NCBI GenBank assembly: GCA_022800315.1
Contig: JAAWQC010000002.1
Coordinates: forward strand, 1 to 64,000
Source: Clostridiales bacterium
Lineage (GTDB): Bacteria; Bacillota; Clostridia; Oscillospirales; Acutalibacteraceae
Length of the DNA stretch: 64,000 bases
Direction of reading: 5' to 3'
Shown: positions 1 through 64,000 of the stretch, piece after piece
How positions within the stretch are numbered: position 1 is the stretch's first letter
How the letters are laid out: every line of letters starts with the position of its first letter
Notes under the pieces: generated by a model
What the model was told of the DNA's origin: nothing
Database searches by the model: none
The model's input: the letters and a program-made list of their open reading frames with translations, nothing else
Position numbers and translations under genes: made by a program

Positions 1-660
1 GGCGAGGGTACCCTCGCCGTGTTTGAGCGCGTTCTGCAGCAGGTTGGTCAGGATGCGGGTAAGAGCGTTTTTGTCGAGGGACACGCGGGGCAGGTTTTTA
101 TCCAGCGAAACCTCGACGGCGAACCCCCGGTCGATAAAGTTCGGATAATACGCGGCCAGGAGGTCGCACAGAATATCGTAGAGGCTGACCGGCTCCGGAT
201 GCAGGGGATATTCACCGGCCTCCAGCCGTGACAGGTCATAAAAACTTGCCACCATCGTCTGCAGCACGCGGGCACGGCGGCTGATGATTTCCCGGTACTC
301 TTCCTTCTCCTGCGCCGTCGCGGAGGCGTCCTCCAACAGTTCGGTATAACCCAGCACAGAGGTGAGGGGGGTACGCAGGTCGTGGGAGATGTTCGCGATC
401 TGACGGCGAAATTCCTGCTCCTTGTGCTCATATCCGATCCGCTCTTTCTGTCGTTTTCCAAGCAGGGCGTTGACTTCCAGCAGCAACAGCTCCAGCTCAC
501 CGTCGGGTGAGTGGAGAAGCAGCTGCCGGTTGGTATCCGCTTCCTCATCAATTTCCCGCAGGGCCCGGGTGGCCTGCCGTATGCTATGGCGCAGCAGGAA
601 ATAGAGGGCGGCGAACACAGCCGCCGCCACGGCGAAAATGACCATCAGGAGGAGAGGCAT
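1..660 (-). CDS. Sensor histidine kinase (3' part lies outside the window)
   Basis: Reverse-strand frame reads MPLLLMVIFAVAAAVFAALYFLLRHS...KRQKERIGYEHKEQEFRRQIANISHDLRTPLTSVLGYTELLEDASAT: N-terminal TM segment, then an H-box (SHDLRTPLTS). Runs off the left edge, so it is missing from the ORF track. Confidence 0.9.
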   Translation of the reverse strand, partial: MPLLLMVIFAVAAAVFAALYFLLRHSIRQATRALREIDEEADTNRQLLLHSPDGELELLLLEVNALLGKRQKERIGYEHKEQEFRRQIANISHDLRTPLTSVLGYTELLEDASATAQEKEEYREIISRRARVLQTMVASFYDLSRLEAGEYPLHPEPVSLYDILCDLLAAYYPNFIDRGFAVEVSLDKNLPRVSLDKNALTRILTNLLQNALKHGEGTLA

Positions 661-689
661 CTTCCGAACTCCTTTCACTAACGGGGGGA

Positions 690-1319
690 TCAGCGTATTT
701 CTTTGCGGCGGAACAGCAGCAGGCCGAGGGCAAGCGCTGCTGCGATCCAGGCCAGCCCTGTGACCCAGGGGCCGGCCAGCGATGCTGTCGTGACAAAATT
801 CGATCCCATGATATGATGGTACAGGCACCAGCCGGGCAGGATGTTCAGCAGCTGGCCGATCAGGGGCGGGAGAAAGAACAGCACGATATACGAGGTGTAA
901 GCCATGGTGGGTGACAACAGAAAATACAACAGTTGGGCGATCGCTACCCCTCCCAGCCACAGAGGAAAGGCATCGGCGGCTGTCAGGGCCGCTTCGGAGG
1001 GGTTCAGCACCAGCATCGGGAGAAAGGCGCCGGCCATCAGCAACAGCATGTAAAGCAGCTCGGCGACGAATTTGCCGATGTAAATATTCCGTCTGCAAAT
1101 ACCGCCGGATACGGTGTTTTTCAGCGTTCCCAGCCGCATTTCGTCACTGTATACACAGTCGACCAGCAGGGGCAGACCGAGATACACCAGGAGAAGAAAG
1201 AAGGCCCGGCCCTGTACCATACCGGCGGTCATGCCGGTCATCAGGCCGATTAGCAGCAGGAAAAGGGTGAAACGACGGTGGCGCAGGCGATACAGTTCCG
1301 CCTGTATATAGTGAACCAT
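690..1319 (-). CDS. ABC-2 type transporter permease (second permease)
   Basis: ORF starting MVHYIQAELYRLRHRRFTLFLLLIG, multiple TM segments, similar in layout to the neighbouring permease (MLNYIRSELYRTFRRKYTFLMIG). Confidence 0.8.
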   Translation of the reverse strand: MVHYIQAELYRLRHRRFTLFLLLIGLMTGMTAGMVQGRAFFLLLVYLGLPLLVDCVYSDEMRLGTLKNTVSGGICRRNIYIGKFVAELLYMLLLMAGAFLPMLVLNPSEAALTAADAFPLWLGGVAIAQLLYFLLSPTMAYTSYIVLFFLPPLIGQLLNILPGWCLYHHIMGSNFVTTASLAGPWVTGLAWIAAALALGLLLFRRKEIR

Positions 1320-1416
1320 ACGATCCGACCTTTCTGGCAGGGGAAGCCGGGGGACCGGACCGTCCGCCGATGCGGCGGCTGGTCCATCGGACTTCCCCAT
1401 AAAAAATTGTCACAAT

Positions 1417-1476
1417 GGCAATTCTTCAGAGCCGGTTCCCGAAAAGGCTAAGTATTATAAAAGATACAGGAACCGG
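1417..1476. repeat. Copy 1 of an exact 60-bp direct repeat containing a CCGGTTCC...GGAACCGG stem
   Basis: ggcaattcttcagagccggttcccgaaaaggctaagtattataaaagatacaggaaccgg, identical to 1511-1570. Confidence 0.95.
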
Positions 1477-1510
1477 TTCTGGTTATCACAAAGGGAGAGG
1501 AAGAATTGCG

Positions 1511-1570
1511 GGCAATTCTTCAGAGCCGGTTCCCGAAAAGGCTAAGTATTATAAAAGATACAGGAACCGG
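1511..1570. repeat. Copy 2 of the exact 60-bp direct repeat, abutting the permease stop codon
   Basis: Identical 60 bp, 94 bp downstream of copy 1. gaagaattgc/gcaattcttc (1500-1509/1512-1521) forms an additional 10-bp hairpin at its left edge. Confidence 0.95.
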
Positions 1571-2341
1571 CTATTTGATCTCCCTCCGGCGGAAAAGGAT
1601 CACGCCGAAGGCTGTGGCCAGCACGGTCCAGCCCAATCCGATGACCCACGGCCAGAGCAGGCCTTCCGGCCCGGACGCATTCGAACCGTCGAGCATGTTG
1701 AACATCAAATAGGGTAGCAGCTTCTGAAACCACGGCCACAGGCGGGCGGCCATCTGGTTGAGCACCAGAAAGGGCAGGAACAGCACCAGCCCCAGATAGA
1801 CAGGCACCACCAGCGAACCCTTGACGGTAAAATACAGCATGTTGGCGATGGCCAAGCCCGCCAGCCAGATGGGAAACGCGTGCAGCAGCTGATAGCCGTA
1901 CCACTGAAGCGTCTCGGTGAGGGAACCGATGCCCAGCAGGAGAAAAGCGCTGAGGGCGAAGGTGGCGAAAACGATCACCATGGTCAGCAGGGCGAGAAGG
2001 AGCTGGGTAATCAGCTTGCCGAAATAGATCTGTGTGCGGGTGTAGCCAAAGGAGACCACATTCTTCAGGGTCTGGTTCTTATGCTCGTCGCTGAACACAC
2101 AGTCCACAACGAGAAATACGCCGAAATAGACGAGAAAAATAATGGTCGGGGTCAACATATTGAGCATGAAATCGCCGTTGACAGGACTTTCAGCTGTGGA
2201 GTGGATCGTGCCGCCGGTATGGAGCATAGCGAAGATCATCAGATTGGCGGCAATGCACAGAAGGGCAGGAATGCCGATCATGAGGAAGGTGTATTTGCGG
2301 CGGAAGGTGCGGTACAGTTCCGAACGAATGTAATTAAGCAT
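1571..2341 (-). CDS. ABC-2 type transporter permease (first permease)
   Basis: 256 aa multi-TM ORF MLNYIRSELYRTFRRKYTFLMIGIPALLCIAANLMIFAM, overlapping the start region of the ATPase gene. Confidence 0.85.
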   Translation of the reverse strand: MLNYIRSELYRTFRRKYTFLMIGIPALLCIAANLMIFAMLHTGGTIHSTAESPVNGDFMLNMLTPTIIFLVYFGVFLVVDCVFSDEHKNQTLKNVVSFGYTRTQIYFGKLITQLLLALLTMVIVFATFALSAFLLLGIGSLTETLQWYGYQLLHAFPIWLAGLAIANMLYFTVKGSLVVPVYLGLVLFLPFLVLNQMAARLWPWFQKLLPYLMFNMLDGSNASGPEGLLWPWVIGLGWTVLATAFGVILFRRREIK

Positions 2342-3260
2342 AGCGGCTCTCTCCTCCCACCAGCTGGACGAAGTAGTCTTCCAGGTTGGCTCCCTTGATT
2401 TCCAGTGAGGAGAGCTGGACGCCCTCTTCGATGAGAAGGGTGGAAACCCTGGACGGCTCCTCCAGGTACTGATAGAGATGGATCATCTGGCCGGGCAGCA
2501 CCTCATATTCGGTGCAGGCCAGCTTTTGTTCCAGTATGGCCGCCGCTTTTTCCACGTTGTCCACGCGCAGTTCCATATACCGGCGGCAGCGGGCGTTCAG
2601 CTCCAGGGCCGATACCTGTTCCAGCATCACGCCGTGGTCGATGAAACCGTAGCAGGTCGCCAGATTAGCCATCTCGGACAGGATATGGGAGGAGATGACG
2701 ATGGTGATGTTTTTCTCCTTATTGAGCCGCAGGATCAGGTTGCGGAATTCCACGATTCCCATGGGGTCAAGGCCGTTGACCGGTTCGTCCAGCAGCAGGA
2801 GATCGGGGTGGTTCATCAGCGCCAGCGCCAGGCCCAGCCGCTGTTTCATGCCGAGGGAGAAATCCTTGAATTTCTTTTTGCCCGCTTCGGTCAGGCCCAC
2901 TTCCTCCAGCAGCTCCCGGACGCATTCCTTTCCCGCGACGCCCCGCTGGATACGGTAATACTCCAGGTTTTGATCCGCCGTCAGGTAGGGGAAAAAGCTG
3001 GGCGCCTCGATCATGGCCCCGGTGCGGCGCCGCGCCTTGTTCAGCGCCGCCTCGCCGGTCTGGCCGAACAGCTCGATTTCACCCATCGTAGGTGTGGTCT
3101 GCCCGCTTATCATGCGCAGCAGGGTTGTTTTGCCGGCGCCGTTTTTGCCGACGAGACCGTAAATCTGCCGTTTGGGGACGGCGAAGTCGGTGGGCTGCAG
3201 GGCCACAAAGTGCCCGTATCGTTTGGTCAGCCCTCTGGTTACCAGTACATTTTCTTTCAT
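2334..3260 (-). CDS. ABC transporter ATP-binding protein
   Basis: Walker A GLVGKNGAGKTTLLRMI, signature FSLGMKQRLGLALAL, Walker B LLLLDEPVNGLDP. Confidence 0.95.
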   Translation of the reverse strand: MKENVLVTRGLTKRYGHFVALQPTDFAVPKRQIYGLVGKNGAGKTTLLRMISGQTTPTMGEIELFGQTGEAALNKARRRTGAMIEAPSFFPYLTADQNLEYYRIQRGVAGKECVRELLEEVGLTEAGKKKFKDFSLGMKQRLGLALALMNHPDLLLLDEPVNGLDPMGIVEFRNLILRLNKEKNITIVISSHILSEMANLATCYGFIDHGVMLEQVSALELNARCRRYMELRVDNVEKAAAILEQKLACTEYEVLPGQMIHLYQYLEEPSRVSTLLIEEGVQLSSLEIKGANLEDYFVQLVGGESRYA

Positions 3261-3290
3261 GATGGTCTTCCTTTCGTATCGGATGATTTC

Positions 3291-3336
3291 ATTCTACCGG
3301 GGGAAGACCAAGAAGGCCTTAAGAAGGTTTAAAGAA
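3291..3336 (-). promoter_or_regulatory. Putative ABC-operon promoter with three TTCTT repeats phased at 11 bp
   Basis: AAGAA on the + strand at 3310-3314, 3321-3325 and 3332-3336 (TTCTT-N6-TTCTT-N6-TTCTT on the - strand), followed 13 bp later by TAGAAT (3296-3291) and the ATPase start at 3260. Confidence 0.5.
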
Positions 3337-3359
3337 AGTATAAAGTGCATATGCTGTTA

Positions 3360-4052
3360 TCACACGCTCATTTTGAAACCGATGCCCCACACGGTTTTGA
3401 TGTATTCGACGCCGGGGTCCAGTCGCTGCAGCTTCTGTCGTATATTGGAGATATGGACGTTTACCGTATTGTCCTCGCCGTAATATTCTTCGTTCCATAC
3501 CTGATGATACAGGTTCTCCCGTGTGAACACCTTGTCGGGATGCTCCATAAGCAGGGACAGGATATTGAACTCCCGTGCGGTGAGGGTCAGCTCTTTGCCG
3601 TGAACCTCGGCGCGGATCGCCTCCCGGTCCAGGGTCAGGTTCTTCAGCGTCAGCAGGCCGGATGCGGCCGTCGGCTGGGGAAACGCGCGGTAGCGGCGCA
3701 GCTGAGCCTCCACCCGCGCCACCACTTCATCCACGTCGAAGGGCTTGACGATATAATCATCCGCGCCGGAGCGCAGCAGGCGTACCTTATCCTCCTGGGC
3801 GGTGCGGGCCGAAATCACGATGACGGGGGTCACACGGGCGGCGCGGATTTCTGCAATCAGCTCATCGCCGGTAACGCCGGGCAGCATCAGATCCAGCAGA
3901 ACGAGATCGAATTCCCGTGAGGACAGCAGCAGACGGGCTTCACTGCCCGAATAGGCGGCGGTAAGGGAATAGCCCTGCTTTTTCAGCAGGCGGCAGAGCA
4001 GCCCATTGATATCCGGGTCGTCCTCCACCACCAGTATTTCGTAGTTGTCCAT
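3360..4052 (-). CDS. OmpR-family response regulator
   Basis: MDNYEILVVEDDPDINGLLCRLLKKQGY...LDLMLPGVTGDEL...VKPFDVDEVVARVEAQLRR, winged-helix C-terminus ...VWNEEYYGEDNTVNVHISNIRQKL...IKTVWGIGFKM. Confidence 0.95.
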   Translation of the reverse strand: MDNYEILVVEDDPDINGLLCRLLKKQGYSLTAAYSGSEARLLLSSREFDLVLLDLMLPGVTGDELIAEIRAARVTPVIVISARTAQEDKVRLLRSGADDYIVKPFDVDEVVARVEAQLRRYRAFPQPTAASGLLTLKNLTLDREAIRAEVHGKELTLTAREFNILSLLMEHPDKVFTRENLYHQVWNEEYYGEDNTVNVHISNIRQKLQRLDPGVEYIKTVWGIGFKMSV

Positions 4053-4215
4053 GGATCGATCGCTCCTTTTTCAAGAGAATCATTCTATTAGAGAATCCTG
4101 TACCTGTTGAGTTTATCATATCCCCGGCCGTCTGGCAAAGAGTGGAAGAAAATACCAATTAATTTAAAGCGAAAGGATTAGGATGGCATAAACCACCAAT
4201 ACTAAGCATACCAAT

Positions 4216-4497
4216 TTGATGAAAGGCGGGAACAGCATGGAGGGCGCTTTGAAAAAAGCGATACTGAGGAACGACGAAAAGCCCGACGAGGTAGTACAGG
4301 CAATCCGGGAGGTATGCAGCCGTCTGGATATGGTCAACCGCCGTTTTGAGATGGAGAGCGACAGCGACCTGATCGAAGCGTGTATTTACGAAATGGAATC
4401 TTTGCGGGCGCGTTACCGCTACTTGCTGCGTGTGGCTAAAAACAAAGGACTGACGGCGGAAGGGCTGTCACAACTGGGGGAGGAGAACAAGGCATGA
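4216..4497 (+). CDS. DUF2508 (YaaL-like) family small protein
   Basis: 93 aa ORF ending ...LIEACIYEMESLRARYRYLLRVAKNKGLT, immediately upstream of and overlapping bofA, as expected for this family. Confidence 0.65.
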   Translation: MMKGGNSMEGALKKAILRNDEKPDEVVQAIREVCSRLDMVNRRFEMESDSDLIEACIYEMESLRARYRYLLRVAKNKGLTAEGLSQLGEENKA

Positions 4498-4763
4498 GTC
4501 TGGGACTGCAAATTCTGGTGTACACGGTCGGCGCCGTAGTGGCACTGGCGGTGGCGATCGCCCTGCTGAAGTCAAAAAAACCGGTACGGGGATTACTGGG
4601 TTCCAGCGCACAGGGAATATGCGCGTTGGCGGCGGTCAATGTGGCGGGGGCGTTCACCGGGGTTTCGCTCGGACTCAACCTGCTGTCGGGGCTGTGCTGT
4701 GTGGTGCTGGGAATTCCCGGCGTCATCGCCCTGCTGGTGCTCAAGGTCATTTTTAACGTATAG
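4494..4763 (+). CDS. bofA: Pro-sigmaK processing inhibitor BofA family protein
   Basis: 89 aa hydrophobic protein with ...VNVAGAFTGVSLGLNLLSGLCCVVLGIPGVIALLVLKVIF, the typical BofA C-terminal pattern. Confidence 0.85.
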   Translation: MSLGLQILVYTVGAVVALAVAIALLKSKKPVRGLLGSSAQGICALAAVNVAGAFTGVSLGLNLLSGLCCVVLGIPGVIALLVLKVIFNV

Positions 4764-4777
4764 CCGATGATATAGCA

Positions 4778-4815
4778 AAGCCCCCGCGGATGCAAGGTCA
4801 TCCACGGGGGCTCTT
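4778..4815 (+). terminator. Rho-independent terminator after bofA
   Basis: agcccccgcggatg...catccacgggggct followed by a T-rich stretch. Confidence 0.7.
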
Positions 4816-4826
4816 TCTGTTTCGGT

Positions 4827-5012
4827 TCAAGACAGGGTGCCTTCGGCGCGGAGTTTGGCGACGTATGCCTGCATTTCCTCCAGGGACTGGATATCCCGCT
4901 CAGCAATACGGTCCTGTACCTCTTTGGGCAGGGAGTTGTAGTATTCGTAGCTGGACAGGTCCTGTTCCAGCAGGTCGGACAGACCCAGCCGGTAGGTGCG
5001 GTCGTCGTTCAT
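4827..5012 (-). CDS. Small conserved-type protein of unknown function (paralog 1)
   Basis: MNDDRTYRLGLSDLLEQDLSSYEYYNSLPKEVQDRIAERDIQSLEEMQAYVAKLRAEGTLS. Similar to the adjacent ORF. Confidence 0.7.
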   Translation of the reverse strand: MNDDRTYRLGLSDLLEQDLSSYEYYNSLPKEVQDRIAERDIQSLEEMQAYVAKLRAEGTLS

Positions 5013-5029
5013 GGCGTGTTCCTCTTTTT

Positions 5030-5212
5030 TCAGATACATTCCATCATGTTTTCCGCTGTGCGGCGCAGCTCTTCCTCAGTGGTAATGATATTGCCGCTGT
5101 CGCGCAGGGTCTGCTGGATATAGCCGGGCAGATGAGAAAAATAATCCTGGGCGCTGGGGTCCTGGGACAGGAGGGCATCCAGTCCCTGAGCGTGCTGGGA
5201 GGGGTGGTTCAT
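5030..5212 (-). CDS. Small conserved-type protein of unknown function (paralog 2)
   Basis: MNHPSQHAQGLDALLSQDPSAQDYFSHLPGYIQQTLRDSGNIITTEEELRRTAENMMECI. Shares GLxxLLxQDxSxxxYxxxLPxxxQ with paralog 1. Confidence 0.7.
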   Translation of the reverse strand: MNHPSQHAQGLDALLSQDPSAQDYFSHLPGYIQQTLRDSGNIITTEEELRRTAENMMECI

Positions 5213-5258
5213 GTGAAAACATCCTTTCGTTTAACGAGTCTTGTGTATACGGTTTCGA

Positions 5259-5885
5259 TTATATCGCGTCGTACAGGGCCTCCACCGCTTTCCAGTCCAC
5301 GACGTTCAGCCAGTGATCGAGGTAATCGGCGCGCTTATTCTGGTATTGGAGGTAATAGGCATGCTCCCACACGTCCACCAGCGTCAGAGGATGCAGGTCC
5401 AGCGTCAGAGGGGTATCCTGGTTCGGTGTTTTGAGAATACGGAGCCGTTTTTCGCCGTCGGAGACGAGCCAGGCCCAGCCGGAGCCGAATTGGGTGAGCG
5501 CGGCCTCCTTGATTTTTTGTTGGAAACGGTCAAAGGAGCCGAAGTCCCGATCAATGGCGGCTGCCAGTGCGCCGGTTGGCCGGTCGCCGCTGCGGCCGCC
5601 CATGGTACGGAAGTACAGGTGATGGTTGTAAACACCGCCGGCATTGTTGTGGACGGCAGTGCGGGCGGTCTCCGGCAGGTCGTTCTCACTGCGGAGCAGT
5701 TCCCTGAGGCATTTGCCGTGAAAGGCGGGAAACGGCTCCAACGCCTTATTCAGGTTGTCTACATAGGTCTGAAGATGCTTGTCGTGATGAAAGGTGAGGG
5801 TGCGGGCGTCCAGATGGGGTTCCAGCGCGTCATAGGCATAGGGAAGCGGTTCCGCTTCAAAGGGATAATGCTGGCTCATATACAA
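5259..5885 (-). CDS. Superoxide dismutase, Fe/Mn family
   Basis: TLTFHHDKHLQTYVDNLN, NNAGGVYNHHLYFRTM, GSGWAWLV, LVDVWEHAYYLQYQNKRADYL with the metal-ligand His and Asp positions present. Confidence 0.95.
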   Translation of the reverse strand: MYMSQHYPFEAEPLPYAYDALEPHLDARTLTFHHDKHLQTYVDNLNKALEPFPAFHGKCLRELLRSENDLPETARTAVHNNAGGVYNHHLYFRTMGGRSGDRPTGALAAAIDRDFGSFDRFQQKIKEAALTQFGSGWAWLVSDGEKRLRILKTPNQDTPLTLDLHPLTLVDVWEHAYYLQYQNKRADYLDHWLNVVDWKAVEALYDAI

Positions 5886-6071
5886 CAGTTCCTTTCCAGA
5901 TGAATCAGTTCTAGTGTACCGAGCGGGCGCCCTTTTTATACAGTGGGGGACAGGCGCAGTTCTAATTCTTTATCGACCGTCATATCTATCAATCGTAAAG
6001 CGGGACAAGGGATCGGGACGGGTATCCTTCCCGAGGTTCCCGCGATCGTTTGACGGAAAGGAATGTATACG

Positions 6072-7088
6072 ATGAACGGATTTGAAGACGCGGTTTCCTG
6101 TCTGCCCTCTCCGCTGCGGCAGGTAGTGCTGCAGATCCCGCCGGAAATCAGCGCCATGGTGCAGGAGATACGCCTGCGGCAGGATGCCCCCTTGATGCTG
6201 TCCACACCGCGCGGGGAATTCTTTGTGACCAAAACGGGACAGGCCGGCGTTCATCCGGCGGGGGATTTGCTACTGTGTACCCGCGCTCATTTGAGCGATT
6301 GTTTCCAGATTCTTTGCGATTATTCGGTACATACCCATCAGCAGGAAATCAGTCACGGCTATATTGCGGTGAAAAATGGCTGCCGGGCCGGTATTGCGGG
6401 CGCCGCTGTAACCGAGAACGGGCGGGTCACGTCGGTGCGGGGGATCACCTCGCTGTGTCTGCGCATCCCCCGCCGCCACGACGGTTCCGCACGGGAGTTG
6501 GCCCGCCGCCTTCTGGTGGGAGGGCGCCTGTACAGCACCCTTCTATGCGGTGAACCGGCCAGCGGTAAAACAAGCCTGCTGCGGGATCTGGCGCGGGGGA
6601 TGTCCACCGGCGAATACGGCGCGCGGCTGCGTACTGCGGTGGTGGACGAGCGCGGCGAGCTGTCAGGCAACGGCTGTTTATCCCTGTGCGACATTTTGCT
6701 TCATTGCCCCAAGGCGCAGGGAATCGAGCAGGCGGTACGTTGTCTGGCTCCGGAAGTGGTGCTGTTCGACGAACTGGGGACGGTGGAGGAGACCGAAGCG
6801 GTGCTGGCGGGACTTAATTCGGGCGTATCGGCGGTCGCCACCGCTCACTGCCGTGACATATCCACCCTGCTGCGCCGCCCCCAAGTAAAACGGGCGCTGG
6901 AACAGGGAGCTTTCGAGAAAATCGTCCTGTTGAAGGGGCGCGCCCACCCCGGCAGTATCGACCGCATCCTATCGGCAGACGAGGTATTGGGAAACAGCGA
7001 CGGGACCGTGCGACGGGATATGCGTCCCCTGTCGGGACGGCGGGTGCTGACCCCCTGCGGCTGGGGAGAGGAAAGGGAGAGCGTATGA
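6072..7088 (+). CDS. spoIIIAA: Stage III sporulation protein AA (ATPase)
   Basis: Walker A LCGEPASGKTSLLRDLARG, VVDERGELSG. First gene of a syntenic spoIIIA operon. Confidence 0.95.
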   Translation: MNGFEDAVSCLPSPLRQVVLQIPPEISAMVQEIRLRQDAPLMLSTPRGEFFVTKTGQAGVHPAGDLLLCTRAHLSDCFQILCDYSVHTHQQEISHGYIAVKNGCRAGIAGAAVTENGRVTSVRGITSLCLRIPRRHDGSARELARRLLVGGRLYSTLLCGEPASGKTSLLRDLARGMSTGEYGARLRTAVVDERGELSGNGCLSLCDILLHCPKAQGIEQAVRCLAPEVVLFDELGTVEETEAVLAGLNSGVSAVATAHCRDISTLLRRPQVKRALEQGAFEKIVLLKGRAHPGSIDRILSADEVLGNSDGTVRRDMRPLSGRRVLTPCGWGEERESV

Positions 7089-7597
7089 TCCGGGTGATTG
7101 GTTTGCTGCTGGTGGCGCTGACGGGGGCGGGAGCGGGCCTGTGTGCCTCCTCCATGCTCCATCGCCGGACAGCCTCTCTGGAAGCGGCGGGCCGCCTGAT
7201 GCGCTGGCTATCCACCCGTATTCGGTATTCCGCCGCCCCAGTAGGCGAATTGCTGCTGGATGCCTCACAGCAACAGGAATTTCGGGCGCTGTCCTTTTTA
7301 GGCGGCGCTGCGCAGGACATCCGGGAGGGGATTGATCCCGCCACCGCCTGGAGCCGGTCACTGGCGGCCGGCGGCAAGTCGGGTGGATTCAGCCGCAGCG
7401 ACCGGGAACTGCTGGACGGGTTCGGCAGCGGGCTTGGCAAAACCGATGTAGAGGGGCAGCTCTCCCATTGCGAACTGTTCGGCGGTCTGTTAGAGGAGCA
7501 TTTACAGCAGGCCCGTGCCGACGCGGCGGCTAAAGGCCGTCTGTATACGACGCTGGGCGTTATCGGAGGCGCGGCGTTTGTTTTACTGATGCTGTAG
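7085..7597 (+). CDS. spoIIIAB: Stage III sporulation protein AB
   Basis: 170 aa, hydrophobic N- and C-termini, overlaps spoIIIAA by ATGA. Operon position. Confidence 0.9.
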   Translation: MIRVIGLLLVALTGAGAGLCASSMLHRRTASLEAAGRLMRWLSTRIRYSAAPVGELLLDASQQQEFRALSFLGGAAQDIREGIDPATAWSRSLAAGGKSGGFSRSDRELLDGFGSGLGKTDVEGQLSHCELFGGLLEEHLQQARADAAAKGRLYTTLGVIGGAAFVLLML

Positions 7598-7660
7598 CTT
7601 TATTACCTATTTCAGTTGTGGACCGGCGGAAACGGGAAAAGAAAGGCGTGATTATCCGCT

Positions 7661-7855
7661 ATGGACGTGGATTTGATCTTTAAAATAGCAGGCGTCGGCA
7701 TCATTGTAGCCGTGCTCAATCAGGTATTGATTCGTTCAGGACGGGAAGAGCAGGCCATGCTCACCACGCTGGCGGGGCTGATTGTCGTGCTCTCCCTTAT
7801 CGTGTCGGAGATCGGCAGCCTGTTCAGTATGGTGAAATCGGTGTTCGGCCTGTAA
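7661..7855 (+). CDS. spoIIIAC: Stage III sporulation protein AC
   Basis: 64 aa: MDVDLIFKIAGVGIIVAVLNQVLIRSGREEQAMLTTLAGLIVVLSLIV. Confidence 0.95.
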   Translation: MDVDLIFKIAGVGIIVAVLNQVLIRSGREEQAMLTTLAGLIVVLSLIVSEIGSLFSMVKSVFGL

Positions 7856-7908
7856 CCGTCGGATGACGGAATCGTTCAATCAAGCAGGATAAGAAAGGCG
7901 GGATACAC

Positions 7909-8313
7909 ATGGAAGTGGCGGCGGTAGTGGGTTTGACAGTGGCGGCCGCCTTTCTGGCGGTGATCCTGCGCCAGCAGCGGCCGGAGTACGCCCTGGCCAT
8001 CGGTCTGATGGCGGGGGTGGCCATCCTCACCCTGATCATCACCAAGGCTGTTCCGGTGTTCAACAGCCTGAAAGAGCTGCTGGACAAGGCCTCGCTGCCG
8101 GTGGAATACGGCGCGGTGCTGTTTAAGGCGCTGGGCGTATGCCTGCTGACCCAGCTGGCCTCCGACGCCTGTGAGGACGCGGGGGAAAAGGCATTGGCCG
8201 CCAAAGCGGAACTGGCGGGCAAGGTCGCCCTGCTGATCCTGGCGCTGCCTCTGTTCCAAAAGGTGGCGGAGATGGCGGCGTCCCTGATGAACGGACAGGC
8301 GGTGGGGGGATGA
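7909..8313 (+). CDS. spoIIIAD: Stage III sporulation protein AD
   Basis: 134 aa membrane protein between AC and AE: MEVAAVVGLTVAAAFLAVILRQQRPEYALAIGLMAGVAIL. Confidence 0.95.
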   Translation: MEVAAVVGLTVAAAFLAVILRQQRPEYALAIGLMAGVAILTLIITKAVPVFNSLKELLDKASLPVEYGAVLFKALGVCLLTQLASDACEDAGEKALAAKAELAGKVALLILALPLFQKVAEMAASLMNGQAVGG

Positions 8314-9509
8314 AGTGGTTCGTTTTTCATCGGTTCCTCAGCCGATTGCTGCTGACGGTCACCTTTCTTTTGCTGCTGGCTGTCCCTGCTCTGGCACAGG
8401 AGGCCCCCCCATCCTCACAGTCGGACGGACAGGCGCTGTTCGAAGAACCGTCGCTGTTCCAAGAACAGCTGGAGGCGAGCGGCGCCCAGAGCCTGCCGGA
8501 TAATCTGCCGAAAGAGACGCAGGAGCTGCTGGACAAGCTGGGGATCACCGAGCTGCAGTCGGATGCCTTCGCCGGCCTGCAGCCCAACGGGGTGCTGGAT
8601 ACCCTGCTGGGCATGGTAAGCGAGCAGGCGGGAGGCCCGCTGCGGGCGGCGGGGATCGTGCTGGGCATCGTCCTGCTCAGCGCCATGATGGACGGGATGC
8701 GCCAGACGCTGCGGGAACCGGCGGTATCGGAGGTATTCGGCGCAGTATGCGCGCTGGCGGCCTGCGCCGCCGTGCTCATTCCCGTATCCGGCGTCATCCG
8801 AACGGTGTGCGCCGCCGCCCAGAGCACCTCCATATTTATGACAAGCTACGTACCGGTGTACGCCGGTGTGCTGATCACTTCGGGGCAGGCGGTCACCGCC
8901 GCCTCCTACAACACGGTGGTGCTGTTCGCGGCCGAGCTGATCACCCTGCTGGCCACCCATGTGGTGGTGCCGCTGATGACCGTGTCCCTGGCTCTGGGGC
9001 TGGTCGGTTCCATCAACTCCGGCCTGCGGCTGGACGCGGTCAGCGGCCTCATCAACAAAACGGCGGTATGGCTGCTGGGGATCACCACCACCCTGTTCGT
9101 CGGCCTGCTGTCCCTGCAGGGGATTGTGGGCGGCGCGGCGGATTCCCTGTCGGGGCGGGCCATCCGGTTCTCCTTGTCCAGTATGGTCCCCGTGGTGGGC
9201 GGCGCCCTCAGCGAAGCGTTCACCGCCGTGAAAGGGTGCCTGACCCTGCTGAAAACGACATTGGGGGGGTTCGGTATACTGGCGACCGCCCTGATCGTCC
9301 TGCCGCCCCTCATCCAGTGCGCGCTGTGGTCTCTATGCCTCAGCGTATGCGGGGCGGCGGCCGACCTGTTTGAGCTGGAGCCCATCAGCGCCCTGCTGCG
9401 GTCGGCCCAGTCGGTGGTCAAGACGCTGATCGGCGTGCTGGCGGCCTGTTCGCTGTTTATGATCATCGCCACCGCCATTGTGACCCTGGCGGGGAATGGG
9501 GCGGTATGA
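8310..9509 (+). CDS. spoIIIAE: Stage III sporulation protein AE
   Basis: 399 aa polytopic membrane protein with N-terminal signal region. Operon position and SpoIIIAE-like sequence. Confidence 0.95.
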   Translation: MKWFVFHRFLSRLLLTVTFLLLLAVPALAQEAPPSSQSDGQALFEEPSLFQEQLEASGAQSLPDNLPKETQELLDKLGITELQSDAFAGLQPNGVLDTLLGMVSEQAGGPLRAAGIVLGIVLLSAMMDGMRQTLREPAVSEVFGAVCALAACAAVLIPVSGVIRTVCAAAQSTSIFMTSYVPVYAGVLITSGQAVTAASYNTVVLFAAELITLLATHVVVPLMTVSLALGLVGSINSGLRLDAVSGLINKTAVWLLGITTTLFVGLLSLQGIVGGAADSLSGRAIRFSLSSMVPVVGGALSEAFTAVKGCLTLLKTTLGGFGILATALIVLPPLIQCALWSLCLSVCGAAADLFELEPISALLRSAQSVVKTLIGVLAACSLFMIIATAIVTLAGNGAV

Positions 9510-9527
9510 CGAAGGGAGGAAAACCGG

Positions 9528-10004
9528 ATGGACGCGGTCAGGGATTGGGCCATCGGGCTGTGTCTGGCGGCGGTAGCCTGCACCATGCTGCAGATGCTGG
9601 GCCCGAAGGGCGGTATGGGCCGCATATTTAAGATTCTCATCGCCGCCTTTTTTATTTGCTGCCTGTGTATGCCGCTGCTGAAGCTGAAATCGCTGGAAAA
9701 TCTGACCCTGCCTCAGCTGGACGGCGCGGTTTCCTCCGATCAGCTTCAGGAGCAGGTCAACAGCCAGCTCAGCCGGCAGATCGACGTCTCTCTCAAAAAG
9801 GTAGCGGACGAGACACTGAAAAATTATGGGATCACTGCGGCAAAAGTTGCGGCTGAGACGGATACTTCGGAGGACGGCGGCATATACATTACCAGAATTA
9901 CCCTTTATCTGGACAAACAAAACATCGCCAAGGCTATCGCTGCCAAACAGGTGATGGAACAGCGGCTGGGAACCGAAGTGTTCGTGGAAGAGCTGAAGAC
10001 GTAG
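9528..10004 (+). CDS. spoIIIAF: Stage III sporulation protein AF
   Basis: 158 aa with two N-terminal TM segments. Operon position. Confidence 0.9.
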   Translation: MDAVRDWAIGLCLAAVACTMLQMLGPKGGMGRIFKILIAAFFICCLCMPLLKLKSLENLTLPQLDGAVSSDQLQEQVNSQLSRQIDVSLKKVADETLKNYGITAAKVAAETDTSEDGGIYITRITLYLDKQNIAKAIAAKQVMEQRLGTEVFVEELKT

Positions 10005-10023
10005 GAAAGGCGGTAGATGGACA

Positions 10024-10611
10024 ATGAAATCCGAAACGGTCAGCGACCGTGGGGGAGAGGGAATGATAGCCCGTGCGGCGGGATTTTTCAAAGGAGGGAT
10101 GGGACAAAAGCTGATATTGGCGGCCGGCCTGATCGGGATGGCCCTGATCCTGCTGTCGCAGTTTTGGCCGGAACAAAAAACGACGGCAGCCAAAAGCGAA
10201 CAGAAAACCATCACCACCGAGGAGTATATCACCCAGACCGAGACAAAGCTCGGCACGTTGGTGGGCGGCATCGCGGGTGCGGGCGAATGCAAAGTGATGG
10301 TCACGCTGGAAAACGGCGTGGAGTATGTGTATGCCAGCGAAAACAAAGTGAATACCAATCGGGAGGAGGATTCGGGAACCAACTCTTCCAAACTGTCCCA
10401 GAAGGACGATTCGGAACAGAACATCATCATCGTGGATACGGAAAACGGCAAGGAGGGCTTGCTGGTGACCGAAATACAGCCGACGGTGCGCGGCGTGGTG
10501 GTGGTCTGCGAAGGCGGCGATAAGGAAGATGTACGCCAGCGGATCACCCAGGCGGTGACCACGGCGCTGAACATATCCTCTATGCGGGTTTGTGTTGTTA
10601 AGGCGACATGA
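10024..10611 (+). CDS. spoIIIAG: Stage III sporulation protein AG
   Basis: TM plus GAGECKVMVTLENGVEYVYASENK...IQPTVRGVVVVCEGGDKEDVRQRITQAVTTALNIS. Confidence 0.95.
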   Translation: MKSETVSDRGGEGMIARAAGFFKGGMGQKLILAAGLIGMALILLSQFWPEQKTTAAKSEQKTITTEEYITQTETKLGTLVGGIAGAGECKVMVTLENGVEYVYASENKVNTNREEDSGTNSSKLSQKDDSEQNIIIVDTENGKEGLLVTEIQPTVRGVVVVCEGGDKEDVRQRITQAVTTALNISSMRVCVVKAT

Positions 10612-10679
10612 CATCAATATCTTAATGCAGCAGGTTATTCAGGTCATTATTGAATCAGAAATGAAGGGAATGGTCATCG

Positions 10680-11282
10680 GTGAGCGGTATTTTCGGTAAA
10701 AAACAGGTGGTATTGGCGGTATTGGTCGCGGCGCTGGGCGTGGCGGTCTATTTGAATTATTATTTCTCTTCCCAGCAGCCGGATGTGGTCGGCGCGGGCA
10801 CCAGCTCGGCCGGCACCACCGACCCCTCCAAGAATCTGGGCGACGCCCAGTACGTCGGGAATTCCTCCACCGTCCCGCCGGAGGAGACGACCCCCACCAA
10901 CGCGGGCGGGACTACCACCACGGCACCCTCTGGCGGCGATTATTTTTCCGAAGCGCGCCAGAACCGGGAAAGCGCCCGCGCCGAAGCGCTGGATATCCTC
11001 AAAGACGTCATGAACGATATCAAGGGCGACGACGCCACCAAGAAGGAAGCGCTGGAAAAAGCGGCTGCCATCGCCGCGTCGGTCGAGCAGGAGAACAGCA
11101 TCGAGAGCCTCATCAAAGCCAAGGGATTCGCGGACTGCGTCGCCTATATATCGGACGGGGAATGCAACCTGGTGGTCAAGGCTGACGAGCTGAAGCCGCA
11201 GGAGGCGGTGCAGATCACCGAAATCGTCACAACCCAGTCGAAGATCGTCGCACAAAACATCCACATCGTCGCGGTGAAATAG
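10680..11282 (+). CDS. spoIIIAH: Stage III sporulation protein AH
   Basis: Signal/TM followed by a YscJ/FliF-like C-terminal region CVAYISDGECNLVVKADELKPQEAVQITEIVTTQSKI. Confidence 0.9.
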   Translation: MSGIFGKKQVVLAVLVAALGVAVYLNYYFSSQQPDVVGAGTSSAGTTDPSKNLGDAQYVGNSSTVPPEETTPTNAGGTTTTAPSGGDYFSEARQNRESARAEALDILKDVMNDIKGDDATKKEALEKAAAIAASVEQENSIESLIKAKGFADCVAYISDGECNLVVKADELKPQEAVQITEIVTTQSKIVAQNIHIVAVK

Positions 11283-11401
11283 GAAAAAACTGTTGCCCTG
11301 CTCCGACTTTGTTGGTATAATATCAAACAGAGCGGCACGATATCGTGCTATTCGTATCGATAGAATGACCGAGAAGTTCAGGAATAAGGGAGGTCCATCC
11401 T

Positions 11402-11764
11402 ATGGAGGATCAGGCATACAGGCGTGCCGACGGCAGCTGCATTATTTCGGAAGACGTCATTGCTACCATCGCCAGCAGCGCGGCGACCGAGGTCCCCGGC
11501 GTAGCGGGCATGGCGCAGAAGCCTGCCGACATCCGCGGCATCATCGGTTCCGCGGCGGCCCGGGCGGTGCGGGTGCTGAACAACGATAATGAAACGGTTC
11601 TCGACGTGTATATCCAGCTGAAACCCGGCGCGCGGATTCCCGATGTGGCGGGCGAGGTACAGCACAGCGTCAAGGTGGCGGTCCAGTCCATGACGGGCAA
11701 ACCGGTCACCAAGGTCAACGTCCATGTGGCAGGCCTGTCGCTGGAAGACGACAAAAGCAAATAA
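11402..11764 (+). CDS. Asp23/Gls24 family envelope stress protein
   Basis: ISEDVIATIASSAATEVPGVAGMA...VLDVYIQLKPGARIPDVAGEVQHSVKVAVQSMTGKPVTKVNVHVAG. Confidence 0.95.
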   Translation: MEDQAYRRADGSCIISEDVIATIASSAATEVPGVAGMAQKPADIRGIIGSAAARAVRVLNNDNETVLDVYIQLKPGARIPDVAGEVQHSVKVAVQSMTGKPVTKVNVHVAGLSLEDDKSK

Positions 11765-11785
11765 ACCGTTTGGCAAGGACGAGGG

Positions 11786-11818
11786 ACCCTCTGCGGGTAT
11801 GGCGGAGGGTTTCCTTAT
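11786..11818 (+). terminator. Rho-independent terminator after asp23
   Basis: accctctgc gggtatg gcggagggt ttccttatta. Confidence 0.55.
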
Positions 11819-11953
11819 TATAGGGCCGGCGAAAACCGCCGAATAGGCGCGGAAAACGGGTAATATCCATGAAACCCGGCGGGAAGGATACGCGAAGGGA
11901 TCTTTGAACCTTTAAAAAGACGGAATGTTATTGATGAAAGGCATGATGCGGAT

Positions 11954-12469
11954 ATGACACGGCATGAATCGCGTGAACTGGCGTTTGCTCTCCTGTTTGA
12001 AAAAGCGTTCAGCGACGCCCCCGTTCGGGATCTTCTTCTGAACGCTGGCGAGGCGCGGGAGGTGGAGAGCGACGCTTTTGCTTTATCCCTGGCGGAGGGG
12101 GCGGAATCGCATCTGGATCAGCTGGATGCCCTGATCGCCGCCTTCTCCCACAAGTGGAGCAAGGATCGTATCAACCGGGTGGCCTTGTCCATCATGCGTC
12201 TGGCTGTCTACGAGATGGAGTTCTGCGACGACATTCCCGACAGCATCGCCATCAACGAGGCGGTGGAATTGGCCAAAACCTATGGCGGCGACGACGATCC
12301 TTCCTTCGTCAACGGAGTGCTGGGCGGCGTTTCCCGGCGGGATAAGGATGCGGCGGCCTCTTCGACGGAACCAGGGGAATCCGGACCGTCGGCTGTAGAA
12401 TCCGCAGCGGTGGAACCGACGGATTCCACAGAAGAACCCGGCTGTGCTCCGGCGGAAGGGGATCGCTGA
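11954..12469 (+). CDS. nusB: Transcription antitermination factor NusB with a Ser/Glu-rich C-terminal extension
   Basis: MTRHESRELAFALLFEKAF...LSIMRLAVYEMEFCDDIPDSIAINEAVELAKTYGGDDDPSFVNGVLGG, followed by a ~45 aa low-complexity tail. Confidence 0.95.
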   Translation: MTRHESRELAFALLFEKAFSDAPVRDLLLNAGEAREVESDAFALSLAEGAESHLDQLDALIAAFSHKWSKDRINRVALSIMRLAVYEMEFCDDIPDSIAINEAVELAKTYGGDDDPSFVNGVLGGVSRRDKDAAASSTEPGESGPSAVESAAVEPTDSTEEPGCAPAEGDR

Positions 12470-12471
12470 GG

Positions 12472-13425
12472 GTGGGGCTCTATCTGGGGATTGACACCAG
12501 CAACTACACCACCTCCGCCGCCCTGTATGACCGGTCGAACGACATCCTGCGCGGTGAAAAACAGCTTCTTCCCGTGCGGGAGGGCGAATTGGGCCTGCGG
12601 CAGAGCGACGCGGTGTTTCATCATGTCCGTCAGCTCCCCGAAATCGTAGAAAAACTGATGAAAGACGGGACGGCCGATATCGACGGTGTGGCGGCTTCCG
12701 ACCGGCCCCGGCAGGCGGAAGGGTCCTATATGCCCTGCTTTCTGGCGGGCAGCGGGCTGGCGCGGGAATTTTCGGCCCTGCTCTCACTGCCGCTCCACCT
12801 GTTCACCCATCAGCAGGGGCATGTGGCCGCCGCCGCATATGGCGCGGGCCGGTTTGACCTGTTAAGAGAACCTTTCCTCGCCTTTCACGTGTCCGGCGGC
12901 ACCACCGACGCGCTGCTGGTTCAGCCGGACGACGAAGTGGTGATCCGCTGCGAAACGGTGGCCTGCTCGCTGGACCTGAAGGCTGGTCAGCTGATCGACC
13001 GGGTGGGCGGGATGCTGGGGCTGCCCTTTCCCGCCGGCCCGCGGCTGGACCTCCTCGCACAGAAGGCCCGCGGCTCCTACCGCCCCCGCCCGGCGCTGAA
13101 AGACGGCTGCTGCAGCTTATCGGGGGTGGAGAACCAGTGCCGCGGGCTGAAAGACCGGGGCGGGGCCGATGAGGAAATTGCCCTCTTCTGCCTGGAAAGC
13201 GTCTGGGCGGCGCTGGATGGGATGACGCGGGCGCTGCGGGAGCGGTTTGGCCCGCTGCCGCTTTTATACGCGGGCGGGGTGATGTCCAATACCCTGCTCA
13301 AACACAAGCTGTCGCAGGAGCACGGCGGGCTGTTCGCTCCGCCCGACCTGTCGGCGGATAACGCCTGCGGCATTGCGCTGCTGTGTGCTGTCAGGGAGGA
13401 GGGATGGCTACGGGCCAGCGTGTAA
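12472..13425 (+). CDS. TsaD-like peptidase M22 / O-sialoglycoprotein endopeptidase-family protein
   Basis: GTG start; MGLYLGIDTSNYTTSAALYD, HQQGHVAA (HxxxH), FHVSGGTTDALLV, KAGQLIDRVGGMLGLPFPAGPRLDLLA, LYAGGVMSN. Confidence 0.8.
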   Translation: MGLYLGIDTSNYTTSAALYDRSNDILRGEKQLLPVREGELGLRQSDAVFHHVRQLPEIVEKLMKDGTADIDGVAASDRPRQAEGSYMPCFLAGSGLAREFSALLSLPLHLFTHQQGHVAAAAYGAGRFDLLREPFLAFHVSGGTTDALLVQPDDEVVIRCETVACSLDLKAGQLIDRVGGMLGLPFPAGPRLDLLAQKARGSYRPRPALKDGCCSLSGVENQCRGLKDRGGADEEIALFCLESVWAALDGMTRALRERFGPLPLLYAGGVMSNTLLKHKLSQEHGGLFAPPDLSADNACGIALLCAVREEGWLRASV

Positions 13426-14660
13426 TCAGCGTCAGTCAGCTGAACCGGTATGTCAAATCCCTGCTGGAAGGGGACCCGAATCTCGCCGCTGTGTATATCA
13501 GCGGGGAAATCTCCAATTTCACCAACCATTACAAATCGGGGCATTTTTATCTGTCGCTCAAGGACGAGGGGGCGGTGGTGAAGGCGGTTATGTTCCGCGC
13601 CTATGCTTCCCGCGTGCCCTTTCGCCCTGAAAACGGCATGAAGGTGATCGTCCGCGCGCGGGTGTCCCTGTACGAGAAGGACGGGTCTTTTCAGATTTAT
13701 ATTGAGGAGATGCAGCCCGATGGGGTGGGGGCGCTCCAAATCGCCTATGAACAGCTCAAAGCGAAGCTGGCGGAGGAGGGGCTGTTCGACGAACGGCGCA
13801 AGCGCCCCCTGCCCCGCTATCCCACCCGGGTGGGGGTGATCACCTCGCCTACCGGTGCGGCCGTACGCGACATTATCAACGTGACGGGCCGGCGGTTCCC
13901 GCTGGCAAAGATCATTCTGGCGCCGGTGCTGGTACAGGGGGAGAGCGCGCCGCCCCAATTGATCGGGGCCTTACAGTATTTCAATGAAAAGCAGGCCGCC
14001 GACGTGATCATTATCGGACGGGGCGGCGGTTCCATTGAGGAGCTGTGGGCTTTTAACAACGAAGGTGTGGCACGGGCGGTGGCTGCTTCGGGAATTCCCG
14101 TGATCTCCGCCGTGGGACACGAGACCGACTTTACCATTTGCGACTTTGCCGCCGACCTGCGCGCGCCGACCCCTTCCGCCGCCGCCGAGCTGGCGGTGCC
14201 CGATGCGTCGGAATTGCAGCTGCGGCTCGCGCAGCTGCAGGCCGCGTCCCTCCGCTCGGTGCGGCATACCCAGGAGACGGCGGCCCGGCGTCTGCAGGGC
14301 CTGCGGGAAAAACGCTGTCTGGCCACCCCGCTGTTTTACGTGGAGGAGCAGGGGATGCGCCTCGACTACCTCACCCGCGCGTTTGCCGGCGCGGCGCAGG
14401 TACAGCTTACCCGGGCCGGTACGCGGCTGGCGCAGATGGGGGGCAAGCTGGACGCCCTCAGCCCGCTGAAGGTGTTGTCCCGCGGTTATGCTATTGGTTA
14501 TCGCAAGGGCGAAGTGCTCAAAAAAGCGGCGGATGTTCAAACCGGCGACGCCGTCACCCTTCGCTACGCCGACGGACGGGTGGAATGCCGGGTGGAGACG
14601 GTGGAACTGGCTGCAAAGGCGAAACAAACGCCGCGGGAAAATACCGCGGCGCAGGAATAG
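13404..14660 (+). CDS. xseA: Exodeoxyribonuclease VII large subunit
   Basis: VISVSQLNRYVKSLLEGDPNLAAVYISGEISNFTNHYKSGHFYLSLKD, GVITSPTGAAVRDI, GRGGGSIEELWAFNNE, SAVGHETDFTICDF. Confidence 0.97.
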   Translation: MATGQRVISVSQLNRYVKSLLEGDPNLAAVYISGEISNFTNHYKSGHFYLSLKDEGAVVKAVMFRAYASRVPFRPENGMKVIVRARVSLYEKDGSFQIYIEEMQPDGVGALQIAYEQLKAKLAEEGLFDERRKRPLPRYPTRVGVITSPTGAAVRDIINVTGRRFPLAKIILAPVLVQGESAPPQLIGALQYFNEKQAADVIIIGRGGGSIEELWAFNNEGVARAVAASGIPVISAVGHETDFTICDFAADLRAPTPSAAAELAVPDASELQLRLAQLQAASLRSVRHTQETAARRLQGLREKRCLATPLFYVEEQGMRLDYLTRAFAGAAQVQLTRAGTRLAQMGGKLDALSPLKVLSRGYAIGYRKGEVLKKAADVQTGDAVTLRYADGRVECRVETVELAAKAKQTPRENTAAQE

Positions 14661-14702
14661 AATCAGCCGAACGGGCAACCGTACGGATATAGGGAAAGGG
14701 AA

Positions 14703-15002
14703 GTGATCCCCCTGGCAACAGAATGGACGTTTGAAAAAGCCATGACCCGGCTGGAGCAGATCGTCGGCGCGCTGGAAAGCGGCCGCTGTACGCTGGACGA
14801 ATCCCTCAAGCTGTTTGAAGAGGGAACCAAGCTGACCGCCTATTGCAACAGGATGCTCAAGACGGCGGAACAGAAAATCGTCAAGCTGACCTCCACCGCC
14901 GATCAGGCGGCGGGGGCAGCGGAGGAGATACCGACGGAAAAAACGGCGGAGACAGCGACGCCGCCTTCAGGAGAGAAAACCGATGAAACAGAGTCTGTAT
15001 AA
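14703..15002 (+). CDS. xseB: Exodeoxyribonuclease VII small subunit
   Basis: GTG start; WTFEKAMTRLEQIVGALESGRCTLDESLKLFEEGTKLTAYCNRMLKTAEQKI. Confidence 0.95.
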   Translation: MIPLATEWTFEKAMTRLEQIVGALESGRCTLDESLKLFEEGTKLTAYCNRMLKTAEQKIVKLTSTADQAAGAAEEIPTEKTAETATPPSGEKTDETESV

Positions 15003-15861
15003 TCCCCGGCTCCAACAGCATCTGCGGCTCATCGAGCAGGCGCTTCCAGATTATCTGCCCACGGGGGCGGACGATTTGTCCACCGCCATGCGCTATGCCT
15101 GCGAGGCGGGCGGCAAACGGATTCGCCCGGTGCTGACACTGGAATTCTGCCGTCTGTGCGGCACCGAGGTGGAAAGGGCGCTGCCTTTCGCCTGCGCGGT
15201 GGAGATGATCCATTCCTATTCGTTGGTTCACGACGACCTGCCCTGCATGGACGACAGCCCGCTGCGCCGGGGCAAGCCCTCGGTCCACGCCGCGTTCGGC
15301 GAAGCTGCCGCCCTGCTGGCGGGGGATGCGCTGCTGACCCAGGCCTTTCAGGTGATGGCCGATGCTCAGGTACCCGCCGAATTTATCGCGGCCGCCGTAT
15401 CGGTTCTGGCCGGCGCGGCGGGAGGGGCCGGTATGGTCGGCGGACAGATGCTGGATCTGGACAGCGAGGGGAAAGCGATTAGCCTTGACACGCTGGAAAG
15501 ACTGCAGCAGGGTAAAACGGCCGCTCTCCTGATCGCCGCGTGTGAGCTGGGATGCCTGGCGGCGGGCGCCGGCACAGCGCAGAGGGATGCGGCGCGCCGG
15601 TTCGGTGAGGGCATCGGCTTGAGTTTTCAGATCGTGGATGATATACTGGATATCACTTCTACCAATGAAGCGCTGGGAAAACCCACCGGCAGCGACCAGC
15701 GCAACGAGAAAGTGACTTATGTTTCCCTGCTGGGGATCGAGGAGGCGCGTCTCTGGGCCGCCCGGCGTACGGCGGAGGCGGAGCAGGCCCTCGAACCCTT
15801 TGGCGCGGAGGCCGGTACGCTGAGGCGGCTGTCACAGGCCCTGCTGCTGCGAGAAAGCTAA
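14983..15861 (+). CDS. ispA: Polyprenyl (farnesyl/geranyl-type) diphosphate synthase
   Basis: EAGGKRIRPVLTLE, SLVHDDLPCMDDSPLRRGKPS (first Asp-rich motif), LSFQIVDDILD (second motif). Confidence 0.95.
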   Translation: MKQSLYNPRLQQHLRLIEQALPDYLPTGADDLSTAMRYACEAGGKRIRPVLTLEFCRLCGTEVERALPFACAVEMIHSYSLVHDDLPCMDDSPLRRGKPSVHAAFGEAAALLAGDALLTQAFQVMADAQVPAEFIAAAVSVLAGAAGGAGMVGGQMLDLDSEGKAISLDTLERLQQGKTAALLIAACELGCLAAGAGTAQRDAARRFGEGIGLSFQIVDDILDITSTNEALGKPTGSDQRNEKVTYVSLLGIEEARLWAARRTAEAEQALEPFGAEAGTLRRLSQALLLRES

Positions 15862-15901
15862 ATGGTGTCCGTCATCCGAACACGGAAGGGCATGGAATCG
15901 A

Positions 15902-16381
15902 ATGAACAACTTCTTTCAGGAATTTTTTCAAAATAAGGCGCTGTTTGCCGCGATACTGGGCTGGTTTTTCGCCCAGGTGATCAAGGTTCTGCTCAACCTC
16001 GTCGTGACGCGCCGGCTGAACCTGGAACGCCTGTGGGGCGCGGGGGGGATGCCCAGCGCACATTCCGCGATGGTCAGCGCTCTGACCATCGCGTTGGCAC
16101 GGTTTTACGGCGTCAATACCCCTATGTTTGCGTTGGCGGTGATATTCGCCTTCGTCACCCTCTATGACGCGATGGGCGTCCGACGTGAGGCGGGAGAGCA
16201 CGCCCGCCTGCTCAACAAATATCTCAATCAGATAGAAGCGCAGAACGCCGACACCAACGGCGACGGCAAACCCGACCGCGAGGTGGATGAGATTGATCTC
16301 AAGGAATTCATCGGGCATACGCCGCTGGAGGTGCTGGGAGGCGTCCTGCTGGGTATCATGATCGGCATCCTCATCCCCTGA
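15902..16381 (+). CDS. Divergent PAP2-family membrane protein
   Basis: FFAQVIKVLLNLVVTRRLNLERLWGAGGMPSAHSAMVSALTIALAR, VTLYDAMGVRREAGEHARLLN. Confidence 0.9.
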   Translation: MNNFFQEFFQNKALFAAILGWFFAQVIKVLLNLVVTRRLNLERLWGAGGMPSAHSAMVSALTIALARFYGVNTPMFALAVIFAFVTLYDAMGVRREAGEHARLLNKYLNQIEAQNADTNGDGKPDREVDEIDLKEFIGHTPLEVLGGVLLGIMIGILIP

Positions 16382-16472
16382 AGGAAGGATGCCCCGACTT
16401 CTATCGTCCGCCGGGACGGCCGCTGCAAAGCGGCTGCGGCGCGGGCGGTAACGGGAGGTCTGAGAAAGCGTT

Positions 16473-18386
16473 ATGCCAGAACATTCGATGCTTGACCGCA
16501 TCCATTCCCCGGCGGACCTCAAACAACTGTCGCCGGCGGAGATAAAAGCCCTGTGCGCCGAGGTGCGCGAGACCCTTATTGATACGGTATCCCATAATGG
16601 GGGGCACCTGTCCTCCAACCTGGGCGTGGTGGAACTCACCGTCGCCCTGCATCTGGTTTTCGACACCCCACACGATCAGATCGTGTGGGATGTGGGGCAC
16701 CAGTGTTATGTGCACAAACTGCTGACCGGCCGCGCCGGCCAGTTCCATACCCTGCGCACCGAGGGCGGCATGTCGGGGTTCCCCCGTCCGTCTGAAAGCG
16801 AATACGACACCTTTGTGGTGGGCCACAGCAGCACGGCGGTTTCCGCGGCCAACGGGATGGCGAAGGCCAAAAAGCTCACCGGCGACGACGGGTATGTCAT
16901 CGCTGTGATGGGAGACGGCGCCATGACCGGCGGCATGGCATACGAGGGGCTGTCCAATGCGGGGCGAAGCAAAGACCGTCTGATCGTCATCCTCAACGAC
17001 AACCGCATGTCCATCTCCAAAAACGTGGGTTTTGTGGCGAGGCATCTGGCGGTGCTGCGCTCCCGCCCGCGTTATGTTCGGTTTAAAAACGGTTTCGGTT
17101 CGCTGATCTCACACATTCCCCTCATCGGGAAGCGACTGTACGCTTTCCTGTTGTATGTAAAAACAAAAATCAAAAACGCCCTGTACAAGAACAGCCCGAT
17201 TTTCGAGGATATGGGTTTTTACTATCTGGGGCCGGTCAATGGCCACAATCTGACCGACCTGACCCGCGCTCTCAAGGCGGCGAAAAATATCGAACGGCCG
17301 GTGCTGCTCCACGTGGAAACGGTGAAAGGCAAGGGCTATGGCTTTGCCGAGCAGAATCCCGATACCTATCACGGCGTGTCGGGTTTTGACAAACTGACCG
17401 GTAAGACGCCGGCTTCGGGCAAATCCTTCTCCTCCGTTTTCGGCGATACCCTCTGCCGTCTGGCGAAGGAAGACGAACGCATCTGCGCCATTACGGCGGC
17501 CATGCAGAGCGGCACCGGCCTGAGCCGGTTCGCCCAATTGTATCCCCATCGCTTTTTTGATGTGGGTATCGCGGAGCAGCACGCAGTTACCTTTGCTTCG
17601 GGCTTGTCGCGCAACGGAATCGTCCCGGTTTTCGCCGTTTATTCCACCTTTTTGCAGCGCAGTTACGACCAGATACTCAACGATACGGCGATTCTTGGCC
17701 AGCATATTGTGCTGGCTATCGACCGGGCGGGGATCGTCCCGGACGACGGAGAGACCCATCAGGGAATATTCGACGTTCCCTTTCTGAACACCATACCAGG
17801 AATGACCATCTATTCCCCCGCCTGCTATGAGGAACTGAAAATCCATCTGAAACAGGCACTATACGATGTGAAAGGCATCGCGGCGGTCCGCTATCCCAAG
17901 GGCGGGGAACCGACGGTGCCCGCCGGATATGCTGCCGAATACAAACCCTATACCCTTTTCCGCTCCCAATGGTCGGATACGCTGGTGATTACCTATGGCC
18001 GGGTCTTTTTCAGCGTGCTGGAAGCGGTGAAGACACTGGCGGGGGAGAGGCGCGGCGTATCCGTCCTTAAATTGAACCGCATCCTGCCGATGGACGCGGA
18101 GTGTCTGTCGCTGGCGTCGGAATTTGGCCGGATTCTATTTATCGAGGAAGGCAGTCAGGCGGGCGGAACGGCGGAAGCCTTTGGTTCCCATCTGGCGGAG
18201 GATGGTTATACGGGGCTGTACCGCATCCACGCCATTGATGAATTTGTACCGGTGTGCAAGACCGAAGCCGGCCTTCGCCGCGAAGGGCTGGACGCCGGCA
18301 GTATTGCCGGGGAAATCCGGTCGCTGATGGACAGTGCTGTCAAACAGGAGGAATCCCAGCCATGGAAGAAGAGGGACGTCATATAA
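16473..18386 (+). CDS. dxs: 1-deoxy-D-xylulose-5-phosphate synthase
   Basis: VSHNGGHLSSNLGVVELTVALH, WDVGHQCYVHKLLTGR, GDGAMTGGMAYEGLSNAG, DVGIAEQHAVTFASGL. Confidence 0.97.
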   Translation: MPEHSMLDRIHSPADLKQLSPAEIKALCAEVRETLIDTVSHNGGHLSSNLGVVELTVALHLVFDTPHDQIVWDVGHQCYVHKLLTGRAGQFHTLRTEGGMSGFPRPSESEYDTFVVGHSSTAVSAANGMAKAKKLTGDDGYVIAVMGDGAMTGGMAYEGLSNAGRSKDRLIVILNDNRMSISKNVGFVARHLAVLRSRPRYVRFKNGFGSLISHIPLIGKRLYAFLLYVKTKIKNALYKNSPIFEDMGFYYLGPVNGHNLTDLTRALKAAKNIERPVLLHVETVKGKGYGFAEQNPDTYHGVSGFDKLTGKTPASGKSFSSVFGDTLCRLAKEDERICAITAAMQSGTGLSRFAQLYPHRFFDVGIAEQHAVTFASGLSRNGIVPVFAVYSTFLQRSYDQILNDTAILGQHIVLAIDRAGIVPDDGETHQGIFDVPFLNTIPGMTIYSPACYEELKIHLKQALYDVKGIAAVRYPKGGEPTVPAGYAAEYKPYTLFRSQWSDTLVITYGRVFFSVLEAVKTLAGERRGVSVLKLNRILPMDAECLSLASEFGRILFIEEGSQAGGTAEAFGSHLAEDGYTGLYRIHAIDEFVPVCKTEAGLRREGLDAGSIAGEIRSLMDSAVKQEESQPWKKRDVI

Positions 18387-19198
18387 AACGGCTGGACGCC
18401 GCTCTGGTGGAACGCGGATTGGCACCCGCCCGTGAAAGGGCCAAGGAGGCCATCGTCCAGGGGCGGGTCAGGGTCAATGGCCGTACGGTGACCAAGGCCG
18501 CCTTTCCGGTGGGACCGGCGGACGCTGTTCTCTGCGAGGGGGAGGGTCCCCGCTACGTGGGCCGGGGCGGGGAAAAGCTGCAAAAAGCGCTGGAGGTAGC
18601 CGGCTTTCCGTTGACCGGCCTGTGTGCGCTGGATGTGGGAGCCTCCACCGGCGGATTTACCGACTGCCTCCTGCAGCACGGCGCGGCGGAGGTATTCGCC
18701 GTGGACGTGGGTAAGGGGCAGCTTCATCCCTCTCTGTTGTCCGATCCCCGGGTGCATTCCCTGGAGAATACCGATGTGCGGGACACCGAAAAAATCCGGG
18801 AATATTTGACCGGAAAAGCTGTACAAATATGCACAATTGATGTATCCTTTATTTCGCTCGATCTGATTTTTCCGGCGGTGCTGCCGTTGCTGTCCCCTGG
18901 CGCGCTGCTGATTTGCCTGATAAAGCCCCAGTTTGAGGCGGGGCGCGGCGCGCTGGGAAACAGTGGTGTCGTACGGCATAAAGCCGATCACGTCCGCGTA
19001 CTGCGGGATAAGCTCCACCTGTTTCGGCGATGGGGCTGTGAGCTCATCCGACTGGATTATTCCCCCATTGCGGGGGGCGCGGGCAACCGGGAATATCTCG
19101 CTGTATTAAAAACGGCGGCCGCATTACCGGCGGCGGGAACAGAGGGGCCCGATCTGCAAAAACTGGTGGACGACGCTTTCCGCAGTCTCGGCCGATAA
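18362..19198 (+). CDS. tlyA: TlyA family RNA methyltransferase
   Basis: S4 domain RLDAALVERGLAPARERAKEAIVQGRVRVNG, then YVGRGGEKLQKALE..., LDVGASTGGFTDCLLQHGA. Confidence 0.95.
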   Translation: MEEEGRHIKRLDAALVERGLAPARERAKEAIVQGRVRVNGRTVTKAAFPVGPADAVLCEGEGPRYVGRGGEKLQKALEVAGFPLTGLCALDVGASTGGFTDCLLQHGAAEVFAVDVGKGQLHPSLLSDPRVHSLENTDVRDTEKIREYLTGKAVQICTIDVSFISLDLIFPAVLPLLSPGALLICLIKPQFEAGRGALGNSGVVRHKADHVRVLRDKLHLFRRWGCELIRLDYSPIAGGAGNREYLAVLKTAAALPAAGTEGPDLQKLVDDAFRSLGR

Positions 19199-19279
19199 GT
19201 CGAGACTTCTGTTAAATTAACGAAATACCGATCCTGAGCGTCCCGCTGCATAAACATACGTGGATAAGGAGGCGGCCCC

Positions 19280-20122
19280 ATGACCATAGCCCTGATCGCC
19301 AATCCCCAAACGCAGGCAATCGGCGAGGCATTCACCGCGGTGAAGCAGGAACTGGAAACGCTGGGAGCCCGTGTGCTGCAGTCAAAAGACGGTGCGTCCT
19401 TTCCGCCGGCGGATACCGACAGCCTGCTGGAGCAAAGCGATCTGGCCATCGCGCTGGGCGGGGACGGTACCATCATCCATATCGCCAAGCGGGCCGCCCG
19501 GTATCGTCGGGCCGTATTAGGGATCAACAGTGGGCATCTGGGCTTTACCGCCGGGCTGGAAGCCGATGAGCTGCCGCAGTTGTCCGCCCTGATCGACGGC
19601 CGGTATACCATCGAACAGCGGATGCTGCTGGAGATAGAGCTCTGCGGGCCGGCAGGCGGACGTCCCCTTCGTTCCTATTGTGCCCTCAACGAGGCGGTCA
19701 TCTCCCGCGGTTCCCTTTCCCGAATGGTGGAGCTGGAGGTGACCAGCAGCGGTGAACCGGTTACTGAATACCGCGCGGACGGGGTGATCGTTGCGGCCCC
19801 CACCGGTTCCACCGCGTATTCGCTGTCAGCCGGCGGCCCGATCATCGATCCCAAGGTCAACTGCCTGCTGATGACGCCGGTCTGCCCCCACTCGCTTTAC
19901 AACCGCTCGTATATTTTCAGCGATACGGCGAAGATCACCGTGCGTCCCCTGTCTCCCGCCGACCGTGAGGTGTATCTCACCATCGACGGGGAGGAGGGGG
20001 CTCGTCTCGATCCCGGCAGCGTCGTGACCATATCGCGCAGCGGGGACGACGCCCGGCTTATCAAGATCAAGAGCGGAGATTTTTACGATATACTCAACCG
20101 TAAGCTGATGGACCGCCGCTAA
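19280..20122 (+). CDS. nadK: NAD kinase
   Basis: ALGGDGTIIHIAKRA, GINSGHLGFTAG, LNEAVISRGSLSRM, ADGVIVAAPTGSTAYSLSAGGPIIDP. Confidence 0.97.
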   Translation: MTIALIANPQTQAIGEAFTAVKQELETLGARVLQSKDGASFPPADTDSLLEQSDLAIALGGDGTIIHIAKRAARYRRAVLGINSGHLGFTAGLEADELPQLSALIDGRYTIEQRMLLEIELCGPAGGRPLRSYCALNEAVISRGSLSRMVELEVTSSGEPVTEYRADGVIVAAPTGSTAYSLSAGGPIIDPKVNCLLMTPVCPHSLYNRSYIFSDTAKITVRPLSPADREVYLTIDGEEGARLDPGSVVTISRSGDDARLIKIKSGDFYDILNRKLMDRR

Positions 20123-20138
20123 CGAAAGGAGCTGTTCC

Positions 20139-20591
20139 ATGAAAACGCAGCGACACGCCAAAATACTGGAGATCATCCACACCCATCCCGTCGATACACA
20201 GGAGGAATTGCTCAAGTGGCTCCGCGACTGCGGCTATGAGGTGACACAGGCCACCGTTTCACGGGATATTAAGGAACTGCGGCTGATCAAGACGCTGGAT
20301 TCCAACGGACGGTACCGTTATTCGACGGTACGGCTGGAAAGCGACAGCATGTCCTCCAAATTCCATTCCCTGTTTTCCGACGCCGTGATGGGGATCGACT
20401 ACGCGGGCAATCTGGTGGTAGTCAAATGCCTGTCAGGTATGGCGCAGGCGGTATGTGCGGGTATGGACTCGCTCCACTGGGACCAGGTGATCGGCACCCT
20501 CAGCGGGGACGACACCTTCATCTGCATCACCAAGGATGAAGAGCGCTCCATTGAACTGACCAGTGAGCTGAAAAAACTGTTACGAAACTAA
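20139..20591 (+). CDS. argR: Arginine repressor ArgR
   Basis: RHAKILEIIHTHPVDTQEELLKWLRDCGYEVTQATVSRDIKELRLIK; C-terminal GTLSGDDTFICITKDE. Confidence 0.97.
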   Translation: MKTQRHAKILEIIHTHPVDTQEELLKWLRDCGYEVTQATVSRDIKELRLIKTLDSNGRYRYSTVRLESDSMSSKFHSLFSDAVMGIDYAGNLVVVKCLSGMAQAVCAGMDSLHWDQVIGTLSGDDTFICITKDEERSIELTSELKKLLRN

Positions 20592-20622
20592 CCGAAGTCG
20601 GATGTAGAAAGGGCGAAAGCAC

Positions 20623-22287
20623 ATGCTGTCGCGTCTGTATATCACCAATATCGCCGTGATTGAGAAGGCCGAGATCGTTTTCGACGCGGGTCTCAATGTG
20701 CTGACCGGCGAGACCGGCGCCGGCAAATCGATCATTATCGATTCCATCAACGCCGTGCTGGGGGAACGGGTCAGCCGCGACATCGTGCGCACCGGCAGCG
20801 CCCAGGCGGAGGTCACCGCCCTGTTTACCGAACTGACCGATTCGACTGCCGTCATGCTGGAGGAAAAGGGATACCCTCCCGATGAAGACGGCTGTTTCCT
20901 CATACGGCGCACCATCTCCGTCGAAGGGAAGAGCAGCTGCCGGATAAACGGCCAGCCCGCCACCGCCTCCCTGCTGAGGGAAATAGGGAGGGAATTGATC
21001 AATATCCACGGTCAGCACGAAAACCAGGCGCTTCTGGACCCGGAACGCCACGTGGGTTATCTCGACCGGCTGGGCGGCCTTCAGGATGTCCGGGACGTGT
21101 ATCAGGAAGCGTACCGCCGATTTTGCTCCGTGCGGTCGGAGCTGGCCAGGACCGACATGGACGAGCAGACAAAAGCGCGGCGTATTGACCTGCTGCGCTA
21201 TCAACTGGAGGAGATCGAGGCCGCCGAGCTGCGGGAAGGGGAAGAGGAGGAACTGCTGGAACAGCGGAACCTCTATCGAAATGCGGAAAAAATTGTGGAA
21301 TCGGTGACGGCGGCGCGGATGGCTTTTTCCGGTGACGAAGAAAGCGATGGGGCGCTTTCACGCCTGTCCGGTGCGGTGGACGCCTTGAATGAGGCGGGCC
21401 GTTATGCCGGCGAAATGGAACAGCTGGGTAAACGGGCGCAGAGCCTGCTGTATGAACTGGAGGAGTGCGCCGGTGAGCTGCGGGATTTCGGCTCTTCGCT
21501 GGAATTTGATCCGGGGGAACTGGATCGGATCGAGGGGCGGCTGGACCACATCAAACGGCTGACGGTCAAATATGGCCCCACCGTATCCGACGTGTTACGC
21601 TACGGTGAAGAGGCGGCGGCGGAGCTGGAGGCCATTGAGCTGTCCGATGAACGCGCCGCACGTCTGCAGGAAGAGCTGGCCGCAGCCCGCCAGGCTGCTG
21701 AGCATGCCGCCTCCGCGCTGACAACGGCGCGAAAGAAGGCCGCAGAGCGCTTTTCCTCCGACGTGGGGGAACAGCTGGCCTTCCTCGATATGCCGGGGGT
21801 ACGGCTCGAAGTGGCGATTGAGCCAGCCGAGCTTTCCGCCACCGGCGGGGACCGGGTGGAATTCCAGATATCCGCGAATCCCGGCGGACCGGTACGCTCC
21901 ATCGCCAAAATCGCTTCCGGCGGCGAGCTGTCCCGCATCATGCTGGCGCTCAAATCGGTGCTGGCAGGCGCGGACGATATCGATACCCTCATTTTTGATG
22001 AGATCGACACCGGCATCAGCGGGCGTGCCGCCCGTAAGGTGGGGATCAAGCTGCGGCAGATCGGCGATGAGCGCCAGGTGCTCTGTGTGACCCATCTGGC
22101 CCAGATCGCAGCGCTGGCCCACCGCCATCTGCTGATCCGCAAGGAGGTGCGGGACAGCCGCACCTTTACCGAGGTCACTTCGCTGGAGGGCGCCTCGCGG
22201 GAAGACGAGCTGGCCCGCATTATCGGCGGGGAGGTCACCGAGGTGAACCGGGAGGCGGCGCGGGAGATGCTGAAGGAAGCGCGGTGA
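20623..22287 (+). CDS. recN: DNA repair protein RecN
   Basis: MLSRLYITNIAVIEKAEIVFDAGLNVLTGETGAGKSIIIDSINAVLGER, NIHGQHENQALLD, IASGGELSRIMLALKSVL, LIFDEIDTGISGRAA. Confidence 0.97.
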   Translation: MLSRLYITNIAVIEKAEIVFDAGLNVLTGETGAGKSIIIDSINAVLGERVSRDIVRTGSAQAEVTALFTELTDSTAVMLEEKGYPPDEDGCFLIRRTISVEGKSSCRINGQPATASLLREIGRELINIHGQHENQALLDPERHVGYLDRLGGLQDVRDVYQEAYRRFCSVRSELARTDMDEQTKARRIDLLRYQLEEIEAAELREGEEEELLEQRNLYRNAEKIVESVTAARMAFSGDEESDGALSRLSGAVDALNEAGRYAGEMEQLGKRAQSLLYELEECAGELRDFGSSLEFDPGELDRIEGRLDHIKRLTVKYGPTVSDVLRYGEEAAAELEAIELSDERAARLQEELAAARQAAEHAASALTTARKKAAERFSSDVGEQLAFLDMPGVRLEVAIEPAELSATGGDRVEFQISANPGGPVRSIAKIASGGELSRIMLALKSVLAGADDIDTLIFDEIDTGISGRAARKVGIKLRQIGDERQVLCVTHLAQIAALAHRHLLIRKEVRDSRTFTEVTSLEGASREDELARIIGGEVTEVNREAAREMLKEAR

Positions 22288-22305
22288 CCTCTATGGGAAT
22301 CGGGC

Positions 22306-22334
22306 TTGACAATCCGGTTCGACTGTGGTTTAAT
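22306..22334 (+). promoter_or_regulatory. Sigma-A-type promoter for the tyrS T-box leader
   Basis: TTGACA (22306-22311), 17-bp spacer, TTTAAT (22329-22334). Confidence 0.7.
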
Positions 22335-22339
22335 CCTTG

Positions 22340-22615
22340 TACAGGCTGAGATGGGAACGAGTACTCCCGCTGACAGGCAGTCAAGAGAGCCGCCGGATGG
22401 TGCGAGGCGGACTGCGGGCGGAAGGAAATACCTCCCGGAGCCGCGACCTGAACGTCGGTGTTTCCGCCGATTGAGTAGGGAAGACGCGCGGGCGCGTTAC
22501 AGCCCATGGCGTTCACGGCCCAGCCGCCGACGCCGCGAGGCCGGCTTTGCCGGTAAACTGAGGTGGTACCGCGAGTCAATTCGCCCTCTGCAGGAAACTG
22601 CGGAGGGTTTTATTA
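22340..22615 (+). promoter_or_regulatory. T-box leader (tyrosine-specific) upstream of tyrS
   Basis: T-box core aggtggtaccgcg (22561-22573) followed by a terminator-like cgccctctgc..gcggagggttttatt; Stem I elements agagag...ggtgcga; candidate specifier gaaaTACctcc with TAC at 22429-22431 (Tyr codon). Confidence 0.92.
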
Positions 22616-22657
22616 TTTCCCGGGAAATCGGGGCGGAAAGAGAAAGGACGGAGAAAC

Positions 22658-23890
22658 ATGAGCTCGGTATTCGAAGAACTCAAAGCGCGGGGCGTTATCG
22701 CCCAGATGACCGATGAGGACGCCATACGCGACCTGCTGGACAGGGAGAAGGTCTCCTTCTATATCGGATTCGATCCCACGGCGGACAGCCTGCATGTGGG
22801 ACATTTCGTGCAGATGATGGTGATGGCCCATATGCAGCGGGCAGGGCATCGGCCCATCGCCCTGATGGGAGGCGGCACCGGCATGATCGGCGATCCCAGC
22901 GGCAAGACCGACATGCGCAAAATGCTGACCCCTGAGACCATCCAGCACAACATCGATTGTTTTCAGAAGCAGATGACCCGTTTTATTGACTTTTCCGACG
23001 GAAAAGCCCTCATCGTCAACAACGCCGATTGGCTGATGAATCTGAATTACATCGAATTCCTGCGGGAAGTCGGGGTCCATTTCTCGGTCAACCGGATGCT
23101 GACCTTTGAATGCTTTAAAAGCCGGCTGGAGAGAGGCCTGTCCTTCATGGAGTTCAACTACATGCTGATGCAGAGCTATGATTTTTATGTGCTCAATCAG
23201 GAGCATGGCTGCCGTTTGGAGCTGGGCGGTGACGACCAGTGGTCCAATATCATCGGTGGGGTGGAGCTGTGCCGCCGCAAGGCAGGGCGAGAGGTCTACG
23301 GCATGACCTTCTCCCTGCTGACCAATTCCGAAGGAAAGAAGATGGGCAAAACCGAGAAGGGCGCCGTCTGGCTGGACGCCGAGAAGATGCCTCCCTATGA
23401 GTTTTTCCAGTACTGGCGCAACGTGGACGACGCGGATGTCAACAAGTGCCTGCGTTTGCTGACCTTCCTGCCCATGGAGGAGATTGATGAACTGTCCAAG
23501 GCGGAAGGCAGCGCCATCAACGAGGTGAAGGAGCGCCTGGCCTGGGAGATCACAGCGCTGATCCACGGCAAGGAAGAAGCTGACAAAGCGAAAGAAGCCG
23601 CCCGTTCCCTGTTTACCGCGGGTGCTGTGAGCGAGCATATGCCCTCTACCGATTTGAGTGCGGACGCCTTTGCCGACGGAGCGATCAGCGCTATCGAGCT
23701 GCTGGTACTGACCGGTCTGGCGCCCTCCCGCGGCGAGGCCCGGCGGCTCATCCAGCAGGGCGGCGTCTCAGTGGACGATCAGAAAATCACCGCTATCGAC
23801 GCGAGGATACCGCAAAAAGACTTTGAGAAGGGATATGTCGTCCTCCGCAAGGGGAAAAAGGTGTTCCACAAGGCGGTATTTCAAGCCTGA
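22658..23890 (+). CDS. tyrS: Tyrosyl-tRNA synthetase
   Basis: [52 protein letters not shown]-terminal S4-like domain. Confidence 0.97.
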
Positions 23891-23930
23891 GGCGGTTTAC
23901 AGACCATTTTTATGCATCAACCACCATAAA

Positions 23931-23962
23931 GAAAAGCGGGCCACACTTGTGGCCCGCTTTTC
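23931..23962. terminator. Bidirectional Rho-independent terminator
   Basis: gaaaagcgggccacacttgtggcccgcttttc between convergent tyrS and the small downstream ORF. Confidence 0.85.
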
Positions 23963-23982
23963 ATAGGATCCGCTCCTGCCGA

Positions 23983-24192
23983 CTACAGGGTTTCCTGACG
24001 GTCGACGGCCGCGGAACAGCCGTATTGACCGGCGTAGTCGAGCAGCAGGGAATCCGGCATCTTTTGACCGCAGTAGATCGTGATGCGGCTGCCCTCCACA
24101 TCGGCGGACATCACCCCGGACAAGGTCCCCAGCTTCTGGCCTGCAACCTTGGCGCTGGCGGCATCCTGTGCGTTGAGAACAACTTTTTTCAT
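23983..24192 (-). CDS. Small hypothetical protein
   Basis: 69 aa MKKVVLNAQDAASAKVAGQKLGTLSGVMSADVEGSRITIYCGQKMPDSLLLDYAGQYGCSAAVDRQETL, good spacing and RBS-like AAGGGGG upstream. Confidence 0.6.
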   Translation of the reverse strand: MKKVVLNAQDAASAKVAGQKLGTLSGVMSADVEGSRITIYCGQKMPDSLLLDYAGQYGCSAAVDRQETL

Positions 24193-24253
24193 CGAATACG
24201 ACCCCCTTTTGCCTTAGTATGTGCCAAAAAGGGGATTCCTATGTATCGGGCGC

Positions 24254-24694
24254 TTACAGTTCCCGTATCATCTGGCGGTATTCCAGCGGGATATAGCCCA
24301 TTTTGGTGTACAGCCGGATCGCACCCTCGTTATCGTCTTCCACCTCCAGGCGGAGCCGGGCGGCAACACCTGTGTATTCCTCTTCCAGCTGGCGCAGCAG
24401 GAGGCTGCCAAGCCCTTTGCCGCGGAAGGCTTCGGTTACATATGCCTCTTCCAGCCAAACCACGGGACCGCCCGCTTCGTTGGACCAGCTTTTAGCCGTC
24501 AGGGCGTAACCGGCGGTTTTTCCTTCCCACTCCAGCAGGTACAGGTCGGCGTAGGGGCTGCCGGAGAGCACTTCGCGGACGGTGGCCTCAAAATTGGCGT
24601 CGGGGACAGGATGCAGCACGGCGGGGGAATGGTAAAACTCCCTCATCATCAGCAGGACTTCCGGTACGTCGCTTGGGGTCATTTTGCGAAACAT
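24254..24694 (-). CDS. GNAT family N-acetyltransferase
   Basis: VVWLEEAYVTEAFRGKGLGSLLLRQLEEEY...LEVEDDNEGAIRLYTKMGY. Confidence 0.92.
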   Translation of the reverse strand: MFRKMTPSDVPEVLLMMREFYHSPAVLHPVPDANFEATVREVLSGSPYADLYLLEWEGKTAGYALTAKSWSNEAGGPVVWLEEAYVTEAFRGKGLGSLLLRQLEEEYTGVAARLRLEVEDDNEGAIRLYTKMGYIPLEYRQMIREL

Positions 24695-24718
24695 GGGAAA
24701 ACCTCCTTGAGTATTCAT

Positions 24719-25507
24719 TCAGTGGCTGCTGCGGGGCAGGGCGCCGGCGGAGGCGTCCGCTGGTTCTGCTGTCTCTCCTTTGTCCTTCTTGCGCCCCAGG
24801 ATGACCGAATACACCTTCATACCCAGCAGGCTGACCACACCGGTGACGGCGAAAATCAGAATAGCCAGTCCGTAATTTTGGTTGCTGATCACATCGCCCC
24901 CAATAGTGGAAGAGACGATAGAGGGGATGCGGGCGATGGTGGTAATGATGAGAAATTCATGCAGGCGGATGCGGGTGAGCCCGGCGAAGTAGGTAAGCAC
25001 GTCCTTTGGCGTACCGGGTATGAAGAACAGGATAAAGATCATACGTTTCAGCTTTTGTTCGCTGTTGATAAAACGCAGTTCGTTGATTTTGTCCCGGCTG
25101 ATGAAGGTTTCCACCAAACGGATGCCGAACAGGCGGGTCAGCAGAAAGACAAAACAGGAGGCCACTGCCGCGCCGCCCATGCAGAGCAGGGTGCCCTCCA
25201 CCGCTCCGAAGGCGTAGCCGGCGCCCACTTCGATCAGTTCGCCGGGGATGAAGGCGATCACCACCTGCAAAAACTGAAGCCCCAGCAGGATGAACCGGCC
25301 CTGCCAGCCGTAAGAGTCGATATATTCCTTGAACTTTTCGGGCGAATCGACATACTGAAGTATATTCCGGCTGATAAACACCGTCAGCCAGATGAAAATC
25401 GCCAGCACCACCCCGAGAGATAAAAGGCTGACGACACGGCGCCGAATCAGCGTTCTGCGCTCGTCCCCGGCGGTATTGGCGTCGTTTGTTTGTAACATCC
25501 TTTTCAT
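24719..25507 (-). CDS. TVP38/TMEM64 (DedA-like) family membrane protein
   Basis: QFLQVVIAFIPGELIEVGAGYAFGAVEGTLLCMGGAAVASCFVFLLTRLFG...IPGTPKDVLTYFAGLTRI. Confidence 0.9.
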   Translation of the reverse strand: MKRMLQTNDANTAGDERRTLIRRRVVSLLSLGVVLAIFIWLTVFISRNILQYVDSPEKFKEYIDSYGWQGRFILLGLQFLQVVIAFIPGELIEVGAGYAFGAVEGTLLCMGGAAVASCFVFLLTRLFGIRLVETFISRDKINELRFINSEQKLKRMIFILFFIPGTPKDVLTYFAGLTRIRLHEFLIITTIARIPSIVSSTIGGDVISNQNYGLAILIFAVTGVVSLLGMKVYSVILGRKKDKGETAEPADASAGALPRSSH

Positions 25508-25634
25508 ATGTCCCGTTGAACCTCCGCAAACTGTTTTTGTTTACAGGTTCAGTATAAGTGAATAAAGGAAAAACATACAGGGAAACTTCTTAACATTCGG
25601 TTAATTAAAACGAATGAAACCGTGACGACAAGAA

Positions 25635-25665
25635 AGGGGCGGAACCGACCGGTTCCGCCCTCTTC
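25635..25665 (-). terminator. Rho-independent terminator downstream of galT
   Basis: gggcggaaccgaccggttccgccc palindrome followed by a T-rich stretch on the - strand. Confidence 0.7.
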
Positions 25666-26649
25666 CTATTTCTGTTCCAGAAAACGCCGATGGGCGGCGC
25701 GCAGCTCCTCAGCGGTGTCCTCGGGGCAGGTGGGGTTGCAGTGCGCCCACGCGCCCGTCTCACTGGAGGCATTGTATTTGACCTTGTCCGCACTGCGCAT
25801 CGGCGGATAGAAGGCAATATGGAAGTGATAATTTTCAGAAGCGTCCACGCCGTTGACCGGTTCGTTGTACATGCACATCATATAGGGGAACTTGTAACCG
25901 AACAGGCTATCCAGCATGCCGGTGGTCTGGCGCAGCGTTTCCGCCAGCGACAGCCGTTCCTCTTCGCTCAGCTGGGCGATGTTGGAGCGATGGGCGTTGC
26001 TGATGATATACACGCCGTAAGGATACTCGGTAAAGAAGGGCAGGAAAACCGTAAAATGCTCATTCTGGAAAATGATGCGCTTGCCAAAAGCCAGCTCCTG
26101 ATCCTTCATTTCGCAGAAGAGACAGCGCCCTTTTTCCTCACGGAATTTCTGGGCGTTCTCCAGCTCCAGCTCGATCTTTTTGGGGATGAAGGAATAACCG
26201 TAAATCTGGCCATGAGGATGGGGCATGGTCACCCCCACAATATCGCCGCGGTTTTCAAAGATAAAGATGTATTTGATTTTTTCATCCTGCCGCAGTACTT
26301 CGTACCGCTCCACCCACAGGTCCACCAGCTTTTTGATGTGACTGGCGGGCAGCTCGGGCAGGGTGACCGTGTGCTGGGGAGAATACAGGATGACCTCGCA
26401 TTTGCCATAGGCGGGGGCCGTCTCGAAAAAGTCGGTCGCCACGTCGTCAGGCTCCGGCGGATTCTGGGACAGGGCGGGGAAGTCGTTGTCGTATTTGTAG
26501 ACATCGTAGTCGTCGGGAACCTTGCCGGAGCCAGGACAGAAGGGACAGAAGTCCTTGGGCATCTGGGGACGGGCCTGTCGGTGGGAGGCAATCATGATCC
26601 AGTCGTTGGTCAGCGGGTGTTTTCTCAATTCAGCCATGGAAAAATCCAA
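25666..26649 (-). CDS. galT: Galactose-1-phosphate uridylyltransferase
   Basis: LRKHPLTNDWIMIASHRQARPQ, CPFCPGSG, FENRGDIVGVTMPHPHGQIYGYSFIP, NYHFHIAFYPP. Confidence 0.95.
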   Translation of the reverse strand: MDFSMAELRKHPLTNDWIMIASHRQARPQMPKDFCPFCPGSGKVPDDYDVYKYDNDFPALSQNPPEPDDVATDFFETAPAYGKCEVILYSPQHTVTLPELPASHIKKLVDLWVERYEVLRQDEKIKYIFIFENRGDIVGVTMPHPHGQIYGYSFIPKKIELELENAQKFREEKGRCLFCEMKDQELAFGKRIIFQNEHFTVFLPFFTEYPYGVYIISNAHRSNIAQLSEEERLSLAETLRQTTGMLDSLFGYKFPYMMCMYNEPVNGVDASENYHFHIAFYPPMRSADKVKYNASSETGAWAHCNPTCPEDTAEELRAAHRRFLEQK

Positions 26650-26721
26650 CCTTTCATATTCTTCCGCGCCGTCAGGACTGCGGACAGGGAGTGGGGGAAT
26701 ATACTGATATTGTCGGGAAGA

Positions 26722-28023
26722 TCAGCCGATTTCCGTCAGCATTTTATCGATGCTGATGCCGCCCCAGGGACGGATGGTGAGGATATGGCAGCTGCTTTTG
26801 CCGAACACCCGTTCCATCGAATCGCAAAAACCGTCCAGCTTGTCTTCCGGTACGAAATTCTGAGTGGTGCCGCCGAATCCGCCTCCGTGGACCCGCCACG
26901 CGCCGCAGTCCCGCAGCAGCATCTGCGCCACGCACAGGGCGAGGGACAGCCCCTGGAATCGGACGTCGGATACGGTGTACACATTCTGCAGATACTCAAA
27001 AGAGGAGTGGCCCGATTCAATAATCAGCTGTTTAAAGCGATCGAAGTCACCGGCCTCAAGCGCTTCAACCTGGCGTTCCACCCGCTCGTTTTCATTCAGG
27101 AAGTGGAGAGCCCGCAGTACCGCGCGGTCGCCGTGCGCTTCCCGCAGGGCGCCGATCTGTCCCAGTATCTGATCCACCGTCAGGCCGCGGAGGGTATCCG
27201 CGCCGAAGGAACGGGCCACCGCCTTCATCTCCTCAGGGACGCTGGCGTATTCGCAGGTGAGATCGGCGTGATTGCCGCCGGTGTCCACAATGCACAGCCG
27301 GTAGCCGCTGCGGTCAAAATCGGTGGCCACTGAGCGGATCAGCGGCTTTTCCACGTCCTGAAAGTCGATGGTGATCACACCGCCAACCGAGGAGGCCATC
27401 TGGTCCATCAGCCCGCTGGGTTTGCCGAAATAGACGTTTTCGGCATATTGTGAGATTTTGGCGATTTCCACCGCGTCGATCTTCCCGTCGTTGTACAGAT
27501 GATTGAGGATGGTGCCGGTCAATACCTCGAACGCGGCGGAAGAGGAAAGGCCCGAGCCTTTGAGCACGTCGGAGGTGGTATAGGCGTCGAAACCGCCGAT
27601 ACGCCGTCCATCTGCGGCAAACCGGGCGGCAATGCCACGGATCAGGGAAGCGGCGTGATTGGTCTCCTGTTCGTGGATCGACAAGTCGTCGCACTCGATG
27701 ACATCCATGGGGTATCCTTTTGACTGGATGCGTATCCGGCGGTCAGCTGATGGCGATACCACCGCAATGACATCCAGATTGACGCTGGCGGCCAGTACCC
27801 GTCCGTGATTGTGATCGGTGTGGTTGCCGCCGATCTCGGTACGGCCGGGAGCGGAAAACAGAAACAGGTCTTCGGACGGACCGAAGAGTTCGATAAACGC
27901 GGCGATGGCGTCGGTATAACGTTCCCGCTGGCGCGGGATACTTCCGGCGCCGTACAGGCGGGTAAACAGGGGGTCAAAAGCGCCCCCGCGGATACGTTCG
28001 GTCAATGCAGCGGCTGTGCTCAT
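26722..28023 (-). CDS. galK: Galactokinase (GHMP kinase)
   Basis: FSAPGRTEIGGNHTDHNHGRVLAASVNLD, DVLKGSGLSSSAAFEVLTG, WRVHGGGFGGTTQNFVP. Confidence 0.9.
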   Translation of the reverse strand: MSTAAALTERIRGGAFDPLFTRLYGAGSIPRQRERYTDAIAAFIELFGPSEDLFLFSAPGRTEIGGNHTDHNHGRVLAASVNLDVIAVVSPSADRRIRIQSKGYPMDVIECDDLSIHEQETNHAASLIRGIAARFAADGRRIGGFDAYTTSDVLKGSGLSSSAAFEVLTGTILNHLYNDGKIDAVEIAKISQYAENVYFGKPSGLMDQMASSVGGVITIDFQDVEKPLIRSVATDFDRSGYRLCIVDTGGNHADLTCEYASVPEEMKAVARSFGADTLRGLTVDQILGQIGALREAHGDRAVLRALHFLNENERVERQVEALEAGDFDRFKQLIIESGHSSFEYLQNVYTVSDVRFQGLSLALCVAQMLLRDCGAWRVHGGGFGGTTQNFVPEDKLDGFCDSMERVFGKSSCHILTIRPWGGISIDKMLTEIG

Positions 28024-28215
28024 GGTTTGTATCATCCCTTCTGCGCAGGTTGGCCGGTCAAAGACGGCCCACAGGACTATTCAGCTTAATTGTATAGCAA
28101 AACCATGACATTTCAATCCTGTTATTTATCATTTATATGGACATTTGTTGCATGCAGGCGTACAATCAGGTATAGAGAAGAATCAAGGCCCATCCGTTGG
28201 AAGGGAGCACTGCTG

Positions 28216-29091
28216 ATGGAAGAGAGCAAACACATCTTCGCCGATACGCTGCGCGAAAATCTAGGGCTTGCCGTGTATAACACCGGTTATCAAAAATGTG
28301 AACCGGGCCATACCTGGGGACCGGCCCTGCGCGACTTTTATCTGATCCATTACGTGTCGGCGGGACGGGGCGTTTACCACTGCGGAAAACGGGAATATGC
28401 CCTGTCCAGCGGCGATCTTTTTCTGATATCACCCGATCATATCGTCAGTTACGGGGCGGATGAGGAGGATCCGTGGGAATACTACTGGGTGGGCTTCAAC
28501 GGCACCGACGCCAAGCGGATGCTCAGCCTGACCGGTTTTACCGAAGAACGCCCGGTTATCCGCCTCAGCGAAACGCGCCCGGTACGCGAAATCCTGCTGA
28601 AAATCTATCATGCGGGAGGCAATACGCCGGCGGCCGACGCGGATATGGTGGGATATCTGTACCATTTCTTCGCCTGCCTGATACGGGAAAACGGGGATCA
28701 TCCCACCGTTTACGGCACGCGGGAGTATCTGCCGCAGGCGCTGCGTTTCATACAGTACAACTACGCGGGCGATATCAGCGTATCCGATATCGCCCGATTC
28801 GCGGGGGTGAGCCGCAGCCAATTGTACCGCGCCTTTGTCACCGGCTTTGGATTATCCCCCCATGATTTTTTACAGAAATATCGGATCAGCGAGGCGTGCA
28901 GCCTGCTTCGGCGGCGGGATTATACGGTGGCGGAGGTGGCTGGATCGGTTGGGTTCAACGACCCGCTGTATTTTTCCCGCATATTTCGAAAACTGAAACA
29001 GATGTCGCCCACCGAATTCCAGCGGCAGCAGGGAACGGCCGCGGAAGAGACGGAAACCGACGCCTTTGTGGGCTTTACGCACCCGGATTGA
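28216..29091 (+). CDS. AraC family transcriptional regulator
   Basis: Cupin-like N-terminus, C-terminal DISVSDIARFAGVSRSQLYRAFVTGFGLSPHDFLQKYRISEACSLLRRRDYTVAEVAGSVGFNDPLYFSRIFRKLKQMSPTEFQ. Divergent from galK-galT. Confidence 0.93.
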   Translation: MEESKHIFADTLRENLGLAVYNTGYQKCEPGHTWGPALRDFYLIHYVSAGRGVYHCGKREYALSSGDLFLISPDHIVSYGADEEDPWEYYWVGFNGTDAKRMLSLTGFTEERPVIRLSETRPVREILLKIYHAGGNTPAADADMVGYLYHFFACLIRENGDHPTVYGTREYLPQALRFIQYNYAGDISVSDIARFAGVSRSQLYRAFVTGFGLSPHDFLQKYRISEACSLLRRRDYTVAEVAGSVGFNDPLYFSRIFRKLKQMSPTEFQRQQGTAAEETETDAFVGFTHPD

Positions 29092-29182
29092 CAAAGTTCG
29101 GCCCGTTCCTTATAATGAGTTCCCGACGGCGGGTGGTTGAATTTGCGGCTACAGTTCAAATCACCGGCTATATGAGGTGTGT

Positions 29183-29941
29183 ATGAAAAAAACAATTGCT
29201 GCAACAATTGCAAAAGGCACGGCGCTGCTCCTGCTCGACGGGGTCACGCTGTGGCTGCTGTTTGTTTACTGGCGTCTTGCCGGCCATTCCGTCGGCCTGT
29301 GGGCGCTCGTATTTCTGGCGATCTCTCTGGCGGCCCTCCATATTTTGTCGCTGATGCCGAGGGAGACGGTCCGAAAAATTCACATGAAATCCACCGCGCC
29401 GCTGATCGCGCTGTCTTTTGTTTATTACCTGCTGATTATGGCGCAGATACGTCTGACCTATCTGTGGATGTCCTCCCGCTGGTTTCTGGTCATTTCGCTG
29501 GTGATGCTGGCATTCTTCCTGATATTCTTTATTTCGCTGTATATGTCTGGCCGATCGGTGGTGCTGGAGGACACGATGACGGCCGATCGGCCGGTGTCCT
29601 TCCGACAGATACAGACGCTGCTTCTCAATATGGACAGCGCTGTCCATCATGCGGAACGCGCACTGGATGAACGGCAGTATGCCACCCTGCGCCGCGCTTT
29701 TGAGACGATGAAGGACGAGGTGGAATTTTCTACCCCCTTCGGCCGGTCCTTTTCGCCGGTTATCGTGGATATGGAGCGCAGTATCTCTCAGCAGATGGAA
29801 AAGACAGGGGATGAAATAGCCGCCTTGTCCCATCGTACCGGATCGGCGGTGCCGCTGGAAACGATTGAGGAGGAGCTGCTGGCCATCGCGCAGATGATCA
29901 AGAAAAAAGAGCTGCAGTATTTACAGGGTAACGACCGATGA
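29183..29941 (+). CDS. Hypothetical membrane protein
   Basis: Four or five N-terminal hydrophobic segments followed by a soluble helical C-terminus (MDSAVHHAERALDERQYATLRRAFETMKDEVEFSTPFG). Confidence 0.7.
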   Translation: MKKTIAATIAKGTALLLLDGVTLWLLFVYWRLAGHSVGLWALVFLAISLAALHILSLMPRETVRKIHMKSTAPLIALSFVYYLLIMAQIRLTYLWMSSRWFLVISLVMLAFFLIFFISLYMSGRSVVLEDTMTADRPVSFRQIQTLLLNMDSAVHHAERALDERQYATLRRAFETMKDEVEFSTPFGRSFSPVIVDMERSISQQMEKTGDEIAALSHRTGSAVPLETIEEELLAIAQMIKKKELQYLQGNDR

Positions 29942-29946
29942 CAACA

Positions 29947-29992
29947 AAACGTCCCCGCTGTGGAACAATCCGCGGCGGGGGCGTTTTTTATC
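29947..29992 (+). terminator. Rho-independent terminator
   Basis: aacgtccccgctgtggaacaatccgcggcgggggcgtttttt. Confidence 0.8.
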
Positions 29993-30108
29993 CGTTTCTT
30001 TTCGAATCTGGGCGTCTGCCGATGCATATTTTGGACACGGCGGTCGATGCTAACAACCGGTATCGTGGTATAAGAAGATTGTTAAGGTTATATCTAACCA
30101 TTAATTCA

Positions 30109-30137
30109 TTGACACGACGGTAATATTAGTATACTAT
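30109..30137 (+). promoter_or_regulatory. Candidate sigma-A promoter of the V-ATPase operon
   Basis: TTGACA (30109-30114), 17-bp spacer, TACTAT (30132-30137); overlapping alternative TATACT. Confidence 0.55.
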
Positions 30138-30218
30138 AGACAATATCGTGCCGGCCGGGCTGAATAACGAGCCAATTTTACTGTACGACGGCGGCACAGG
30201 GAGAGGGGAGGAAAACGG

Positions 30219-30533
30219 ATGGCACAGCAGGTGCTTACCGATATTCTCGCCGCTGAAAAACAGGCGGAGGAAAGTGAGCGGCAGGCGTCGTCTCAGGCGG
30301 AGGAATGTCTCCGCCTAGCCAGGGAGGAAGCGGACCGCCTGCGCGGGGATATGCTGCGTGAAAAACAGCGGGAGGCGGAAGAGCTTCTGGTCGCTGCCGA
30401 CCGCGACGCCGACGAAGAAACGGCGACAGCCCGGCATGAGGCGGAGGAGCAGGCGGGACAGCTGCGGCAGCTGGCGGATAAACGAAGGGAAGCTGCCGTC
30501 AACAGCGCTCTCTCCTTATTGACAGGCGAATGA
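30219..30533 (+). CDS. V-type ATPase coiled-coil subunit (NtpF/H-like)
   Basis: Short, highly charged coiled-coil protein (EKQAEESERQASSQAEECLRLAREEADRLRG) directly upstream of subunit I. Confidence 0.7.
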   Translation: MAQQVLTDILAAEKQAEESERQASSQAEECLRLAREEADRLRGDMLREKQREAEELLVAADRDADEETATARHEAEEQAGQLRQLADKRREAAVNSALSLLTGE

Positions 30534-30564
30534 TAAAGAGTTCATACGACAGGAGGCGGCGGCA

Positions 30565-33031
<2,467 letters not shown>

Positions 33032-33060
33032 ATGAGTGTGTTAGAAAGGAGGAGGCGTCC

Positions 33061-33666
33061 ATGATCGGGAAAGAGCAGCTCATCGCCTCCATCCGGGAGG
33101 AAGCGGAGCAGTCCGCACGAAAAAAGCGGGAGGAAGCACAGCGGAAGGCCGTTCAACTGCTGGAACAGGCGAAGGAATCGGCCGAGGCGGAGGGCCGCCT
33201 TCTGCTCGATAAGGCGTTGCAGCAGGCGGACAGGCTGCGGCAAAACGCCCGTTCCGCCGCAGCGATGGAAGCACGCGGCCTGTTGCTGACGGAACGCCGC
33301 CGCCTTATCGCGGAGACGCTGGAGGAAACGCGCAGACGGCTGCTGTCCTTGCCGGACGATGTCTATTTCCAGATGATCTCCCGCTGGATAGCCGCTTCGG
33401 CTGAATCCAAAACGGGAGGCACCCTCGTCTTTGGTGAACGGGACAGGCAACGCCTGCCCGCCGGTTTTCTGGACGAGCTGCGCCGCCAGCCCCGCTGTGA
33501 GGATTTGAGACTTGCGGAGCGAACCGGCCCGCTGGACGGCGGCGTGCTGCTCTGCTACGGGGATATCGAGATCAATCTCAGCCTTGCCGCCCTGATGGAA
33601 GCCCGTCGGGAAGAGCTGGAGGATCGGATAAACCGCGCGTTATTTTCGGAAGGATACGTTTCTTAA
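33061..33666 (+). CDS. ntpE: V-type ATP synthase subunit E
   Basis: Charged helical N-terminus and E-subunit-like C-terminus. Operon position between K and C. Confidence 0.85.
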   Translation: MIGKEQLIASIREEAEQSARKKREEAQRKAVQLLEQAKESAEAEGRLLLDKALQQADRLRQNARSAAAMEARGLLLTERRRLIAETLEETRRRLLSLPDDVYFQMISRWIAASAESKTGGTLVFGERDRQRLPAGFLDELRRQPRCEDLRLAERTGPLDGGVLLCYGDIEINLSLAALMEARREELEDRINRALFSEGYVS

Positions 33667-33684
33667 GGAAAGGAGGGCGCGTCT

Positions 33685-34665
33685 GTGGAAAAACCGTCCT
33701 ATGCCTATGCGGTGGGCAATGTGCGCGCCCATGAGAACGGCCTGCTCAACCAATCGGAGCTGGATTCGCTGCTGCACAGCGGTTCGGTGAGGGAACTGGC
33801 GTCCACCTTATCCGACAGGGGGTACGGTCTGTCGGATAAAACGGACGACATCGACCGTCTCCTCGACGAGGAGAACGAAAAGCTTTGGCGCTATCTGCGT
33901 GAAACCGCGCCGGACGATTCCCTTTTTGCCCCTTTTTTGTACCGCAACGATTTTCATAACGCGGGGGTGATCCTGAAGGGGATCCTCGTCGGTCGGAATT
34001 ATCTGACGCTACTGCTCCGACCGACGACCGTCGAACCGGAGCTGCTGGCGCAGGCGGTGCGGGAACGCCGGTACGACCTGCTGCCGGAGCGGATGGAGTC
34101 TGCCTGCCGGCGGGCGTATGAGGTGCTGGCCCACACCGGCGATGGTCAGCTGTGTGACGTGATACTGGACCGCGGGCAGATGGAGGCGGCCCTCGATGCA
34201 GCCGAACGGTCGCGGTGCGGGATGCTGTGTGAATATTTCCGTTTGCTGACCGCGTACAGCGATATCAAGATTCTGCTGCGGGGGCAGCGAACCGGCCAGG
34301 CAGCCGAGTGGATACGGGAAGCGCTCTGTCCTGTCGAATCCGTGCCGGCTGCCGATGTGCTTCCCGCTTACCGTGAAGGTGAGGAAGCCCTGCTGAACCG
34401 CCTGGAACGCCTCGACGGCGGCCGGTTTGAAAAAGCGGTCGCGGCGTATAAGATATCTCCTTCCGCCTTTGAAAGACAGATGGAAAACGAGCTGATGGAC
34501 TGCGCCAGAAGAGGGAAACGGGTCACCCTTGGTCCCGAACCGCTGATCGGCTATCTGCTGGCGAAGGAGGCGGAAATCCGTGCTTTGCATATCGTGGCAT
34601 CGGGAATCCGGACCGGTCTGCCAGAGGCTTCGATCCGAGAAAGGCTGAGAGAACTGTATGGATAA
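33685..34665 (+). CDS. ntpC: V-type ATP synthase subunit C
   Basis: 326 aa; SYAYAVGNVRAHENGLLNQSELDSLL...NDFHNAGVILKGILVG; C-terminal [39 protein letters not shown]. Confidence 0.95.
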   Translation: MEKPSYAYAVGNVRAHENGLLNQSELDSLLHSGSVRELASTLSDRGYGLSDKTDDIDRLLDEENEKLWRYLRETAPDDSLFAPFLYRNDFHNAGVILKGILVGRNYLTLLLRPTTVEPELLAQAVRERRYDLLPERMESACRRAYEVLAHTGDGQLCDVILDRGQMEAALDAAERSRCGMLCEYFRLLTAYSDIKILLRGQRTGQAAEWIREALCPVESVPAADVLPAYREGEEALLNRLERLDGGRFEKAVAAYKISPSAFERQMENELMDCARRGKRVTLGPEPLIGYLLAKEAEIRALHIVASGIRTGLPEASIRERLRELYG

Positions 34666-34972
34666 AATTGCCGTGATGGGGGATTTGGAGAGTGTTCAGG
34701 GATTTGCCGCGCTGGGGCTGGATATCTATCCCTACGACGGGGCGGAGGAAGCCGCGGCGGTATTCCGCCGTCTGGCAGGCGGCGAATACGGCATCATTTT
34801 TCTTACCGAAGAAGCGTACGCCCTGCTGGAAAGAGACATCCGGCGGCTGGAGGAAACGCTGACCCCCGCCGTGATACCGATACCCGGCGTCCGCGGCAAT
34901 ACGGGGATCGGGCGCCGCCTGCTGAGCGAGGCGGTGGAACGGGCCGTCGGCTCCGACATCCTGTTCAGTTAG
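34658..34972 (+). CDS. ntpG: V-type ATP synthase subunit F (NtpG)
   Basis: [52 protein letters not shown]...[14 protein letters not shown]. Confidence 0.92.
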
Positions 34973-35085
34973 GCAGGGGTTCCTCCACGCATCGGATTCT
35001 TCATCTGTTGCTTCCGTCACGATTTGTTCTTCGGCCGGCCGGCCGGAACCCGCGATACAGACTTGATCATCGAGGAGAGATTGTC

Positions 35086-36861
35086 ATGGCCGTTGGCAGA
35101 ATCAAAAAGGTAGCCGGACCGCTTGTCATAGCGGAAGGGATGCACGAGGCGAATATGTTTGACGTGGTGCGTGTCAGTGAGCTGCGCCTGATGGGCGAGA
35201 TCATCGAGATGCACGGCGACAGGGCATCCATACAGGTATATGAGGAAACCTCCGGCCTTGGCCCCGGTGAACCGGTGGAATCCACCGGCGCGCCGCTCAG
35301 CGTGGAACTGGGTCCCGGTCTTATCGGCTCCATTTTCGACGGTATTCAGCGGCCCTTGAAGGAGATCATGCGTCTGACAGGCACCAACCTGCAGCGCGGG
35401 GTGGAGGTTCCCTCCCTCGACCGTGACAGGAAGTGGGCCTTTACACCGCTGATGAAGGCGGGGGACGAAGTGAAGGGCGGCGACGTGCTGGGCACCGTAC
35501 AGGAGACGCCGGTGGTGCTGCATAAGGTATTGGTGCCGCCCAAAGTGTCCGGCCGCCTGCGTGAGCTGAAGGAAGGAGCCTTTACGGTTGACGAGACGGT
35601 GGGTCTGATCGAATTGGATGGCGGCGCCGATATACCGGTCCGCCTGATGCAGAGCTGGCCGGTCCGCGTAGGCCGTCCGTACAAACGTAAGCTGTCCCCC
35701 GATATCCCGCTGGTCACCGGTCAGCGGGTCATCGATACCCTCTTTCCCATTGCCAAGGGCGGTGTGGCCGCTGTGCCGGGGCCTTTCGGGTCGGGCAAGA
35801 CGGTAGTGCAGCACCAGCTGGCCAAATGGGCGGCGGCGGATATCGTGGTGTATATCGGCTGCGGCGAACGGGGCAACGAGATGACCGACGTGCTCAACGA
35901 ATTTCCCGAGCTGAAGGACCCCCGCACCGGAAATTCCCTGATGGAACGCACCGTCCTGATTGCCAACACCTCCGATATGCCGGTGGCGGCGCGGGAAGCG
36001 TCCATCTATACCGGAATCACCATCGCGGAATATTTCCGCGATATGGGTTATACCGTAGCGCTGATGGCGGATTCTACCTCCCGCTGGGCGGAAGCGCTGC
36101 GGGAGATGTCGGGCCGTCTGGAGGAGATGCCCGGCGAGGAAGGCTATCCCGCGTACCTGGGCAGCCGTCTGGCGCAGTTCTACGAACGGGCGGGCCGTGT
36201 TATCGTGGAGGGCCGGGGAGAGACCGAAGGGGCGCTGTCGGTCATCGGCGCGGTGTCGCCGCAGGGCGGCGATATCTCCGAGCCGGTCACCCAGGCTACC
36301 CTGCGTATCGTTAAGGTGTTTTGGGGACTGGACGCGTCCCTCGCCTACAAACGGCATTTTCCCGCAATCAACTGGCTGACCAGCTACTCCCTGTACGCGG
36401 ATTCCCTCTCCCGCTGGTTCAACCGGGAGGTAGGAGAGGAATGGACCGCCCTGCGCGGTCGGCTGATGGCTCTGCTGCAGGATGAGGCCGAGCTGGAGGA
36501 GATCGTCCGGCTGGTCGGCATGGACGCCCTGTCCGCACCCGACCGCCTCAAGCTGGAGGCCGCCCGCTCCATACGGGAGGATTACCTCCATCAGAACGCT
36601 TTTCACGATACCGACACCTATACTTCCCTTCCAAAACAGTTGGCGATGATGAAGGCGATACTGGCCTTTTACGATCGGGGAGTGGAAGCTCTCAAAAAGG
36701 GAGCGTCGGTCGATGCACTGGTATCCCTGCCTGTCAGAGAGGGGATCGGCCGTCTGAAATATGCGGCGGAAGACAGGGTGGAGGAGGAGTATTCCTCGCT
36801 CCTGTCCCGCCTGGACAGTGAAATCACCGAAGCGCTGCAACACGCGGACGAGGATCGGTAG
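35086..36861 (+). CDS. ntpA: V-type ATP synthase catalytic subunit A
   Basis: [78 protein letters not shown]. Confidence 0.98.
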
Positions 36862-36882
36862 AAATAAAGGGGCGTGCAATCG

Positions 36883-38265
36883 ATGCCAAAGGAATACAGG
36901 ACCATCCGCGAGGTGGCCGGCCCGCTGATGATGATCAGCGATGTGGAAAATGTCAAATTCAACGAGCTGGGCGAGATCGAGCTGCAGAACGGCGAACGCC
37001 GCCGCTGCAAGGTGCTGGAGATCGACGGCGGCAACGCGCTGGTCCAGTTGTTTGAGAATGCGGCGGGTATCAACCTGGCCGAGTCTAAGGTGCGGTTCCT
37101 GGGCCGCGCGATGGAGCTTCCCGCCTCGCGGGATATGCTGTCCCGCGTGTTCGACGGGCTGGGCCGTCCCATGGATGGCGGGCCGGAGCTGATCCCCGAC
37201 AAGCGCATGGACGTCAACGGCCTGCCCATGAACCCGGCGGCGCGGAATTATCCGCAGGAATTCATTCAGACCGGTGTTTCGGCTATCGACGGGCTGAACA
37301 CCCTGGTGCGCGGTCAGAAACTGCCCATCTTTTCCGCTTCCGGCCTGCCTCACGCCCAGCTGGCGGCACAGATTGCCCGTCAGGCGGCCGTGCCGGAGGA
37401 CAAAAACGGCGGCAATTCTTCCTTTGCCGTGGTGTTCGCCGCTATGGGCATTACCTTCGAGGAAGCGGATTATTTCATCCAGTCGTTTACGCAGACCGGC
37501 GCGCTGGAGCGGACGGTTATGTTCATCAATCTGGCCAACGACCCGGCGGTGGAGCGTATCGCCACCCCTCGTATGGCACTGACGGCGGCGGAATATCTGG
37601 CCTTTGACCAGGGGATGCACGTGTTGGTCATCCTGACCGATATCACCAACTACGCCGACGCGCTGCGGGAGATATCAGCCGCCCGCAAGGAGGTACCAGG
37701 CCGCCGCGGTTATCCCGGTTATATGTATACCGACCTGGCCTCTCTCTACGAGCGCGCCGGCCGGCTGAAGGGGAAGGACGGCTCCATCACCCTGATCCCC
37801 ATTCTGACCATGCCGGAGGATGACAAGACCCATCCCATCCCCGACCTGACCGGCTATATCACCGAAGGACAGATCATCCTCAGCCGTGAGCTGTACCGCA
37901 AGGGAATTGCCCCGCCCATTGACGTGCTGCCCTCACTGTCCCGTCTGAAGGACAAGGGCATCGGCAAGGGACGCACCCGTGAGGATCACGCCAGCACCAT
38001 GAACCAGCTGTTCGCCGCCTACGCCCGCGGCAAGGAAGCGAAGGAGCTGATGGTCATCCTCGGAGAGGCCGCCCTGACCGATATCGATAAACTGTATGCC
38101 AAATTCGCCGAACGGTTTGAAAAGGAATACGTATCGCAGGGCTACGATACCAACCGTCCGGTGGAGGAAACCCTCGATTTGGGCTGGAAGCTACTGTCTC
38201 TGCTGCCGCGCAGCGAGCTCAAACGGATCGGGGATGAAATGCTGGATCGGTATTACGGCAGATAG
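36883..38265 (+). CDS. ntpB: V-type ATP synthase subunit B
   Basis: [96 protein letters not shown]. Confidence 0.98.
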
Positions 38266-38307
38266 ATCGGGATTCTCCATGCCGTCAGATGGAAAGGAGG
38301 TGTTTTC

Positions 38308-38967
38308 GTGGCTGTCATGAATGTCAATCCCACCCGTATGGTGCTCAGTCAGCTGAAAAAGCAGCTGAATACGGCGCGCAGGGGTCACAAGCTGCTCAAG
38401 GACAAGCGGGATGAGCTGATGCGCCAGTTCCTGGATACGGTGCGGGAAAACGAGCGCCTGCGGCGTCAGGTGGAGGAAAGCATCGCCGACGCCCATCGCC
38501 ATTTTGTACTGGCCAGCGCTGTCATGAGCCGGGAGGCCATGCAGGGGGCCCTGCTGGCCCCTAAACAGGAAGTGACGCTGCAGACATCCTCCCGCAATGT
38601 GATGAGTGTGGACATTCCGGTATTTACCACCGAAACCCGGACCTCGAAGCCGTCGGATATCTATTCTTACGGCCTGGCCTTTACCTCCTTCGAGCTGGAC
38701 GATGCGGTATTGCGGCTGGCGGAAACGCTGCCCGACCTGCTGCGGCTGGCGGAGGTGGAAAAGGCGGCGCAGCTGATGGCGGCTGAGATCGAGAAGACCC
38801 GGCGCCGGGTCAACGCCCTGGAGCACGTGATGATTCCACGGCTTGAGGAGACGATCCGGTATATCACCATGAAGCTGGAGGAAAGCGATCGTTCCAGCCG
38901 TACCCGCCTGATGAAGGTCAAAGATATGATGCTGGAAAAGGCGCGGGAATCCCGCGGAAATCCATAA
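38308..38967 (+). CDS. ntpD: V-type ATP synthase subunit D
   Basis: NPTRMVLSQLKKQLNTARRGHKLLKDKRDELMRQFL; C-terminal EKTRRRVNALEHVMIPRLEETIRYITMKLEESDRSSRTRLMKVKDMM. Confidence 0.97.
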   Translation: MAVMNVNPTRMVLSQLKKQLNTARRGHKLLKDKRDELMRQFLDTVRENERLRRQVEESIADAHRHFVLASAVMSREAMQGALLAPKQEVTLQTSSRNVMSVDIPVFTTETRTSKPSDIYSYGLAFTSFELDDAVLRLAETLPDLLRLAEVEKAAQLMAAEIEKTRRRVNALEHVMIPRLEETIRYITMKLEESDRSSRTRLMKVKDMMLEKARESRGNP

Positions 38968-38997
38968 AAAGCGCCCGCCTGAACGGCGGGCGCTTTT
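38966..38997 (+). terminator. Rho-independent terminator after the V-ATPase operon
   Basis: aaaaagcgcccgcctgaacggcgggcgctttt. Confidence 0.9.
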
Positions 38998-39049
38998 CCA
39001 CTGATGGGATTGCTATTGCCGGCTGTACCATGTTATACTGTTCGCAGAG

Positions 39050-39071
39050 GAAGAATGTGAAGACATTCTTC
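39050..39071 (+). promoter_or_regulatory. 5' leader hairpin
   Basis: gaagaatgt-gaag-acattcttc, 9-bp perfect stem starting ~10 nt after a TATACT box (39034-39039). Confidence 0.5.
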
Positions 39072-39169
39072 GGCACCAGTTCTGCCGATACAGCTTGTCA
39101 CAGCAGCGAAAAGGAACCGGTGTACAATCGTATGCGTGTCAAATTTCAATGAAAAGGATGGTAAACGGG

Positions 39170-39991
39170 ATGTCAAAGGAATCGGTCAATATTTCCCGGG
39201 AAAATATCCAACAGGCGTTTAAGGTATTCTGTATGACGATACTGGCGGCGCTTATCAGCTTTTTTATCTTTATGTCGATATCCTTCATTGCCAGCGGCGT
39301 ATCGACCCAGACCATCGGCTATCAGATCGTTCAGATAGAAGAGGATGGCAGCAGCACACTGATCACCGAGCACCTGTATGCCGCCGATGATACCACTATT
39401 CCTTCCGAAACGAAAAATACCGGGGAGGAGGGGGCCGTCTCCGCCACAGGAGAAGGAGAGACCGCCACAGCCTCATCGGAAACCACCCTGCCCAGCAATC
39501 AGGTCAAACAATATATACGCAGCGAAATGTCTCCCGCGGTGTCGGCCTTTGTCGATGTTCTCTCTTCGGTCCTGATGATCCTGCTGCTGATTGCCATGCC
39601 CTATTCCGTCTTGTGGAAACAGGGGGACAGGGACAGCAACGCGGTTCACTTCGGCCGGATGGAGGAGGACCGCCTGCGCGGCCTGAAGGTGGGGCTGCTG
39701 GCGGGACTCCCTTCCTTCGCCGCCTATTTGCTGTTGCTTGTCAGCAAGCTGGGGCTGCTGCTGCCCAACTTCCTCGTGTATTACCGGCTGGGTAATGTGC
39801 CCTTCCTGCCGCTCATCAACCGGATGGTGCCCGCCAGCACAGCCATAACGGCAGAGGTTCCCTGGACCGTGATGCTGGTGATCCTTCTCACGCTGGCGGT
39901 GGTGCCGCTGACGGCCGTCATCGCCTACCGCTGGGGATACCGGCATTTCTCGCTCAGCGAGGTGCTCACCTATAAAAAGAAGAAAAAGTAA
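39170..39991 (+). CDS. Hypothetical membrane protein
   Basis: MSKESVNISRENIQQAFKVFCMTILAALISFFIF..., several TM segments, Thr/Ser/Glu-rich extracytoplasmic loop, Lys-rich C-terminus. Confidence 0.7.
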   Translation: MSKESVNISRENIQQAFKVFCMTILAALISFFIFMSISFIASGVSTQTIGYQIVQIEEDGSSTLITEHLYAADDTTIPSETKNTGEEGAVSATGEGETATASSETTLPSNQVKQYIRSEMSPAVSAFVDVLSSVLMILLLIAMPYSVLWKQGDRDSNAVHFGRMEEDRLRGLKVGLLAGLPSFAAYLLLLVSKLGLLLPNFLVYYRLGNVPFLPLINRMVPASTAITAEVPWTVMLVILLTLAVVPLTAVIAYRWGYRHFSLSEVLTYKKKKK

Positions 39992-40051
39992 AGCGTAGGA
40001 CCTTGTCCGTATCGCATAACCGCTGGCCCCGCGCAATATACTTGCACGGGG

Positions 40052-40759
40052 GTGGAAAGATTGAAAGGATTCAAGAACAAGGAACGTCTGGCGGCCCCGG
40101 CGCTGGTCATCGGCTGTACCCTTCTGGTGGCTGTCTGTATGCTGTACCTGTCCCGGCCGGCGGAACCGACGGGGACGTCTGCCGGCACCGGCTATATTCT
40201 GATCGATCCGGGTCACGGCGGCGCAGACGGCGGTGCGGTGGCGGCCGACGGTACGGCGGAAAAGGATCTGAACCTGAAAATCGGGGAATCGCTGGCCGAT
40301 ATGCTGCGCGTCTGCGGGCTGGAGGTCAAAATGACCAGGGATACCGATATATCGGTACACAGTCCCGACGCGGGTACGCTGCGGGAACAGAAGGTCAGTG
40401 ATATGAAAAATCGCCTCAAAATGATGGAATCCAGCCGGATGTCGGTGAGCATCCATCAGAACAAGTTTCCCCAGACCCAGTACAGCGGAACACAGGTATT
40501 CTATTCGGTGAACAATCCGCAGAGCCAGAAGCTCGCGGATTCCATCCGTTCCTGTGTCATCAACCAGCTCCAGCCGGACAATACGCGGGAGCTGAAAAAG
40601 GGAAACAAGGATATTTATCTGCTTGACAAGACGACCGTACCGGCGGTCATCGTAGAATGCGGCTTTATTTCCAACGAGCCGGAACTGAAAAAGCTGAAAA
40701 CGTCGGAATATCAGCAGCAGATGGCTTATGCCATCGCCTGCGGTATACTGGCCGGCTAG
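40052..40759 (+). CDS. cwlD: N-acetylmuramoyl-L-alanine amidase, CwlD-like
   Basis: ILIDPGHGGADGGAVAADGTAEKDLNLKIGESL, SVSIHQNKFPQTQYSGTQVFYS, VIVECGFISNEPEL. Confidence 0.9.
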   Translation: MERLKGFKNKERLAAPALVIGCTLLVAVCMLYLSRPAEPTGTSAGTGYILIDPGHGGADGGAVAADGTAEKDLNLKIGESLADMLRVCGLEVKMTRDTDISVHSPDAGTLREQKVSDMKNRLKMMESSRMSVSIHQNKFPQTQYSGTQVFYSVNNPQSQKLADSIRSCVINQLQPDNTRELKKGNKDIYLLDKTTVPAVIVECGFISNEPELKKLKTSEYQQQMAYAIACGILAG

Positions 40760-40788
40760 GAAACACAGCAGGAAGGACCGATAAACCG

Positions 40789-42150
40789 ATGCCTCCTAAA
40801 AATAAAACGATTTACGTCTGTTCCCAGTGTGGGTTCGAGATGCCCAAATGGGCGGGGAAATGCCCCTCCTGCGGTGAATGGAACACCGTGCAGGAGGAGA
40901 TGCGGATGCCCGAACGGAACTCCCCGCTGGCCTCCGGCCGGCCGGGGGCGTATGCCGTACGGCCTATCGGCGATATCTGTCCGGAGGGGGAGCATCGTCA
41001 CCTGACCGGCCTGCCGGAACTGGACCGGGTGCTGGGAGGCGGCATTGTCCGCGGGGCTCTGATGCTCATCGGCGGTGATCCCGGTATCGGTAAATCCACC
41101 CTGCTGCTGCAAATCTGCGGCAATCTGGGACAGCAGCTGAAAATCCTCTATGTATCGGGGGAGGAATCGGAGCGGCAGATCAAACTGCGAGCCGACAGGC
41201 TGGGCGTGATCAGTCCCCGTTTATACATCCTGTGTGAAACCGACGTGGAGACCATACTGGACGCCATGCGGTCGGAAAAGCCGGATATCGTTATCATCGA
41301 TTCCATTCAGACCATGAATCTGGCGGGCATCGCCTCGTCTTCCGGTAGCGTCACCCAGGTGAGGGAGTGCACGAATGCCATCATGAAGGTGGCCAAGGGC
41401 AGCGATACCCCCGTTTTCATCGTTGGCCATGTGAATAAGGACGGTGCCATCGCGGGTCCGAAGGTAATGGAACATATCGTCGACTGCGTGCTGTATTTCG
41501 AGGGGGACGCCCATACCAGCTACCGGATTCTCCGCTGTGTCAAAAACCGGTACGGCTCCACCAACGAAATCGGCGTGTTCGAAATGCGGACACAGGGGCT
41601 GTGCGAGGTGGAAAATCCCTCACTGATGCTGTTGTCGGGCCGGCCGGTCAACGTCAGCGGCACCTGTGTCGCCTGTATGATGGAAGGATCCCGGCCGCTG
41701 CTAGCGGAGGTGCAGGGGCTGGTGTCGCCTACCGGCTTCGGCAATCCCCGGCGGATGTCCACCGGCTTTGACTACAACCGGCTGTCCCTGCTGCTGGCAG
41801 TGCTGGAAAAACGGGCGGGGTACTTCTTTTCCAATCTGGATGCTTACATCAACGTGGTGGGCGGCCTGCGGCTGGACGAGCCCGCCGGCGACCTGCCGGT
41901 GGCGCTGTCCCTCATCTCCAGCCTGAAGGATACCCCGGTGGGGGAGGGCATCGTCGCCTTCGGTGAAATCGGCCTGGCGGGTGAGCTGCGGGCGGTTTCC
42001 AATGCGGAGGTCCGCCTCAACGAGGCGGCGCGGCTGGGCTTTAGCCACGTGATACTGCCCTATCACAATCTCAAATCACTGACAGCGCGAGAGGATGTGG
42101 AGGTCATCGGGGTCCACACGGTGCGCGAGGCTTATGAGGCACTGAGCTGA
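40789..42150 (+). CDS. radA: DNA repair protein RadA
   Basis: YVCSQCGFEMPKWAGKCPSCGEWNT, IGGDPGIGKSTLLLQICG, KNRYGSTNEIGVFEM, Lon-like C-terminus. Confidence 0.97.
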   Translation: MPPKNKTIYVCSQCGFEMPKWAGKCPSCGEWNTVQEEMRMPERNSPLASGRPGAYAVRPIGDICPEGEHRHLTGLPELDRVLGGGIVRGALMLIGGDPGIGKSTLLLQICGNLGQQLKILYVSGEESERQIKLRADRLGVISPRLYILCETDVETILDAMRSEKPDIVIIDSIQTMNLAGIASSSGSVTQVRECTNAIMKVAKGSDTPVFIVGHVNKDGAIAGPKVMEHIVDCVLYFEGDAHTSYRILRCVKNRYGSTNEIGVFEMRTQGLCEVENPSLMLLSGRPVNVSGTCVACMMEGSRPLLAEVQGLVSPTGFGNPRRMSTGFDYNRLSLLLAVLEKRAGYFFSNLDAYINVVGGLRLDEPAGDLPVALSLISSLKDTPVGEGIVAFGEIGLAGELRAVSNAEVRLNEAARLGFSHVILPYHNLKSLTAREDVEVIGVHTVREAYEALS

Positions 42151-42262
42151 CGGAGGCGGGCCCGCTTGTCGTCGTGCAGCAGTCAGAAAAGGAAAAGGGG
42201 GCACAGTATGGGGATTTGCAGCAACCTTCTGTATCGAAAACGGATAACAGGAGGATTTGACT

Positions 42263-43178
42263 ATGGTGAAAATATTATTGGATACTGACATCGGCGGCGA
42301 TATCGACGACGCGGTCTGTCTGGCCTATCTCTTAAAAGAACCGCGGTGTGAACTGCTGGGCATTACCACCGTCTGCGGGGAATCAGAAAAACGGTCGTCG
42401 GTAGCCGACGCTATCTGTAAGGCCGCGGAACGGACGGTCCCCATTGTGGCGGGACTGGACACGACCTTGCAGCCCATCCCGGTTTATCCCAAGCCGGAGG
42501 GGGCTGGCGCGCTGAAAAACTGGCCGCACAGTACCTTCAAAAAGGGGGACGCACCCGCTTTTCTCTATCGGCAGATCATAGAGAATCCCCACGAAGTCGT
42601 ACTGTTGGGCATCGGCAACATGACCAATATCGCCACCCTCTTTCGGGAATACTCGGATGCGCCGGAGCTTCTCAAAGGGCTTTATGTAATGAACGGGTAT
42701 TTTGGCAGAGAAAAGCTTCCCGACCCCAGCTATAACTGGAACTCGTGGGCTGATCCCCTGGCTTCCAAAGAGGTCTTCGCCGCAGCCGTCGCCGTCCACC
42801 GGGCCATTCCGCTGGAGGTCACGGACAAGCTTGACCATCGAAGGGGAGCGAGCCGGTAAACTGATGTCCGCGAACACCGATCTGATAAAGGCTGTATTGG
42901 ATTTCGGCAGCGCCTGGCTGGAGAGCGCCGGGAAGCTGACCCTGCACGATCCGCTGGCGGCAGTTTCCATTTTCTACCCGGAACTTTGCACCTTTGAAAA
43001 AGGCGTCGTCCAGGTGGAAACAGGGGAAAACGGCAATATGGGCGGCACCGTCTTTACACCTGACCCTAACGGGATTGTGGAGATTGCCAGAACTGTGGAC
43101 AAGGAAGCGTTCTATACCGTGTTGAGTACGACACTGAACAGCGGCACCAGGAACTTGGCAGAGGGAAACCGGGCGTAA
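42263..43178 (+). pseudogene. Inosine-uridine-type nucleoside hydrolase, disrupted by a +1 frameshift
   Basis: Frame 1 KILLDTDIGGDIDDAVCLAYLL...EVTDKL, then the next frame continues TIEGERAGKLMSANTDLIKAVLDFG. Junction aagcTtgaccatcgaa near 42831 has one extra base relative to the aag-ctg-acc-atc-gaa expected. Confidence 0.85.
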
Positions 43179-43275
43179 AATGCTGGACACCGTGCAGTTC
43201 TGGTCGGAAAACCTGCGGAAAGAAGGTTGAACGGCTGTGGCTCACCGGTGTCAGGAGTATCGACCCCATCTTATA

Positions 43276-43330
43276 TCGAGGGGCTTACAAAAGCTGAGAT
43301 ACCGGTGTCTGAATGCGGCGGATGCCCTTT
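43276..43330 (+). other. Possible degenerate TPP-riboswitch-like sequence
   Basis: tcgaggggcttacaaaagctgagataccggtgtctgaatgcggcggatgccctt resembles the 5' half of the THI-box (GGGG..C....GCUGAGAUACC); the 3' half is poor. An intrinsic terminator follows immediately. Confidence 0.3.
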
Positions 43331-43340
43331 AAAACACACA

Positions 43341-43374
43341 AAAAACGGCTGCGGAAAGCACAGCCGTTTTTTTG
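43341..43374 (+). terminator. Rho-independent terminator
   Basis: aaaaacggctgcggaaagcacagccgttttttt. Confidence 0.85.
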
Positions 43375-43423
43375 TGAATATAAAAAGGAATAGGCAAACG
43401 GGGGGTGGAATCCGTTCATCGCC

Positions 43424-44299
43424 TTACAGGGTTTTGACCAGTTCCTTGAGATAAGCGCGGAAATCGTCTCCCACTTCGGGGTGGCGCAGGGCGACTTCGC
43501 AGGTCGCCTGCAGGATTCCCAGCTTGTTACCCATATCGTAGCGGGTACCGGTAAAGTCCACGCCGGTCATACCTGAACGGCGTGCCAGGGTGCACATGGC
43601 GTCGGTCAGCTGTATTTCACCGCCGGCGCCGGGAGGCGTCCGATCGAGGATATCGAAGATATCGGGGGGCAGGACACAACGGCCGAGCACCGAATACAAG
43701 GACAGGATTTTATCGGGGGAGGGCTTCTCCACCATATCGGTAACTTTATAAAGATTGTCCCGCAGCAGATCCACCTTCAGGGAGCTGTACCGCTGCACCT
43801 GCTCTTCCGTGACCTCCTTGATGCCGACCACACCGCAGCCGTATTCGCCGTAAACGCGGCAGAGCTGGCCGCAGGCGGGATCGTCACCCAGAATGACGTC
43901 GTCGCCGTACAGAACGGCAAAGGGCTCGCCGCCCACAAAGGAACGGGCACAGTTGATGGCATGCCCCAATCCCCGCGTCTCCTTCTGGCGCACGAAGTAG
44001 ATATTGGCCAGGTGTGCCAGGGAACGGATCTGATCGAGCATCTCCTTCTTTCCCGTGGCGGCAAGCCGGTGTTCCAGTTCCACCGCGTGATCGAAATGAT
44101 CCTCGATAATGCCCTTGCCGCGGTTGGTGATGATCAGGATGTCTTCGATACCCGAACGCACCGCTTCCTCTACAATGTACTGGATGGCGGGTTTGTCCAC
44201 AATGGGCAGCATCTCCTTGGGCATGACCTTGGAAATGGGGAGTACACGGGTACCCAAACCGGCGGCTGGAATGACCGCCTTGCGAATTTTCGTTGTCAT
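43424..44299 (-). CDS. galU: UTP-glucose-1-phosphate uridylyltransferase
   Basis: IRKAVIPAAGLGTRVLPISKVMPKEMLPIVDKPAIQYIVEEAV...RGLGHAINCARSFVGGEPFAVLYGDDVI. Confidence 0.97.
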   Translation of the reverse strand: MTTKIRKAVIPAAGLGTRVLPISKVMPKEMLPIVDKPAIQYIVEEAVRSGIEDILIITNRGKGIIEDHFDHAVELEHRLAATGKKEMLDQIRSLAHLANIYFVRQKETRGLGHAINCARSFVGGEPFAVLYGDDVILGDDPACGQLCRVYGEYGCGVVGIKEVTEEQVQRYSSLKVDLLRDNLYKVTDMVEKPSPDKILSLYSVLGRCVLPPDIFDILDRTPPGAGGEIQLTDAMCTLARRSGMTGVDFTGTRYDMGNKLGILQATCEVALRHPEVGDDFRAYLKELVKTL

Positions 44300-44327
44300 G
44301 GAATCCTCCTCCGGTTTTCAATCGATG

Positions 44328-45287
44328 CTATAGAATCGGCGTCGCAAAATATGCCAGCATCAGGCAAAAGGCAATAAGCAGAAGCAGCGACAGCACCATC
44401 AGCGCTGCCACTGCCAGCAGGCTGGTACCGCCCCGCCTGGACAATTCGTAACGGCAGTGGAGCGGTTCGTGATGGCATCCGCGGATACGAGAAACCTGTC
44501 GCAGGACGTGAAGTTGATACAGGCTGTTTCCTATACAGCCCAAGATCATGCGCAGCAGAAACAGCAGCGGTACAGAAAAGCCGTATAATACGTTCAGCCA
44601 GCCGGGAAGCACCAGCTCCGGCAGGTCACCCAGCGCCAAAAAAGCCTGCATCGCCTCCGGATTGGCGGTCAGCTCTCGGTAATTCAGCAGCATCACCGCA
44701 CCGATGGGGGCGCAGAACAATAGTGTCAGCAGGAATAAGACGAAGAAAGGCCTTTTCATTTTTCGATAGGCCAGCCAGGGGACGGGAAATAAAAAAGCGG
44801 CCCAGTTCCAGGAGATGCGGCCGCGCTGGGCCCGCATCATCTGAAAACGGCTGAGGTAATGATCGCTGCGGCGGCCGATAAAAGTGGTGATATCCTCAGT
44901 GGGTTGGCCGTTAAAGGCGGGTTCTTTTCGCGGCGGAGGGGTGGAAAAGGGAAGGGTGAGCGGCGGCAGCGAACGGTCCTTTCCCTGGAACGAATTATCG
45001 GGTTCGTCCTCGGTAAGCAGGCTCTTCCCGCATTTGCGGCAGACGGCGGCTTCCGGTTCGTTCGCGCAGCCGCAGTTGCCGCAGTTGCGTGCGTCCTCGT
45101 CATCGCGGCGGGGCGGCCGTTTCCACTGCTCCGGTGTTCCATGCTGCTTGCTGTAGCGGCAGTGCCCTGTTTTTTTCCAGCAGGCGCGGTGATGGGGAGC
45201 GCCGCACGCAGGGCATACCACCAGGTCGTCCCGTTCTGTGAAAGGACGGCCGCAGACAGGACAGGTCAAATCACGATAGTCGGGCAT
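44328..45287 (-). CDS. Prokaryotic RING-like zinc finger, zinc ribbon and DUF2628-like membrane protein (copy B)
   Basis: LTCPVCGRPFTERDDLVVCPACGAPHHRACWKKTGHC; CGNCGCANEPEAAVCRKCGKSL; ISWNWAAFLFPVPWLAYRKM plus TM segments. Confidence 0.8.
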   Translation of the reverse strand: MPDYRDLTCPVCGRPFTERDDLVVCPACGAPHHRACWKKTGHCRYSKQHGTPEQWKRPPRRDDEDARNCGNCGCANEPEAAVCRKCGKSLLTEDEPDNSFQGKDRSLPPLTLPFSTPPPRKEPAFNGQPTEDITTFIGRRSDHYLSRFQMMRAQRGRISWNWAAFLFPVPWLAYRKMKRPFFVLFLLTLLFCAPIGAVMLLNYRELTANPEAMQAFLALGDLPELVLPGWLNVLYGFSVPLLFLLRMILGCIGNSLYQLHVLRQVSRIRGCHHEPLHCRYELSRRGGTSLLAVAALMVLSLLLLIAFCLMLAYFATPIL

Positions 45288-45359
45288 ACGGAAACTCCAT
45301 CCTTATAACCGCTCCCCGTCGGGTATCCGGCGGGGAGAAGGTCGTTATCATATTCAGTA

Positions 45360-46373
45360 CTAAATAAAGGCAACCAGCAGCATGGAGGAAAACTGGATGA
45401 TGGCGTAGGACAGGGCGGCGAAAGCAAAGGAGATACCACCGGCGGCGCTGAGCCGGCCGCGGTAGCCCACGGTGTCCTGGGTGCGAAGCTTATGAATACG
45501 TGCCACTGCCGTCCCGAGGTAGACCGAATTGCCGAACAGGCCGAACAACAGGCGTATCACCAGATCGGCGAGAAACAGCCCCATGATGATCATGAAAAAG
45601 ACCGATTTGCTCTCATCCTGCGCCGCGGCCTGTATGGCGTTGAAATATTCGGCGGGGGTGGCGATGTCGGAACCGACGAGAAAGCGGTAGATCACCAGAT
45701 TCTCCACCACCGTTTTCATTATCGTAAAGAAAAGGACCAGACCGCCCGCCAGATAATTTTTGCGGAACATCAGCCAATAGGGGGTTATGAGGAAGGCGGG
45801 CCAGTTCCAGGAAGCCCGTTTGCCACCCGCTATTTTTTTAAAGCGGGGCAGATAATAGGGCGTGTTCACCGCCGTATAAGTCATCAGGTCTTCCGCCGGG
45901 GTATCGTCAATCGTCTCATTTTTATCGACGCCGCCATAGGGATCGATTACTGGCATGCGGAAAGGGCTATACTCTCCATATACCCCGCCGTTTCCGCCGG
46001 CGGCGGGAGGAGGACCGTCCACCGGCGGCGTGTAACTGCTTTGCCAGTCGGTGGCAGGCAGATCTTTTCCGCAGCGGGAACAGAATTCGGCGTATTGGGT
46101 GTTGACGAATCCGCAGGAAGGACAGGGGTTTCCCCCCTCCGCAGACGGGTCTGCCGCCGAACCGCCGGCAGCGGTAGACGGGCCCGATGGGGCCGGTTCC
46201 TGCCGTTTCCACTGTTGCGGGGTGTCGTGGGCGCTTTCAAAATGACAATGGCCTTCACGGCTCCAGCAATCTCGATGATGGGGCGCGCCGCATTTGGGGC
46301 ACACCACAATATCGTCGGTTTCCTGGAATCGTCTGCCGCAGACTGGGCAGTCGTAGCCTTCATAAAAAAACAT
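45360..46373 (-). CDS. Prokaryotic RING-like zinc finger, zinc ribbon and DUF2628-like membrane protein (copy A)
   Basis: YDCPVCGRRFQETDDIVVCPKCGAPHHRDCWSREGHC; CPSCGFVNTQYAEFCSRCGKDL; ASWNWPAFLITPYWLMFRKNY plus TM segments. Confidence 0.8.
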   Translation of the reverse strand: MFFYEGYDCPVCGRRFQETDDIVVCPKCGAPHHRDCWSREGHCHFESAHDTPQQWKRQEPAPSGPSTAAGGSAADPSAEGGNPCPSCGFVNTQYAEFCSRCGKDLPATDWQSSYTPPVDGPPPAAGGNGGVYGEYSPFRMPVIDPYGGVDKNETIDDTPAEDLMTYTAVNTPYYLPRFKKIAGGKRASWNWPAFLITPYWLMFRKNYLAGGLVLFFTIMKTVVENLVIYRFLVGSDIATPAEYFNAIQAAAQDESKSVFFMIIMGLFLADLVIRLLFGLFGNSVYLGTAVARIHKLRTQDTVGYRGRLSAAGGISFAFAALSYAIIQFSSMLLVAFI

Positions 46374-46578
46374 GTTATGCCTCCCGGAATCATACGAGGA
46401 TACCATAGGATATGCAATATCACACCATAAAAACGGAACGAATATGGGTTCCCTGAATATTATTCATGATGGAACAACCAGGAACCTATATATTGTACCT
46501 TTTTTCACAGGCAACTGCAACCGAATGCCCAATCGTTTATAAAATGTTAAAGAATCCGGCTGCTCTTTCCCGAAATCG

Positions 46579-46607
46579 TTGATATTTGCGCCAGTGGTCA
46601 GTATAAT
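46579..46607 (+). promoter_or_regulatory. Candidate sigma-A promoter of murD
   Basis: TTGATA (46579-46584), 17-bp spacer, TATAAT (46602-46607). Confidence 0.65.
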
Positions 46608-46642
46608 AGACAACAGTACTGTCGTGAAGGAATGATGCGTCG

Positions 46643-48040
46643 ATGAATCCGTCAGAGTCCCGTGCGGAACGTTTTTTCCGCCGATTAAAGGGCAAAAAAG
46701 TGGCCATCTGCGGTATGGGAACCAACAATACCCCGGTGGTCCTTCAGTTTTTACAGAAGGGCGCACGTGTGACCGCCTGTGACCGGCGAAACCGGGAGCA
46801 GTTGGGGCAGGCAGCCGCCCTGCTGGAGGAGGCAGGGGCGTCTCTTCAATTAGGCGACGGTTATCTGCAGGGCCTCGAAGGCTTTGATCTGATCCTGCGC
46901 ACACCCGGGATGAAGCCTTATCTGCCCGAATTTGAAGCGGCGCGTGACAAGGGGATTGCCGTTACATCGGAAATGGAGCTTTTTTTCAGCCTTTGCCCGG
47001 CGCCGATTTACGGCGTTACCGGTTCCGACGGCAAGAGTACCACCACCTCGGTCATCGCCGGCTTGCTGGAGGCCGGCGGAAAAAAGGTGCATCTGGGGGG
47101 GAACATCGGCCGCCCCCTGCTTCCCCTTATCGGCGAGATCGGACCGGAGGACGCCGCGGTGGTCGAACTGTCCAGCTTCCAGCTGACCCGCATGACCCAG
47201 AGCCCCCATGTGGCGGTGATCACCAATATCGCACCCAATCATCTGGACTGGCATACCGATATGGACGAGTATGTGGAGTCCAAGAGGAACCTGATCGCGT
47301 ATCAGCAGGCGGGTGACCGCATGATTCTCAACGCCGATAACGCCTATACCGCGGGATTCGCACGGGATATGGCGGGAAAAAGCTCCGCCCGCGTCCTGCT
47401 ATTTTCCCGCCGCCATCCGGTGGAGGAAGGGGCGTGGATGGACGAATCGGGAACGCTGAAAATCACCATAGACGGTAAAACTAGCGTCATTATGGAGTCG
47501 GAGGACATCCTGCTGCCCGGCGACCACATTCGGGAAGACTTCCTCGCCGCTATCGCCGCCGTGTGGGGAGAGGTGTCTCCGGCGGCAATCAAAACGTATG
47601 CCTGCCGGTTTGGGGGCATTGCCCACCGCTGTGAACTGGTGAGAGAATGGAACGGTGTCCGCTGGATCAACGATTCCATCGGTACCAGCCCCACCCGCAC
47701 CATAGCGGGGTTGGAGTCCTTCGACCGTCCGGTGATCCTGATCGCCGGGGGATATGACAAACATATCCCCTATGCACCGTTGGGGCCGGTGGTTGCCCGC
47801 AAGGTGAAAACCGCGATTTTGATGGGCGATACCGCCGACGCCATCGAAAAAGCGATCCGCGAAAACGGCGATACACCGGTGATCCGCGTGTCCGATATGG
47901 AGCAGGCGGTGAATGAGGCGGCCAGGCTGGCCGGGTCGGGTGAAATCGTTTTGATGTCGCCGGCCAGCGCCAGCTTCGATATGTACAAGAATTTTGAGGA
48001 AAAAGGCGACCACTTTAAACGGCTGGTAAACGCCCTGTAA
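46643..48040 (+). CDS. murD: UDP-N-acetylmuramoylalanine-D-glutamate ligase
   Basis: VAICGMGTNNTPVV, YGVTGSDGKSTTTSVIAGLL, ELSSFQL, NIAPNHLDWH, NDSIGTSPTRT. Confidence 0.93.
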   Translation: MNPSESRAERFFRRLKGKKVAICGMGTNNTPVVLQFLQKGARVTACDRRNREQLGQAAALLEEAGASLQLGDGYLQGLEGFDLILRTPGMKPYLPEFEAARDKGIAVTSEMELFFSLCPAPIYGVTGSDGKSTTTSVIAGLLEAGGKKVHLGGNIGRPLLPLIGEIGPEDAAVVELSSFQLTRMTQSPHVAVITNIAPNHLDWHTDMDEYVESKRNLIAYQQAGDRMILNADNAYTAGFARDMAGKSSARVLLFSRRHPVEEGAWMDESGTLKITIDGKTSVIMESEDILLPGDHIREDFLAAIAAVWGEVSPAAIKTYACRFGGIAHRCELVREWNGVRWINDSIGTSPTRTIAGLESFDRPVILIAGGYDKHIPYAPLGPVVARKVKTAILMGDTADAIEKAIRENGDTPVIRVSDMEQAVNEAARLAGSGEIVLMSPASASFDMYKNFEEKGDHFKRLVNAL

Positions 48041-48066
48041 CAGACAGGGTAGAAAGGACGGGAAAA

Positions 48067-49095
48067 ATGGAACTGCTGACAGTTTTGGAGGCGTTGTGCA
48101 GCTCTGTCGGCGCAGGCGGGCAGGCGCAGGCCGCCGATACGGCGGCCGTATTTCTGAAGGAAACCTGCACACAGGTTGGGCGCGACGCGCTGGGCAGTGT
48201 CACCGGATTCCGCCACTGCGGTAAAAAGAACGCGCCGCTGATTTTGCTGGAGGCACACATCGATGAAATCGGCTTTGTGGTCACCGGCATCGACGAGCAG
48301 GGCTTCGTCCGTGTGGCGAAATGCGGTGGGGCGGACCAGCGGGTACTGTCCGCCGCAGAGGTGATCGTCTGGGGAGACAAGCCCTATCCCGGTCTGTTCT
48401 GCTCCACGCCGCCTCATCTGAGCGATGCGGACAGCCGCCGGAAGACGCCGGAGCCGGACGCTCTTGGTATCGACGTCGGTATGGACAGCGAAGAAGCCAG
48501 ACGCCATATATCCGAAGGGGATGTGGTGACTTTCAGCCCGAATTTCCAGCGAATGGATAAGAAACGGGTGTGTTCCAAGTCGCTGGATGACCGGGCGGGC
48601 GTAGCCTCGGTGTTATATTGTCTCGACCGGCTGAAGGGGAAGGAACTGTCCTATGACCTGGCGGTGGTTTTCGCGGTGCAGGAGGAGCTGGGCTGCCGCG
48701 GCTCCGCAGCGGCGGCATATGCGGCTGCTCCAACAGGGGCCATCGCAGTGGATGTTAGTTTCGCCTGGACGCCCGATGCTGACCGCCGCCACTGCGGCCT
48801 GCTGGACGGCGGTCCCATGATCGGCCGGGCGCCGGGGCTGAGCGCTCGTTTGTCGGACAAGCTCATCGAGCTGTGCCGGGAAGCGGACCTGCCTTATCAG
48901 ACGGAAGTGATGGGTGGGGACACCGGAACCGATGCAGATAATATCGCTTCCTCGCGGGGAGGCGTACCCACCGCGTTACTCTCTATCCCGCTGCGCTATA
49001 TGCACACGCCGGTGGAAGTGGCTTCACTGGAGGACATCGAAAATACCGGCCGTCTCATGGCGGAAATGATCGAGAAGGAGGGCTTTCAGAGATGA
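48067..49095 (+). CDS. M42 family metallopeptidase (glutamyl aminopeptidase/endoglucanase family)
   Basis: LLEAHIDEIGFVV, KSLDDRAGVASVLY, FAVQEELGCRGS, GGDTGTDADNIASSRGG, RYMHTPVE. Confidence 0.93.
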   Translation: MELLTVLEALCSSVGAGGQAQAADTAAVFLKETCTQVGRDALGSVTGFRHCGKKNAPLILLEAHIDEIGFVVTGIDEQGFVRVAKCGGADQRVLSAAEVIVWGDKPYPGLFCSTPPHLSDADSRRKTPEPDALGIDVGMDSEEARRHISEGDVVTFSPNFQRMDKKRVCSKSLDDRAGVASVLYCLDRLKGKELSYDLAVVFAVQEELGCRGSAAAAYAAAPTGAIAVDVSFAWTPDADRRHCGLLDGGPMIGRAPGLSARLSDKLIELCREADLPYQTEVMGGDTGTDADNIASSRGGVPTALLSIPLRYMHTPVEVASLEDIENTGRLMAEMIEKEGFQR

Positions 49096-50144
49096 TGAAC
49101 CGTTTGAAAGAGCTCTGTGAGCTTCCCGGCGTTTCCGGATGTGAGGACGCAGTACGGGCGTATATCCTGGATAAACTGGGGGAATCGCCGGCGGAAATCG
49201 ACGTGCGGATAGATCCACTCGGCAGCGTAATTGCCGAAGTAACCGGCAAAAAACGGGCCGACACCCGCCTGCTTTTTGCTGCCCATATGGATGAGGTGGG
49301 CTTTCTCGTCACCGACGCCACCGACGAAGGGTTTCTTCGTTTTACCCCGGTGGGGGGGATCGATCCCCGTGTGGTATTCGGCAAACGGGTACGGGTGGGA
49401 GAGCATTTCGGTGTCATTGGAGGCAAAGCGACCCACCAGTGTTCCGGTGAGGAAAAGACAAATGTGCCCTCCCTCGACGACATGTTGATCGATGTGGGGG
49501 CTTCCAGCCGGGAGGAGGCGCTGGTTATTGCTCAGCCCGGTGACCCGGTAATCTTCGACGGCGCGTACCGGGAACTGGAGGGCGGCCTGTTTAAAGCCCG
49601 TGCGCTGGACGACCGGGCCGGCTGCGCCCTGCTGCTGGAGCTGGTGCGGGAGGTTCCGGAATACGACATTGTCCTGGCCTTTACCGTTCAGGAGGAGATC
49701 GGCCTGCGGGGAGCGAAAACTGCCGCTTTTTCGGTCGATCCCGATGTAGCCGTCGTGGTGGATTCCACCACAGCGGCGGATACGGCGGGTGTTCCCTCCC
49801 ACAAGCAGGTGTGCCGTGTCGGCGGCGGTCCGGTGGTCTCCTTTATGGATGCCCGTACCCTTTACGACCGGCCGCTGTACGCCTGCATCCGCCGGCTGGC
49901 GGAGGAAAACGGCATTGAAACGCAGACCAAGACCATGGTGGCGGGCGGCAACGACGCCGGAGCCATCCATCAGTCCCGCGGCGGCGTTCGCACGGCGGCG
50001 GTGTCTCTGCCCTGCCGGTATATTCATTCGTCCTCCTGTGTGCTTAAGAAAAGTGACCTGGAAGCGACAAGGTCTTTACTGCTTCTGCTGGCACGGGAGC
50101 TTGCCTGTAAAGGCGAATGCCAGACGGAAGAGGGACGTTCATGA
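49092..50144 (+). CDS. M42 family metallopeptidase (second copy)
   Basis: FAAHMDEVGFLVTD, RALDDRAGCALLLELV, FTVQEEIGLRGAKTAAF, GGNDAGAIHQSRGGV, RYIHSSS. Confidence 0.93.
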   Translation: MMNRLKELCELPGVSGCEDAVRAYILDKLGESPAEIDVRIDPLGSVIAEVTGKKRADTRLLFAAHMDEVGFLVTDATDEGFLRFTPVGGIDPRVVFGKRVRVGEHFGVIGGKATHQCSGEEKTNVPSLDDMLIDVGASSREEALVIAQPGDPVIFDGAYRELEGGLFKARALDDRAGCALLLELVREVPEYDIVLAFTVQEEIGLRGAKTAAFSVDPDVAVVVDSTTAADTAGVPSHKQVCRVGGGPVVSFMDARTLYDRPLYACIRRLAEENGIETQTKTMVAGGNDAGAIHQSRGGVRTAAVSLPCRYIHSSSCVLKKSDLEATRSLLLLLARELACKGECQTEEGRS

Positions 50145-50884
50145 TCCGGCAGGCGGATGATACCGAACTGTCGGTTCTGCCGCCGGTAACCGAAGCCGCT
50201 GTGCGGATACGGTCACTGTGGGAGTCCTACGGCGCCGGCCGTCCCTTCTGCCGGTTCTGGCGATGGGGTGTAAACGGGCGGATATCCCTGATGGAGGGGA
50301 CGGCTGTCCTCTATACCGGCGGCGAAACGGGGGAGGAAGAGCTGGCGGCGTTCCTTACGATGTCGCCGGATATCGAACGGGTGCGGACCGACGGGGCCAC
50401 GGCCCGACGTCTGGCGGAACGGATCGGCTGTACGGCTGAGACCGGAGCGGTGATGTCGCCGTCCGGTCCTCCGGTGGAACCGCCGGTTACCTGCGTCGAT
50501 TTGCCGCCGCGGGACCTGTATCCGCTGCTGGTGTCCTGCTTTGCTTCGGGGATTCCGCCGTTTGATGTCTGGTATGCCGACGTGTCCCACCGGCAGCGTC
50601 ACGGATTATGCCGCATCGCTGCTGTCCTTGAGGACGGCGTACCGGTCGCCGGCGCCATGACGGTGGCGGAATGCGGAGGCGGGGCCCTGATTGGCGCGGT
50701 GGCCACCCGACGGGAAAGCCGGGGACGCGGGTACGCTTCCGCCTGTGTGTCACGTCTTACCCGGGCGCTGATGAAGGAAGGCAGACAGGTATATCTCTCA
50801 CCGAAAAATGAAACGGCCCGGCGGATTTATTCCCGCCTTGGCTTTATTGAAACAGGGGAGTGGGGAGCGTTTTCCCTGCGATAA
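50141..50884 (+). CDS. GNAT family N-acetyltransferase with extended N-terminal half
   Basis: C-terminal ALIGAVATRRESRGRGYASACVSRLTRALMKEGRQVYLSPKNETARRIYSRLGF. Confidence 0.88.
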   Translation: MIRQADDTELSVLPPVTEAAVRIRSLWESYGAGRPFCRFWRWGVNGRISLMEGTAVLYTGGETGEEELAAFLTMSPDIERVRTDGATARRLAERIGCTAETGAVMSPSGPPVEPPVTCVDLPPRDLYPLLVSCFASGIPPFDVWYADVSHRQRHGLCRIAAVLEDGVPVAGAMTVAECGGGALIGAVATRRESRGRGYASACVSRLTRALMKEGRQVYLSPKNETARRIYSRLGFIETGEWGAFSLR

Positions 50885-50908
50885 CCCGGGAAAGGCGGCA
50901 ATTTATCC

Positions 50909-52189
50909 ATGCAGCAGCCCTTTTTTAAAATTGATCCGCGCCTGTCGGCACTGTCCGATCGGGCGCTTCGCAAGGCATCGGCCGTATTTGCCGACATTGA
51001 GGAAAATACGGAGTACAATCAGCAAAAGGTCCTGTCCGCCTTTATCGAGGCACAGGTGAGCGATACTTATTTCAATCCCACCACCGGTTACGGCTACGGA
51101 GACAGGGGACGGGACGCGCTGGACACCCTTTTTGGCCGTATCATGGGGGCGGAGGACGCGCTGGTACGGCACAGCATCGTGTCGGGCACCCACGCGATCA
51201 CCATCGCCCTGTTCGGCGTGCTAAGACCGGGGGATACCTTGCTGGCAGCAACCGGGGCCCCTTACGACACGCTGCATCAGGTAATCGGTATCGGCGGCCA
51301 GCCTGCCGGCGGATCGCTGCGGGAATTCGGCGTCGGGTATCGTGAGACGCCTCTCGATGAAAACGGCCGCCCCGATCTGCCGGCCATCCGGCAGGCTCTT
51401 CAGGAGGATGAATCCATCCGTCTCGTACATATCCAGCGTTCCCGTGGATACAGCCTGCGTCCGTCGCTGACAGTGGAGGCGATCGGCGAGATTATTGAAG
51501 CCGTCCGCGCCGTACGGCCTCAGGCGGTGGTTTTCGTGGATAACTGCTACGGCGAATTCGTGGAAAAGACCGAACCGACCGCGGTGGGCGCCGACCTGAT
51601 GGCCGGTTCCCTTATCAAAAATCCCGGCGGCGGCATTGCGGAGAACGGCGGATATATCTGCGGACGGGCCGAGTTGGTGGAGCAGTGCGCCTACCGCATG
51701 ACGACACCGGGCCTCGGACGGGAGGTAGGGGCCTCCCTCGGCCACAACCGCACGCTGTACATGGGTCTGTTTCACGCCCCCCATGTTGTGGGTGAAGCGC
51801 TGAAAACCGCCGTTTACTGTGCGGCGCTGTTCAGTCTGCTGGGATACGAGGTCAGTCCCCTCATCACCGAGAAACGGGCGGACATCATCCAGACGGTGCG
51901 GCTGGGGACCCCGGAGGGCCTGATCGCTTTTTGTCAGGGGATGCAGAAGGGGGCGCCCGTGGACGCCTTTGTAACGCCCGAACCGTGGGATATGCCTGGC
52001 TATGAACACCAGGTGATCATGGCGGCCGGCGCTTTCACCATGGGCGCTTCCATCGAGCTTTCCGCCGACGCGCCGCTGCGTGAGCCCTACGCCGCCTATA
52101 TGCAGGGAGGGCTCAATTTCCACAGCGGAAAAATCGGTGTGCTGCTGGCGGCTCAGTCCATGCTGGATCAGGGCGTCCTTTCCCTGTAA
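50909..52189 (+). CDS. YnbB-like PLP-dependent protein (methionine gamma-lyase/aluminium resistance family)
   Basis: NPTTGYGYGDRGRDALDTLFGRIMGAEDALVRHSIVSGTHAI, VVFVDNCYGEFVEKTEPTAVGADLMAGSLIKNPGGGIAENGGYICG. Confidence 0.92.
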   Translation: MQQPFFKIDPRLSALSDRALRKASAVFADIEENTEYNQQKVLSAFIEAQVSDTYFNPTTGYGYGDRGRDALDTLFGRIMGAEDALVRHSIVSGTHAITIALFGVLRPGDTLLAATGAPYDTLHQVIGIGGQPAGGSLREFGVGYRETPLDENGRPDLPAIRQALQEDESIRLVHIQRSRGYSLRPSLTVEAIGEIIEAVRAVRPQAVVFVDNCYGEFVEKTEPTAVGADLMAGSLIKNPGGGIAENGGYICGRAELVEQCAYRMTTPGLGREVGASLGHNRTLYMGLFHAPHVVGEALKTAVYCAALFSLLGYEVSPLITEKRADIIQTVRLGTPEGLIAFCQGMQKGAPVDAFVTPEPWDMPGYEHQVIMAAGAFTMGASIELSADAPLREPYAAYMQGGLNFHSGKIGVLLAAQSMLDQGVLSL

Positions 52190-52200
52190 ATACAGATAAA

Positions 52201-52235
52201 AGAAGGCGCGGCATGTATGCCGCGCCTTCTTTTTG
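52201..52235. terminator. Bidirectional Rho-independent terminator
   Basis: agaaggcgcggcatgtatgccgcgccttctttttgg between convergent genes. Confidence 0.9.
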
Positions 52236-52246
52236 GAATAGCATTA

Positions 52247-53317
52247 TTACAGAACGACCTCATGGCCGGTTTCAGCGGAGCGGTAGATCGCGTCGAGAAT
52301 CCGCATCAGCTCCACGCCGTCCTCCGCGGGGGCGCGGCAGGGGATGCCGTCGCACAGGCAGGAGACGTAGTGGTTGATCTCGTTTTCGAACAGGCCGTCG
52401 AAGCTCAGCGCTGTCTGGGCGTCCAGACTCACATCGGCAAGGTATCCGTTCAGCTCGGTATACATCTCCAGTTCGGGATTGAACTTGGCGCCCGCCTTGG
52501 TTCCGAACAGCTCGACACAGCCCTCATCCTTCTTGATGTTCAGGCTAAAGCTGGCCTCCACCGACAGCACCGCGCCGTTGTCAAACCGGATCATCGCCGT
52601 CGCCAAGTCCTCCACATCGCAGATATCCTGGCCCGCTTTGTCGGCGGAAACCCAGCCGGCCCCTGTTTTGATATGGGGACGGTTGAACAGCTTCTGGAAG
52701 GTGGCGCCGTAAACCGAGACGGCACGGGGGTTGCCGAACAGGTACCGTACATGGTCGATAACATGTACACCCAGGTCTATCAGGGGACCGCCAGCAGAAC
52801 GGGATTTGTCGCCGAACCAGCCGCCGGGATTGCCGTTGCGGCGCAGATAGGTGGCTTTGGCATAGTACAGATCGCCGAAGAAATCGGTGTCGATGAAGTC
52901 CTGCACGATCTTGGTATCGTTGCCGAAGCGGCGGACAAAACCGATCATGAGCAGCTTGCCGTTTTTCTCAGCGGCCTGCTGCATGGCGACCGCCTCTTCC
53001 GCGCTGGCGGCCATGGGCTTTTCCACCAGCACGTGCTTGCCCGCGTTGAGGGCGGCGATGGCACAGGGGGCGTGAGCGGAGTTCCAGGTACAGACGCTCA
53101 CCGCGTCCAGTTCGGGCAGGGCGGCCAGCATCTCGTCCTTGTCGGTGTACAGGCGGGTGACGCCGTGGGCCTCGCCCTTTTCCTTCAAACGCTGCTCATT
53201 GATATCGCAGAAGGCGTACAGCTCGACGTTGGGATTCTTTTTATAAGCCTCGATGTGGCAGTTGGCTATGTTACCGGTTCCGATGATACCGATTTTCAGT
53301 TTTTTCATATCCGGCAC
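52247..53317 (-). CDS. Gfo/Idh/MocA family oxidoreductase
   Basis: KIGIIGTGNIANCHIEAYKKNPNVELYAFCDI, GKHVLVEKPMAASAEEAVAM, GGPLIDLGVHVIDHVRYLFG. Confidence 0.96.
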   Translation of the reverse strand: MPDMKKLKIGIIGTGNIANCHIEAYKKNPNVELYAFCDINEQRLKEKGEAHGVTRLYTDKDEMLAALPELDAVSVCTWNSAHAPCAIAALNAGKHVLVEKPMAASAEEAVAMQQAAEKNGKLLMIGFVRRFGNDTKIVQDFIDTDFFGDLYYAKATYLRRNGNPGGWFGDKSRSAGGPLIDLGVHVIDHVRYLFGNPRAVSVYGATFQKLFNRPHIKTGAGWVSADKAGQDICDVEDLATAMIRFDNGAVLSVEASFSLNIKKDEGCVELFGTKAGAKFNPELEMYTELNGYLADVSLDAQTALSFDGLFENEINHYVSCLCDGIPCRAPAEDGVELMRILDAIYRSAETGHEVVL

Positions 53318-53321
53318 TCCC

Positions 53322-54164
53322 TTATTTCATCAGAGATTTGAGGAAATCCGCCGCCTTGCGGATGTCCGTCTCGGGGTTGTCGCCGACTTCGCGCTCGATG
53401 GTCAGGAAGCCGTGATAACCGATGTCGTCCAGAGCCTTCAGATAGTTTTTGAAGTCCACGTCGCCTTCGCCCAGCGGCAGCTCGGCGAACGCCTGGCCTT
53501 CCTGAATGACGTCCTCGATGATGCCGTAAATGACCTCAGGGTTGCAGATACGCAGACGGCGGCCGTCCTTGGCGTGGGTGTGGACGATATAATCCTTCAG
53601 GGTGTAAACCGCCTGTACGGGATCGTCGCCGGTGACCATGACCAGGTTGGCGGGGTCAAGGTTCACCGAGACGCCGCGGGAATTGAGGGAATCCAGGAAG
53701 GTTTTCAGCGTTGTGGCGATTTCGGGTCCGGTCTCGATGGCGAAGTGGGCTTCCACGCTGTCAGCATAGACGGCCAGTTCACGGCAGGCTGCCTGCATGA
53801 TCTTATACCGCTCGTGGGAGGGATCCTCCGGTACGACGCCGATATGGGTGGTCACCACGTCGCACTCCAGGTCTTTCGCCATGTCGAGGATGCGCTTGGA
53901 GCGCTCGATCAGGCCGGGATTTTTTTCGGCGTTGCCGAAGCCCTGACCGAGGTCGCCGCACAGGGCGGAGATGCACAGGCCGCTGTCCTTGACCATTTTC
54001 AGGAATTCACGGCGCTTGTCGCCTACGAGGGTTTCCGAGGAGAGCTCCCCATAGGTGGCGTACACCTGAATGCCCTGGGCGCCGACCGAAACGGCCTTTT
54101 TCAGCGCGGAGGGAACGTCGGTGCGGAAAGAGTCCAGCATGACGCCGATGGAAAAATCGTACAT
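53322..54164 (-). CDS. Sugar phosphate isomerase/epimerase (xylose isomerase-like TIM barrel)
   Basis: KKAVSVGAQGIQVYATYGE, VVTTHIGVVPED, FAIETGPE, VNLDPANLVMV, HTHAKDGRR, GYHGFLTIERE. Confidence 0.93.
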   Translation of the reverse strand: MYDFSIGVMLDSFRTDVPSALKKAVSVGAQGIQVYATYGELSSETLVGDKRREFLKMVKDSGLCISALCGDLGQGFGNAEKNPGLIERSKRILDMAKDLECDVVTTHIGVVPEDPSHERYKIMQAACRELAVYADSVEAHFAIETGPEIATTLKTFLDSLNSRGVSVNLDPANLVMVTGDDPVQAVYTLKDYIVHTHAKDGRRLRICNPEVIYGIIEDVIQEGQAFAELPLGEGDVDFKNYLKALDDIGYHGFLTIEREVGDNPETDIRKAADFLKSLMK

Positions 54165-54322
54165 GAACCATTCTCCTTTTCTGGCGGCCGTCCTCTGCAT
54201 GGAGGATCAGCCGGTGTTGGGGGTTGTGCTTTTATTGGTTTCATTATAAAATAATCACAGGGAATGTAAAGGAATTATGTTGCTTTGTTTTAACACAATC
54301 TTGCTCTGAAGGGAGGGCGTCC

Positions 54323-55138
54323 ATGGCTGGCACGGTTTTTGAGCGGCATGTGCATCAGGACCCCGCTTTTCCGATCATCTTCCATTCCGACAGCCTGTCG
54401 GTAAGAAGCGATGATTTTATCATGCACTGGCACGACAATCCGGAGCTGCTCTTTTTTTATCGCGGAAGCGGTGTGATTACCCTGAATACCGAGACGGTAC
54501 GGGCGCAGGCGGGGGAACTGGTGGTCATCAACTGCAATACTCTCCATTCCATTCGGTCGCTCACCCCCAGCTGCAGCTACTACTGCCTGATTATCGACCG
54601 GGATTTCTGTGAGGAATTCGGTTTTGAAGTGGGCGACGCCCTGATCAACAGCCCGGTGTGTTCCCCGGCTGTGGAGACCTGCTTTGACCGCATCGTGCAG
54701 GAAATGCAGCAGCGGGGTGATTACTACAAGCCGGCGGTGAAAGCGGCAGCCCTGGAAATACTGCTCCACCTGTTCCGCCATGAGCTGCGGGAACCGGCGA
54801 CCTCCGGCGGGCGGGATCGGGGACGACTGGAGATGGTGAGGCAGGCTATCGGCTATATCCGCCAGCATTATCGAGAGGAACTGACCATCGACGATATCTG
54901 TGCCCCCACCGGCTTCAGCAAGTATTATTTCTGCCGTACCTTTCGTGAGATTACCGGCCAGACGCCGATGGACTATATCAATACCCTGCGCTGCGAATAT
55001 GCCCGCCGCTTGCTGGCGGAGGGAAACAGCGTGGGGGAGAGTGCGGAACGCAGCGGTTTTCACAATTATTCCTATTTTACAAAGGTGTACAAAAGGCAGA
55101 TGGGGGTCCTTCCCTCAAAAAACAAGCAGGAAATATGA
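54323..55138 (+). CDS. AraC family transcriptional regulator
   Basis: Cupin N-terminus; ELTIDDICAPTGFSKYYFCRTFREITGQTPMDYINTLRCEYARRLLAEGNSVGESAERSGFHNYSYFTKVYKRQMGVLPS. Divergent from the oxidoreductase/isomerase pair. Confidence 0.95.
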   Translation: MAGTVFERHVHQDPAFPIIFHSDSLSVRSDDFIMHWHDNPELLFFYRGSGVITLNTETVRAQAGELVVINCNTLHSIRSLTPSCSYYCLIIDRDFCEEFGFEVGDALINSPVCSPAVETCFDRIVQEMQQRGDYYKPAVKAAALEILLHLFRHELREPATSGGRDRGRLEMVRQAIGYIRQHYREELTIDDICAPTGFSKYYFCRTFREITGQTPMDYINTLRCEYARRLLAEGNSVGESAERSGFHNYSYFTKVYKRQMGVLPSKNKQEI

Positions 55139-55296
55139 AAAAGGCCGCGTGATTCATCGGCATGTATGCTATAATCCTTTTGCAGGGAAGTGGCTGTGTC
55201 CTCCGGGAAATCTGCCCTTCGTGGCAACCGGCAGAATGATACAAACGCATCCCGATTTTTAATGCAGGCTTCAACAAACAGGAGGGGTTATCTTTT

Positions 55297-56031
55297 ATGG
55301 CGCGGTACATAGTGGATTTTGAAACGAGTAAGCCGGATGATATGATCCGGTATATTACGGAGGATTTCTTTTCCAAGGAGGGCTTTACCCTCGTCGACTT
55401 CAAGGGAGAAGTGGTCTGGAAGAAGGGGACCGGTATGATGACGGCCCCGCAGTTTGTGAAGGTCAGCTCACTCAGCGGCCGGGTTCATCTGGAGGCGTGG
55501 ATGAAAAACGCCATCCTGCCCGGCGTATATGTAGGGGAGATGGGGCTGGACGGCGCTTATGGCTGGGCAGTCAAAAAGGTGCTGAAGGATCGTGTCAATA
55601 CACTGACCGCCCTTTTGCTGCAAGGGGCGCCGGCCGCTGCCGCCGTACCGGCTCCCGTCATGGCGGGGCCCCCCGCGCCGGGCGCCGTTTCTTTCGATGC
55701 AGCTGGGGAAATGCCGGTCCCGGCGGGCCCGGTGGAGGCTATATCCTATGCTGATGGAACCGGTATATATCCCACTGCGCCGGTGCCGGTAGCGGTTCAC
55801 GATCCAAAGGGGAAAGCCGTGGCTTCCCTCATACTGGGGCTGGTCAGTGTCATCGGCTGTATCTGGCCGTTTGCCGGTATTGTCACCGCGATACTGGGCA
55901 TCATCACTGGGCTGACCGGCCGCAAATCCACAGCGAAGACGATGGCGACTGCGGGCTTGGTGATCAGTATCGTGTTTCTGATCGTCTCGGTGGTGGATTA
56001 CGTGTTTTATTTCCTTCTGCTGTTGAGCTGA
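55297..56031 (+). CDS. Uncharacterised protein: soluble N-terminal domain, Ala/Pro linker, DUF4190-like membrane C-terminus
   Basis: KGKAVASLILGLVSVIGCIWPFAGIVTAILGIITGLTGRKSTAKTMATAGLVISIV is typical of DUF4190; N-terminus MARYIVDFETSKPDDMIRYITEDFFSKEGF. Confidence 0.75.
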   Translation: MARYIVDFETSKPDDMIRYITEDFFSKEGFTLVDFKGEVVWKKGTGMMTAPQFVKVSSLSGRVHLEAWMKNAILPGVYVGEMGLDGAYGWAVKKVLKDRVNTLTALLLQGAPAAAAVPAPVMAGPPAPGAVSFDAAGEMPVPAGPVEAISYADGTGIYPTAPVPVAVHDPKGKAVASLILGLVSVIGCIWPFAGIVTAILGIITGLTGRKSTAKTMATAGLVISIVFLIVSVVDYVFYFLLLLS

Positions 56032-56048
56032 CAGCGTGTGGCATATCT

Positions 56049-56092
56049 AAAAAATCCCGCCGCTACGGATTTCATAGCGGCGGGATTTTTGA
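56049..56092. terminator. Bidirectional Rho-independent terminator
   Basis: aaaaaatcccgccgctacggatttcatagcggcgggattttt. Confidence 0.9.
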
Positions 56093-56105
56093 TAAAATAT
56101 TTTGA

Positions 56106-57449
<1,344 letters not shown>

Positions 57450-57688
57450 TTATCGGTCAATATGGAATGGCGCGTATAATTGGCTTTTTTATTATACTGT
57501 TTCATGCTGAAATATGCAAGTGTAATCAAACTAAAATTCAATATTCGTTCATATTGTTCTGTAAATACCTTTTATAATAAGAAAAACTGGCGGAATCGAA
57601 ATTACCAGTTGCGTTATACCGGTGGTGCTGCCTTCGTGTATTAAAATCACCGATCGCAAAAAAAGATGAAAAATCTTGTCGTTTATAA

Positions 57689-57718
57689 TTGCATAGAAGG
57701 GGGAGGATATGCTATACT
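57689..57718 (+). promoter_or_regulatory. Candidate sigma-A promoter of the pyr operon
   Basis: TTGCAT (57689-57694), 18-bp spacer, TATACT (57713-57718), 58 bp before the pyrC start. Confidence 0.55.
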
Positions 57719-57775
57719 ATCTATTTAGGTAAAGGCAACACAGGAAACATTACCCTTTCAAAGGAAGTGGAAGCG

Positions 57776-59059
57776 ATGGATAAGCTTTTCATACGCGGAG
57801 CCGTTATTGTCGATCCTCTGAACGAGGCTGCTTCCAGCCTGCCGGACAGCGATATTCTCGTGGTAGACGGCCGCGTGGAAGAGGTCGGCCGTGATCTTTC
57901 CGACATAGATGCTGAAATTTTAGAGGCTGACGGCCTGTGCTGCGCCCCCGGCCTGGTGGACATGCACGTACACCTGCGGGACCCGGGACAGACGGATAAG
58001 GAAGACATCCTGTCCGGCTGCCGGGCAGCGGCGGCGGGCGGTGTCACCTCTCTGGCCTGCATGCCCAATACACAGCCGGTATGCGATTCGCCTGATATTA
58101 TATCCTATATATTAAAAAAAGCGCAGGCGGCTGACGCGCGGGTGTATCCCGTCGCGGCGGTGACCCATTCTCTCGGAGGGGAACGGATGACCGATTTTGC
58201 CGCACTCAAAAGCGCCGGTGCGGTTGCCGTCTCCGACGACGGCCGGCCGGTCCCTACGGCCGGCGGTATGCTGGACGCCATGCGTCTGGCGGCCGAAACC
58301 GGTCTTCCGATCCTTTCCCATTGTGAGGAGATGTCCCTGACCCGGGGCGGCATTATAAACGAGGGGGAGGTATCCCACACCCTCGGTATCCCCGGAATCC
58401 ATCCCGCCGCCGAAGAGGCGGCCACGGCAAGGGAAATTGCCCTGGCGGCGGCTACCGGCTGTCCTGTCCATATCTGCCACGTCAGCACAAAGGGCAGTGT
58501 GGAGCTGCTTCGTGACGCTCGGCGCCGGGGAGTGCCGGTGACGGGTGAGACCGCTCCCCATTATTTTTCACTGACCGACGACCTGCTCAAGGGGCGGGAC
58601 GCCGACTACCGTATGAATCCTCCGCTGCGGACCCCCGTGGACGTGCGCGCCGTGATCGAAGGCCTTTGCGACGGAACGCTCTCCGCCATAGCCACCGACC
58701 ACGCTCCGCATACCCCGGAGGACAAGGCGGATTTTTTAAAGGCGCCCAACGGTTCGGTGGGAATGGAGACCTCTCTCGCCGCCGGGATCACCTTCCTGGT
58801 GCGGGAAGGGCATCTGTCGCTGAACCGCCTGATTCAGCTCATGTCCGCTGAGCCGGCCCGGCTGCTGGGGATTCCCGGCGGAACGCTGCGAAAAGGTGTC
58901 GCTGCTGATCTCGTGCTGTTTGATCCCAACGAACGATGGACAGTGGACGAAAAGCGGCTGCACGGTAAATCCCAAAATTGTCCGTTCAAAGGCATGATCC
59001 TTTACGGCAGGGTAAAATACACCTTGCTGGGCGGACGGCTGGTCTATACCGATCAATAA
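57776..59059 (+). CDS. pyrC: Dihydroorotase
   Basis: PGLVDMHVHLRDPGQTDKEDILSGCRAAAAGGVTSLACMPNTQPV, HICHVSTKGS, ATDHAPHTPEDK. Confidence 0.97.
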   Translation: MDKLFIRGAVIVDPLNEAASSLPDSDILVVDGRVEEVGRDLSDIDAEILEADGLCCAPGLVDMHVHLRDPGQTDKEDILSGCRAAAAGGVTSLACMPNTQPVCDSPDIISYILKKAQAADARVYPVAAVTHSLGGERMTDFAALKSAGAVAVSDDGRPVPTAGGMLDAMRLAAETGLPILSHCEEMSLTRGGIINEGEVSHTLGIPGIHPAAEEAATAREIALAAATGCPVHICHVSTKGSVELLRDARRRGVPVTGETAPHYFSLTDDLLKGRDADYRMNPPLRTPVDVRAVIEGLCDGTLSAIATDHAPHTPEDKADFLKAPNGSVGMETSLAAGITFLVREGHLSLNRLIQLMSAEPARLLGIPGGTLRKGVAADLVLFDPNERWTVDEKRLHGKSQNCPFKGMILYGRVKYTLLGGRLVYTDQ

Positions 59060-59083
59060 TTCCGAATAAATGGAGGCATACGC

Positions 59084-60004
59084 ATGGCGCTGGACAGACT
59101 GATCGACGCGATACGGAAAATGGACAACCCCACGGTGGCGGGCCTTGACCCCCGACTGGAATACCTGCCGGAGTACATAAAACAGGAGGCCTTTCGCCAG
59201 TGGGGCGAGACGCTGGAAGGCGCCGCCGCCGCGATCCTGCGGTTCAATAAGGAACTGATCGACGCCCTGTACGACGTGGTTCCCGCTATTAAACCACAGG
59301 CGGCCTATTACGAGCTGTTCGGCTGGCCGGGTATGCGTACCCTGCAGGAAACCATGGCTTATGCTGACGAAAAGGGCCTGTTCGTCATCACCGACGGCAA
59401 ACGCAACGACATCGGCTCCACCATGGAGGCGTATGCCGCCGCCCATCTGGGCGAGACGCAGGTGGGGGAGCAGGTCTGCCATGCCTTCGACGGCGACGCG
59501 CTGACGGTCAACGGCTATCTGGGCACCGACGGCATTCAGCCGCTGCTGCAGGTGTGCCGCCAGCGGGACCGGGGCATTTTTGTGCTGGTCAAAACCTCTA
59601 ACCCCTCTTCGGGAGAGCTGCAGGACCTCCGCCTTGAAAGTGGTGAGACGGTATACCGCCGCATGGGCGCTTTATGTGAGAGCTGGGGGGAACAATTGCC
59701 GGGCAAATACGGCTATTCCGGCGTGGGGGCCGTGGTCGGCGCCACCTGGCCCGACCAGCTGGCGGAGCTTCGGAAAGCGCTGCCTCACACCTTCTTTCTG
59801 GTGCCGGGTTACGGCGCGCAGGGAGGAGGCGCTCAGGATGTAGCCGGCGCTTTCGATCAGGACGGCATCGGGGCGGTAATCAATTCTTCACGCGGCATCC
59901 TCTGTGCCTGGAAAAAGGAAGAAAACTGCCCGGCGGAGGATTTCGCCGGCGCCGCCCGGCGGGAGGCCCTGCGCATGAAAGAAGCCCTCGCGGCGGTGAG
60001 ATAA
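59084..60004 (+). CDS. pyrF: Orotidine 5'-phosphate decarboxylase (type 2)
   Basis: TVAGLDPRLEYLP, AIKPQAAYYELFGWPGM, VITDGKRNDIGSTMEAYAAAHLG, VKTSNPSSGELQD. Confidence 0.95.
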   Translation: MALDRLIDAIRKMDNPTVAGLDPRLEYLPEYIKQEAFRQWGETLEGAAAAILRFNKELIDALYDVVPAIKPQAAYYELFGWPGMRTLQETMAYADEKGLFVITDGKRNDIGSTMEAYAAAHLGETQVGEQVCHAFDGDALTVNGYLGTDGIQPLLQVCRQRDRGIFVLVKTSNPSSGELQDLRLESGETVYRRMGALCESWGEQLPGKYGYSGVGAVVGATWPDQLAELRKALPHTFFLVPGYGAQGGGAQDVAGAFDQDGIGAVINSSRGILCAWKKEENCPAEDFAGAARREALRMKEALAAVR

Positions 60005-60065
60005 TGGCAGATCACATCTGACAAGATGATGGTATACAACTCAAAACGGGAAAGGGAGTACGCAA

Positions 60066-61151
60066 ATGGACAAGATGAAGCCGGCAACCCTGCTGCTGGA
60101 GGACGGGACCGAATATCAGGGATATTCCATGGGCGCTGAGGGAGCCGCCTTCGGCGAGGTGGTATTCAACACCGATATGACCACCTACCAGGACCTGCTG
60201 ATGGATCCCACGTATTCGGGTCAGATCGTGGTGCAGACCTACCCTCTGATCGGCAACCGGGGCGTGGACCCGGTCAGCGAATCACGGCTGGTGGCCAGCG
60301 GGTATATCGTGCGTGAATGGTGTGTGGAACCTACCGACGCCCATGAGTTTGTGACGCTGGACGAATATCTCAAGCAGCAGAATATTATAGGCCTCTGCGG
60401 TATTGATACCCGCGCCCTGACCCGTCATATCCGCGATCACGGCGTCATGAATGGCGTGATCACCCCCACACTGGATAACAGGGAAGAGCTTATTCGGCAG
60501 GCAAAGGCTTACCGTGTGCCGCCGGCAGTGGGCGCCATCACGGTCAGTGAGCCCAGGCGTTATGCCGCGGAAAATTCCCGTTACGAGCTGGCTATCCCGG
60601 ACTACGGCTTCCGCCGCTCCATCCTTGAATATTTTCTGCGGCGCGGCTGTTCCTGTACGCTGTATCCCGCCCATACGCCGGCGGCGGAACTGCTGGCGTC
60701 GGGTCCCGACGGCATCATCCTTTCTGACGGACCCGGCGATCCGTGGGACAATCCGGAAATCGTGGAGATCATTAAGGAGTTATCTGACAGCGGCAAGCCG
60801 CTGTTTGGTTGGGGTCTCGGCCACCAGCTTATGGCGGTGGCCGCCGGCGGCTCCATCATCAAGCTTCCGGTGGGGCACCGGGGCAGCAATCAGCCGGTCC
60901 GCGACAGCCGCAGCGGGCGTATCATGGTGACCGAACAGAATCATGGCTATACGGTGGATGAAAGCAGCCTCGACACCGGAAAAGCGGATGTGTTCCTGCA
61001 CAATGTCAACGACGGCACGGTGGAGGGTGTGCGTTATCTCGACCATCCGGTCTTTACCGTCCAGTTTGAGCCCTCCGACGGCAATGGTTATCAGGATACC
61101 GCCTGGATTTTCGACGAATTCGTCTCGATGGTGAGCGAACACAAGGCCTGA
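60066..61151 (+). CDS. carA: Carbamoyl-phosphate synthase small subunit with a degenerate glutaminase active site
   Basis: Full-length CarA architecture (LLLEDGTEYQGYSMG...GEVVFNTDMTTYQDLLMDPTYSGQIVVQTYPLIGNRG, GIDTRALTRHIRDHGVMNGVI, GIILSDGPGDP, VGHRGSNQPV, QNHGYTVDE), but FGWGLGHQ in place of FGICLGHQ and VQFEPSDG in place of VQxHPEASP. Confidence 0.95.
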   Translation: MDKMKPATLLLEDGTEYQGYSMGAEGAAFGEVVFNTDMTTYQDLLMDPTYSGQIVVQTYPLIGNRGVDPVSESRLVASGYIVREWCVEPTDAHEFVTLDEYLKQQNIIGLCGIDTRALTRHIRDHGVMNGVITPTLDNREELIRQAKAYRVPPAVGAITVSEPRRYAAENSRYELAIPDYGFRRSILEYFLRRGCSCTLYPAHTPAAELLASGPDGIILSDGPGDPWDNPEIVEIIKELSDSGKPLFGWGLGHQLMAVAAGGSIIKLPVGHRGSNQPVRDSRSGRIMVTEQNHGYTVDESSLDTGKADVFLHNVNDGTVEGVRYLDHPVFTVQFEPSDGNGYQDTAWIFDEFVSMVSEHKA

Positions 61152-61193
61152 TTTTCACAAACTCCCGCTATTGCGAAAGGAATGACCATTAAT

Positions 61194-64000
61194 ATGCCAA
61201 AACGTACGGATGTCAAGAAAGTACTCATGATTGGTTCCGGTCCCATTGTGATCGGTCAGGCCGCTGAATTCGACTATGCGGGCACCCAGGCCTGCCGCGC
61301 CCTGAAAGAGGAGGGGATCGAGGTGGTGCTGGTCAACTCCAACCCCGCCACCATCATGACCGATAAAACCATGGCCGACAAAATATACATAGAGCCCCTG
61401 ACCGTGGAAACGATTAAAAGGATCATCGATATCGAAAAGCCGGACAGCGTACTCGCCAATATGGGCGGGCAGACCGGTCTGAACATCGGCATGGAGCTGT
61501 CGGAGGGGAATTTCCTGTCCTCACGCGGCGTCAAGCTGCTGGGCGTCAATCCGGAAACCATCCGCAAGGCGGAGGACCGGCAGGCCTTCAAGGATACCAT
61601 GCTGTCCATCGGCGAGCCCTGCATCCCCTCTAAAGTGGTAGAATCGGTGGAGGATGCGCTGGATTACGCCCACGTGATCGGCTACCCCGTGGTGGTGCGT
61701 CCGGCGTATACCCTGGGCGGTACCGGCGGCGGCTTCGTCCACTCCGACGACGAAATGCGGGAGATCTGTGCGGGCGGTCTGCGCGCCTCCCTGATCCATC
61801 AGGTGCTCATCGAGAAGAGCGTGGCCGGCTGGAAAGAGATCGAGTTCGAGGTTATCCGCGACGGCGCGGGCAACTGCATCGACGTGTGTTCGATGGAAAA
61901 TATAGATCCGGTGGGTGTGCATACGGGCGATTCCATCGTAGTGGCGCCCGCCCAGACGATGACCGCCCACGAGTTCCGCATGATGCGCGCCGCAGCCCTT
62001 AATATCGTCTCTGCGCTGGGCGTGGAGGGCGGCTGCAATGTGCAGTTCGCCCTGAAGCCCGACAGCCTGGAATACGCCGTGATCGAGGTCAATCCCCGTG
62101 TGTCCCGCTCCTCGGCGCTGGCTTCCAAGGCTACCGGCTATCCCATCGCCAAGGTGGCATGCAAAATCGCCATCGGCTACCGGCTGGATGAGATCGTCAA
62201 CGCCGTCACCGGCAAGACCTATGCCTGCAACGAGCCGGCGGTGGATTACTGCGTCATCAAGTTTCCTAAATGGCCCTTTGATAAATTTGTGTACGCCGAC
62301 CGCCATCTGGGTACCCAGATGAAGGCCACCGGCGAGGTCATGTCCATCGGCGCGGGATTTGAAATCGCCTTTATGAAGGCGGTGCGCTCCATCGAACTGG
62401 GTATCGACACCCCCAATCTGCCGCGGGTAGACGAGAAGGGCGACGAAGAGATCAAGGAGATCATCGGCCGGATGGACGACGAGCGTATCTTCGCCATCTA
62501 TACCGCCCTCAAGCGAAAGATTATGACGCCGGACGAGGTTTTCGAGCTGACCAGGATTGACCATTGGTTCCTCTCCAAGCTGAACCGGCTGGCCGCGATG
62601 GAAAAGCTGCTGTCGGAGGAAATCCTCACCGAGGAGCTGTATCTGCAGGCCAAACGTCTGGGCTTCCTCGACAGGACTATCGTGGAGCTGTCTCAGCAGT
62701 TTATTCCCGTCAGCAAGCATGCCAGCTATAAAATGGTGGACACCTGTGCGGCGGAATTCCATGCGGAAACGCCCTATTTCTATTCCTCCTGGGACGATGA
62801 AAACGAGGCAGAGCTGTACAATCAGGAACTGAATTCGGGCAAAAAACGGGTGATCGTCTTCGGGTCGGGTCCCATCCGCATCGGGCAGGGCATCGAGTTC
62901 GACTATTGTTCGGTCCACTGCGTACGCACCTTGAAGAAACTGGGATATGAAGCGATCATCGCCAACAACAATCCCGAGACGGTGTCCACCGACTTTGACA
63001 CTTCCGACCGCCTGTACTTCGACCCGCTGACGCCGGAGGACGTGGACAATGTCCTGCACACCGAGAATCCCGACGCTGTTGTGGTACAGTTTGGCGGCCA
63101 GACCGCCATTAAACTGACCAAGCATCTGGAAAAGCGCGGGGTGCGTATTCTGGGTACTCCCGCCGACAGCATCGACGCTGCGGAGGACCGGGAGCGCTTC
63201 GACGAGGTGCTGGAACAGTGCGGCATCCCGCGTCCACAGGGCGACACGGTCATGACCGCCGATGAGGCGCTCGAAGTGGCCCACAGCCTGGGTTATCCCG
63301 TTCTGCTCCGCCCTTCCTATGTGCTGGGCGGTCAGAATATGATCATTGCCTATGACGACAACGACGTGACCGAATACATGGCGATCATCACCTCCCATGA
63401 GCTGGAGAACCCGGTGCTCATTGATAAGTATCTGATGGGCAAAGAGGTGGAGGTCGACGCCATCTGCGACGGCACCGACTACCTTATCCCGGGTATTATG
63501 GAGCACGTGGAGCGCGCGGGCGTCCACTCGGGCGACTCCATCTCGGTCTACCCCTCCCAGTCGCTGAGTCAGAAGATAAAGGATACCATCGTGACCTATA
63601 CCGGCCGTCTGGCCAAGGCCCTCAAGGTGGTGGGACTGGTCAACATCCAGTATGTGGTGTATCAGGACACTGTCTATGTGATTGAGGTCAATCCCCGTTC
63701 TTCCCGCACGGTGCCCTACATCAGCAAGGTGACAAACATCCCGATGGTGGAGCTGGCGACCCGCTGCATGATGGGTGAAGAGCTGAAAGGAATGGGGTTC
63801 GGCACGGGTCTGTATCCCGAACGGGATATCGTCGCGGTTAAGGTGCCGGTCTTCTCCTTTGAGAAGCTGCGGGACCTGGACATCCAGCTCGGGCCGGAGA
63901 TGAAGTCCACCGGCGAGGTGCTGGGCCTGGCAAGCACCTTCGGTGAGGCGCTTCTCAAGGGGTTGGTCGGCGCCGGATACAAGATGAAGAAGAGCGGCGG
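61194..64000 (+). CDS. carB: Carbamoyl-phosphate synthase large subunit (3' end outside the window)
   Basis: [57 protein letters not shown], second half [37 protein letters not shown]. Open to the window end. Confidence 0.98.

Follow-up and report, generated by a model that had tools for sequence, protein, structure and literature searches.

The genome of this Clostridiales bacterium encodes two carbamoyl phosphate synthetases (CPS), one of which, as judged from its genes, is without glutaminase. In the window (the whole stretch of 64,000 nucleotides that was analysed), the small-subunit gene of the pyrimidine operon, here called carA', encodes a CarA in which all three residues of the glutaminase triad are replaced. 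The gene pair carA'-carB' is probably best explained as coding for an ammonia-dependent CPS, with a pseudo-glutaminase as scaffold, that serves as the pyrimidine isozyme and is paired with a glutamine-dependent canonical isozyme. The product of carA'-carB' would be a CPS that no longer hydrolyses glutamine, in which CarA' keeps its fold and its CarB-binding role; since the triad of CarA' is lost, free NH3 would have to enter CarB' directly, where it would react with carboxyphosphate. More widely, some bacteria probably make carbamoyl phosphate (CP) from free ammonia, and in many of them the only CPS apparently cannot split glutamine, contrary to the textbook rule that a bacterial CPS takes its nitrogen from glutamine.

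Small Subunit without a Catalytic Triad

The reading frame of carA' has 361 codons, begins with ATG, contains no internal stop and lies upstream of carB' (as shown in Table 1), so the preliminary description of a full-length, uninterrupted gene was correct. It had also placed Gly, Glu and Ser in the triad columns, and both its codon coordinates and the alignment to E. coli agree with this; an alignment artefact is ruled out, because the fold match agrees with the alignments, whether to E. coli or to human CPS. S47, K202 and P360 (E. coli numbering) are likewise replaced in the window CarA', by T, R and Y respectively, and the last position is Tyr throughout the window clade. The Cys-His-Glu triad that marks a glutamine-dependent CPS II is not found in CarA', and it is close to certain from the missing residues that glutaminase activity has been lost, as had been proposed.

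Table 1. Positions in the window of carA', its triad columns and the neighbouring genes.
Feature	Position	Strand	Basis
carA', triad-less CPS small subunit (pseudo-glutaminase), 361 aa	60066..61151	+	domains, alignment, AlphaFold2 model
Gly250 codon GGT, column of E. coli Cys269	60813..60815	+	alignment to E. coli CarA
Glu335 codon GAG, column of E. coli His353	61068..61070	+	alignment to E. coli CarA
Ser337 codon TCC, column of E. coli Glu355	61074..61076	+	alignment to E. coli CarA
carB', CPS large subunit, 1068 aa	61182..64000, to contig position 64388	+	domains, residue comparison
pyrC, dihydroorotase, same operon; listed start TTG, true start may be internal	57689..59059	+	
pyrF, orotidine-5'-phosphate decarboxylase, same operon	59084..60004	+	
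gdhA, NADP-specific glutamate dehydrogenase (ammonia-assimilating), divergent upstream neighbour of the operon	56106..57443	-	

By its domains, its CarA fold and the adjoining carB', CarA' belongs to the CPS small subunit (CarA) family. Both the CPSase_sm_chain and the class-I glutamine amidotransferase (GATase) domains score above cut-off, and an AlphaFold2 model built from 24 sequences (pLDDT 88.9) matches E. coli CarA with a TM of 0.93 and human CPS1 with a TM of 0.85, from which the fold is predicted to be retained. CarA' also scores 352.7 bits against TIGR01368 ("glutamine-hydrolyzing CPS small subunit"; cut-off 307.35), so automatic annotation would misname it; pipelines label such Cys-less CarA "glutamine-hydrolyzing", and metabolic models of these bacteria may be wrong in consequence.

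The glutamine-site residues L270, Q273, N311, G313, G241 and G243 are still present in the window CarA', as they would be if CarA' bound glutamine without hydrolysing it and relayed the nitrogen status to CarB'. However, several of them are part of the core motif and are kept for the fold, and S47 is replaced both in the window CarA' and in 35 of 49 relatives, so a glutamine sensor of this kind is very improbable.

Conservation and Selection

Gly/Glu/Ser is common to all three members of the window genus and to a separate genus (G037), which answers the question of whether the substitution extends across the clade. The triad-less carA' of the window clade sits in the same pyr operon in 11 of 11 relatives examined, the operon being only partly visible in G070 and G139, where contigs end early, and in G037. 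Between congeneric genomes, dN/dS is 0.07-0.11 for CarA' against 0.12-0.17 for the canonical CarA paralogue, and 0.056-0.089 for CarB'; these values come from the simple Nei-Gojobori method with dS near or above 1 and are approximate. CarA' is not decaying.

A canonical second carA does exist in the genome, as a decaying duplicate would require, and an intact second copy had been named in advance as grounds for regarding carA' as one. The copy is real, but the inference from it does not hold: the triad change is conserved across genera under strong purifying selection, and Gly-CarA also occurs in G858, whose genome is one contig with a completeness rating of 100%. Decay, or an error of assembly or sequencing, is therefore scarcely credible; a sequencing error or pseudogene is rejected on the conserved triad change together with the low dN/dS, which bears out the earlier argument for selection.

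Large Subunit and the Proposed Route of Ammonia

The window CarB' is identical to E. coli at every catalytic position checked in both ATP-grasp halves, so that both residue sets of a functional CPS large subunit are present; the UMP-site residues and all carbamate-tunnel residues checked are also kept. The window-clade CarB' retains 96-99% of the catalytic-domain columns that are nearly invariant in Cys-partnered CarB, and in G037 the catalytic residues are kept save for one conservative R to K change. Among CarBs paired with non-Cys CarA generally, the catalytic residues are intact wherever readable, the sister subclade described below excepted. CarA'B' thus shows what would be expected of an ammonia-dependent CPS, namely an absent cysteine and an apparently intact synthetase.

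According to work cited in PMC6245113, E. coli CarB can produce CP from NH3 in vivo without its small subunit, and blockage of the tunnel in E. coli CPS stops the use of glutamine but not that of ammonia. With the intact CarB' and the genomes whose only CarA lacks the cysteine, this work suggests that CarA'B' would make CP from NH3. The ammonia levels that E. coli CPS requires are very high and likely outside the physiological range (PMC6245113); we infer that CarA'B' uses NH3 at physiological concentration, and no change explaining a better ammonia affinity was found in CarB'. How a bacterial CPS works at natural ammonia can now be tested, as can resistance to glutamine-analogue inhibitors at the CPS step.

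Second CPS and Nitrogen Supply

The operon runs pyrC, pyrF, carA', carB', pyrK, pyrD, and this site together with the UMP-site residues indicates that carA'B' is probably the pyrimidine CPS. About 14 kb downstream of carA', at contig positions 75182-76297, lies a second, canonical carA with the motifs FGICLGHQ and FSVQFHPEA. It belongs to a nitrogen cluster past the window that consists of type III glutamine synthetase (GS), two glutamate-synthase-like ORFs, glnA, an ANTAR regulator (PF03861), canonical carA and carB, so that the canonical pair adjoins the gltB-glnA-ANTAR genes. The genome also encodes aspartate carbamoyltransferase and a second transcarbamylase resembling ornithine carbamoyltransferase (OTC). 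Carbamate kinase was rejected as another source of CP, none scoring above cut-off in this genome.

Because canonical carAB is present, the proposed "obligately ammonia-dependent" CPS may hold for the CarA'B' isozyme and does not hold for the cell, and the further claim that pyrimidine and arginine precursors alike come from free ammonia is not supported. Two CPS isozymes in one genome are known from B. subtilis and L. plantarum, according to work cited in PMC6245113. Here the glutamate dehydrogenase (GDH) gene adjoins the pyr operon, as it does in G001 and G002, which suggests that carA'B' works under ample ammonia; the canonical carA-carB::dapF would be the glutamine-dependent isozyme, presumably switched on with GS and glutamate synthase (GOGAT) when ammonia is scarce. 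The pairing of carA'B' with canonical carAB would then parallel that of GDH with GS/GOGAT, and the isozyme pair may select the nitrogen source. No known RNA regulators were found near the pyr or gln genes, and a simple scan upstream of gltB, glnA and carA found no ANTAR-type double-hairpin target, so that the nitrogen-dependent switch is read from gene order alone. The organism is presumably of gut type, to judge by its named relatives. Guts and fermenters hold millimolar ammonium, which would favour an ammonia-dependent CPS.

Small-subunit swapping, rather than whole isozymes, could also set the nitrogen source, CarA' competing with the canonical CarA for CarB. In G850 a single contig (L265, L248) carries Gly-carA followed by carB in the pyr operon and, about 28 kb away in an ANTAR-carA-dapF cluster, a Cys-carA with no carB beside it, which suggests that two small subunits share one CarB there; the canonical CarA might likewise pair with CarB', and this counts against the main reading. 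Yet each carA of the window genome has its own adjoining carB, and CarA' and its CarB' have diverged together, so swapping is an unlikely explanation.

The canonical carB ORF continues into a DapF domain (G000, contig C36:76284 onward), and the corresponding fused ORF of the congener G001 matches Pfam DAP_epimerase (L055:14467-18513). Such in-frame carB::dapF (diaminopimelate epimerase) fusions of 1344-1356 aa occur in many Clostridia genomes; a literature report of the fusion was looked for and none was found. Downstream of one carB::dapF locus there is a lysine riboswitch (L005:5713-5888, minus strand), which is upstream of an ORF resembling aspartate-semialdehyde dehydrogenase (a name read from sequence). 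The window itself has a T-box leader at 22339-22591, barely over the Rfam gathering threshold.

Comparison with Known CPSs

Reviews place bacteria only under glutamine-dependent CPS II (PMC6022934, PMC6245113), and glutamine has been generalised, from E. coli, as the physiological nitrogen donor of all bacterial CPS (PMC6245113). CarA'B' is like bacterial CPS II (E. coli CarAB, the pyrimidine and arginine CPSs of B. subtilis) in being a heterodimer, in domain order, in the catalytic and UMP-site residues of CarB and in its site in a pyr operon. It differs in that CarA' is without Cys-His-Glu and is predicted to have lost the glutaminase half-reaction by which CPS II is defined, and for this reason CarA'B' is classed as a variant CPS.

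In vertebrate CPS I the glutaminase domain survives in inactive form, the Cys being replaced by Ser294 in human, and external NH3 is thought to enter by another route (PMC4655335). The earlier remark that only the Cys is lost in vertebrate CPS I needs a caveat, as Rana CPS1 keeps the triad and yet cannot use glutamine (PMC4655335). CarA'B' resembles vertebrate CPS I in its apparently inactive class-I GATase scaffold with the Cys replaced and in the proposed use of external NH3; unlike it, CarA'B' is of independent origin, has separate subunits and carries Gly instead of Ser, and it is biosynthetic, not ureagenic, with no indication of regulation by N-acetylglutamate. The fused chain, N-acetylglutamate activation and vertebrate lineage of CPS I by descent are not found, the subunits being separate and nested among bacterial CarB. 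CarA'B' would accordingly be a bacterial CPS II by descent that functionally resembles vertebrate CPS I.

The proposed shift from glutamine to ammonia would be convergent with that of Alcolapia fish CPS III, which, unlike CarA'B', is an animal urea-cycle enzyme (PMC7657897). The NAD synthetase family shows the same recurrent choice between glutamine and ammonia as nitrogen donor (PMC3376133), in a different enzyme and fold with a nitrilase-like glutaminase domain. In the open-access literature, to which the search was confined, no report of a bacterial ammonia-dependent CPS or of a triad-less CarA was found.

Recurrent Loss of the Cysteine across Clostridia

A DNA pattern for Gly at the CarA nucleophile matched 21 of 397 genomes in the order; these fall in 13 of 169 genera. 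Class-wide, 16 of 392 genomes have a nucleophile codon that does not start with T (14 Gly, 1 Ala, 1 Asp). In the family, about 25 of 122 CarA (about 20%) are without Cys by the author's tally, mostly with Gly and three with Ser. Pattern searches of the Cys-to-Gly kind overlook CarA whose flanking motif has changed too; a contig scan with general CarA patterns gave at least 80 loci. On a CarB tree the Cys/non-Cys label of the partner needs 11 changes, at least nine of them forced by well-supported branches, the tree being a quick one with long branches and a sampling enriched for non-Cys, and the counts being blind to loss versus regain. As read from these sequences, loss of the Cys in CarA is recurrent across Clostridia, and why the nucleophile becomes almost only Gly can now be tested. 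In one single-contig genome (G813, L267) the genes stand in tandem as carA(Gly)-carB-carA(Cys)-carB.

S47, K202, C269, H353, E355, G359 and P360 are kept in all 111 canonical CarA. Among 49 non-Cys CarA these positions vary, S47 being kept in 14, K202 in 19, H353 in 11, E355 in 22 and P360 in 24, while G241, P242 and the non-catalytic Q310 (49/49) stay fixed. Relaxation thus centres on glutamine chemistry and, to judge by the E. coli tunnel mutants, of which G359F is PDB 1M6V, on the tunnel carrying NH3 out of CarA. Some CarA keep the Cys and have lost His and/or Glu (CNV, CNE, CYE, CMD at L326 of G134, L308 of G003, L060 of G146, and L098), and these are possible intermediates.

Sister Subclade with a Degraded Large Subunit

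The subclade that is sister to the window genus (G004, G008, G011, G104, G139, G144 and G146; carB' loci L048-L054 and L067, in pyr operons) has lost CarB' residues of the second ATP-grasp site in all members and of the first to varying degrees, so the two catalytic residue sets of a functional large subunit are not found there; its CarA' has lost catalytic residues as well. Scored on the columns nearly invariant in Cys-partnered CarB, the carbamoyl-phosphate domain retains 55%, the carboxyphosphate domain 73% and the allosteric domain 98%, the last on only eight such columns, and the UMP-site residues K954, T974, T977, K993 and T1042 are kept. Across CarA' and CarB', dN/dS is 0.05-0.08; CarB' as a whole gives 0.053-0.071 and its allosteric domain 0.027-0.051, and the second carB is intact in these genomes. 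The sister-subclade proteins look like a maintained pseudo-CPS pair, for which they are candidates.

From this degraded yet conserved pair, whose allosteric domain is best preserved, it could be argued that the pyr-operon CPS as such is becoming a non-catalytic, UMP-responsive regulatory or structural complex while the canonical CPS makes the CP, and, the sister CarB' being catalytically dead, the role of the pyr-operon CPS may already be drifting. For the window genus and G037, where CarB' keeps the catalytic residues checked and the nearly invariant catalytic-domain columns, this is improbable, and the ammonia-dependent isozyme is preferred. Tentatively, recurrent selected loss of glutaminase in Clostridia may have given ammonia-dependent CPSs, the sister pyr CPS then having become fully dead, binding UMP and regulating or scaffolding pyrimidine synthesis. 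A dead pyr-operon CPS pair would be a kind of pseudoenzyme unreported so far as the literature searched shows.

Genomes Whose Only CarA Lacks the Cysteine

The CarA family model finds full-length CarA without the Cys, and no other full-length CarA, in 23 genomes with a completeness of 90% or more. G008 has two copies, both Gly; the sole-copy genomes are G454, G279, G309, G184, G217, G230, G448 and G403 (set 1), G835, G692, G540, G599, G691, G794 and G832 (set 2), and G083, G133, G135, G109, G024, G059 and G150 (set 3). Transcarbamylases were sought in 22 Cys-less genomes, with G628 (89% complete) in and G794 and G832 out: 20 of the 22 have, besides an aspartate carbamoyltransferase scoring above cut-off, another transcarbamylase, taken for OTC, and G448 and G403 have one each. 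As both CP-consuming pathways appear to be present in those 20, their CP would have to come from CPSs with a Cys-less CarA. Any single metagenome-assembled genome may be incomplete, and it is unlikely that incompleteness accounts for all 23.

In G454 (L200), G448 (L199) and G691 (L274) the sole Gly-carA-carB::dapF is immediately preceded by an OTC-like gene, which suggests an arginine-linked ammonia-dependent CPS in these genomes.
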